Shown in pieces: positions 1 through 43,567 of a stretch of DNA of 43,567 nt. Position 1 is the stretch's first letter, and every line of letters starts with the position of its first letter. Location of the stretch: contig CM007317.1 in the NCBI GenBank assembly GCA_000333855.2, positions 799,606 to 843,172 on the forward strand, given 5' to 3'. Made by a program: the position numbers and the translations under genes. This DNA comes from Endotrypanum monterogeii (lineage: Eukaryota > Euglenozoa > Kinetoplastea > Trypanosomatida > Trypanosomatidae). Below the pieces are notes generated by a model that saw only the letters and a list, made by a program, of their open reading frames with translations, did no database searches and was not told the DNA's origin.

Positions 1-756
1 CATGTTTGCAAAAGATACTATGATGGTGGTGGTGCCGCTCGTGTGTTGCGATCGCTTAGCCTCCTCACATGAAGAGCGCCAATCTTTTTCTTTTCAACGT
101 TCACCTCTGAAGAGATGGTCGCTTCTCGCGGGCACTCTAATAGAATGAGTTTCTATATCAAGCCTATGGGAGTCCCCCTCTAGATGCAATACAAATGAGC
201 TCACATGTCATGAGCGAAGATGAGTTTCCGCTCTGGCCATGTTGGGAGAAGAGGAGAGGGTAGGGGCATCTCACTGTGGCGTCGAGCGCTGATGGGAACA
301 CACAGCGAGGACCGGTGCAGTATCTTTCATGGAGACGAATACACAAGCACACAAACACACACGCGCACGCACAAAAGTCTGTGCTGTAGATCTCTCCCTT
401 TTCCCTTTCTGCTGCCCTCTTTGGCTCACTGGTCGGTCTCGCGATGCGTCACCCCTGCCGCGTGGAATTATCTCATTCTCACCAAACCACAACTTCACCC
501 TCGTCTCTGTCTATCCTAACCCCCCCCTCCCCCTCCCCCTCCCCCCCTCCCGACACACCTAAACAAACAAAATGCTTCATTGTCTTCGCACTTTGACAAT
601 GCACACTCCTTCATATATATATTTCCTTCTCCAGTTTGCTTTCACTGCTACGCATTCGCTCGTTGCCATCTGTGGTGTTTCCTGTGTATTGTATTCGCTT
701 ACGCTGTAGGGCTCTCTGCATCCCTCTTTTCCCCCCCTCGCATCGTCACTCCAGTC
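1..756. other. Gene-free stretch, UTR/intergenic
   Basis: No frame here has convincing protein composition. The stretch holds a CA/CG-rich segment around 340-375, a C-rich tract at about 517-557, and pyrimidine-rich DNA leading to the first gene. It is probably the 3' UTR of a gene outside the window followed by the 5' UTR of the gene at 757. Confidence 0.6.
621..634 (+). promoter_or_regulatory. Candidate trans-splice acceptor for the 757 gene
   Basis: A short pyrimidine tract ends in AG at 633-634, 122 bases before the ATG. Other AGs at 708-709 and 753-754 are possible; the last would leave almost no 5' UTR. The assignment is inferred from the trypanosomatid pyrimidine-tract/AG rule. Confidence 0.35.
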
Positions 757-1107
757 ATGCTTCGCCGTCTTGGTGAGAGGAGCATAGCCGGTGGCCGTGT
801 CACCTGCGCAGGTGCTCGAACCTTCTTCTACGCCAACTGCGGTGAGACAGGCATCAGTGGAGCGACAATGCAGGCTTTGCTCAAGCTTACCTTGGCGTGT
901 GTAGCCGTACAGACCTTTGCGATTCGCTACTACGTGTTTGAACGCCTGTCCACCAAAAAGCAGTTCGTTGAGGATTCCACTGATTTGTGGGAGAGTGATG
1001 GAACAGAGATGGAGGGCGAGGAGGCCGTGGCCAACCTCCGCATCCAGCACGAGCGCATCATGCCCTTCATGAACGATATCAAGGACAAGCTGGACGCGCA
1101 AGCTTGA
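757..1107 (+). CDS. Small conserved-looking protein with one membrane segment, function unknown
   Basis: This 116-residue protein starts MLRRLGERS. The frame is open upstream to a TTG at 580, but that part is pyrimidine-tract DNA, so the ATG at 757 is the sensible start. Residues 1-25 are rich in Arg, Gly and Ser and lack acidic residues apart from one Glu, which is compatible with a mitochondrial presequence. Residues about 35-60 form one hydrophobic helix ending in an Arg-Tyr-Tyr stretch. The remainder is charged and probably helical (Glu-rich 72-95, then a basic/acidic C-terminus ending DKLDAQA). The size and layout fit a small inner-membrane subunit of a mitochondrial complex, but I recognise no family. 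Coding composition is clearly unlike its T-rich flanks. The function is unassigned and the mitochondrial location is only an inference. Confidence 0.7.
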   Translation: MLRRLGERSIAGGRVTCAGARTFFYANCGETGISGATMQALLKLTLACVAVQTFAIRYYVFERLSTKKQFVEDSTDLWESDGTEMEGEEAVANLRIQHERIMPFMNDIKDKLDAQA

Positions 1108-1500
1108 TAGTGTCATCACTACTGTCTGTAAACGCGAAGGGGAGGAGGAAGAGAGGGGGTCTATGGATTGCACTGTGCTTGGAAAAGCACTCGTTGGTCA
1201 CGCCCGTTCACTGCTTCTGTGAGCGCTTTGAACTTACTCGTTACCTGCTTCGTTTCTCTATAAGATTTTCCCCTGCAGCCAGCACTTCGGCTTTCGACTT
1301 TGTTCACATTGGTGCCGTCAGCTGCAGCAGTGCGGAGGGAGACGGGTGGTTCATCACTTATATGAGCGTCTTCGCCTCCCTGCAGAATTCAGCGGCAGCT
1401 GTGTATCGCTTCGACAGTCCTCCATAAAATCGGGAAGCGGCAACAGCGGAGGATAAAAATGTACTTCGTGGTGACTCAATGCACGATTCTAGAGGTGATG

Positions 1501-1504
<4 letters not shown>

Positions 1505-1543
<39 letters not shown>
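1505..1543. repeat. (TG)n microsatellite
   Basis: An uninterrupted GT/TG dinucleotide run of about 39 bases, followed shortly by a T-run. It lies in the presumed 3' UTR of the small protein gene. Confidence 0.95.
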
Positions 1544-1544
<1 letters not shown>

Positions 1545-4292
1545 CGGTGATTTTTTTTGCCGCACCGGACCTGATGACTTGGGTGCGTTTTCTTCCGTAT
1601 GATCACCCGTCGAAGCCGCTTTCTCCCTTGCGCCAGGAGAGACTCTATCTGATATCACTTCTTTTTTTTTTTTATTAGTACGTAACTTGTAGTGAAACGG
1701 TGTCCCATGGAAAAACAAACAAACAGCCCCCCCCCCCCTCCAGACACACATACACACACCTTTCTTTCTTATTGTATGCATCTTACATGGGCTGACACCT
1801 CATTTTTTTTTTTTTGTGTAGGACGTTTCGATGTGTCCTGTCTCTGACTCCTCTTCCATATACATGTATGTATATGTATATGTATATATGTATATGTATG
1901 ATGCTTGGACAGAGAAGGGGGAGAGAGATGGAGACTGTAATGTTTCGTGTCCCTCCGTATGTCAGGTTGATGTGACCTCGCTAGAAGTGGAAAACAAACA
2001 AAAAAAAATGCACCAAAAAAGAGAACATCTAAAAGTAGCAGCAGACATACAAAGAATGCTTTGTTGAATGGATAAACCGACAAAAAAAGTGGAAAAGAGC
2101 CGAGAAGATTGCAGGGGTGCAATAGCAGGGGGTGGGGAGAGAAGCTCCGACAACAGCAACAGAAGCTCTGATTTTTTTTTCTGGTTAGCTGTGAAGGGTG
2201 TGATGCCAAGGGCATAGTATTGACAGCGTAGGCAGCACTTCACAACTGAAAGAGGGAGAACGAGAGAGCGGCATCGAGAGAAAAATGTGACAGGGGGAAC
2301 AGCTGATTGGAATCTATTGCTGGGCTGCAGCACTTCCTGTTTGCCGTGTGGCTCTCTGCCCCATTCGTAGTCTTCCCTCTCCCTCCTCCCCTTCACACGG
2401 GAATAGACTTGCCAATGAAGCTGCCTTTTTCTTTCCACTAGCTCATGCTTTCTTCATGTGTGCCCAGGTCATCCTTACGAACCCGTGGGTGCCTTCGCAT
2501 GTTTTCTCTCTCTCCTTACACCGACCATTTCTTTTTTCATACCTTTCCCGAATTTCTTCTCTCCCCTTTTCCTTTTTTTTTTCCATTGGACCTGCCACAT
2601 TTTTATGTGGGTGCATGTGTGCGCGCTGGCTCTTCTCATTCGCTTATTCTGCACACACACACACACACACACGCAAAGATTTCTGTTCCCCTCTTTATCC
2701 CCCTTTCTTCTTGTCGGTTGTCCGTGCTTACTCAATATCCCACTCTTCATTCCTGTTGTCTTATTCTCAAAAGCGTTGCGGCATTGCGGTCTCCCCCTTG
2801 GGCGTGCTTGCGTGCTGCAGAATTTGTATCCTCGAACTATAGTCCTCCACTCCCCTCTCTACCCCACCGCCGCTGCGCACTCCTTTTTTTTTCTTGTCCT
2901 CTTTCCCAAACTGCCGCCATTTTCGGCTGCTTTTCAACTTTCATTCTCTCCGCCCGTGCGCATCGCAATCTGTGAACTTGTCTTGCGTGCCCGCTAGTGC
3001 TTTTGGGAAAAAGGGAGAGGGAGGGGCGAGTCTGGTCAAATCAGTTTGCACGAAAGGTGGCACCACACACGAACGCACATCAGCTCCCTCCGCATAGACG
3101 CCCACATCATAGTCGTAGTCATCACTTGAGACGGCCAGGCGAGGGAAACGCTACTCACGCTTTCCCTTCATCTCCCAAGTATCCTAGCCGCTAAGAACTT
3201 GTCGCTGTCCCTCTTTGTCGGATCACATCCACCGTCGTCGTACTGGTACGTGTATGTGCACAGGCAAGCGATATCTAAATCTATCTTCATAATAATAACA
3301 AGCACATTTGCGCACTCTCACAAGCCTCGGAGGCTGACTTTCACCCCTTCCTCCGCCTCTTTATCCTCCCTCAAGAGTCTACCGGTTTTCATTTTTGTTT
3401 GCTTGTTTGCTTTGACACCCCACGAATCGTTTTCTCCGTCGTTCAAAGGGGGGAGCTCAGTCACGCTCCAGCAGCAGCAACAACAACAACAAAGGTCCTG
3501 AGGAAGCTCTTTCTCCCCTTGGCTATCTTCTCACCGCTTCCCGCACCTCGCCTCTTGGTGGTCAGGTTACTGCCAGTGTGTGGGTGCGCACTCCAATCAG
3601 TGCTACGTTTTCGTGCGACCAGAGAGCTTGAAGGAAAGGGCGACGGCACCGACACGAAGGAGGACGTCAGAAGGGTTTGGCAGTGAAAAATACAGTCCCT
3701 CTGTTCTCCGGCGCTGTTGTCTTGTTTCCTTCCGTTTGGTGGGCCTTTTTTCGTGCCTCCGTACGTTTCCCTTTTTTTTTTGCCTGTTCTTGAGTTTGTG
3801 CGTGTGTTCCTTATTTTTCTCCTTCGGTACGTGCTAACAGCTCACTCACCGCGGCATACTGATCGGAGGAGGAGAATTTCATTACCCATATAAACATTTA
3901 CATACACAATATATATATTCTCTGGGGAAGGGGTGACGGTCGCCCTTCATCTTCACCGGTGCTCAATTCCTTCTCTCTCTCTCACATACACACATTGTAT
4001 TTCGCTGCATCCTCTGGGTTCTTGTGGTACGGCCATCTTACAGTATTTTTATCCCGTCCGCCAGCGTATCTGTCATCTATCGGGTTGTGAGCCCGGGTAC
4101 GCTTTGTGCATTTCTTCTTTTCGCGTTTTTTTTTTTTTTTGCGTACAGTGCTGTCAGGTTTCCTCGTGACCTTCGCTTTCTCACGGATTTGGTTCTCCTC
4201 GGTCGCTCCCATTTTCTAAAAGTATTTGATTTTTCTAATTTCTTTTTTTTGTTTTCACAAGTCTGCGCTGTTGCTGGATAGGGCTGTACTAC

Positions 4293-4294
<2 letters not shown>

Positions 4295-4325
<31 letters not shown>
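4295..4325. repeat. (TA)n microsatellite
   Basis: An uninterrupted TA run of about 31 bases in the intergenic region upstream of the kinase gene. Confidence 0.95.
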
Positions 4326-4327
<2 letters not shown>

Positions 4328-4551
4328 CATCACCTCTTTGTATCTGTGCTGCTTTCCCCCTTTATTTGCGTATTCGCAGCGAGCACTCCGTTCTCTGCCA
4401 ACACCAACAAGTTCAGTACATATATTTATTTTATTGCAAAAAAGCACTTTCTTGTTGCTCGTGTAGACGTATTTATGTGAGTAGTGACGTTGCTGTGTCT
4501 GCGCCGCGGCATCTCTTGCTCTCCGCATACGTGCCCCTGTGGGGTTTATCA

Positions 4552-4579
4552 GTGTGTGTGTGTGTGTGTGTGTGTGTGC
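4552..4579. repeat. (TG)n microsatellite
   Basis: A TG dinucleotide run of about 28 bases just before the pyrimidine tract of the kinase gene. Confidence 0.95.
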
Positions 4580-4596
4580 GCATGTAGGTGATCACC

Positions 4597-4647
4597 GTTT
4601 TTTTCTGTTTTCTGACGTTTACTCGATCCGTCTGGCACTGTTTCCAG
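4597..4647 (+). promoter_or_regulatory. Candidate trans-splice acceptor for the kinase gene
   Basis: A T-rich tract from 4597 leads to AG at 4646-4647. Use of this site would give a 5' UTR of about 111 bases that contains the TA repeat just before the ATG. Confidence 0.4.
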
Positions 4648-4678
4648 TGTGTTAGATCTCGAGGGAGTACGAGTGGTT

Positions 4679-4714
<36 letters not shown>
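4679..4714. repeat. (TA)n repeat in the kinase 5' UTR
   Basis: A nearly pure TA tract with one CA interruption. It is self-complementary and ends about 45 bases before the kinase ATG, so it can fold into an AU hairpin in the mRNA leader. Confidence 0.9.
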
Positions 4715-4758
4715 AATAAATATACATTTATTTGTGTGCCTCGTTTCCTCTGCCCCCA

Positions 4759-7700
4759 ATGCATCTCTTAGCCGGCCGGTATATTTTGGTGAAGCAGATC
4801 GGAAAGGGAGGATTCGGGGCAGTGGAGGAGTATACAGACTCTATAACAAAAGAGAATGTCGCCATCAAAACGATACCCAGCCGATTCGTGAACCAGGAGA
4901 GTCATCGGCTGATGCGCGAGATCGACATTATGTGCTTTCTGCACGATGCACACCCGCACGTGATTGGCTACTTTAACATCTTCGTCACCAAAGGTGTGGC
5001 TGTGCCGAACCACAAGAGCTCCAAGGCCTCGGACGACCCACGGCAGAGTGTTGCACAGACGGCAGAGAATACGGAGTTCGAGCTTAACGTCATGGGCAAA
5101 CATTACGAAGGTCTAAGCGATGATGAGCGGCTGCGCCTGCATCACGAGGAGCTGATAGCGTTTGTGGGGAGACTTAATAAGACGGACGAGTTCAACGTTC
5201 ACATTGTCATGCCGCTGATGAAGGGTGACCTCTTCTACTTTATCCGGCTGCTTTCGTCCCAGTCGAGTGTTCAGCGGTTAGGCGTAACACATCAATTCTT
5301 AGCTCAAGTGGCCGTTGTGTTTGCCTTTCAGATATGTTTTGGTCTCGATTATTTGCATCAGTGCTCCATCATTCACCGTGATATGAAACCGGACAACGTT
5401 TTGGTGTGCCTCGACGTCACCAATCCGTACATGTCTACCGCGTTGATCGCAGACATGGGTCTTGCGCGAGATACTCAGCATAGCGATACCATCTATATTT
5501 GTACTCGTTATTATCGTCCACCAGAGGTGATCACTAGCGTGTCAGGGGGATCCACGCGGATCGACATCTGGTCCCTGGGCTGCATTTTTTACGAAATGTG
5601 CACAGGCCAGACTTTGTTCACGATGCGGACAGCTCTGAACGAGCGCGGCGAGTGGGACGGCGCCAAGGCGAGTCTTCAGCTAGAGGTGATTCTGAATACA
5701 ATCGGCACCCCCACGGCTGAAGATATCGACCTCTATATGCCCTCTGGCAACGCCAAGTTGTACCTGCAGCGCAGCACCACACGCCCGTCGCAGCTACGAC
5801 AACTCATCGAGCATCACTGGATTTTGAAGACAAGCGGCGATGAAAAAGAGAAGTGGATCGATCTCATCACCCGGTGCCTCGCTTTCTTTCCTGAGCAGCG
5901 TCCAACGGCGAAGCAGTTGTGCGAGCACCAGCTTTTTCGCGACTATAATGTGTTCTATGGCTCCAACGTGAAGCAGTATGCACCAACGCCATACAAAGCA
6001 TCATTCCAAGGTACATCTGGTAGTTCCCGCTCGGAGAATAAGTCGGCGATCTTGTCTCTTGTACAGCATGCCCTGCGCGAGACTATGCCACCAACGAATG
6101 AGGGGAGCAGCGACGAGGTGGACTCCTTGGAGGACAACAGCATTGCCGACAGGAGTATTCACAATGAAGGTGAGGTCGATGATGCAACCGATCGAGTGAG
6201 AACGTCGACTCATATGAACGATTGCGTGTCTTCCAAACATCTGTCCACGTCGTCGCTCAGCGACAGCCGTCGTCACCACTGCAGCAGCGAGCACAATGAA
6301 GAGAGGGCTATACCACGTGTATCGTATTCAGCCTTCGATTCCGTCGTCGTAAGTAGTGTACCACCCCCATACCCACACCCATCGTCGCCACCGTCATCAC
6401 CCCCATCACAGCAGCAGCAGCAGCAGCGGCCGTATGCGCTACCCTCGGTGGATATCAATTCCTCCGAATACTACGGAGCCTCGTACCTCGACGACGATGG
6501 TGATGAGGGTATCCCAGAAAGCGACCGCGGACATGTACCCAACACCGAGGATGAGGAGAGTTTCTCATACTTCCCGCAACCGGAGCCAAGTGTTTTCATG
6601 CCGCGCTTTAGCCCTGGAAATGTTTTTCGCAATAACTCTGAGCTGATGCCGCCTCGTAGCGCTGAGGTTTGTTTAAACGACAGCGGGCCGGCCACTGTGA
6701 GGATCCAGCTGCAAAACGTGTTGGCACGATCCGCCAGCTCCGAGGGGAGTGGGCCAGTCGTGGAGGACACGCCACCTTTGGCGCCGCGTGGCGCGTTCAA
6801 CGACCGAGTCACGTGCCGCCGATCAATCACTGCCGAAGAGGATGCATCATACGGGCTGATGGCGCAGAGCTCGAGTGTGCTTGACCCGAATAATTGTCGC
6901 TTCGACGAAAGCGACGATGTCATGATGAGCGGTGACCTTCGCTTGCCTCAAGGGACCGCACCACGCGTGATGGTGCCCGTCTTTGCCAGGAATGACGTTC
7001 CAACGCGGACGGCATACAACACAGTGGAAGGAGCCAACTGCGATACTTCACAAACCCACGAGCCCCTGGCGATACCTTCCGCCATACATACTGATTTGTA
7101 TCAATACACCTCACCCTTCCAAATCGGCAGCTGCCCGGGCGTCTCGATGCCCCCACCGCCGCCATCCTTTTATACAAAAGCCCTGCCTAAAGAAATGCTT
7201 CACTCGCCTAGTGTGTGCAAGCCCTCTGACAGCGGTGAGGCAACTGGGGGCACGGGTGATGTCTCGAGTACTGCGGCGGCAGTGCTGCAAGGGAAGACTC
7301 TCCAACCGGGCACCGAAACCTCTCAAGCGTTAGAGTCTCGTGGGCAGTACGACTACTTTGTTGAAGCAGGTTATTATCCTGGCCCTTCCTCCATCAGTGA
7401 GCTGCAAGTCGCGGCTCCTCGACAGCCAGCCAAGAAGTGCGGTACTTCACAGTACTCATTTGACCTGCTCGACGGCGTGCCCCTCGAGCAGGCGTCACAG
7501 CGTGCAGGCTCACCGTCGTCGTGTCAACGAGATCATCTTCTTACCGCCGCGTCGCCCCCAGGGCCCCCCTACCAAGATCCTTCGGCGAAAGGGGCGCAAT
7601 CCCTCGACCAGCAACGGGTGCCACCGCACTTTTCTCAACAACAGGGCGGGGCTCGATTCCCACCTATAAAAAATCAGGAGTTACGCCAGCGATACATGTC

Positions 7701-7842
7701 GTATATACACACCCCACAGAGCATCCAGGCGGCGACATCGGCGGTACTGGAGGAGCTTGGCGGCTGCACGCATGACGCCGAGCGCTCCAGCGATCTGCGT
7801 GAGTTACTGAACTACTACACCTGTCTCCAGGTAAGCCCGTGA
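4759..7842 (+). CDS. MAPK-like protein kinase (CMGC group) with long disordered tail
   Basis: This 1027-residue protein transfers phosphate from ATP to Ser/Thr. The catalytic domain spans about residues 7-395. It has the Gly-rich loop GKGGFGAV (15-22), VAIK with Lys37, helix-C Glu54, the catalytic loop HRDMKPDN (206-213), and DMG (232-234) in place of the usual DFG. T244-I245-Y246 is followed by a segment that aligns with the MAPK TxY-VATRWYRAPE region, which places it in the MAPK/CMGC group. About 60 extra residues (about 82-144) lie between beta-strands 4 and 5. Residues about 400-1027 are Ser/Pro-rich and look disordered, with a six-Gln run encoded by CAG repeats at 6409-6426. The open frame begins at a TTG (4732), but the ATG at 4759 directly precedes the kinase domain and is the chosen start. 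Substrates and upstream kinases cannot be read from the sequence. Activity is likely because the catalytic Lys, Glu and both Asp residues are present. Confidence 0.93.
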   Translation: MHLLAGRYILVKQIGKGGFGAVEEYTDSITKENVAIKTIPSRFVNQESHRLMREIDIMCFLHDAHPHVIGYFNIFVTKGVAVPNHKSSKASDDPRQSVAQTAENTEFELNVMGKHYEGLSDDERLRLHHEELIAFVGRLNKTDEFNVHIVMPLMKGDLFYFIRLLSSQSSVQRLGVTHQFLAQVAVVFAFQICFGLDYLHQCSIIHRDMKPDNVLVCLDVTNPYMSTALIADMGLARDTQHSDTIYICTRYYRPPEVITSVSGGSTRIDIWSLGCIFYEMCTGQTLFTMRTALNERGEWDGAKASLQLEVILNTIGTPTAEDIDLYMPSGNAKLYLQRSTTRPSQLRQLIEHHWILKTSGDEKEKWIDLITRCLAFFPEQRPTAKQLCEHQLFRDYNVFYGSNVKQYAPTPYKASFQGTSGSSRSENKSAILSLVQHALRETMPPTNEGSSDEVDSLEDNSIADRSIHNEGEVDDATDRVRTSTHMNDCVSSKHLSTSSLSDSRRHHCSSEHNEERAIPRVSYSAFDSVVVSSVPPPYPHPSSPPSSPPSQQQQQQRPYALPSVDINSSEYYGASYLDDDGDEGIPESDRGHVPNTEDEESFSYFPQPEPSVFMPRFSPGNVFRNNSELMPPRSAEVCLNDSGPATVRIQLQNVLARSASSEGSGPVVEDTPPLAPRGAFNDRVTCRRSITAEEDASYGLMAQSSSVLDPNNCRFDESDDVMMSGDLRLPQGTAPRVMVPVFARNDVPTRTAYNTVEGANCDTSQTHEPLAIPSAIHTDLYQYTSPFQIGSCPGVSMPPPPPSFYTKALPKEMLHSPSVCKPSDSGEATGGTGDVSSTAAAVLQGKTLQPGTETSQALESRGQYDYFVEAGYYPGPSSISELQVAAPRQPAKKCGTSQYSFDLLDGVPLEQASQRAGSPSSCQRDHLLTAASPPGPPYQDPSAKGAQSLDQQRVPPHFSQQQGGARFPPIKNQELRQRYMSYIHTPQSIQAATSAVLEELGGCTHDAERSSDLRELLNYYTCLQVSP
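6409..6426 (+). repeat. (CAG)6 coding for six Gln
   Basis: Six consecutive CAG codons inside the low-complexity tail of the kinase gene. This is a likely length-variable site between strains. Confidence 0.9.
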
Positions 7843-9494
7843 GGGCGGTATGGTGACTGAGACGAAGATGCATCCTTGTACAAATGCTGTTGGAGGAATA
7901 GGAACCGAGCGGGTGATGGAGGATAGCTGGAAAAAAAAATCAACTGGATGTGTGTTTCTCTGCTTGCTTGACAAAAAAAAAACGTGTACTTCGCAAAAAA
8001 GAGCTTTTCCTTGACACTGGCAGATGTAAAGACTCTCGGGGGGTTCTTCGCAGTGTTTTATTCGGGTGGACATGTTTGTGCGTGACTGCGGGGCTAGATA
8101 GCGCGTTGACAGTAGTCATGCGCTGAGTATCCAGCGCAGTGTGTGCAAAGAAATAAACTCTTGTTCAAGTGGGAGTGAGAGTGATGGGGGAATCTGATCG
8201 AGTATTCGGGGCAGATGTGATGTTGATGGCCAAGGAGATATACCAATCAGCGGCGGCGGACAAAAATGCACTTATAGAAATGCGATCCGCGAACACATCC
8301 CATTGAGTGTGTATGCTGGTCTCTTATTGCCTTTTTTCTTTCCACTCTTACGTCCCCTAAAAATCGCCTGTCTATTGCCCAACGTTTCTTTCCCCCCTCC
8401 ATCTTTCTATATTTTTCTCTCAGTGACATTGTTCCTTTCCCGTCGGTTTTTGCCCTGGTGAGTTGTTGCTCCACTTGTTTGGGTACTGTCTTCTCTCTTG
8501 CTCCCTCCTTTTTTTTTTCGCGGCTCAGGTTTCCCCTCTAAAAAAAAACATATATTTATTTTTTATATTTTCTTGCACATCTTGGGCTTCTGTTCACTTC
8601 TCTGTTTCCGTTCCCAGGCGATGCGACTGCTGCTGGCAGCGTGCACTTGGTCACTCTGTCCGTTTCTCTTCCGCTACCTTCATCATCCGCTCATTGTTCT
8701 TCCCCCACCTTCTTGCATCATCACCCCCCCCCCCTGCGCCACCACCTGCTGTCTGTGTGTCTGCGTCCTGGGGACGTGTGGCATCTCCAATCGGCTACAT
8801 TGTTTTTGTGGGTGTACCCAATTTTTTTTCAATACAAAATAGGGGACACTGTGGTCCTTCCCTTCTGATCATCTTTATATGTCATACACGCACTGTTATA
8901 TTGTCTCCCATAGAAAAAAAAAAGATGAGAAAAGGCCTTGCGTGCTGTGTCGCAAGCGTGCACTTTTTGTTTGTTTTATTTGCAGGCTGTGTTTGCATTT
9001 GGTTTATATATATATTATTTTTTTTTTTTTTGTGTCCTTCCTCTTCCTCTCCCTCCCTCTCCCAATTCGACCCGCTCCCGGCGTGCGTTTACCTTCCGAC
9101 TCAGGCGTTACCCCCAGCGCCGTTTTTTTTTTTCCGGCCCTTCATGGCTCAATGCTTTTTTTCTTGCGATACTATTGTTGTGCTCTGAATTCTCTGGGCC
9201 ATAAGGGTAGATATCTTTATTTCTCGTGGCGCGCGCGTGTGTATTCGTGTCGGGTAGTACATATATCCGATGGGGGTAATATCACTTTGCAGTTGTCTGC
9301 AAACACGACGAAAGGAAGGGACATTGGAATCGAGTGCATCGTTGTGGGGTTGTGTCAAGTCGCGTGCCGCCGCCCTCGTACAGATTTTTTTTTTCTCGTG
9401 GTTTGGAGGGGGATGTATGGGGGGTGAGGGTGGTGGAGGGTGGGTATATAGTCCATCCCTTCGGATGTGTGCATCCCCCTTCCCTTTTTAAATG

Positions 9495-9519
9495 TATATA
9501 TATATATATATATATATAT
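9495..9519. repeat. (TA)n microsatellite
   Basis: An uninterrupted TA run of about 25 bases in the intergenic region. Confidence 0.95.
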
Positions 9520-9902
9520 CGCTTTTCCCATCGGTGGCATCGGGTGTCGAGGAGAAGAGAAGGAGGGCGGATGACTGAGTGCGCGGGTCTCCACACGCGG
9601 CCGAAGTTCTCTGTTTCACACACTACGTTACTCCATGGAGGCACAAGGGACTATCACAGTTGTCGGCTGGGTGGCTGCAGAGACGGTTGCTTTTTGTCTT
9701 TTATCGACTCTGATGCCCCCTCAAGCAACTTACATTTCTTTCAACCTTCTCGCCTCCCTCATATATACATATATTCTTGCCCTTCTCACGTATATACATG
9801 CATACACTGCTTTCAGTCATCAAGGGGCTTTGTCCCGACAAAGGATCGGCAACTGCACAGCTGCTTCCAATGGCTGTTAATGCCATTCTTTTTCTCACTT
9901 GA

Positions 9903-9959
9903 TTTTTTTTTTTTGGTTTGGGTGGCGCTGTGTTCACTTCCACCAACTGATCCTTGCAG
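9903..9959 (+). promoter_or_regulatory. Candidate trans-splice acceptor for the 10027 gene
   Basis: A 12-base T-run (from 9903) and further pyrimidines lead to AG at 9958-9959. A second AG at 9977-9978 is also possible. The resulting leader would be about 50-70 bases. Confidence 0.4.
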
Positions 9960-10026
9960 CCAGCTGCACTCCTGCTAGCTTCGTTTTCCCATTTTTTCGG
10001 TGTCTTCTCTCCTGTGTGCCTCACCG

Positions 10027-13000
10027 ATGACTTTCATTAGCACAGGCCTGCCGCGAAGCAAGCGACTCCTTCCACTGGAGTCTACAGAGGTTCTGCGCTC
10101 GACGGACTCGTTTCTTCTTCACGTCCTCTCTGACCATGGCGGCGGAGAAAGCAACGCAAGTGACGTGCAAAGCGATAGCAGGCGACTGCACGAGCATGTC
10201 TCACTATACTGGGATCAGCAGCACGCGTATCGTTCATACCAGCACCATCTTTTGCGTGAGGTGGGATCGACGCGGGGCCCAGTGCGGTTCGCTGGCTTTC
10301 CGCAAGTACGGATCGGATCGAGGGGCACGGAGGGCCCGTCGACATTTGCGAGGGCCCCAACACCCAGTCGCCCCGAGTGTAGAGCAAAAAGTTCTTCGGA
10401 GACTGCGGATGCAACTTATCCGCCTCAATCCGGCGTAGCGGCGGCATCGACTGCCACCGCATCCTCCTCTTCCCCCCAAACCCTCGAGGAAACGCTGCCA
10501 CCACCGCGCTCGCTTGCGGCGTGGAACTGGATTTCTTTAGTTGCCCCGTACGAGCGACTGCTCTGCCCCTCGCTTCTCTATAGCGCGTTACTCGCACCAT
10601 CCGTGGGAGGCTGTACATCTCTGATCTATGGCACTCAGCCACCGTCGCCTGCACCCGCTAGCGCTGCTGTACCCGAAGCCGGTGGGCGTGTTTGTGCGCG
10701 GTGGAGCACGTACACGTGTCAGACACTTTGGGCCTTGCATTCTCTAGCTGCCGAGGCGTCTTTGCCGGTACAAGAGGTGTACATCATGTGTGCCGGCACA
10801 ATCATGTATCTTGACGTGATCCTGACATCTGGCAGGGTCTGGTGCGAGCTGCAGGAGTTGTGGGGCAACAACCTGGCACTCGAGCTTGACAGCGCTCAAA
10901 ATGCGATGCCAGCGGAAAATATCGATGGAAGTGATACCGAGAACTGTTCACAGCTAAGCGAGTTGAAGTCTCTACTCTCTCAGCCTGCTCAGACATACAC
11001 TGCCCTGCTTCAGCACGCACGAGTGCTGCTGGAGGCTCTGACAAGAACCACCACATCCACCAGCATGAGCCGAAATACATCTGCTGGATGTGATGCGGGG
11101 AGTACGGCATTCCCCCGCCCTCTGGCGCCGTGGCTTGCGGCAGCTATGGAAAAGGAGGAGTGGACGCCTGCTGTGGTTACGTGTGCAGTGGGCGACAGCA
11201 GCAGTAGCAGTGACCGCTGCGAACCAGGTTCCGTAGCAATAAAAGTATTGAGACATGCCGTCGCGCAGTGGCTCTCGCGACGCGGCGCCACTGTCACCGC
11301 CGTCACGCCTACGGGGATTCGGGCTGCACCGCTGCCGCCACGCGACCTTTGCGTCTCGCGAGGGTCTCACCCGACTGCGTCAGTCTCAACCGACGACTGT
11401 ACGCGTGTCGACTACTACTCCATGCGTGTCGGTTCGCCGGTGCCTTGTTCCGGTACACGCCGGAATACCATCCCAACCGCGAGGGTCGCTGGGTCGGTGA
11501 CTCTCACCACCTCCAGCACGTTCGAGGCTTTCGAGCCGCATGATCTGCCTCGCGAGCAGCACCGTTTTTTTCTCCCACCACTTCCCCAAGACCCTGCTCT
11601 GGTTGCCTTTGCCGCTGTGTGGCGCCGCACACTGCAGCGATGCTTGCAGGAACCTGATGTTCTGCGGCAATCTCTACGCCAGGTGATTCTTGGCTCTGCA
11701 GGCCAGCGTTGTGAGGAGCTACTTCAGCAATCAAAGCAGCATCTGTTGGATTCGCATCATTCCGTAGAGTCGTCCGCAGTAGCAGAGTCACACGATAAGT
11801 TACCACACCCAAAGACATTCGCAGATGTCTCAAGCCCGAATGAAAAAAAGAACACTACAGATAATTCCACACGCGCCGCAGCCTCACTTGTGCTTGCGAA
11901 CTCCTCAAGTGCGGCCAGACAGGGTTCACCTCTGGTGTTGCTGACCAGTGATCCCGCCGCCACTTCGTTTCGTGTGCTGGGCCCACGCCTTGGTGAGTGG
12001 CTGGCGTCCACTCGTAGTGGGGGTGGTGGTTGGTGTGGCTTTCGTGGGGAGCTGTTCCACTGCGTTGGTCCGCCGCCGCCTCCGTTAGTTCTTTCGCCCC
12101 TGACTGGCAGCGACTACGCAGCACAGCCGCGTCGCCGGCCACCAGCGTCTTCCAGGGGTCGTTCCTCTGCTTTAGTTCCCACACCGTCTACGGAGCAGCT
12201 CATCGAGATGTTTGTCGACGGGGCTTTAGAGGTGGGGAGCGCTTCCCATGCTTCACCTGCGTCATCCACAGACACCCCTTCCCACGCAACGCCACCCCTC
12301 TACACTGTAGAGGAATTAGCCGATCGTCTCTGTCGCCTCGGGTCGGCGCTTCCCCGCTACGCCACGGAGGTAAGCGGCCATTGCCTTCGTCCGGTGGACG
12401 CGGATTACGTGAGGGAGGTAATGCAGCGTCATTGCCTCCCTCTCCTCCTTGCCTGCCAGCGTCGTGGCATCCAGGAATGGAGACTGCGTGGCTGGATGAA
12501 AGGCATTACCCTTACATTGCTGGACAATAGCGGGGTCGAGTCGCGGGTCATTACACCGGCTAAGCTAGTGGAACTAGGCTTGCAACACATCCGATCTACC
12601 GACGGCTCAAACACGTTCGCGACGGCGACGACGTTGCGGATGGTGGTGGGTGGTCCACTAAGCGGCACGCTCGCATTTTTGGAGCACGTGGAAAAGCGGT
12701 CAGAGCGCACGGTGCGCTGGCTGTGTGTGCGGCGACTGGAAAGCGGTGGCGTTGGCCTTCACAGCAGCGGCGTGCCACCTGCAGTTGTGCCGCGAAAGAT
12801 CTCAACGACGACACTCGAGGCCGTCCTCCTGCGCCGTGCGGAGGAAAGTACACTCTTCAGCATTTTCCAAAGTCACCCTTCGGCACTTGCTCTTGCCGGA
12901 TGCGGTGTGCAGAGGCTGGCGTTGCTGCCGACCTCCATTCCGCCTGAGCGAAGACACAGCGGTGGCGGCAGCCAGCTTCGCTCACCGGCTTCGACGAAGC

Positions 13001-13782
13001 TTCTTCTTGTGCGCACGTGTGGTATCGCCGTCGACTGGGATTTGCAGGAGTGCTACGAGCCAACTAAATTTTTGCGACTGCGGAAGCCGAGGTCTCTGGT
13101 ATTTCACCCCCCTCGAGAATCCGCTGCCGGTGCGGGGGTGCCGTATTTACCGCTTCCACCAGAGCTTGGGACCACGTTGGAGCGGGTGACTCTACGACAC
13201 ATACGTGGGATGCTTCAGTACTATCTGCGCTCACTTGACACCACTGCAACTACTTGTAGTGCAACAGGCGGTACTGCCGGTGACGCATCGACTACCGGTG
13301 TAGTGAAACGTGAGAGGGAAGAGACGGAGAGTCCCGAAGAGTCGCTATCGAGCACACAACAACCGCTTCCAAATGCCACAAAGTCTACCAAGACGATGGA
13401 AGCATTCTCTCGCACCGACACAGCTGAGGCATCTGCTGTTGATGTGCCTCGAACAACGTTGTTCTCAATAGACCGCGCGGCTGTGCTGTATGTGCTGAGG
13501 CACCACCCGCAGTATTATCAGCATGTCAAAGGATGCGGAATCAAAGAGGTGTACGTGGCAGCGAGGGTGTCCCATGCGGGCACGGCGTCGGATCGGAATG
13601 ACTCAGCCGTCGACGATGCATCTACCACTCCCAGCTTGATTTCTTCGGGAGAGGCGGGGCGTCGTCGAGCAACGGTCATAATTGAGCGAGTCTGTGGGCA
13701 ATTAGTAGAGGTGGACGTGGAGGCGTGCTACAACAAGGCGTGCGAAGGTGTACCCTTGCGGCCTTTCATGATGCTTGCCTGA
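10027..13782 (+). CDS. Large protein with repeated DUF3223-like segments, function unknown
   Basis: This 1251-residue protein has no transmembrane segments. The open frame begins at a GTG (10000); the ATG at 10027 is the first in frame. The C-terminal third repeats a motif that matches my memory of the DUF3223/DCL fold: a short helix, HP, a Gly-Cys-Gly or similar turn, a hydrophobic strand, then R-x-C/D-G and a final Cys. Copies are visible at about 795-860 (Gln-Arg-His-Cys, then RRGI), about 940-1025 (HPSALALAGCGV, then RTCGIAVDWDLQECY) and about 1150-1245 (HPQYYQHVKGCGIKEVYV, then RVCGQLVEVDVEACY). Ser/Thr-rich linkers separate them. Residues 1-780 have low-complexity parts (about 90-160, 590-640) and more ordered parts without a recognised family. 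DUF3223 domains occur in plant DCL proteins and in the C-terminus of a plant RNA polymerase V subunit, which hints at an RNA-related role. That is only an inference. Confidence 0.85.
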   Translation: MTFISTGLPRSKRLLPLESTEVLRSTDSFLLHVLSDHGGGESNASDVQSDSRRLHEHVSLYWDQQHAYRSYQHHLLREVGSTRGPVRFAGFPQVRIGSRGTEGPSTFARAPTPSRPECRAKSSSETADATYPPQSGVAAASTATASSSSPQTLEETLPPPRSLAAWNWISLVAPYERLLCPSLLYSALLAPSVGGCTSLIYGTQPPSPAPASAAVPEAGGRVCARWSTYTCQTLWALHSLAAEASLPVQEVYIMCAGTIMYLDVILTSGRVWCELQELWGNNLALELDSAQNAMPAENIDGSDTENCSQLSELKSLLSQPAQTYTALLQHARVLLEALTRTTTSTSMSRNTSAGCDAGSTAFPRPLAPWLAAAMEKEEWTPAVVTCAVGDSSSSSDRCEPGSVAIKVLRHAVAQWLSRRGATVTAVTPTGIRAAPLPPRDLCVSRGSHPTASVSTDDCTRVDYYSMRVGSPVPCSGTRRNTIPTARVAGSVTLTTSSTFEAFEPHDLPREQHRFFLPPLPQDPALVAFAAVWRRTLQRCLQEPDVLRQSLRQVILGSAGQRCEELLQQSKQHLLDSHHSVESSAVAESHDKLPHPKTFADVSSPNEKKNTTDNSTRAAASLVLANSSSAARQGSPLVLLTSDPAATSFRVLGPRLGEWLASTRSGGGGWCGFRGELFHCVGPPPPPLVLSPLTGSDYAAQPRRRPPASSRGRSSALVPTPSTEQLIEMFVDGALEVGSASHASPASSTDTPSHATPPLYTVEELADRLCRLGSALPRYATEVSGHCLRPVDADYVREVMQRHCLPLLLACQRRGIQEWRLRGWMKGITLTLLDNSGVESRVITPAKLVELGLQHIRSTDGSNTFATATTLRMVVGGPLSGTLAFLEHVEKRSERTVRWLCVRRLESGGVGLHSSGVPPAVVPRKISTTTLEAVLLRRAEESTLFSIFQSHPSALALAGCGVQRLALLPTSIPPERRHSGGGSQLRSPASTKLLLVRTCGIAVDWDLQECYEPTKFLRLRKPRSLVFHPPRESAAGAGVPYLPLPPELGTTLERVTLRHIRGMLQYYLRSLDTTATTCSATGGTAGDASTTGVVKREREETESPEESLSSTQQPLPNATKSTKTMEAFSRTDTAEASAVDVPRTTLFSIDRAAVLYVLRHHPQYYQHVKGCGIKEVYVAARVSHAGTASDRNDSAVDDASTTPSLISSGEAGRRRATVIIERVCGQLVEVDVEACYNKACEGVPLRPFMMLA

Positions 13783-14639
13783 CAGTCGATATCCTTCTCC
13801 TTAACGGTTGTGTTCTTGATGGATTTGTGAACCTGAGATGCTGTGCTGCCCAAGCACGTGGTGGGGAGATCAGTTGTAAAGACGCCCTCCCCCTCTGTCA
13901 CACACACACACACACAAGTGCCTTTCCACTCAACTTGAAGTATTTTCCCCTTTGTATTCATCAAATCAGTCTTCCGCCACACTCTGCGTCTCTTGTTTTG
14001 CTCACGATCAGGGGAATAGCCACCGTAGAGTCAGCTATCAGGATCCAAACTCCGACTTTCTTTTTTTACTGGTGTCACCCATGGCCATGCTCTTTCAGGC
14101 CAGGTGATCCTGCGGTGTAATCGATGGCGCGGAATTGGCTGCGAGACCCTTCTCATCTTTCTTTTCCTCTCCCCCCGATTCTTGTCCCCTCTTCTCGAAT
14201 CACCACACTCTTAGCCGTTCGCATCGCCTTGACTCACGTGCGCCCTATTCTACGGTGCGATTGCATCGCGTTGTGCATATACAGTATCAGCTCTCACTGA
14301 CACCGGAACGCACCGCCGCAGACAACTGGCTTCATCGTCTAGCGAGCTCTCTTTCACTCTTGTATTCCCTTTGGCATCCCTGAAAATTTTTAAAGGTTTT
14401 TTTTTTTAGTCTTGGGGTTGGTCGGGGTAGTTGCCCTGCTTGGGCGAGAGGATCGCTTCATTTCAGTAAGATCTCCTGCCGCTGCCCCTCTCCCCTCCCC
14501 TCGCATGTATACTCACACAAATAAACGCAATTGCAAATCAACAGGATTACGGCAGTGCAGCAAGGGGCTACGTCACTAGTACCGCACGAGTGGCCTAGGG
14601 ACGTCTAGATAACCTACTTTTCGTGAGCAGGGCAATACG
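13783..14639. other. Gene-free stretch between 10027 gene and copper ATPase
   Basis: The region holds a short CA run near 13902-13916, a T-run with AG at 14397-14409, and no frame with convincing coding character. It is presumably the 3' UTR plus the next 5' leader. Confidence 0.6.
14397..14409 (+). promoter_or_regulatory. Candidate trans-splice acceptor for the copper ATPase gene
   Basis: An 11-base T-run is followed at once by AG at 14408-14409, about 230 bases before the ATG. Confidence 0.45.
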
Positions 14640-17600
14640 ATGTCTCTGGAAGTGAATTCCGTACCCCCGGACTGCGGTGCGCCACATGCCGAGCTGCCTG
14701 TGGATGTGCCCTCAGCGGCTACTGAGTATTGCATCGAGCAAAAAAAGGATTTGGGGCAGTTCGAAACAAAGTCCACCGCAAAGCCGTCGTGCGAGGTGCC
14801 GTTGCTAGAAACGAGTGAATTCTCAACACAACTGACCCCTCCGAAACCTAGCTCGGTGAACCTCTTCCACACGCCCTCGGTCATAGCTGTGCCCACACCC
14901 GGCGACTCTCAGCTGCAGCTGCCCCACGAGACGATCAAGTCAGTGGTGTCGGGCCCAAGGCGGCTATGCGACCGCCCCGAAACCACCTCTCCTGGTCTGC
15001 GCCGGGTGCCGTGTGGCTGTGGTGGACGTGGCTGCCTCTGCGCCTATGCGCCGGAGCCTGAAATTCTGTCGGAGGAAACATGTTTGCTTTACAAGCACAA
15101 TTCGGATCGTGTTTCACAGAGCTCCGTTACACATCCGCAGATGGGCGGAATCCTTTCAGACCTCCGCAATCGAAGCAGACGGTGGTGTCGTGGTTCTGCC
15201 GCTCGTGCCGCGTGGAGAACGGCGACAGCATCAGGGTTCGAAGCAAAGACAAACCTCCTAATTGAAGGCATGACGTGCACCTCTTGTGCTGCCCGCATCG
15301 AGGCGAGGCTTGCGCATCTTGACGGTGTTCTCCACGCTTCTGTAAATTTCTCAACATTGAGTGGACAGGTGCTGCACCGCGCGGGTGTTGCCTCCCTCGA
15401 GAAGGTTGTGGGCTGCGTTGCCAATATGGGCTACACAGTTACTGTGCTCAACACAACCGGCGCACCCAATGCCATCGACAGCGAGAAACCCCAACATGGC
15501 GAGTGCACGTGTAGCACCAATCTGCGAGCTGTACCAGTGTATATGGGAAATGTTATGTCGGGTTATGAACATCGAGTTATCATCGAGGGGATGTCGTGTG
15601 CTTCGTGCGCAGCACGTATCGAGCGCGTGCTGCGAGGGATGCCGACTGTCCTGAGCTGTGTCGTCTCCTTCACCACTGGCATTGCTGTCATTACTACCCT
15701 TACTCCCAGTGATCACACGGACGCTTGCAAAGTGGTGGAGTCGTTGGGGTATGTTGTCACCGATACAGCGCTCCTACAGGCCGACACATCTGTTAGCCGG
15801 ACTCGGGAGGCGCTGGAGCGCACACGCGAAATTGCGGAGCATGAGCGCAACCTGATTGGCAGCGCTGTGCTATGTGCACCACTTGCGTTGGTGATGGTGA
15901 TGATGATGTTCATAGACATGACAAGACGACCGCGGCTGGTGGTTTTCATTGACACCATGCAGCTTTGCGCCGTCACTCCCATTGTGTTCCATTTCGGTAA
16001 AGGCTTCTTCGTCAGTGCGTGGCGCAGCTGGCAGCACAACGCGTACACAATGGATACCCTTGTCGCTATTGGCACCGGCTGCACCTATTTTTATTCCACC
16101 GTAGTGTATGTCTCCTCGCTTTTTATGCATCTACATACCCCCATGATGACGTACTTCGACACGGCCGGGGTGCTCACCACTTTCATGCTGCTTGGCCGCT
16201 TCCTCGAGGCGCGGGCGAAGCGTAGCACAAGCGGAGCACTCATAGAGCTTATGAATCTCATACCGTCAACATCTGTTTGTATACAGCCGGACGGGGGCGA
16301 GGTGCTGGTGAGCACGTCGCAGCTGCAGAAGGGTGCCGTGGTTCGTGTATTGGCAGCCGATCGTGTCCCGGTCGACGGAACTATCATCGAGGGCAGCTCA
16401 GAGGTGGATGAGCAGATGGTGACGGGGGAGTCCGTGTGGAGGCAGAAATGCCCCGGGGAGAAGGTGGTGGGTGGTACCCTCAACATCACCGCCACGCTGC
16501 TCATTCGCGCCGACAGCGTTGGGGAAGAAACCATGGTGGCACAGGTGCTGCGCATAGTTCAGGAGGCCCAGAACACAAAGCCAGCGGTCCAGCGAGCTGC
16601 CGATCGCATCGCCATGGTATTCGTACCCTTCGTCATTGGTTTCTCACTACTGACGCTGTGTGTGTGGCTGGCCCTTGGCATGCTGGGTGCCTACCCAGCA
16701 TCTTGGCGCGGGGCAGAGACGAGTTGGCAGTCATTTGCGTTTAACTTCTTCATTTCGACTGTCGTGTCCGCCTGCCCATGCGCGCTAGGGCTGGCGACTC
16801 CGACTGCTATCATGGTGGGTACGGGTGTCGGTGCCAAGAACGGGGTGCTGGTGAAGAGCGGCACCACACTGGAGGCGGTGCGCACTGTGAACTGCGTGGT
16901 ACTGGACAAGACGGGGACAATAACCAAGGGCCGCCTAGAGGTGATGAGAGCACACACCGCAGTGGGGGAGTCTGCGCTGGCATCAGCGACAGCGGTGCAC
17001 CCTCAAAGCACAATGGACGCTGCTCTGGTTTTCTGTCTTGTTGGGTTGGTGGAGGCGCAGTCGAATCACCCCGTTGCAAAGGCAGTCAGCGCAAAGCTTT
17101 TGGAGGAGGCAGGCAGGAGCGGCGATGAGCAGCAGCGTCGTTTCTGTTATGAGGTATCCTCTGTCGTGACACACGGCGGCTTGGGTGTGGAGGCCTCCGT
17201 AACCGTGACGGCAGCCGGCGACAATGGTGATGAGATTACCTTGGAGAAGGCGTCGCCACGTGTCTACCGTCTCCTCGTGGGCAATAGGTCACTTCTTCAC
17301 GAGCACAGTATTCACCTGAACCCTGAGTTGGCACATCTTGTGGAGGAGGAGAACAGGCGTGGTCTGACAACAGTGTTGGCTGCAATCGATGGTACAGCAT
17401 GCGCGCTCGTTAGCCTTATCGACGAGCCGAAGCGTGAGGCCCGCGGCGTCATTCAGTACTTACAGAGGGCGGGCATTCACGTGCTGATGGTGACTGGCGA
17501 CAGCGCCGGTGTGGCAGCGCGTATAGCGGCTGAGGTTGGTATCGATCCAAAAAATGTCTGTGCGGAGGCGCTCCCGAATACCAAGGTAGAAGTTGTAAGA

Positions 17601-18008
17601 AGCTTACAAGAAGAAGGATGGCGGGTAATGTTTGTTGGTGACGGCATCAACGACAGTCCTGCTTTGGCACAAGCGGACGTCGGTGTTTCGCTTGGCGCCG
17701 GTACTGATGTCGCTATTGAGGCCGCCGACGCGGTACTCGTGCGCAACCACCTTGTGGACTTGCTGAACTTGCAACTTCTTTCCAAGATCACCGTGCGACG
17801 CATCTACGGTAACTTCGTCTGGGCCTTTGGCTACAATTTATTGATGCTTCCCATTGCTAGCGGCCTCGTGTACCCATTCTTCCAAATTCAGCTCTCTCCC
17901 ATCGTGGCGGGTGCGGCGATGATGCTGTCAAGCCTCAGTGTGTTGGCATCAAGTTTGTCCATCCGCTGCTTTCGAGCGCACCGAAACAGCGACTTCTATA
18001 CTGAATAA
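14640..18008 (+). CDS. P1B-type copper-transporting ATPase
   Basis: This 1122-residue membrane pump uses ATP to move Cu(I) across a membrane, for export or for loading cuproenzymes. Two heavy-metal-associated domains carry GMTCTSC (210-216) and GMSCASC (317-323). Hydrophobic helices follow from about residue 405. The actuator loop has TGES (595-598), the metal site in the membrane is CPC (712-714), the phosphorylated Asp is D756 in DKTGT, the nucleotide-domain HP is 810-811, and GDGIND is 1000-1005. All catalytic elements are intact. CPC with GMxCxxC domains points to copper over zinc or cadmium. The first 200 residues are an extension with an unusual Cys cluster (CGC and CLC, from residue 125), which could bind metal. 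The residue two after TGES is Trp, where I expect Pro in most P1B pumps. The ATG at 14640 is the first of the frame. The cellular membrane is not evident from sequence. Confidence 0.97.
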   Translation: MSLEVNSVPPDCGAPHAELPVDVPSAATEYCIEQKKDLGQFETKSTAKPSCEVPLLETSEFSTQLTPPKPSSVNLFHTPSVIAVPTPGDSQLQLPHETIKSVVSGPRRLCDRPETTSPGLRRVPCGCGGRGCLCAYAPEPEILSEETCLLYKHNSDRVSQSSVTHPQMGGILSDLRNRSRRWCRGSAARAAWRTATASGFEAKTNLLIEGMTCTSCAARIEARLAHLDGVLHASVNFSTLSGQVLHRAGVASLEKVVGCVANMGYTVTVLNTTGAPNAIDSEKPQHGECTCSTNLRAVPVYMGNVMSGYEHRVIIEGMSCASCAARIERVLRGMPTVLSCVVSFTTGIAVITTLTPSDHTDACKVVESLGYVVTDTALLQADTSVSRTREALERTREIAEHERNLIGSAVLCAPLALVMVMMMFIDMTRRPRLVVFIDTMQLCAVTPIVFHFGKGFFVSAWRSWQHNAYTMDTLVAIGTGCTYFYSTVVYVSSLFMHLHTPMMTYFDTAGVLTTFMLLGRFLEARAKRSTSGALIELMNLIPSTSVCIQPDGGEVLVSTSQLQKGAVVRVLAADRVPVDGTIIEGSSEVDEQMVTGESVWRQKCPGEKVVGGTLNITATLLIRADSVGEETMVAQVLRIVQEAQNTKPAVQRAADRIAMVFVPFVIGFSLLTLCVWLALGMLGAYPASWRGAETSWQSFAFNFFISTVVSACPCALGLATPTAIMVGTGVGAKNGVLVKSGTTLEAVRTVNCVVLDKTGTITKGRLEVMRAHTAVGESALASATAVHPQSTMDAALVFCLVGLVEAQSNHPVAKAVSAKLLEEAGRSGDEQQRRFCYEVSSVVTHGGLGVEASVTVTAAGDNGDEITLEKASPRVYRLLVGNRSLLHEHSIHLNPELAHLVEEENRRGLTTVLAAIDGTACALVSLIDEPKREARGVIQYLQRAGIHVLMVTGDSAGVAARIAAEVGIDPKNVCAEALPNTKVEVVRSLQEEGWRVMFVGDGINDSPALAQADVGVSLGAGTDVAIEAADAVLVRNHLVDLLNLQLLSKITVRRIYGNFVWAFGYNLLMLPIASGLVYPFFQIQLSPIVAGAAMMLSSLSVLASSLSIRCFRAHRNSDFYTE

Positions 18009-18352
18009 ACGGGATTTTTTTTTTTGACATCCAGAGGTTCTCTCCGTCCCTCCCTTTTTTTTTTGTCACCTCCGAGATCTTCCCAGCAGAGGAGGAGGAC
18101 CGTACTAGAAGGGAAAAGAAAACTTTCCCTCTGAGAGCAATGACAAAACCTGGGAGGGAAGGGAGAGGGGGGGGAGGGGAGGGGACCCCTTAGCAGCGCG
18201 GCTGCGGAGGCCGCGGTGCCGTCTCCACCGAACGAAATGAGAAAGTCGAGCATTTCTTTACATATATATTTTTCTGAACGCCATGCTTTTATCGGTTTGT
18301 CGGTCGAAGAACTTGTGTATTGGTGAAAAGCAGTGCGAGGCCGCTCGATTTG

Positions 18353-18619
18353 GATGTGTGGGCATCGTAGACCTGAGTATGTGGTTGCTGCGGCGCAGCG
18401 GCATGGTGAGCGCAGGAACGCCCTCGTGCTGTCCGCACGATGCACAGCGTCTCCTTGTAGCACGATGAAGTCGGATCCAGCCTTCACTTATCACCTGATC
18501 GGGAAGCCCCGGTCCTCCTGTCCGGCGACATCGGCCCCCTTGGTCATCACAGGCTACTGCCCCATCAACCATCCCCCCCCCTCGCCCTTCCTTCCACTCT
18601 CCTTCAGAATGTTTCGTAC
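18353..18619 (-). repeat. Dispersed repeat copy 1, possibly SIDER-type retroposon fragment
   Basis: This segment matches 43240-43507 in opposite orientation over about 267 bp, with only about six or seven differences by eye. Strand is assigned by convention so that copy 2 is plus. It sits in the presumed 3' UTR of the copper ATPase, ending just before the splice acceptor of the next gene, which is the usual place for Leishmania SIDER elements. It has no coding capacity of its own. Its SIDER identity is inferred from location, copy similarity and size range; full elements are longer, so this would be a truncated copy or another family. Confidence 0.75.
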
Positions 18620-18627
18620 CCTCTGCG

Positions 18628-18659
18628 TTTTTTTTTTTTTTTTGAAATTCGACTTCGAG
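18628..18659 (+). promoter_or_regulatory. Candidate trans-splice acceptor for the 18964 gene
   Basis: A 16-base T-run begins nine bases after the end of repeat copy 1 and leads to AG at 18658-18659, about 300 bases before the ATG. Confidence 0.4.
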
Positions 18660-18664
18660 ACCAA

Positions 18665-18688
18665 TGCGTGCGTGCGTGCGTGCGTGCG
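18665..18688. repeat. (TGCG)6 tandem repeat
   Basis: Six perfect TGCG units lie in the presumed leader region of the first histidine-phosphatase-like gene. Confidence 0.9.
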
Positions 18689-18963
18689 GGGAAACAAATA
18701 TTTTCTCTACACATTTCTGAGTATATCTAATGTATTCGTGGACTTCCAGCAACCTTCAGGGCAATCGGCAGAGATACAGAGATCACCTACGAAATCTATT
18801 ATAGATACCCACGTAGGTGTCTTCCAACAGACAATCAACCAACACACACACATACACACACACACACACAGAAGGGGAGAGGACACGTCGGGGCAGGAGG
18901 AGTGCATTCTAAACTTATACATATACTATACAATCGAAGAGTTTTCATGCATAGAAATTGGTC

Positions 18964-20463
18964 ATGATGCGACATTCAAACTTCCACAGGCGACTCTACT
19001 ACCCCAACGAAGTCTTCAGCAGCAGAGACAGTCGCCGCGTGCAGCATCAGTGGCTTCCGCGACGACTCCTCCTCGTGCGCCACGGCGAATCTGCAGCAAA
19101 TGTAAACCGGGAGATCTACAGCACCACCCCAGACTGGAAAATTCCGCTCACGGCGCTCGGACGAGAGCAGGCGTACGACTGTGGCAGAAGGCTCCGCAAC
19201 ATTATCCGGGATGAGAAGCTGTACATCTACTACTCTCCCTACGCTCGCACTAGGCAGACCCTGAGCGAGATACGCCGAAGCTTCGATGAGTCGCAGATCC
19301 AGGGCGAACGCGAGGATGAGCGCCTGCGCGAGCAGGAAATGGGCAACTATCAACCTTTGCACGAGATGGATGCGACGTGGGCTGCACGAAACGCTTTTGG
19401 TCGATTGTACTACCGTTTTCCCTTCGGAGAGAGCGGTGCCGATGTCGGCGATCGTGTGTCGGGCTTCTTTGACTCACTCCTGCGCGAGCGGATCGGCTTG
19501 GCGGTTCCAAACATGAGCGAAGGCTTACTACAGGGTGCACGTGAGGAGCTGGGGTGCCTCGATTTCGGTCAATTGAATACCGAGCACCATGCCACCCCAG
19601 GCAATGCTGGCAATTCCCACTCCTCGTCGTCAGAGAGAGGCACATCTCTTTCGTCTTCAGCGGACTGCTTTGCGTCGCCGTCGTCGTCAGATCAGCAGGC
19701 TACGTCTTCCCCTCACGCCATGCGAAGGCCGATGCGTTCTGCACCGCCGCACTACCCGCTGTCCCTCTCTAGCATGGGCAATGCCGAAGCCCCCGGTATT
19801 TTGCCCCCAGCTGATCATGGTGCTAGCGAGGAGCAAAATGTTGTTATCGTCGCTCATGGGCTGCTCATCCGCCTCTTCATTGGCCGCTGGTTCCGAGTAC
19901 CCATGGAGGTTTTTGAAACGATGTGTAACCCGCCAAACTGTGCCATCATACTCCTCGAGCGTGATGATCAGCTCGGCCGCCTCGTCATGACAGATATCAG
20001 CAAGAGCCTCTTCGGAAGCGATCCGTTGTTGCAGATGATGCGCTTTGACGGCCGCGAGGATACGCGCTGGTACCGTGAGAGGTTCCTTGGCATCGTCGAT
20101 CCCACCAAAGCAGCGGAGGGGGCTGTTGCCGAAGATGATGACGAGAACCATTACTCCATGTCAAATGCACACAACAGCGGCGTTGGCGCCCCGTCTCCAC
20201 CTCCGCGACGACGCAGGCCCCCCTTCTCCATTACACCTCGATCTTCTCCATCAGCGAGCGTATCAGCCTGTGACACGAGCGGTAGCCAGTCTGAGGATCT
20301 AGGCAGGTCGGCGTTCACTGCAGGGGTTGCCTCGCCGCCACCACCAGATCGCGCTCCTGGGTCGGGGTCTTCATCCTCACGGATCGACTGCGCATCAAAT
20401 GAGGATCACATCAAGTTCCACAGAGGCGGTAGTGATACTTCCCGGGAGAAACCGATGGAGTAG
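18964..20463 (+). CDS. Histidine phosphatase superfamily (phosphoglycerate-mutase-like) protein
   Basis: This 499-residue protein is expected to use a phospho-histidine intermediate to remove or move phosphate. The ATG at 18964 (a second follows at once) is chosen over a TTG at 18958. The RHGES motif is at 39-43 with nucleophile His40, the SPYARTRQT segment carries Arg95 and Arg97, the probable acid is Glu123 in LREQEMG, and the second His is His298 in VAHGL. All catalytic residues are present. A Ser-rich stretch at about 195-285 is inserted in the domain between GESGADVGDR and the second His. The C-terminal 120 residues are Pro/Ser-rich and probably disordered. The segment after RHG (TPDWKIPLT) resembles SixA/PhoE-like phosphatases more than glycolytic mutase, so the glycolytic name should not be assumed. 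A diverged paralogue lies directly downstream. Confidence 0.9.
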   Translation: MMRHSNFHRRLYYPNEVFSSRDSRRVQHQWLPRRLLLVRHGESAANVNREIYSTTPDWKIPLTALGREQAYDCGRRLRNIIRDEKLYIYYSPYARTRQTLSEIRRSFDESQIQGEREDERLREQEMGNYQPLHEMDATWAARNAFGRLYYRFPFGESGADVGDRVSGFFDSLLRERIGLAVPNMSEGLLQGAREELGCLDFGQLNTEHHATPGNAGNSHSSSSERGTSLSSSADCFASPSSSDQQATSSPHAMRRPMRSAPPHYPLSLSSMGNAEAPGILPPADHGASEEQNVVIVAHGLLIRLFIGRWFRVPMEVFETMCNPPNCAIILLERDDQLGRLVMTDISKSLFGSDPLLQMMRFDGREDTRWYRERFLGIVDPTKAAEGAVAEDDDENHYSMSNAHNSGVGAPSPPPRRRRPPFSITPRSSPSASVSACDTSGSQSEDLGRSAFTAGVASPPPPDRAPGSGSSSSRIDCASNEDHIKFHRGGSDTSREKPME

Positions 20464-21346
20464 TCGCTTCTACTCCGCTTGCTTTACCTTGTGTATTTTC
20501 TGTTTCTTTGTTTTGGCTTCTGGCGAATGATTGCTTCTTTATTCATTTCGTCTTCTGCTTCAACATGAGAAGAGGTCGTTCGCCCCGGCCTCCAGCACAC
20601 AAAACATCGACTACGTCTTAAAAAAAGAAAAAAAACTAGTTTTGGCTCCGGTTCGCTGTCTCCGTAACGCCTTGATGCTCCCCTCCTTCCCCATTGGTAT
20701 GCCTTGCGCGATGCCTTGATAGGCTTGGATGTATATCCTCGTCTAGTGACTAGGGTGGTCCTCGTTGTGTTGCTTTCGCTTCGGTACCTTGCTGACTGTT
20801 CTCTCTGCCTTTGGTTCCAGCAAGAACTGCGCCGCTTTTTTCATTTCTTCAGACGACGCAGCAGCGTACAAACATGTAGAGCGCCGGGGCTGAAATGAGG
20901 TACTATCGGTTCTGTTCGTCAACGAGTCCAGGAGGAGAACCCTGCTAACGTTACGGCAAGCATAACCCCTCCTCTCCCCCCCCAAAAAAAAAAAAAACCG
21001 TAGTACTGCTTTTACACCTGCAATTTTTTTTTTGCAAGTGTCGCGTAGTGCTCGGGTGCGCGTTACGCGAGGAAGGGAATCAAAGATTGTTTCGTCTCTT
21101 CTTACTATATCCTCAGCTCATATGTCCATGTGATCTTGGCTAATTAGCAGATGATTACAGAGTCGGTAGACACCGTGCTGCTCTCCAGATGATTGAGACC
21201 TTCCCCTCGCCATCACTTTTTGATTTCCTTGATAAATGCTTTCCCCTCTTTTTTTTTTGCTTTGTTTCGTCTCCTCTCCATCGTCGCCCCTTGGGCTGAT
21301 GTTGGAAGTCATTTTTTTTTTTTTTTGGGCGTCTTGCATACCGACT

Positions 21347-21379
21347 CACGCACCCACGCACCCACGCACCCACGCACAC
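21347..21379. repeat. Tandem 8-mer repeat, unit CACGCACC
   Basis: About four head-to-tail copies of CACGCACC with a slightly changed last unit, in intergenic DNA. Confidence 0.9.
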
Positions 21380-21948
21380 TTCTTCGCACTGTTTGAGCAG
21401 GCGTTGTCCTGCGTCTCTTCACCTACACCCTCTTCACTGAGCCCCTCACACCATTTTTTTTCCTCACGTTTAGCTGCTGCTTGTGTGTGTCTGTTTTCTC
21501 TACCTTTGTCGAACTTAGTTCTCTTCTACCTCACCTCACATCTCTTTTGTAAACTTTCGATCTCTTGTTAGCTCCCTGTTGCTGGCCTGCGATCTTTTTT
21601 TTTTGTGTTTTTAGTTTTCTATTTTCTTCTCGGCGCTGTCATACATCTGCTACCCACGTTCTTCTGCGGAAAGGAGCGTCCCCTCGTCTTTTCTCCCCCT
21701 TCCCCGGGTGCATCTACCCGTGTCAGGCTAGGACTTGACCAGGGATAAGAATCCCTCTAAGGTGCTGGCGTCGCGGTGAGAAGTTTGGAGCCACCGCAGT
21801 CTTCTTCCCTTTTCGCTTTGCGTGTATGGCCTGTGTCCTCTTCTCCCTCCTCGCTGTTGACTTTTTCGGTATCCGCTGCTTCCCCTCTTCCCCTATCGGG
21901 GCCGTACACAGCAGTGCGCACAACACAACCACTGTTCGTGTGTGCGCA

Positions 21949-21967
21949 TTTTTTTTTTTTCCCCCAG
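21949..21967 (+). promoter_or_regulatory. Candidate trans-splice acceptor for the 22055 gene
   Basis: A 12-base T-run and five C lead to AG at 21966-21967, 88 bases before the ATG. This is one of the clearest acceptor candidates in the window. Confidence 0.5.
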
Positions 21968-22054
21968 TCACTCGTGTCTTTTTTGTGTGCACCCATGCGG
22001 GTTGTCAAGGCGGTAAATAATAAGAGAGATCCATAAAGAAACGTGACGTCCGCA

Positions 22055-23827
22055 ATGCACTCCATACTTGCACCGCGTACGATACAGTGCGTCCTAGCGA
22101 CCTACGCTAGTGTTCCTGGAGCTTCGAGCAGGACACCGACGTGCAGCTTCAATCGTGCCTTTCCGTCAGCTCGCCTGGCCTCGGTCGGGTTAGGTGCGTC
22201 TCTGAAGCTCACCTCACTCACTACTTCACACCGGTACATATCTTCTTCGGGTTTCTCAAACGAGAATTCACCCCCGATGTCCTCGACACCAACGTCGGAT
22301 CCTGCTCTGCAACCGGACACCGCGTCACATATGTCCGAAGGAAGCGCCGAGCGCGATGCCACGACCGACTGGGTGTCAACTCGAAAGCCCAATGGTGTCC
22401 AGCGTATGTCCATCTCGATTCGCAGCAGCTCGCACCGACAGCTCGCACGTCGGCAGCAGTCTACAACTTTATCCGGTGTGGCTTCCTCGCATCAGGGAGT
22501 GGTTGCCCCGGCGACCCACTGTCGCTCTGGGGAGGATACATCTTCTGAATTCACCTTCTCGTCCCCAGACCCCCCACCACGGGAGTCTCCATCAGGGGCC
22601 ACAGTATCTAGTGCACCTTCTTCCTCCTCCTCAGGCACTGCCGCACCACCGTCTCCGATGACGGCGAGTGGTGGTGCGTGTAGTGAAAGCAGCCGTACGC
22701 AGGATAGCGAGGCTGTGGAACGTACTCCTCCTTCCTCGGCGTCATCTGTCGCATCACGGGGCAAAGGTGAGCCTTACTCCTCCTCCTCTTCAGCACCAAC
22801 TTCGAGTGTAGGTGCGTCGCACTTGCTGTATTCGGTGTCTAGTTTTGCCGAGCCCGTCAAGCGCATAATTCTCATCCGGAACGGACGAAGCGAGGCCAAC
22901 GAGGATGTGAGTGTGTATGTCCAGACCCCCGATTGGCGCATTCCGTTAGTGGAGGAGGGAAAGCGGGAGGCTATCGCGGCGGGGCGTGCACTGAGCGAAC
23001 TGATCGGTGACGATCCTGTGTATTTTTATTATTCACCCTACATCCGATCTCGGCAGTCTCTGCGGTACTTGCTACAGGGTTTCGATGAGGCTCGTTTAAG
23101 TGGGGTGTGTCACTCACGGAAGTGGTGGGAGGAGGAAGAAAGCGCGGGTGTTTCTACCGCAACCACCTCTACGGAGCCCCTGAGAACGAGTTCTTCCGCA
23201 GGGGTCACATATGCCGCCACCAAATCACCCCTCTGTGCGACAGCGACGACGCCGTCGTATTCCGATGTAAATCAGTCTCATGCATTCTCTTCTCTGCATC
23301 GAGACCCTTCTCTTGTGTTGAACAGCGGAACGAGCAACAACATTATTGGCGTTCGTGAAGATGTTCGCCTTCGAGACGGCGACATTGGTCGCTACACAAG
23401 CACTGAGGAGCTTATGGAACACCTGAAGGAGCGCGAGCGATACGGCAGATTTTTCTACCGTTTCCCCTTTGGCGAGAGCGGTGCAGATGTTTGTGACCGC
23501 GTCACCTCCTTCCTCGATGCCTTCCAGCGCGAGCGCGTGGAGTTTCCGATGGACACGAATGTTGTTATCATTACCCATGGGCTGACTATGCGCATGTTCA
23601 TCAAGCGCTGGTTTTACCTCACAGTGGAAACTTTTCACAAAATGAGATCACCACCACCCGGCTCGTTGTGTACACTGACCCGCCTTCATCACCGTACCTG
23701 CTTCCGTTTGGACGAGAGCTGTGTAGAGCTCATGAACTTGCCGCTTTCACTCAATGAGTTTAACGGATACAAGTATAGAAATAAACAATTGCTAGGTTCT
23801 ATGAGCTGTGGTGCCCCGTACATGTGA
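22055..23827 (+). CDS. Histidine-phosphatase-like paralogue lacking the catalytic histidine (probable pseudoenzyme)
   Basis: This 590-residue protein is a diverged relative of its upstream neighbour: both have TPDW(K/R)IPL, YYSPY-x-R-x-R-Q, FYRFPFGESGADV and HGL. The nucleophile His of RHG is Asn276 (IRNGRSEAN), and the probable catalytic Glu is Asp441 (LRDGDIG). Arg331, Arg333 and the second His508 remain. The family depends on the first His, so phosphatase activity is unlikely; binding or scaffolding is possible. The first 65 residues have Arg, Ser and few acidic residues and resemble a mitochondrial presequence. Residues about 65-265 are Ser/Thr/Pro-rich. A second Ser/Thr-rich insert (about 350-430) lies between the two Arg residues and Asp441, at a different place from the insert in the neighbour. 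The frame begins at GTG (22043) and the ATG at 22055 is used. The frame is intact, so this is not a pseudogene in the DNA sense. Confidence 0.9.
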   Translation: MHSILAPRTIQCVLATYASVPGASSRTPTCSFNRAFPSARLASVGLGASLKLTSLTTSHRYISSSGFSNENSPPMSSTPTSDPALQPDTASHMSEGSAERDATTDWVSTRKPNGVQRMSISIRSSSHRQLARRQQSTTLSGVASSHQGVVAPATHCRSGEDTSSEFTFSSPDPPPRESPSGATVSSAPSSSSSGTAAPPSPMTASGGACSESSRTQDSEAVERTPPSSASSVASRGKGEPYSSSSSAPTSSVGASHLLYSVSSFAEPVKRIILIRNGRSEANEDVSVYVQTPDWRIPLVEEGKREAIAAGRALSELIGDDPVYFYYSPYIRSRQSLRYLLQGFDEARLSGVCHSRKWWEEEESAGVSTATTSTEPLRTSSSAGVTYAATKSPLCATATTPSYSDVNQSHAFSSLHRDPSLVLNSGTSNNIIGVREDVRLRDGDIGRYTSTEELMEHLKERERYGRFFYRFPFGESGADVCDRVTSFLDAFQRERVEFPMDTNVVIITHGLTMRMFIKRWFYLTVETFHKMRSPPPGSLCTLTRLHHRTCFRLDESCVELMNLPLSLNEFNGYKYRNKQLLGSMSCGAPYM

Positions 23828-25242
23828 GAACTTGGCGCGCGTCTGTCTGGAAATGTACACGTGCCATGGGGGTGGTTCATCTTTGTTTGCTTCTCTTCTT
23901 TCCTCCTCCACACTATTCACACATCGGGTCTTTTTTTTTTTCTTCTGAAGGGGCTATCTTTGTCGAATACGTTTTCGGGGGTTTTGTGTGGTGTCGGCCT
24001 GAGTGCGGTCGCCTGCTTAATGCGCGGGTGTGTGCCTGCTATTTTATTACCCCCCCCCCTTCTCCACCTCCCCTGTGACCACGTAAACATTTTTCTTTTC
24101 CAGACCTCTCTCATGGCACCAGAGCGCTCTGGAGATTTTTTTTTTGTTGAAGAAGAGGGTGTTGCTCGATGTTTTTTCCGCTTATACACAGGTAAGCATA
24201 CCTCCTTTGAGGAAGGTCTCTCATTTTTTTTTTCGATTTCTGTGGGGATGTTTGTGTCCATGTGTCGGCGAGTGTCGGTGGGTGAAGGCGGAGGCGTCAC
24301 TCAACACTGTGCATGCCTGGGGGTCATTTGATAGAGATACATGACGGAAAAAAAAAGGAGAAGTGAATAGCGAAACGCAGCATCAAAGAAGGGTGCACGC
24401 GGTGAGACGCATATACCATCCCCCCTTCTCTTCCTCCCTAGAAAGGGCTTTGTGCACAAATGGGGCAGCTTTTGCGCACATATACACACATCTATCAGTG
24501 GTCATATGCGCTGCGTATCTTTTTCTTTTTTTTTGAGAATATTATATATTTTCATGTCCCTCTCTCAATCTTTTATACTCCATTGCGGCTGTGTGTCTGG
24601 GCAGACGCCCATGAGAGGATGAAGGCAATGTTAACGAATCTCTTTGGTTGGGTGCGCCCTGTGGCTCCGGTTTGCTTTCCTCGCCTGTACGAAGACGTTC
24701 AGTGATCCTTGTGGAGAATGTCTAGGAGCGAGTTGCTGGACCTGTTTATGTTCTGGGGGGGGGGTCATGCTTGATTTTCCCCTTCCCGGTCATTTACGCC
24801 GTCTGTGCCTTGACAAATCCTTAGTAATGCCGATATTCGGTACGTGGGCTTCCTTCCTCTATCCTGCATCTTACAGTGATCGATCGACGCGCTCATTGTC
24901 ACTCCTACTTAACCAACGATTCAATTCTGCTCCCCTTTGCTCTTTTTTATTTTTCCCTTTGATGATATGGCGAATTTATACACAATCGGTTGCACCATTT
25001 TACATTCGCTTATTTTGTATACACATACACACAATATATACATTATATATAGTGTATTTTGGGAGTTCTTCACTGCCTGCTGACGTACCTCGGTAAATTT
25101 CTAAGGCACGCGCACACGTCTGCAATACACTATCGAATAGCCCCCCTTGTTTCTTCTCCCACAACACACAGGGGCGGGCGAAGGGAAGGAGACCGGTGGC
25201 ACAGTTTGCTGTTGCGGTGGTGGGTACTAGAAACACAGCAAA
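23828..25242. other. Gene-free stretch before the zinc-finger gene
   Basis: The region contains T-runs, C- and G-runs (about 24049-24058 and 24755-24765) and a TA-rich palindromic patch near 25030-25055. No frame looks coding. Confidence 0.6.
25141..25171 (+). promoter_or_regulatory. Candidate trans-splice acceptor for the zinc-finger gene
   Basis: A C/T tract at 25141-25160 precedes AG at 25170-25171, giving a leader of about 71 bases. Confidence 0.4.
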
Positions 25243-25890
25243 ATGAAGTGCGTCGTTTGTGATACAGAGAAGGCGAATTATCGCTGCCGTACATGCCGTT
25301 CTGCCTACTGTTCCTCTCAGTGTTACAAGAAGCACCGCATGTCGATTGCGGAGGTGGTAGACGGAGGCGGCAAGCCCTCCACATATTCCTATCTCTGTGA
25401 CGCCGTGGTAGCTGCCCAGCAACCGGACAAAGATCGTGAGGCCAAGAAACAACGTGCCGAAGCGGAGGGCGATGTTTTCTCGGACCTGTCGCGTGCAAAG
25501 ACTGCTCCAACGCGTCCTGTTCAAGGCGTTCAAGACGACTCGTCGCTGACCTCGACTTCATCAGCGACTGCGCACTCGGATAAAACGACGACAAGAATCT
25601 CGGAGGCAAACCGTTCCGCCGATGCTGGCCCATGCCCATCGGCACCGAGGGAAAACGTCGGCGACGCTGACGCAGTCTATATCTTACAGGAAAAACATCT
25701 TGGTGCGCTGGCAAACCACCCACGAGTACGGGGTGCGTTGCGCAGCCCATCACTACAGAAACTCATTAAAACCATTGATAATAGTCGCTCTCGGTTGGAC
25801 GCGCTCGACGCGGCGCAGTACAACAATGCAGACTTCAAAGCATTTTGTGATGAAGTGATGCGCGTTATAGCACAGGCGGAGGGACGGTGA
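25243..25890 (+). CDS. HIT-type zinc-finger protein, ZNHIT3/Hit1-like
   Basis: This 215-residue protein starts with a HIT zinc finger: Cys3, Cys6, Cys15, Cys18, Cys23, Cys27 and His31, with Cys52 as the probable last ligand. In most HIT fingers the last Cys follows the His by four residues; here it is 21 residues on, after an insert, so the second zinc site may be altered. The middle (about 60-140) is polar and probably disordered. The C-terminus (about 146-210) has the pattern LGALANHPRVRGALRSPSL, then a spacer and LDALDAA, which resembles the C-terminal helices of ZNHIT3/Hit1. In yeast and humans that protein helps assemble box C/D snoRNPs in the nucleus together with Rsa1/NUFIP1. The role is inferred from family resemblance. 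The ATG at 25243 is unambiguous. Confidence 0.85.
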   Translation: MKCVVCDTEKANYRCRTCRSAYCSSQCYKKHRMSIAEVVDGGGKPSTYSYLCDAVVAAQQPDKDREAKKQRAEAEGDVFSDLSRAKTAPTRPVQGVQDDSSLTSTSSATAHSDKTTTRISEANRSADAGPCPSAPRENVGDADAVYILQEKHLGALANHPRVRGALRSPSLQKLIKTIDNSRSRLDALDAAQYNNADFKAFCDEVMRVIAQAEGR

Positions 25891-25984
25891 CGTCTGTGTA
25901 CACTGTCTCGCTCTCTCCACCCCCCCCCCCCCACACCACACACACACACACACATCTATACACACACCACCACATAAATCTAAT

Positions 25985-26067
25985 NNNNNNNNNNNNNNNN
26001 NNNNNNNNNNNNNNNNNNNNNNNNNNNNNNNNNNNNNNNNNNNNNNNNNNNNNNNNNNNNNNNNNNN
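25985..26067. other. Run of 83 N (assembly gap)
   Basis: Unknown bases are bounded by CA-rich DNA on the left (about 25930-25975) and a C-run plus CA repeat on the right (26136-26185). The true gap length is not known from the sequence. Low-complexity flanks suggest that a repeat blocked assembly. Confidence 0.99.
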
Positions 26068-27564
26068 AGGAGGAGAGGACGGGGTGAGTGGAGGAGGACG
26101 GCGGCGTATGGACGCGACACACACTTACTACACCTCCCCCCCCCCCCCCCCCCCACCCCCACCCACCCACACACACACACACACAGACACACAGACACAC
26201 AGACCGGTGTGAAATGCGATTATGCGAGTGTGAAGTATCCAGAGAGGGAGACAGGGATTTGTGGTATTTTCAGTGATGTGTTCTCTGTGTGTTGGCACGT
26301 GCTGGAAAACAAAGAGAGACGTGCTAAAGGTGGAAAAAAAAACAAACAAACGGACAAATGGATAGACAAAAAGAAACAGCGCCTCTGCCACCCGCACTGG
26401 ACATTCTCTGTCATTGAGGAAGGGAGTATCGCCCATCTTTCTCCTCTTTTCTCTTGTATGCCATACATACCTTTTCACGTCTTGTATTTCATCCCTTTCC
26501 ATTTTCTGCGTGTTTTAGATTTTATTATCACGAAAAGAAAAACTGAAGAGGTATTCTACACATAAAGACGTATCACTTGAATATACGGGGACCCTAATAC
26601 AGTCGACACCGATCGGTTACTCCCCCCTCCTCCCCTCACACACATCCGCACACATACACATTCATAAACGCGTAGATATAGCACGCGTTCCGGCGTCCAT
26701 TGATCAGCCACAAACGGAGAAAGAATATATAATAGTCCTAGGGATCGGTGTGTTAACTTTATTTCCACATTCTTGTTCCTTCCTTCATTTTTTTTTTCTG
26801 TCTTTCGATTTTTTTTTGTACGGATTGTACACGCTTCTCTCATTTTTTGTGTATTTCACGTGTTTCTGTCCTTGCCGTTATCCTTGTCACAAGCACGGGA
26901 GGTCGATTACCGCTTCTCTACTTTTCTGTGTCCCCCCTTTTTTCCTACCTCAACTTCAATCTTTTGTGCTGAAGGCCAAGCAGGAAAAAAAGCGGCAACA
27001 TACCCTCTTTCTTCTTCCTGCTTTCCCTCTACAAATTGCATTAAATTTCTCGGACTCAAATTCGTCACTGCACTAAAAATCTCTCTTCTTTTCTCGCACC
27101 CGCTCATCCAAGCAACAGCAATAAAAAGGAAATCGTGCATTACATCACGAGTAGAAGCCGCGCTTTCCGTGACTCATATCGATTTTTTTTTTCGTTTGCT
27201 CACTCTAGTGTTTCTTCATACAAAAATTGTTTTTTCTTTGATTTTAGTTCTTCAAATTGTCTTTTTTTTTGTTGATACTTCATATATTTTCCTCTTGGAG
27301 CTGCCGGACTTCTTTCCTTTTTTCTCCCTATTTTTATTCACCATCAGCTCATTTTGTCTTGTATTTTTTTTTCTTTTCCTCACTGTATAAGGCTGTGTAC
27401 GTTTTAGATTGGATTATATTCGCCCCTCCCCTCCCCTCCCCTTTTCTTCTCCCCCATCTTCTTCTGGTTGCCAGTTCCTCCCACTTATTTCGTGCCACAT
27501 CTCTTTAAAAAAAGTTTCTTCTTTTCACCTTGATACATACACGCACACACACACAAAAAAAAAC

Positions 27565-27582
27565 ATATATATATATATATAT
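27565..27582. repeat. (TA)n microsatellite
   Basis: A short uninterrupted AT run just after CA and A tracts in the intergenic region. Confidence 0.9.
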
Positions 27583-28630
27583 TTGCTTATTTATTTAGTT
27601 TTTTTTTTCCCATCGCACCGCTGTTGCTGCTTCTGCTGTTGCTAACCCCACTAAGACGCGGTTTTGTTTCGGGCACACTCCCTGCCGTCTTCATTTTCGT
27701 TTTGTTCACTCCCGCTATTCTCCACGTCCCGCTTTTTTTTTTTTTTTTTTCATTTCCGCTCCTTACCGTCTCACCACACTGTACATCTTACACGGTCGTT
27801 CGCGCAGGCGAGGTAAAGTATCATTTTTTCCTTGCACTGCACCGTGTCACCTCTAATCCGAGAGAAGATAACAAAAGAGAATAGAGGACAACACAGCTAC
27901 ACACACATAAATACACACAAGGGCACCCACCCCACACTTCCCCTCTTTCTTTTCTTCTTTTCCCCTCAAACTTCTCTGAGTTTTCATTTTCATTGTTCTT
28001 CCTCTATCTTTTGCTTTTGTTTTGTAACGGTTTTATTTATTTGTCTCGTGGCCCGGGGAACCGCAGAAGGTTCGGCTGAGGTCACATACAGCAACAAGGG
28101 TGTTTGCTTTTTTCGTCCCCCCGACACACAGGCGAGCTCCTGTTGAGGCGCGATTCTAAAAAAAAAAATTATTAATTGCTACCGTTTGATCTATCTTGTT
28201 TGTTTCCTTCTGTGTGAATTACCTTCTCCCCCTCCCCTCCCCTCCCCTCCCTCCCTCATCCTCTCACCATCTCGCTCTATACCCCTCCCGCTGTCAGATC
28301 CCCCCCTCCCCTCTTAGGTTCACTCTTTTCTCGTCTCCTTTTTTTTTTCGCCTCCTCCACTGAAGGCGTTACCTCTCCAGGAGTGGCCACCCATCGTCCC
28401 CTCTTCGCATCTGTACTGACTTGTCTAGTGCTCTGTGTGGGATTTCCTTCCCAACGCACATTTTCCGCTCCCCAGGTAGGTGTTTCTTTCTCTGGACCTC
28501 TTGGCAGCCTCTTGACATCTGACCTTGTTCCCTCCCCTCCCCCCTCCCCTGCCTTGCCTTTCTCGCTGCCATTGCTGTTTCTTGATTGGTGTATACACGT
28601 TTGTTTTGCCTCCCTCTTCGCTTCAAAGCC

Positions 28631-28659
28631 TTTTTTTTTTGTACTTTTTTCTGTTTCAG
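28631..28659 (+). promoter_or_regulatory. Candidate trans-splice acceptor for the RRM gene
   Basis: A 10-base T-run and a second T-rich stretch end in CAG at 28657-28659, about 210 bases before the ATG. Confidence 0.45.
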
Positions 28660-28776
28660 CTTCTGGTGCTATTTTGTGTTCCCGGGAACATATTTCTATT
28701 TCTATATTGGTACATTTGATTCGAGATATTTGGCGCCGATTATTATTATTATTGTAGCTCTTGTTACGGTGCCTAC

Positions 28777-28819
28777 ATATATATATATATATATACATAT
28801 ATACATATATATATGTATA
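28777..28819. repeat. (TA)n repeat with perfect palindrome in the RRM-gene 5' UTR
   Basis: An AT-rich tract of about 43 bases contains a perfect 22-bp palindrome at 28799-28820 and ends about 50 bases before the start codon. The transcript could form an AU stem here. Confidence 0.9.
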
Positions 28820-28869
28820 TATTTGGTGCTTGGGGGAGTATATTTGAAGGTTAGTGAAAGAGGCACCCA

Positions 28870-31572
28870 ATGCTGTTCCGGGATCAGGGCGAGAGCGGCA
28901 GTGATGCAGGTGCCGTGGGCACAGGATTCGTAAGTCAGAGAGAGGAGGATGACGAGACAGAATCGACTGGCGGGCGGAGCTACACAAGCGCCGAGTCTGC
29001 CTCGGCACAGAGCTTCGAGCAACGCATGGCAAAGCTGAATTATTCGATGCAAACGATGCCCGACCTTGACCATGGGCTAGATCTCTTTCAACACGCGTCC
29101 AGCGTCGGCGGTGGTGCCTCTTCTTATCTCTCGCGAGACTACCAGCTTTTCGGAGAAATTGGCGGCGTGGATACGGATACGGACAGCGAAGCTGACAGCA
29201 TGGACGATTCTCAACGGAGTAGGTCACTGGTGCTAGATGCAATGACTCGCAATACGTGCGTGTCAGTGCGCTCGACGCAGCACAACGGATCCCCCGAAAA
29301 GCGTAGCCCAGATTGTTCCAGTGACAAGGGAAATGAGGAGGAAAACAAGTACCTGGAGACCTTGCTCAGCAACATCGACAAGCACGCCGCGCGACTGGAT
29401 ACAACATTTTACCGTTACCCTCCCTCGGATGTTATTAAACAACAGATGGTGGTCACCGCTCCCTTAGATGAGGCAAAGACGAAGGGCCGCGCTGCAGCAT
29501 TGAGCAACGGTGCCGCTTCTGCCTCTTCCAACGATGTGGCGGTCTCGGCAGGGACGGATGGCGTTGCTGAGGATAATTCAGGCGCGGAGAATGCTTTGTC
29601 CCGTGCGTCTGCACCGTCTCATCACCCAGGCACGAAGCTGTTCCTTGGTGGTCTGCGCTACGAAGTCATACAAAGCGGGCGACACATGGTCTGCTGGATT
29701 TTTCAGGTCGCCTGCAGCGTGCGCTTGAGCCCATCGAGTATTTTAATTCATCGCAAGACAAAAAATGGGCGCTCAAATGTTGCACCGACGGGGTGCGCGT
29801 CTGTGTTTGTCTCCAACGAGGAGGATGTGGAGGCGCTTTTAGGGGTGAACCAGCGGATATACTGTGCCGAGGAGGGGGTGTACGTGTCACCATCACCCGA
29901 GGTAATGAGGGAGCTGATCGCATCAAAGGACATCGTTGATGTGACAGCAGGTCGCGTGAGGGGTCCAATACACCCCGTTGTGATTGAGCGCGCAAATAGC
30001 TTCAGACACCACCACCACAGCAGTCAACGCGAGGGTGGTAGCGGCATCAGCAGCAGCACACGCGGGCTGGGCTCTAACAGAGGTGCAACGGCGGCCGGCA
30101 GCGGCCGGGGCCATCGCCACGCACGCGCGGTTTCGTTTGGAAGAACCGAGAGTAGTGCCTCAAGTGAACACTGTGGGTCTATGCCGCCGCCGTATGGTGG
30201 GGGTATCCCACCACCCCAATATGGTTCTCCATCTGATTCCTCGTTGCCTACGCCTGTAGGTCTCCAGCCACAGTCGCATACTCCATCTTCGGTCTCGAGC
30301 TCTGTAGGGATGGGCAGCGCGCCAATGGCTGGAGGCTTGTCTGCCAGAGAAGGCAGCACTGCATTGTACCCCTCCAGCTCTGTGCTTACATGTGAGTCAT
30401 CGACATCAACGCACTCAATGCTTGGAGATGCAATGATGCCATGTCCGGGATCACCTCCAAATGCTGGGGGTCCGCAGCGCATTACCTTTCACGCCTATTT
30501 GAGCGGCGACACCGCCTCCCACATGAGCACCAGAGTGACATCATCTTCGGTGCCGGTTGCAGCGACACCGCACAGTGCGACAGACAAGCACACTTCGTTG
30601 TTTGTTGCTGCCTTGCCAAGTGAAACGACGCGAGATTATGTGTCGTGGCTGTTCTCGCTCATGTCCATTACACTCCCCCCTTCCCACGTCCAGCTCATTT
30701 GCGGTAACAGCAGCAGCCCGATGGTCACCGCTCCTCCAGGCGGTGTTGCTCCAGCAGGGTTCATCAAAAAGATGGTGGACAGCTCTGCCACAGTCAACCT
30801 CGATGACACTGACATCTCAATTGCGCTCAACTACCATCACCGAGTGCTGTGCACCCCGCGTGGCGCATGGATTGGGTATTCATCGCAGGATATTGCCACT
30901 CTCCGGGCCAGCGACGCATCGTTGCGGGATATCCCCCCACTGTACGTGGGCCGACGCATATGTGCGCCAGCGCTTGCCGGGGTTGAGGGTAGCAGCGTTA
31001 CCGCACCGGCAGCTTCAGGCTATCCTTACGGTGGTGCAGGGTGTGAGTTTGGCAGCGGCACTGCCATGCCTTACTCACCGATGGCGGCAGCGTACTCTTC
31101 ACCTGTGTTTGGCGGCATGCCGATCATGCCCACAACTGCCATGGGTGCTGTCGGCAACGGAATGCCCTTCTCGATGCCTTGGGGCCTTGTCATGCCTACA
31201 CCATCTTCTCACTGCATGCACCCTCCTGGCATGCCGCCCCCACCACCACAGTCAGTGATGATGGGCGGTGCTGTTCCTTCTGCTGCTGGGACTGGAAGCT
31301 CGATTTCGCTCCCGAGGCCCCCGCAAAATCTCTCGATGCCGCAGCAAGGCATTCCCGGGGTACAGCCCCCGTTTCCCCTCGCGCAAAGTGTCACAATTGG
31401 TGACCGTGTGTACCAGCTGCCTCCTGGCGCAACGCTACAATTTCTCCCGGTCATTACTTCCGCAAGCGCTCCTCGTACCGGTGGCGGCTCCACAGGCGAG
31501 TGGCGGAGTCCTTCACCCGATCGTGGAATAACCTCGAATGTGAAGGCCCCCGGTCAACCGAAACGGCAGTGA
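28870..31572 (+). CDS. Putative RNA-binding protein with two RRM-like domains
   Basis: This 900-residue protein starts at the ATG at 28870. It has an acidic/Ser-rich N-terminus (1-250). RRM-like domain 1 (about 256-345) opens with KLFLGGL, which fits an RNP2 strand, and has GCASVFVSN, which fits an RNP1-like strand. RRM-like domain 2 (about 575-680) opens with TSLFVAALP and has the related PAGFIKKMV. Both copies then show a WxF segment, a PS turn and a final (R)(I/V)xC followed by a Gly-x-(Y/W) strand, so they look like an ancient duplication. Aromatic RNP1 residues are weak, and RNA contact is therefore uncertain. The linker (about 370-570) and C-terminus (about 690-900) are rich in Gly, Pro, Met and Ser, as in proteins of RNA granules. 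Trypanosomatids rely on such proteins for mRNA control. The specific target is unknown. Confidence 0.75.
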   Translation: MLFRDQGESGSDAGAVGTGFVSQREEDDETESTGGRSYTSAESASAQSFEQRMAKLNYSMQTMPDLDHGLDLFQHASSVGGGASSYLSRDYQLFGEIGGVDTDTDSEADSMDDSQRSRSLVLDAMTRNTCVSVRSTQHNGSPEKRSPDCSSDKGNEEENKYLETLLSNIDKHAARLDTTFYRYPPSDVIKQQMVVTAPLDEAKTKGRAAALSNGAASASSNDVAVSAGTDGVAEDNSGAENALSRASAPSHHPGTKLFLGGLRYEVIQSGRHMVCWIFQVACSVRLSPSSILIHRKTKNGRSNVAPTGCASVFVSNEEDVEALLGVNQRIYCAEEGVYVSPSPEVMRELIASKDIVDVTAGRVRGPIHPVVIERANSFRHHHHSSQREGGSGISSSTRGLGSNRGATAAGSGRGHRHARAVSFGRTESSASSEHCGSMPPPYGGGIPPPQYGSPSDSSLPTPVGLQPQSHTPSSVSSSVGMGSAPMAGGLSAREGSTALYPSSSVLTCESSTSTHSMLGDAMMPCPGSPPNAGGPQRITFHAYLSGDTASHMSTRVTSSSVPVAATPHSATDKHTSLFVAALPSETTRDYVSWLFSLMSITLPPSHVQLICGNSSSPMVTAPPGGVAPAGFIKKMVDSSATVNLDDTDISIALNYHHRVLCTPRGAWIGYSSQDIATLRASDASLRDIPPLYVGRRICAPALAGVEGSSVTAPAASGYPYGGAGCEFGSGTAMPYSPMAAAYSSPVFGGMPIMPTTAMGAVGNGMPFSMPWGLVMPTPSSHCMHPPGMPPPPPQSVMMGGAVPSAAGTGSSISLPRPPQNLSMPQQGIPGVQPPFPLAQSVTIGDRVYQLPPGATLQFLPVITSASAPRTGGGSTGEWRSPSPDRGITSNVKAPGQPKRQ

Positions 31573-31653
31573 CAGAAATTGGGTGTGACGAGTGAACCTC
31601 ACAGATCTAATCAGGGCCGAACAGGCGCATTTGTCTTCCCTCATGTCTTTCTG

Positions 31654-31678
31654 TATATATATATATATATATATATAT
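31654..31678. repeat. (TA)n microsatellite
   Basis: An uninterrupted TA run of about 25 bases, about 80 bases after the stop codon of the RRM gene, so in its 3' UTR. Confidence 0.95.
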
Positions 31679-33379
31679 GTCTGTTTGCGTGTGGGTGTGT
31701 GTGGGGGTTCGCGCTATGTGAGCAACTCGGACTTCATCGTGGAAAGTCTTAATAGGATAGCATTGGTGGTTCATGTCCTCCTCGTAATGTTGGACTCTGT
31801 TTCACTACCTCGCGGACCGGCTGGGGTTGGTGGCCCTTGAGTGCGGCTCTGGTGTTCTCGTTGCTACGGGCGTCTTCATCGCAACCAGTGAATTCCTCGA
31901 TTTTTTTTTTTGTCGCTCGCTGTGGTTCATGAGTTCAACGTATGTACACGAGCAGGGCTTTGGGTGGGTGGGGAGAGTTGTCGGGAGTGCAGTGGTGTCA
32001 TTTCTGGAGAAGTTGGAGTGTTCTACTCCTGAAGGGTGCCATGGATTCGTACCTAGAAAAAAAAATGCTTCGTTAGTCCTCATTGATGTTACCGGTGCCC
32101 CCCTTTTTTTTCTCGGTTTTGCCTGCCCCTTTAGTTCTCCTGTTTTTGTGTGAGCATATTTCGCATTCCCCTCCCTCAACAGATGATAAGTATTTTTAAA
32201 CTGTTGCGTGTTACCCCCCCCCCCCCCACCTTCTCTCTCTTTGTGTCTATTAAAAAAAAATTTTGTCTGCTCTGTTGGTTAATAGGAATTATCTGTGCGC
32301 TGACAACTCACCTTCATAGCGATATTGCACATTTGTTTTCATTTACCTCTCTACCTAGATGATGGAGCGACGTCAATAGTTTTGCGATATGCGAGTCGGT
32401 GTTCGTGATGAAGGACGGGCATCTACTCGATGCAGTATTCCCGCACTGCTCTTTTCGCGAGGGAATGTGCTCATGTGGGGGGGATTGCGTGATGCGTGGT
32501 TAGAGCTGAGGGGTGGTGGAGAGGAGCGCCGGCTGTCTGAGCAAGTGGGCGACTCTTAAGAGAGTGATTATTGTCCCCCTATTTTGTCTGCCAATGTTTG
32601 CATCCACACAGATTTGATGTACTCTCCGAGGAGAGAGAGGGGGAGGGGGGCTCTTCCTCGGATTTTCTCCTTGTATGTTTTTGTAATATTATCAAGTTGC
32701 CCTTTGGTTGCCCGTGTTTCGTCCTAGTGCCTTGGAGTTTGGCGTGTTGTCTTTTTTTCTCGTTTCGCTTTTTATTATTATTGTAAGGTTGTGAAGCAGG
32801 AAAGGAAAAAGAGATTAACAGTCGCGAGAGGTTGTGCATCCCGACTTTTGGGGGAGAGGGGGATAAAAGAGGGAATCATGAACTGCTGGGCAACGCAGCG
32901 GGCTGAAGAGCGAAGGGGAGGGGGGGGGGAGGAGGAGGCACTAGGCGTGCAGGAGTCAAGGGTGCAATCCACACTTCTGAGGAGGATGTCCTCCTTTGTA
33001 CCCTTTTTTAAATATCTTCCTCACTCAGTCATTCACCTCGAAAAAAAAGAGACAACCTGCCTCCATCCGCTTCTTTTTTTTCTGCTGAGGGCCCGGCGCC
33101 GTTCGTGTTTTGTGCGTACTGACATACGTCTGCTCGTGTGTATTTGCGTGTATCTGTGTGTGTCGGTAGGCATCCACCTGTGACACACAAGCGCAAAACC
33201 TGGGGGCCTTTGCTCTGTTTCTACGGAGAAGTCCACACCGCAGGTGCACTTCTGTGTCTTGTTCTTTCAGGGTTCCCCAGCTAAAGGAAGGTGGTCTGCC
33301 ATTCTGCTAGTTGCCACCTTTTTTTTTTTCTTTTTCCCACGTCTTGCCTGGGCCTGTTTCATACTCGCGACTACTTCTG

Positions 33380-33422
33380 TTTTTTTTTTTTTTTCGCACA
33401 CGCACGTGTGCTCGACATACAG
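33380..33422 (+). promoter_or_regulatory. Candidate trans-splice acceptor for the kinesin gene
   Basis: A 15-base T-run (33380-33394) is followed by the first clean AG at 33421-33422, 30 bases before the ATG. The tract also explains the Phe-rich non-AUG extension of the open frame, which I therefore leave out of the CDS. Confidence 0.55.
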
Positions 33423-33451
33423 ACACGCACACTCAAGACGGAATAGCGGGG

Positions 33452-36349
33452 ATGAGTATTGAGGTACACGTGCGTATTCGCCCGTCTGTGGCCAACGTCG
33501 TGTGGTCCAGTGCAGAGACGGTGCTTTACAGCACCGCCAACCCCAACACTCGCTACGTGTACAACAAGGTTTATCCCAGCAATAGCACCAATGAGTCTAT
33601 CTTCCACGGCATGGAAGCCATCGTCCATGCCGCGTTCGATGGAAAGAATGTAACTGTCATGGCGTACGGCCAAACCGGAAGCGGGAAGACGCATAGCATG
33701 ATAGGTGTAGATAAAGACCCCGGCATGGTTCCGCGAGCAGCGAAACTGCTGTTAGATTTAAAGCGTTCCACTCCTGGTTCGACAATACAGGCATTCTACA
33801 CGGAAATCTACAACGAGTCCGTGAAGGATCTTCTCGAGCCACAGAGAGGTGAGCTGGCATTGCACGACGCCCCCGACGGAGGGGTTTTCTTTGAGAAGAA
33901 GATGGTCGACGTGGAAACCTTCGAAGACTTTATTCAGCTGCAGTCGACAGCAGAGCGGAACCGAAAGTATGGAGTCACTAACCTGAACGAGCACAGTAGC
34001 CGGTCGCACGTCATTCTTACCTTCGAAATACATCGGCACAGTCGCTTAGGCAAAAGCGTGATCAACCTGGTAGATCTAGCGGGTTCTGAGTCGGCCTCAC
34101 GCGCCAACACTGAGGGAGTTTCGCTTCGCGAGGGCGGCCACATCAACCGCAGTCTTTTAACTCTAGGCAACGTGGTGGATGCTATTGTCGAGAAGCGACC
34201 TCATGTACCTTACAGAGACGCCAAGCTGACTCGCCTCCTTCGCACGTGCCTTGGTGGCTCTGGTATAACACTTGTGCTATGTTGTGTGAATCCATCTCGT
34301 GAAAACTTTGAGCAAACAGTATCGACACTACGCTTCACACAACGCGCGATGAAGATTAAGAACGACCCCGTGGTCGTGCTAAATATGCCACCGCTGTTCA
34401 CGCATCAGTACAGTGATGGAGCGCGGCAGCTCATCGAGGGTTTGCAGGAGTCCGCAGAGGCGGAGTATCAGCGCGGGGTACGTGACAGCTTTCTTTACTG
34501 CGGCAGCACCGTGGGCTCGGTTGTCAGAAATTATCAGGCACAAGTATCCGACTGCTTGCACGCGCTCGCGAACGCGCAACGCCTGCTCGTCGCGCACGAT
34601 CACGCCATGGCCATAGACCATATTGGCCAGCTATATAATCAGCAGAATGACCTGACAAGGCAGCGGATCAATAATCAAAGCCTCGCGGAAAACGAGCGCA
34701 AGCGGCAGTGCGATGTGGCCTCTGAAATCGAATGCAGAAAGGAGAAAATTGCGAAGTTAGAGGAGGAGCTTTCTGGGAAGATGTCTTCACTCGACACAAA
34801 TCTTGCAGGGTGGGAGTATCAGCTGTACGAGGCGCGCCATAAGCAGCGCACTGAGATGGACCTTCTTCTACAGTTGGAGCTGGCGCGTCGTGCACGGATC
34901 CAGTACGAGTGGGCGGTGTGCTTTGAGCGCATCGCATCCCGCAGTGTTCCACTCATTCAAGCCGGTTTCTCAGCTCTCCAGGAAAAGCTGATGGAACGCA
35001 GTAGTGGAAGCAACCACGGCACCACGGAAGCCACTGACACAGACCATGGGCACCATCTTCTAGCAATGATTTCTTCCTGGAAAAATGGTGATGCTGAACA
35101 ACGCGCTGTCTGCATGAAAGAACTTCGTGCAGCGCTCATGAAGGCTCGAGATGAATTCTCTGACCTCAAGACGGCCCACGAGATGGTGAGGGATGACATC
35201 GAGGAGGCGAAGAGGCAGCAGCAACAGAACATCCAACGTGGCTCCAATTCCGTCTCACCGCAACCGCGGCCTAACTTGTCAGACCTGGCAGAGGAAGATC
35301 TTCTGGAATACTACCGCGGGGTTGGCGACAGCGAGGTCGAAGATCGTATTCAGCGTCTTGAACGCGAGGAGAAGGCGTTGATGGCGCAGGCGCGGCGTGG
35401 CGTTCGCCGTGAGAGTCTGCGGCGCGTTCGTGAGAGCCTTCATGTGTCGCGCTCCAGCCGGGGAGGCAGCAGTCGTTCGTTACAGGGTGGCACCACCATC
35501 ACTCGCCACACCGAAGTGACCGGCAGCGCGGCAAGCTCGAATGCGCATCAAGGCTTGGGATGCGCAGCGTCGGACGAGGAGGGTTGCGTTAGCTCACCTC
35601 AAGCAGGGGTGAGTGCTCCAGCGGAAGGACGAGGCGGTCGCAGCACGGCCAGCTACGCGGACGGCGTCAAGAACGCGCTTTCCATCTTGGACAGTTTGAA
35701 AGCGCAGCTCCAGCGCAAGGGCGACACCGGTCATGCATCTCCCACCGCAGCATCTTTAAACCGGAATCTGCAGACACAGTCGCAGCGTCATCATGAGGTT
35801 CCCGATGTGCGTGGGAAGTGCAACGCGCGTAGCAGTAGCGAGGCGCTTCGCCGCCGAAATCGTAAAGACGCTGATGAGACGGTGGTCTACCATGATCCTG
35901 AGGAGGGCTATGCCGGGGAGGGGCGCCCGCGCACTGCTTCCCGCTCTGCTGTGCACCGACACCCCTCGGCCACTACACTCAACAGCGCCGTAGACACGGA
36001 GAACATGTCACTTGCAGAACTTTATCAGGTATTTATGGGGAAGGAGAACTGGTCCAGGCCGCAGTCCTCCGCTGCGGCTGCGATGTCTCACGCAGCACCT
36101 AAATACACAGCGGTCGAGGAGGACAACGTGGCATTCAAAACACGTGAGGAGTCGGAGGTGAGCGGGGTGGACGGGCAGACAGATTCGCATCATCTAACTT
36201 CGTCCCCGCCAATCGGAATCGCTGCGCGTCGCAAGCTGAAGCGGCAGACATCTCGCCCGGCGGTGGAGCGGGCACTTTACGCCTTGAACTCAAACTCTCA
36301 CTCGCCTTCCCCCTCAGCAGAGCGTCGTAGCCGTTCGAGACGTGTGTGA
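33452..36349 (+). CDS. Kinesin with N-terminal motor domain
   Basis: This 965-residue motor protein hydrolyses ATP to move along microtubules. The motor domain spans about residues 1-305 with GQTGSGKT (73-80), SSRSH (182-186) and DLAGSE (208-213), all intact, plus the YRDAKLTRLL segment of the microtubule-binding face. The motor starts almost at residue 1, which is short for kinesins and leaves no N-terminal cover strand extension. A charged helical region with probable coiled coil follows (about 390-640), then a Ser/Arg-rich tail (about 650-965) that may be disordered and bears SRSS-type basic patches at the end. The frame is open upstream to a TTG at 33311, but that part is the poly-T splice tract, so the ATG at 33452 is chosen. 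The N-terminal motor predicts plus-end movement by family rule. The subfamily is not clear, and trypanosomatids have many lineage-specific kinesins. Confidence 0.96.
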   Translation: MSIEVHVRIRPSVANVVWSSAETVLYSTANPNTRYVYNKVYPSNSTNESIFHGMEAIVHAAFDGKNVTVMAYGQTGSGKTHSMIGVDKDPGMVPRAAKLLLDLKRSTPGSTIQAFYTEIYNESVKDLLEPQRGELALHDAPDGGVFFEKKMVDVETFEDFIQLQSTAERNRKYGVTNLNEHSSRSHVILTFEIHRHSRLGKSVINLVDLAGSESASRANTEGVSLREGGHINRSLLTLGNVVDAIVEKRPHVPYRDAKLTRLLRTCLGGSGITLVLCCVNPSRENFEQTVSTLRFTQRAMKIKNDPVVVLNMPPLFTHQYSDGARQLIEGLQESAEAEYQRGVRDSFLYCGSTVGSVVRNYQAQVSDCLHALANAQRLLVAHDHAMAIDHIGQLYNQQNDLTRQRINNQSLAENERKRQCDVASEIECRKEKIAKLEEELSGKMSSLDTNLAGWEYQLYEARHKQRTEMDLLLQLELARRARIQYEWAVCFERIASRSVPLIQAGFSALQEKLMERSSGSNHGTTEATDTDHGHHLLAMISSWKNGDAEQRAVCMKELRAALMKARDEFSDLKTAHEMVRDDIEEAKRQQQQNIQRGSNSVSPQPRPNLSDLAEEDLLEYYRGVGDSEVEDRIQRLEREEKALMAQARRGVRRESLRRVRESLHVSRSSRGGSSRSLQGGTTITRHTEVTGSAASSNAHQGLGCAASDEEGCVSSPQAGVSAPAEGRGGRSTASYADGVKNALSILDSLKAQLQRKGDTGHASPTAASLNRNLQTQSQRHHEVPDVRGKCNARSSSEALRRRNRKDADETVVYHDPEEGYAGEGRPRTASRSAVHRHPSATTLNSAVDTENMSLAELYQVFMGKENWSRPQSSAAAAMSHAAPKYTAVEEDNVAFKTREESEVSGVDGQTDSHHLTSSPPIGIAARRKLKRQTSRPAVERALYALNSNSHSPSPSAERRSRSRRV

Positions 36350-36549
36350 TGCGAGTGCGGGCACCCACGTGTGATGACACCCGGTCCGTCAAAAAAGAAA
36401 ATGTTCAAACTTCTCCCCCGTGTGTGCGTTTGCGTGTGTCGCCATGTCCGAAGGAGCTGCGCGTTTTTCTCGTGTATCAGATGTGTGGGTGGTGTATTCG
36501 CACCAACTGCATTGCGATGTCCTCCTTGTAACTTCTCCCGGGACACATG

Positions 36550-36587
36550 CCCCCCCCCCCCCCCCACACACACACACACACACACAT
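36550..36587. repeat. C-run followed by (CA)n
   Basis: Sixteen C followed by about eleven AC/CA units, in the kinesin 3' UTR region. The same type of compound repeat flanks the assembly gap at 25985. Confidence 0.9.
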
Positions 36588-36667
36588 CAGCTCAGAGTAA
36601 TATAAAGGTAGCGAGGCCAGTCGAAAAATGAAGTAAGACGCTCATAGAGGAGGAGCGTATTACGAAC

Positions 36668-36692
36668 ATATATATATATATATATATATATA
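36668..36692. repeat. (TA)n microsatellite
   Basis: An uninterrupted TA run of about 25 bases in the kinesin 3' region. Confidence 0.95.
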
Positions 36693-39480
36693 ATGTATTC
36701 GTGTTTGTGTGTTTGTTAGATTCTTTTTTTCTTGTCATAGATACTCAAATGTTTCTGTTTTTGTGTTATCACGCTATTTCATCGTTCCCAGGAAAAAAAG
36801 GACGACGGGGGATCGGGGATCGCTTCACTCTCTACTTCTTGTTTTTTTTTTTCCGCTGCACTCCTTCGCTTCGGTTCTCTAGATGTGTGCGATTTCTTTT
36901 TTTTTTTTCCGTCTCCGGGTCTACCTCGCTCAACGTCTGAGATCATCTATCCTCGCTCTTCCCGGGTTTGTCGTCTTTGTGCATTTCTCGTAATCCTATT
37001 GCCGAGTGGTAGTGATGGGTCTGTTTGCATCTGCGCCGCTTCCCCCATTCCTCTCTTTTTTTTCCCTCCTCCTCCTCCAATGCTGATGCTGTTATTCTGG
37101 GGGAAAGAGGATGGAGAGGTGTAGGGTGTGTGAGGGGAAAATAGACTTCCTTTTCCGTCCCCTTTCATTTTTTTTCCCAAGCTGCGGACGCTCTCCCCCG
37201 CCTCTCCATATTGCGTGCGCGTGTTCGCTCCAGGGTAATTTTCTATTAGACTGCCCCCCCCCCCCTCCACTGCTACCTTTGCTTGGCTACACGGGTTAAA
37301 GAAAAGCAGAGGGGAGGAGGGAGGGGGCGAGCGAGAAAAGGCTGCCCCGTGGTACATGAAAATTTCGCTATGAGTCTTGCGTAGGGATGGGGCCACCTGC
37401 CCTATTCCCCTGGTCGAGCATGTAGTGACCCAAGAAAAAATGTTGTTAGTTTCGCTGCCAAGCACTTTTTTTAAATATTATATATTCTAGATGTTTGCTT
37501 CTACATACCTCGTTGTATGATTTCTTTCAACGCTCCTGGCAGCACGTGCGTGGTCACATATGCAGGCTCTCGTCTTTGTATGTTTGTGTGAGTGTCATTC
37601 AGGTGAACACGAAAAGACAAAAAAATCGGACGCTCTTCGAAGTTATATCTGCCCCTGTTCACTCCCTCCTCTTGCCCCCCCACAAAAACAACAACAGCAA
37701 CAACAACAATGGTCACGACTCTGGGCCTGAGCGACGCACCGCTGTCGTCATTGATCTGCTCCTCAGTTTGGCTCTGTGTCCTCCTTTAGTCCCTCTCCTT
37801 TATACCCTCCTCCCTTTTTTTTTGTTTTTTTTTTTGGGTGACTGCGTTGTACATCTTTGCTCGTCTCTGGCATGCACACGTCATGCTTTTGCATGCTTTC
37901 ATATACATCGGTATGCATGCTCATGATTGTAAATCTCTTGTACTGGGGCATCGAAGAAACATATCTTTTCTTACCCTCCCCCCTCCGCCCTCCCCCCTCC
38001 CTCTCTCCATTCCACGCGCCTTCTCCAATCACCCGCCAGGTTGTGACGACAGCTGAGCACACATCAGCAGCTCCTCCGAAAGGGAAAGGAAGAGGAAAAC
38101 GGAAAGGTGAGGGGCAAACAAACTAAAAAAAAAAGCACTGGGCGATTCACATTACAATTTTTTTTTTTCCGGGACAGCGGTTTTTCTCGCAGCTGCCTTG
38201 GGTATTCCCCCCTCCCCCTCCCCACATACGAAATACACACGCGAACACACCGAGGTAATCGTCTCCGATACCTCAACTTTTCTCCATTTCCACCATTGCT
38301 CGCGACCCACACGTTGTGAAGCTTCTCATCTTGTCTCACACCACCTCTCACACACTCTAGGAAGGAAAAAAGAAAAAAATCATCGTCGGATCGCGCTCTC
38401 TTATTCCCTCATCGAGGCACTACGCAGTGATCGTGATAGCGCGGTGCACGTTCACCTACAGGATCTCCTTTTCACCTATTTTTCTTCGTATCTACACACC
38501 CACACCCAACCTCCTCGCTTACCTTTTTTTTTTTTTACTTCTTTTGTGTATTGGGACTATTTCACAGTTCCTGTGCTCCCCGCGTTGTTTCCAGCGGGTG
38601 CGTTCAGCTGGGTGCTGCATTTGTGTGAGCGAAAGAGCAGTGTTACATCCACGCACTTCTTTCACTGCAAGGGATTTCTGTATTACATCTCTTTTCCCCT
38701 TGCTGCATTCAGCTTCGTCTGTGGCAGATAAACCCTTTCTTTCACTATTTCCCTACGTTGCGGCTTTTTTTTTTCGTTGTTTGTCTGCGTGTCTTTCTCC
38801 TGACATTACCCTCCCTTCATTTCGTTGTTCACTTGTTTTTTTCTTTTCCATTGCTCTCGTTCGCTCGCTCTCCTCTTTACCATCATTAATTATTCGCTCG
38901 TTTGTTTCATTTTTGTTTTTGCTTGTGTATATATCTATCCATCCATCTGTATAGATTGGTTTAAAGCGAGGCGGAGTGAGGGAGAGTGAGGAAGAGGGGT
39001 GGGGGAGAATCCATCAAGTAAACACGAAACGAGTGAGGCAACCAAAGGGAAAATCAGAAAAAAAAACGGATTTTTCTTTTGACCCTTCCGTCCTTCTCCC
39101 CAATCCGTGACATAGCCATATCATCACCGCCAACCGCCTTGTATTATTATCATCACCTCATCTTCATTTTTCGCTGAAAGATCGCGTGCTCTCCTTGAGG
39201 AGAAGAAGGGAAAGAAGCGCAGGTTAAATCAGTTGACTAAACCACATCAGGAAAGAGGAGGGAGGAGAGGAAGACGTGGAGCAGCGCTGGTGCCACCGTT
39301 TCAGACCAGACGCAGCCTCTAACTTTTAACTAGAACGCTGGTCTGTCTCGCTCTCTTTCTCTCTCTCTCTTTTTATTTTTTTGAAAGGACTACAGAGGTG
39401 GCTGGGGCGGTGCTGCGTCGCTGCTTTGGTTTAGGGATACGCCGACGTGATTCGGGGCGCCACGATTTCTTCCTTGGGGT

Positions 39481-39506
39481 CTTCCCTTCCCAACTCTGCC
39501 TCTCAG
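39481..39506 (+). promoter_or_regulatory. Candidate trans-splice acceptor for the WD40 gene
   Basis: A C/T tract ends in CAG at 39504-39506, 41 bases before the ATG. An alternative acceptor is AG at 39394-39395 after the CT/T-rich tract at 39350-39382. That one would keep the upstream in-frame stretch in the mRNA. Confidence 0.35.
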
Positions 39507-39547
39507 TGTCTGTTGTTGCCTCCCCTAAACACCGAGCCAAAGCGAAA

Positions 39548-42172
39548 ATGTCATTGGGGGGCGAGACATACGATGTAGTCACTACCGTCGAGTCGCTCAA
39601 CGCGAGTTTTTCCTTCGATCCAGATTGCTTTGTGGAACGGGTTCTGCCGGATGCTTCGCGGGACTTGGTGAGGCAGGTTCTGCTGACGAAGTCACGCGTG
39701 TCAGCCGTGGATGGGAAAACTGTGACGGACAGTCCAGAGCTGAAGGCCGCTCTTCTAGATGCCGTCATGCGCCACCACAACGCGTCGTTGGATTCGGCCG
39801 GGAGGGAGAAGCTTTCCATTTTTGATTCAGCGACGCTGCTTCCAAAGACACGAATCATCGTCACATTTGAGCGCACCGATGTGCCGGCGTCGAGAGTCGC
39901 GATTGAAGGAAGCGTTGTGAGCAACGGTGCTGTCAGTGACGTGGCAACTCCGAGCTCAGCTGCCGTCCAGGAGCTGATCGACGAGATGACTCCTCCGTCT
40001 GGTGAGGAACCGCCGCCGGCGTTACCGGCCATCGACAACGAATTGCGCGGGTCTTTCCGGCGCAGCATGATAGGTAATCCAGCGGCAATGTCGGCTTTCT
40101 TAAAAGATTCTGTTGGCGCTAGGTCACCAGTATCGAATTCTGTGTCGAGTTCTCGTCTTCTAACCTCAAACACAAGCGGCAATCTTTCTCAGCCGTCCTG
40201 TCGCCGACTACACTCACCGCCTCCGCAGCCCACGCTGCGGCGCAGTCAAAGCGACTGCAGCGCTGCCTCATTCGACCTTGAAGACAGCGAGGCGGTCTCA
40301 GAAGCGTCGTCGAGTGACTTCGACACAGTACACATTTCTCAGCTGAAAGGCGCAACCCTGTCGGACCCCTCAGCTAGTGCCGTTGCGACTGCAGAGCCAC
40401 ACGCTGGGCCTGATTCCCCCACACCGGGGTTACTTGAGTTTGAGAAGATGAAGATCTCGATGCGTGGGGACGAAATGCTGCGCCATGTTGGGTCTGTTGG
40501 GGGGTGTACCTATGGACAAGCCTCCAACGACTCAGCAGAGATGACGGTAAAGGGTCGTATACGACGTGCGCTGGATCGTGTGGAGCCAGGGTACTGCGTC
40601 ATTTGCGTGACGCAGGATGTCAACCCTATCGCTGAAATCGAGCTGCTTGCCTTGACGGCGAAGAAACACGTTGTGGCCCTCGACTTGGGCGTGAAACTGC
40701 GCCTGCGACCTAAACCAGAGGTGGTCGCGACCGAATTTGCGGAGGCCATGCGCAGCGGTGGCTGGTTTGTCATGGTCAACGCGCACAAGTCTATCAGCAC
40801 TTGTCTTGTTCTCGAAGAACTTCTAGAGGATGCCCACAAGCACAACCTAGAGGGATTTGACCCATCTTCGCGCATTATCATCGCATTAGAGTCGCACCCA
40901 CATTTTCCTAAAGCTTTGACGCACCACGCTGTGATAATCAAGCTTGTCTCCAATTTTCAGGGTTCTTCTATTCTATCGGATTCTTTGGCTGCTTCGGTTT
41001 CACGTGCGCGCCTCGTTACGGCGGACGCGCTGGCCCAGTCGCAGCTTGGTGCTGGATCCGTGCGTGGATCGCAGATCTCCGTAGCACCGACGATTGCCTT
41101 GCCAAAATCTGCCAAGAAGCACGTTCGTATCAGCGCCGCCGTGGACATCATCGACATCGCTCCACGAGAGGTGGTAAAATGTTCAAAGCGCGACAGCCCC
41201 ATCGATGTTAGCGGCAGCGTTGTGTTATTCAAATCCTTTAGTGGGGTCGCTGGTGATAAGTTCCTCTGCGTGCAGTCCGCTGGAGAGGAGGGCCGCTTCG
41301 CTGTCGGATCCTCGTGCGGTAATGTGTACTTGCTCGATTCACTCGGTAACTCACTCCTCCAGGCGCACGCCCACAATGCCTCCATCTGGGATGTCAGCTT
41401 CAAAGATAAGTTTCGGTTTGCCACAGGTTGTGAGGATGGGACAGCCGCCTCCTGGAGGCTCGGCACCTCACTCGGCTCTTTCTCGAATGATGACTCTGTG
41501 CTGACACCGACGTCGGCGACGTCGCTCGGCTCAGATGTTTACTGCGTTTCCTACCTAAAAAATATGAACCCATCTCCCTTGCTGATCGGTGGCTTACACA
41601 GCAGCCTTGTTATTCGCGAGGCGGACAGCGATGCTGTGCATCTTGTGCCCATCACCTCTAATGCGCAGGTTATAGACTGCTTGCCGCACTCAGCAACCGC
41701 CCTAGTCGGTGGCGGTGATGGTTCTGTGTGCGTCGTTGACGTGCAGACATCCACTTCCATAGGCACACTGGTAGATCACACTCGTAAGCTACCGGCCCTC
41801 GCTGTGCGTGACGATAATCAGTTCTTCACTGGCTCCTTCGATTGTAGTATCCTTTCGTGGGACTTGAGAGTACCGGGTGGTGTGACGTCGTCCGTGCAAG
41901 GCTCTGAGGCGACCACAGGAATATCGGCATACACGATGCATACCCTCAAACTGAAAAACTACGTCACTGGTCTGGACGTAGACGACGTGCACCTGGCTGC
42001 CAGCGTTGGCGAGAACCTGTACCTGTGGGATGTTCGCAAGCTACAGGTAGTGCTGGGTGGCTACCCACAGGGTTGGAAGGGTCTCTCACGTGGGGTGAGA
42101 GTGCAGAGTGCTGCACACCTCGTGGTAACCGCGTCGCCGGACGGACTTGTCCGATTTTGGAGCTTCGTTTAG
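39548..42172 (+). CDS. WD40 propeller protein with a dynein-heavy-chain D6-like segment
   Basis: This 874-residue protein has three parts. Residues 1-120 look ordered but unfamiliar, and about 120-325 is a Ser/Pro-rich linker. Residues about 335-471 resemble the last AAA unit (D6/AAA6) of dynein heavy chains: TQDVNPIAEI is like the G-x-DP-x-x-EI region, GGWFVMVNAHK (Trp406, Asn411, His413) matches the G-x-W-x4-N-x-H pattern, and HPHFP (450-454) matches the later FP segment. No Walker A is visible, as in dynein AAA6. Residues about 558-874 form seven WD-like blades with endings such as ILSWDLR, LYLWDVR and VRFWSFV, enough for one closed propeller. The open frame starts at GTG (39398), and the first ATG is at 39548. 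Possible roles are in axonemal or transport assembly, by analogy only. The D6 match is from pattern memory and should be treated as an inference. Confidence 0.85.
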   Translation: MSLGGETYDVVTTVESLNASFSFDPDCFVERVLPDASRDLVRQVLLTKSRVSAVDGKTVTDSPELKAALLDAVMRHHNASLDSAGREKLSIFDSATLLPKTRIIVTFERTDVPASRVAIEGSVVSNGAVSDVATPSSAAVQELIDEMTPPSGEEPPPALPAIDNELRGSFRRSMIGNPAAMSAFLKDSVGARSPVSNSVSSSRLLTSNTSGNLSQPSCRRLHSPPPQPTLRRSQSDCSAASFDLEDSEAVSEASSSDFDTVHISQLKGATLSDPSASAVATAEPHAGPDSPTPGLLEFEKMKISMRGDEMLRHVGSVGGCTYGQASNDSAEMTVKGRIRRALDRVEPGYCVICVTQDVNPIAEIELLALTAKKHVVALDLGVKLRLRPKPEVVATEFAEAMRSGGWFVMVNAHKSISTCLVLEELLEDAHKHNLEGFDPSSRIIIALESHPHFPKALTHHAVIIKLVSNFQGSSILSDSLAASVSRARLVTADALAQSQLGAGSVRGSQISVAPTIALPKSAKKHVRISAAVDIIDIAPREVVKCSKRDSPIDVSGSVVLFKSFSGVAGDKFLCVQSAGEEGRFAVGSSCGNVYLLDSLGNSLLQAHAHNASIWDVSFKDKFRFATGCEDGTAASWRLGTSLGSFSNDDSVLTPTSATSLGSDVYCVSYLKNMNPSPLLIGGLHSSLVIREADSDAVHLVPITSNAQVIDCLPHSATALVGGGDGSVCVVDVQTSTSIGTLVDHTRKLPALAVRDDNQFFTGSFDCSILSWDLRVPGGVTSSVQGSEATTGISAYTMHTLKLKNYVTGLDVDDVHLAASVGENLYLWDVRKLQVVLGGYPQGWKGLSRGVRVQSAAHLVVTASPDGLVRFWSFV

Positions 42173-43567
42173 CCACGACGTGCAGTTGAATGCAAAGGTA
42201 TGCATGCGCAGCTGCACACACCCACATATATATAACACCGCACCAGGGTGTACTTGGAGACCTCCTCCAGGGCTTCAGAAAGTGGGTGTAACGGTGGCGG
42301 TCGACGTTTTTTTTTTGGTGAATTTCCAGGACAAGACATCTTATAACCAAGCGTATCAGCGCGCTTATAGCAGAGGAGCAATGGAGGCCCTCCCCCCGTC
42401 CGCCCGCTTGGGTGGTATGAATGCGTTCTGCTACCACTGCTTACGCGACGGGACCATGTCTCTGTGTGTGGGTGTGTGTATCAGGCGGGGGGGGGTAGGC
42501 GTTGTCCATCTGCCTTTATCGCTTACGTTTTTTATTTTTGCTCAGCTGAACGTTGTTCTTGCATCGATGTAGTGCTCTTGTTTGCTTTGCTTTTGTTTTT
42601 TTGTCGGGAGGGTGGGGGTAGGTAGATGGGAGGGGGGGGGGAGGGTGGATGGAAGTCTTCTCAGGACGATGATAGCCTCTCTGCGATGTCCTCTTCGCGA
42701 AGTATCGTTGGTGGCCATAACTTCCACGTAAAGTGTGTCCTTTGGTGTCAGACGCCAAACCCAGGGATCGCTCAGTGAATGAGAGGGTTTTCATGGAAAG
42801 GGAAAGCTGGGGTAGTGGGACATGTTACCGTCGATATTGTTCTCTCGCCTTCATCTTGGGTGGCACGAAGCGGAGATGTGCCGCTTCTTTTCTCCCCTTT
42901 GCGATCATGTACCATGTTGACGTACACCAGGTACCCACGTATCGTAGGTGTAAACGAGGTGCGAGGACAAGGGGGAGAAAGGGAGAGGGTGGCGGAGACA
43001 TTCCCGCGGCTTATTGTTTTCCGCTGGACAGTAACCGAATATATGTTTCAGTCCACCTCCCTCCCTCCCTCTCCCCCCAGGTCACAATTCCCCTAGCCTG
43101 TCCATTGGTCAGTCATGCAGCGCGAGCAAGCCCCGCTGATTCTTGAAGGAATGCCAATGCGGTTCTTCACACACTACACCTGCCTCCTGTCTTCAGACCT
43201 GTTTCACAGACTGGCTCCTCTCTACTTATGCTCGTAGCCGTACGAAACATTCTGAAGGAGAGTGGAAGGAAGGGTGAGGGGGGGGGGATGGTTGATGGGG
43301 CAGTAGCCTGTGATGACCAAGGGGGCCGATGTCGCCGGACAGGAGGACCGGGGCTTCCCGATCAGGTGATAAGTGAAGGCTGGATCCGACTTCATCGTGC
43401 TACAAGGAGGCGCTGTGCATCGTGCGGGCAGCACGAGGGCGTTCCTGCGCTCACCAGGCCGCTGCGCCGCAGCAACCACATACTCAGGTCTACAATGCTC
43501 ACACATCAGCAGTGATACATCGAGATTGCGTTTATGAAATCAGGAGGGGGGGGAGGCTGGTTATTTA
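42173..43567. other. Gene-free stretch with repeat copy 2 at the window end
   Basis: The region has G-runs (about 42486-42495 and 42632-42641), T-runs and the second copy of the dispersed repeat (43240-43507). It is presumably the 3' UTR of the WD40 gene and the start of the next spacer. No coding frame is supported. Confidence 0.6.
43240..43507 (+). repeat. Dispersed repeat copy 2, possibly SIDER-type retroposon fragment
   Basis: This copy is the inverse of 18353-18619 with about 97% identity by eye. It differs at a few single positions and in the length of a G/C-run near 43277-43287. Like copy 1 it follows a coding gene and lies in the presumed 3' UTR. The shared sequence ends sharply on both sides (at GTACGAAAC on the left and at CACACATC on the right). 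Confidence 0.75.

Follow-up and report, generated by a model that had tools for sequence, protein, structure and literature searches.

In the trypanosomatid Endotrypanum monterogeii, one uninterrupted reading frame encodes an 874-aa protein in which the large domain of dynein AAA6 (D6) stands detached from any motor, followed by a seven-bladed WD40 propeller and preceded by an N-terminus that resembles a PDZ domain. The observation of the earlier note, a D6-like segment joined to a WD40 domain, stands, and on stronger evidence than was stated there; the role then proposed, a dynein regulator or a decoy of the motor ring, is one of several options. On balance we favor the reading that the protein belongs to an old pair of kinetoplastid paralogues in which the AAA6 large subdomain was captured as a binding module, and that it serves as a non-catalytic adaptor, probably of the flagellum or of flagellum-associated microtubules.

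The gene occupies 39548..42172 on the forward (+) strand of the window, by which we mean the whole 43,567-nucleotide stretch of DNA analyzed. Its ATG at 39548 is the first one downstream of a pyrimidine-rich tract (~39340-39380) which, with its AG dinucleotides (39340..39396, + strand), is likely a trans-splice acceptor region, as read directly from the sequence. The Porcisia hertigi orthologue is 83% identical and of equal length, with a matching start codon position, and in a tree built from D6 and propeller the window protein groups near Porcisia and Leishmania. Other frames of the window include a kinesin motor ORF (33311-36349, upstream on the same strand; PF00225, E 1.8e-84), two separate ORFs with histidine phosphatase matches (PF00300; 18958-20463 and 22043-23827, the best stretch of the second beginning inside the profile), a P-type ATPase with heavy-metal-associated domains, probably a copper-type pump (14640-18008; PF00403, PF00122), and a protein kinase ORF of 1,036 aa (4732-7842; PF00069).

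The D6 domain spans residues 332-470 (40541..40957, + strand). The landmarks by which it had been recognized are where they were claimed to be: the string G-x-W-x4-N-x-H, found once in the protein, forms the beta-3 strand at residues 404-413 and is followed by K414-S415 (together 40757..40792, + strand), and F453-P454 (40904..40909, + strand) belongs to an E-x-H-P-H-F-P segment. The same string is present in all 13 dynein heavy chains of this genome, in whose aligned AAA6 it is followed by FP in 10 cases and, in the remaining three, by VP, LP or IP. One heavy chain (L018 / G000:C13:577427-580516) carries a long acidic, glycine-rich insertion in AAA6, placed after the G-x-W strand and before the FP position, which reads IP. 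As family landmarks, W406 and FP hold in 51/51 aligned members (the window protein plus 50 of its 75 D6-WD40 relatives, some partial), but N411 and H413 do not, with N in 29/51 and H in 23/51.

The Pfam profile PF03028 matches residues 351-462 of the window protein over profile positions 7-112 of 115 (E 6.2e-6), with 26.6 bits, which is below the curated cut-off of 30.5. The score is 27.6 bits for the N-terminal piece alone and 31.2 bits in a six-frame search of the genome; it rises to 34.5-38.8 bits, above the cut-off, for the paralogue L002 and three relatives (P0053, P0063, P0073), and all 51 aligned members match at E<=1. For AAA6, AAA5 and AAA4, profiles were built from 13, 13 and 10 rows, respectively, taken from the dynein heavy chains of this genome. 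Profile-profile alignment (hhalign) with AAA6 gave a probability of 98.8% (E 9e-17, 125 columns) versus 2.8% with AAA5 and 0.2% with AAA4, and either subfamily by itself still gave about 98% with AAA6. One hundred column-shuffled AAA6 controls reached at most 4% and a score of 21, versus 97 for the real profile with the same script; the reversed AAA6 profile gave 0.2%, and the AAA5 score, also 21, was no higher than that of the best column shuffle. An AAA5 or AAA4 origin of D6 is thus ruled out by this comparison, which covered AAA4 to AAA6. When the PDB was searched with the D6 alignment, 22 sequences were found at E<=0.001, each of more than 4,000 residues (20 named dynein, one DHC2 and one labelled CFAP57). 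The window D6 stretch alone gave weak dynein matches (best E 0.4), and all eight matches listed at E<=10 were of heavy-chain length. AlphaFold block means are 85-98 over residues 332-470, and structure comparison by Foldseek and VIA led from D6 to dynein. The two outcomes that would speak against D6, a lack of any AAA or dynein profile match and an unrelated predicted fold, were looked for, and in both respects the results came out in its favor. Profiles and predicted structure together indicate that the segment is homologous to the AAA6 large domain over its whole length and is specific to AAA6.

PF03028 is the sole dynein or AAA match in the window protein, and the Pfam scan returned no AAA lid, no dynein C-terminal domain and no other AAA module, which bears out the earlier claim that D6 is here separated from any motor. 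The Walker A string G-x4-G-K-[ST] is absent from D6 in 51/51 members (2/51 carry it outside D6), as it is from the AAA6 stretches of the 13 heavy chains of this genome. Because it comes with neither a lid nor another AAA module and has no Walker A, the D6 module cannot be a motor and, from its sequence, is unlikely to bind nucleotide. Dynein heavy chains have six AAA modules, a stalk, a linker, a P-loop in AAA1 and a length of more than 4,000 aa, whereas D6-WD40 proteins have 874 or about 620 aa. The likeness to dynein AAA6 thus comprises the whole large-domain fold, with the 125 columns aligned in register, the G-x-W and FP landmarks and the absence of Walker A from both; the differences lie in the missing lid and ring, in the invariant K-S and E-x-H-P patch proper to the D6-WD40 family, and in its PDZ-like and WD40 flanks.

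The propeller comprises residues 558-874 (41219..42169, + strand). It matches PF00400 with 29.7 bits (cut-off 27), its AlphaFold model contains 28 strands between residues 558 and 873, and Foldseek finds propeller chains (best E 4e-18), so that the seven-bladed domain fused to D6 is confirmed. The earlier note had also drawn a link with dynein intermediate chains, which are WD40 proteins; this part fares poorly. Among the best PDB matches listed are designed propellers, F-box WD40 proteins and DAW1 (5nnz_B, E 2.8e-19), whereas a chain named 'DYNEIN TAIL' appears at E 4e-13, with many WD40 chains above it, in the best 60 of 347 matching PDB sequences. The propeller sequence therefore looks generic and its tie to intermediate chains weak. 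It shares the seven-bladed fold with dynein intermediate chains and other WD40 adaptors of the G-beta/DAW1 type, but differs from them by the D6 and PDZ-like domains in front, and among the matches listed it shows no specific tie to intermediate chains.

The earlier note missed the PDZ-like N-terminus, as it did a second gene described below. In the AlphaFold model of residues 1-110 (39548..39877, + strand), the order of strands and helices fits a PDZ domain by eye, with block means of 86-97 over residues 11-80, 55-58 over 81-100 and 95 over 101-110. Compared with the PDB, the family profile of this region found chains of DegP/DegQ, which we take to be PDZ proteases, with a best E of 1.3e-4 and one chain at E<=0.001 of the 69 at E<=10. 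Pfam PDZ_2 matched 3/11 members at E<=10 (best 6e-4), with the unrelated family Y4YQ_C reaching 8e-4 in one, and the window protein alone had no Pfam PDZ match. Family profile and model thus suggest a PDZ-like domain, weakly so for the window protein by itself.

Two linkers separate the three domains. The first, of low complexity and poorly conserved (residues 111-330; 39878..40537, + strand), is predicted to be disordered, with pLDDT mostly <50. The second (residues 471-555; 40958..41212, + strand; pLDDT <50 over 469-555), likewise predicted to be disordered, takes the place of the AAA6 lid and the dynein C-terminal domain. It contains a short motif conserved in both subfamilies, KKxVRIsAxVDIxdIaPRE (residues 519-540; 41102..41167, + strand), in which V526 is invariant and V532 and V535 nearly so, and which looks like a candidate linear binding motif.

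When the window protein is compared with P0020 of T. brucei gambiense, identical residues amount to 74/138 in D6 and 166/311 in the WD40 domain, but to 41/153 in the first linker and 30/82 in the PDZ-like domain (aligned residues). We count this retention of D6 and propeller, while the first linker drifts, as a sequence pattern that would suit an adaptor with a captured module. In addition to W406 and F453-P454, the positions K414-S415 and N359-P360 are fixed in the 51 aligned members, and A412, E448, H450 and P451 are invariant as well, across both paralogues. In the alignment, K414-S415 and E-x-H-P differ from the heavy-chain consensus, and this patch would be the likeliest surface for a partner to bind.

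By searching the genome that carries the window (30.7 Mb in 44 contigs), we found a second gene of the same kind, matched at G000:C30:1334494-1335999, whose ORF (L002:1123-3015) starts at a GTG and runs for 630 codons, against about 617 in its relatives. It has the identical PDZ-like/D6/WD40 order, a shorter first linker and 30% identity to the window protein, and its D6 scores above the window D6 against PF03028. A six-frame census of D6 at E<=1 returned the 13 heavy chains and two detached domains, both of them D6-WD40 fusions, and no others; with the paralogue D6 as query, the two D6-WD40 genes and one heavy chain were the only matches at E<=10. Homologue searches, in which the 7,992-7,996 candidates sharing most words with the query were scored for sequence similarity, retrieved the 75 relatives, a few of them fragments. 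A third search gave the first subfamily only (21 proteins already found and one fragment), and two weak hits, P0075 and P0076, are generic WD40 proteins. All organism-named relatives are from trypanosomatids (Leishmania, Porcisia, Novymonas, Leptomonas, Angomonas, Strigomonas, Phytomonas and Trypanosoma), so that the proposed restriction to this lineage holds as far as searched; the transcript name 'Tbor' suggests that relative P0067 comes from Trypanoplasma borreli.

The tree of D6 and propeller resolves two subfamilies, each forming one clade (100/100). Since neither subfamily is split in this tree, and since named species of both Trypanosoma and Leishmania have both paralogues, the duplication came before the divergence of these genera; rows that branch outside the organism-named ones, within each subfamily, may place it earlier still. 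In a tree of D6 alone, a single long branch divides the 13 heavy chains from the D6-WD40 rows (each group 100/99), the program warning that long branches meet, and the second subfamily is weakly held (83/61). Descent from one particular heavy chain was considered, but this tree, with its long branches between groups, points to no donor.

The architecture is already recorded in databases. At least ten entries from Angomonas, Trypanosoma and Leptomonas carry the name 'Dynein heavy chain region D6 P-loop domain(-containing protein)'; these are the orthologues or paralogues themselves, with a label and no function seen in the entries. Neither the window protein nor its paralogue has an NCBIfam match at E<=0.01. 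As far as the literature was searched, supplementary files lying outside the search, we found no work on the function of any D6-WD40 protein: the available passages of PMC7617938, PMC9981465 and PMC2239267 (12/16 places) name none, and the terms sought do not occur in the accessible part of PMC12637542. The flagellar protein LmxM.29.3360 (Beneke et al., PMC6615630) was rejected as a candidate paralogue, given that LmjF.30.3360 is calmodulin-like in the accessible listing of PMC6027440, assuming that the numberings agree. The sole hint on expression comes from Table 1 of PMC11520290, where swimming cells of Crithidia are strongly enriched in CFAC1_300105600, a protein named 'D6 of dynein motor/Ankyrin repeats'; its relation to the D6-WD40 family is uncertain, and it may not be a member. 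A D6-ankyrin protein was sought in the genome that carries the window and rejected, none of the 49 Ank_2 places listed, a lower bound, falling in a D6 ORF. The same genome has a 3,759-aa frame with numerous ankyrin matches (G000:C35:695223-701576).

The domain identities, the missing P-loop, the conservation and the two paralogues are computed results, from which we infer the role and location of the protein. An adaptor is suggested by the combination of three domains of binding type with two long linkers, and by the absence of a catalytic site. The AAA6 large subdomain would have been captured, without lid, stalk, P-loop or the rest of the ring, between the PDZ-like domain and the propeller; each of the three would hold one partner, and the long flexible linkers would allow partners to be bridged without use of ATP. 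The place of action would probably be the flagellar or flagellum-associated microtubule cytoskeleton, because D6 is of dynein ancestry and because T. brucei WDR2 offers a precedent. In the accessible text of PMC12239596, WDR2 (Tb927.7.4700) is a kinetoplastid-specific, motor-placing adaptor with extra N-terminal modules and a C-terminal seven-bladed WD40 domain, which positions a kinesin at the centrin arm of the cell. By that description, on which alone the comparison is based, it differs in its motor, a kinesin, and in its N-terminal unknown domains, coiled coil and PB1. Queries with the window protein and with one T. brucei-group protein per subfamily found no near relative among solved chains; the best hits were propellers, either designed or ordinary, or there was none at E<=1e-10. 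Because no member turned up in these queries although the 96-nm repeats of T. brucei and L. tarentolae are deposited in the PDB, a role in the regular, ordered axonemal repeat is not supported, and the window protein is probably not an ordered part of it.

The same precedent serves a second explanation, which we hold to be possible though doubtful, namely a scaffold of some dynein-unrelated kinetoplastid structure (hook complex, centrin arm, attachment zone or basal body) in which D6 would be a reused relic fold. The trypanosomatid origin of every organism-named relative suits it, as does the action of both WDR1 and WDR2 at the T. brucei centrin arm in the accessible text of PMC12239596; however, WDR2 is described there with two unknown N-terminal domains, a coiled coil and PB1, and not with PDZ-D6.

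The regulator or decoy proposed earlier, in which free D6 would dock on a dynein heavy chain or an AAA6-binding factor and lock, compete for or recruit the motor, now appears rather unlikely. AAA6 normally touches the AAA5 and AAA1 faces in the dynein ring. Such action in trans would fit with the module being a genuine and completely folded AAA6 large domain, with the 13 heavy chains as possible targets and with the several outer-arm heavy chains near the top of the D6-profile PDB matches; yet the D6-WD40 clade lies far from all 13 heavy chains of its own genome (branch lengths 2.06 and 0.93), and the invariant K414-S415 and E-x-H-P patch, being unlike their consensus, fits a new partner better than mimicry. 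It is improbable that D6 would complete or block the ring of one particular heavy chain through the AAA5 and AAA1 faces while the propeller tethers the motor to a flagellar site, as a kinetoplastid dynein brake or anchor.

We give little credence to a cytoplasmic factor for dynein-arm assembly, comparable to DNAAF10 or DNAAF18/DAW1, in which D6 would be a template or capture surface for heavy chains. The rank of DAW1 among the best solved WD40 matches listed points that way, and absence from the solved axonemal repeats would fit a cytoplasmic protein; however, F-box proteins and designed propellers score equally well or better, which makes the DAW1 match unspecific. A D6 in front of the propeller would also be new for this class, DNAAF10 and DNAAF18 being described, in the accessible part of PMC12633730, as WD40-repeat proteins of 357 and 415 aa. 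Finally, a chance or convergent AAA-like resemblance, or a gene model fusing two genes, is scarcely credible and both were rejected: the sub-threshold Pfam score of the window protein alone would allow the former, but the column shuffles fall far below the real profile, and the frame is single and unbroken in both paralogues and in relatives from many species.

For a specialist, the surprise would be the fusion and its age, and less so the D6 label, already in databases. An AAA6 without catalysis that both scaffold paralogues have retained over the evolution of trypanosomatids would be a natural test of what the AAA6 surface is able to bind on its own. Should D6 not touch dynein, the family would illustrate well how part of a motor can become a binding module; should it do so, the family would be a motor regulator particular to this lineage and would offer clean access to the control of the flagellum in these parasites.
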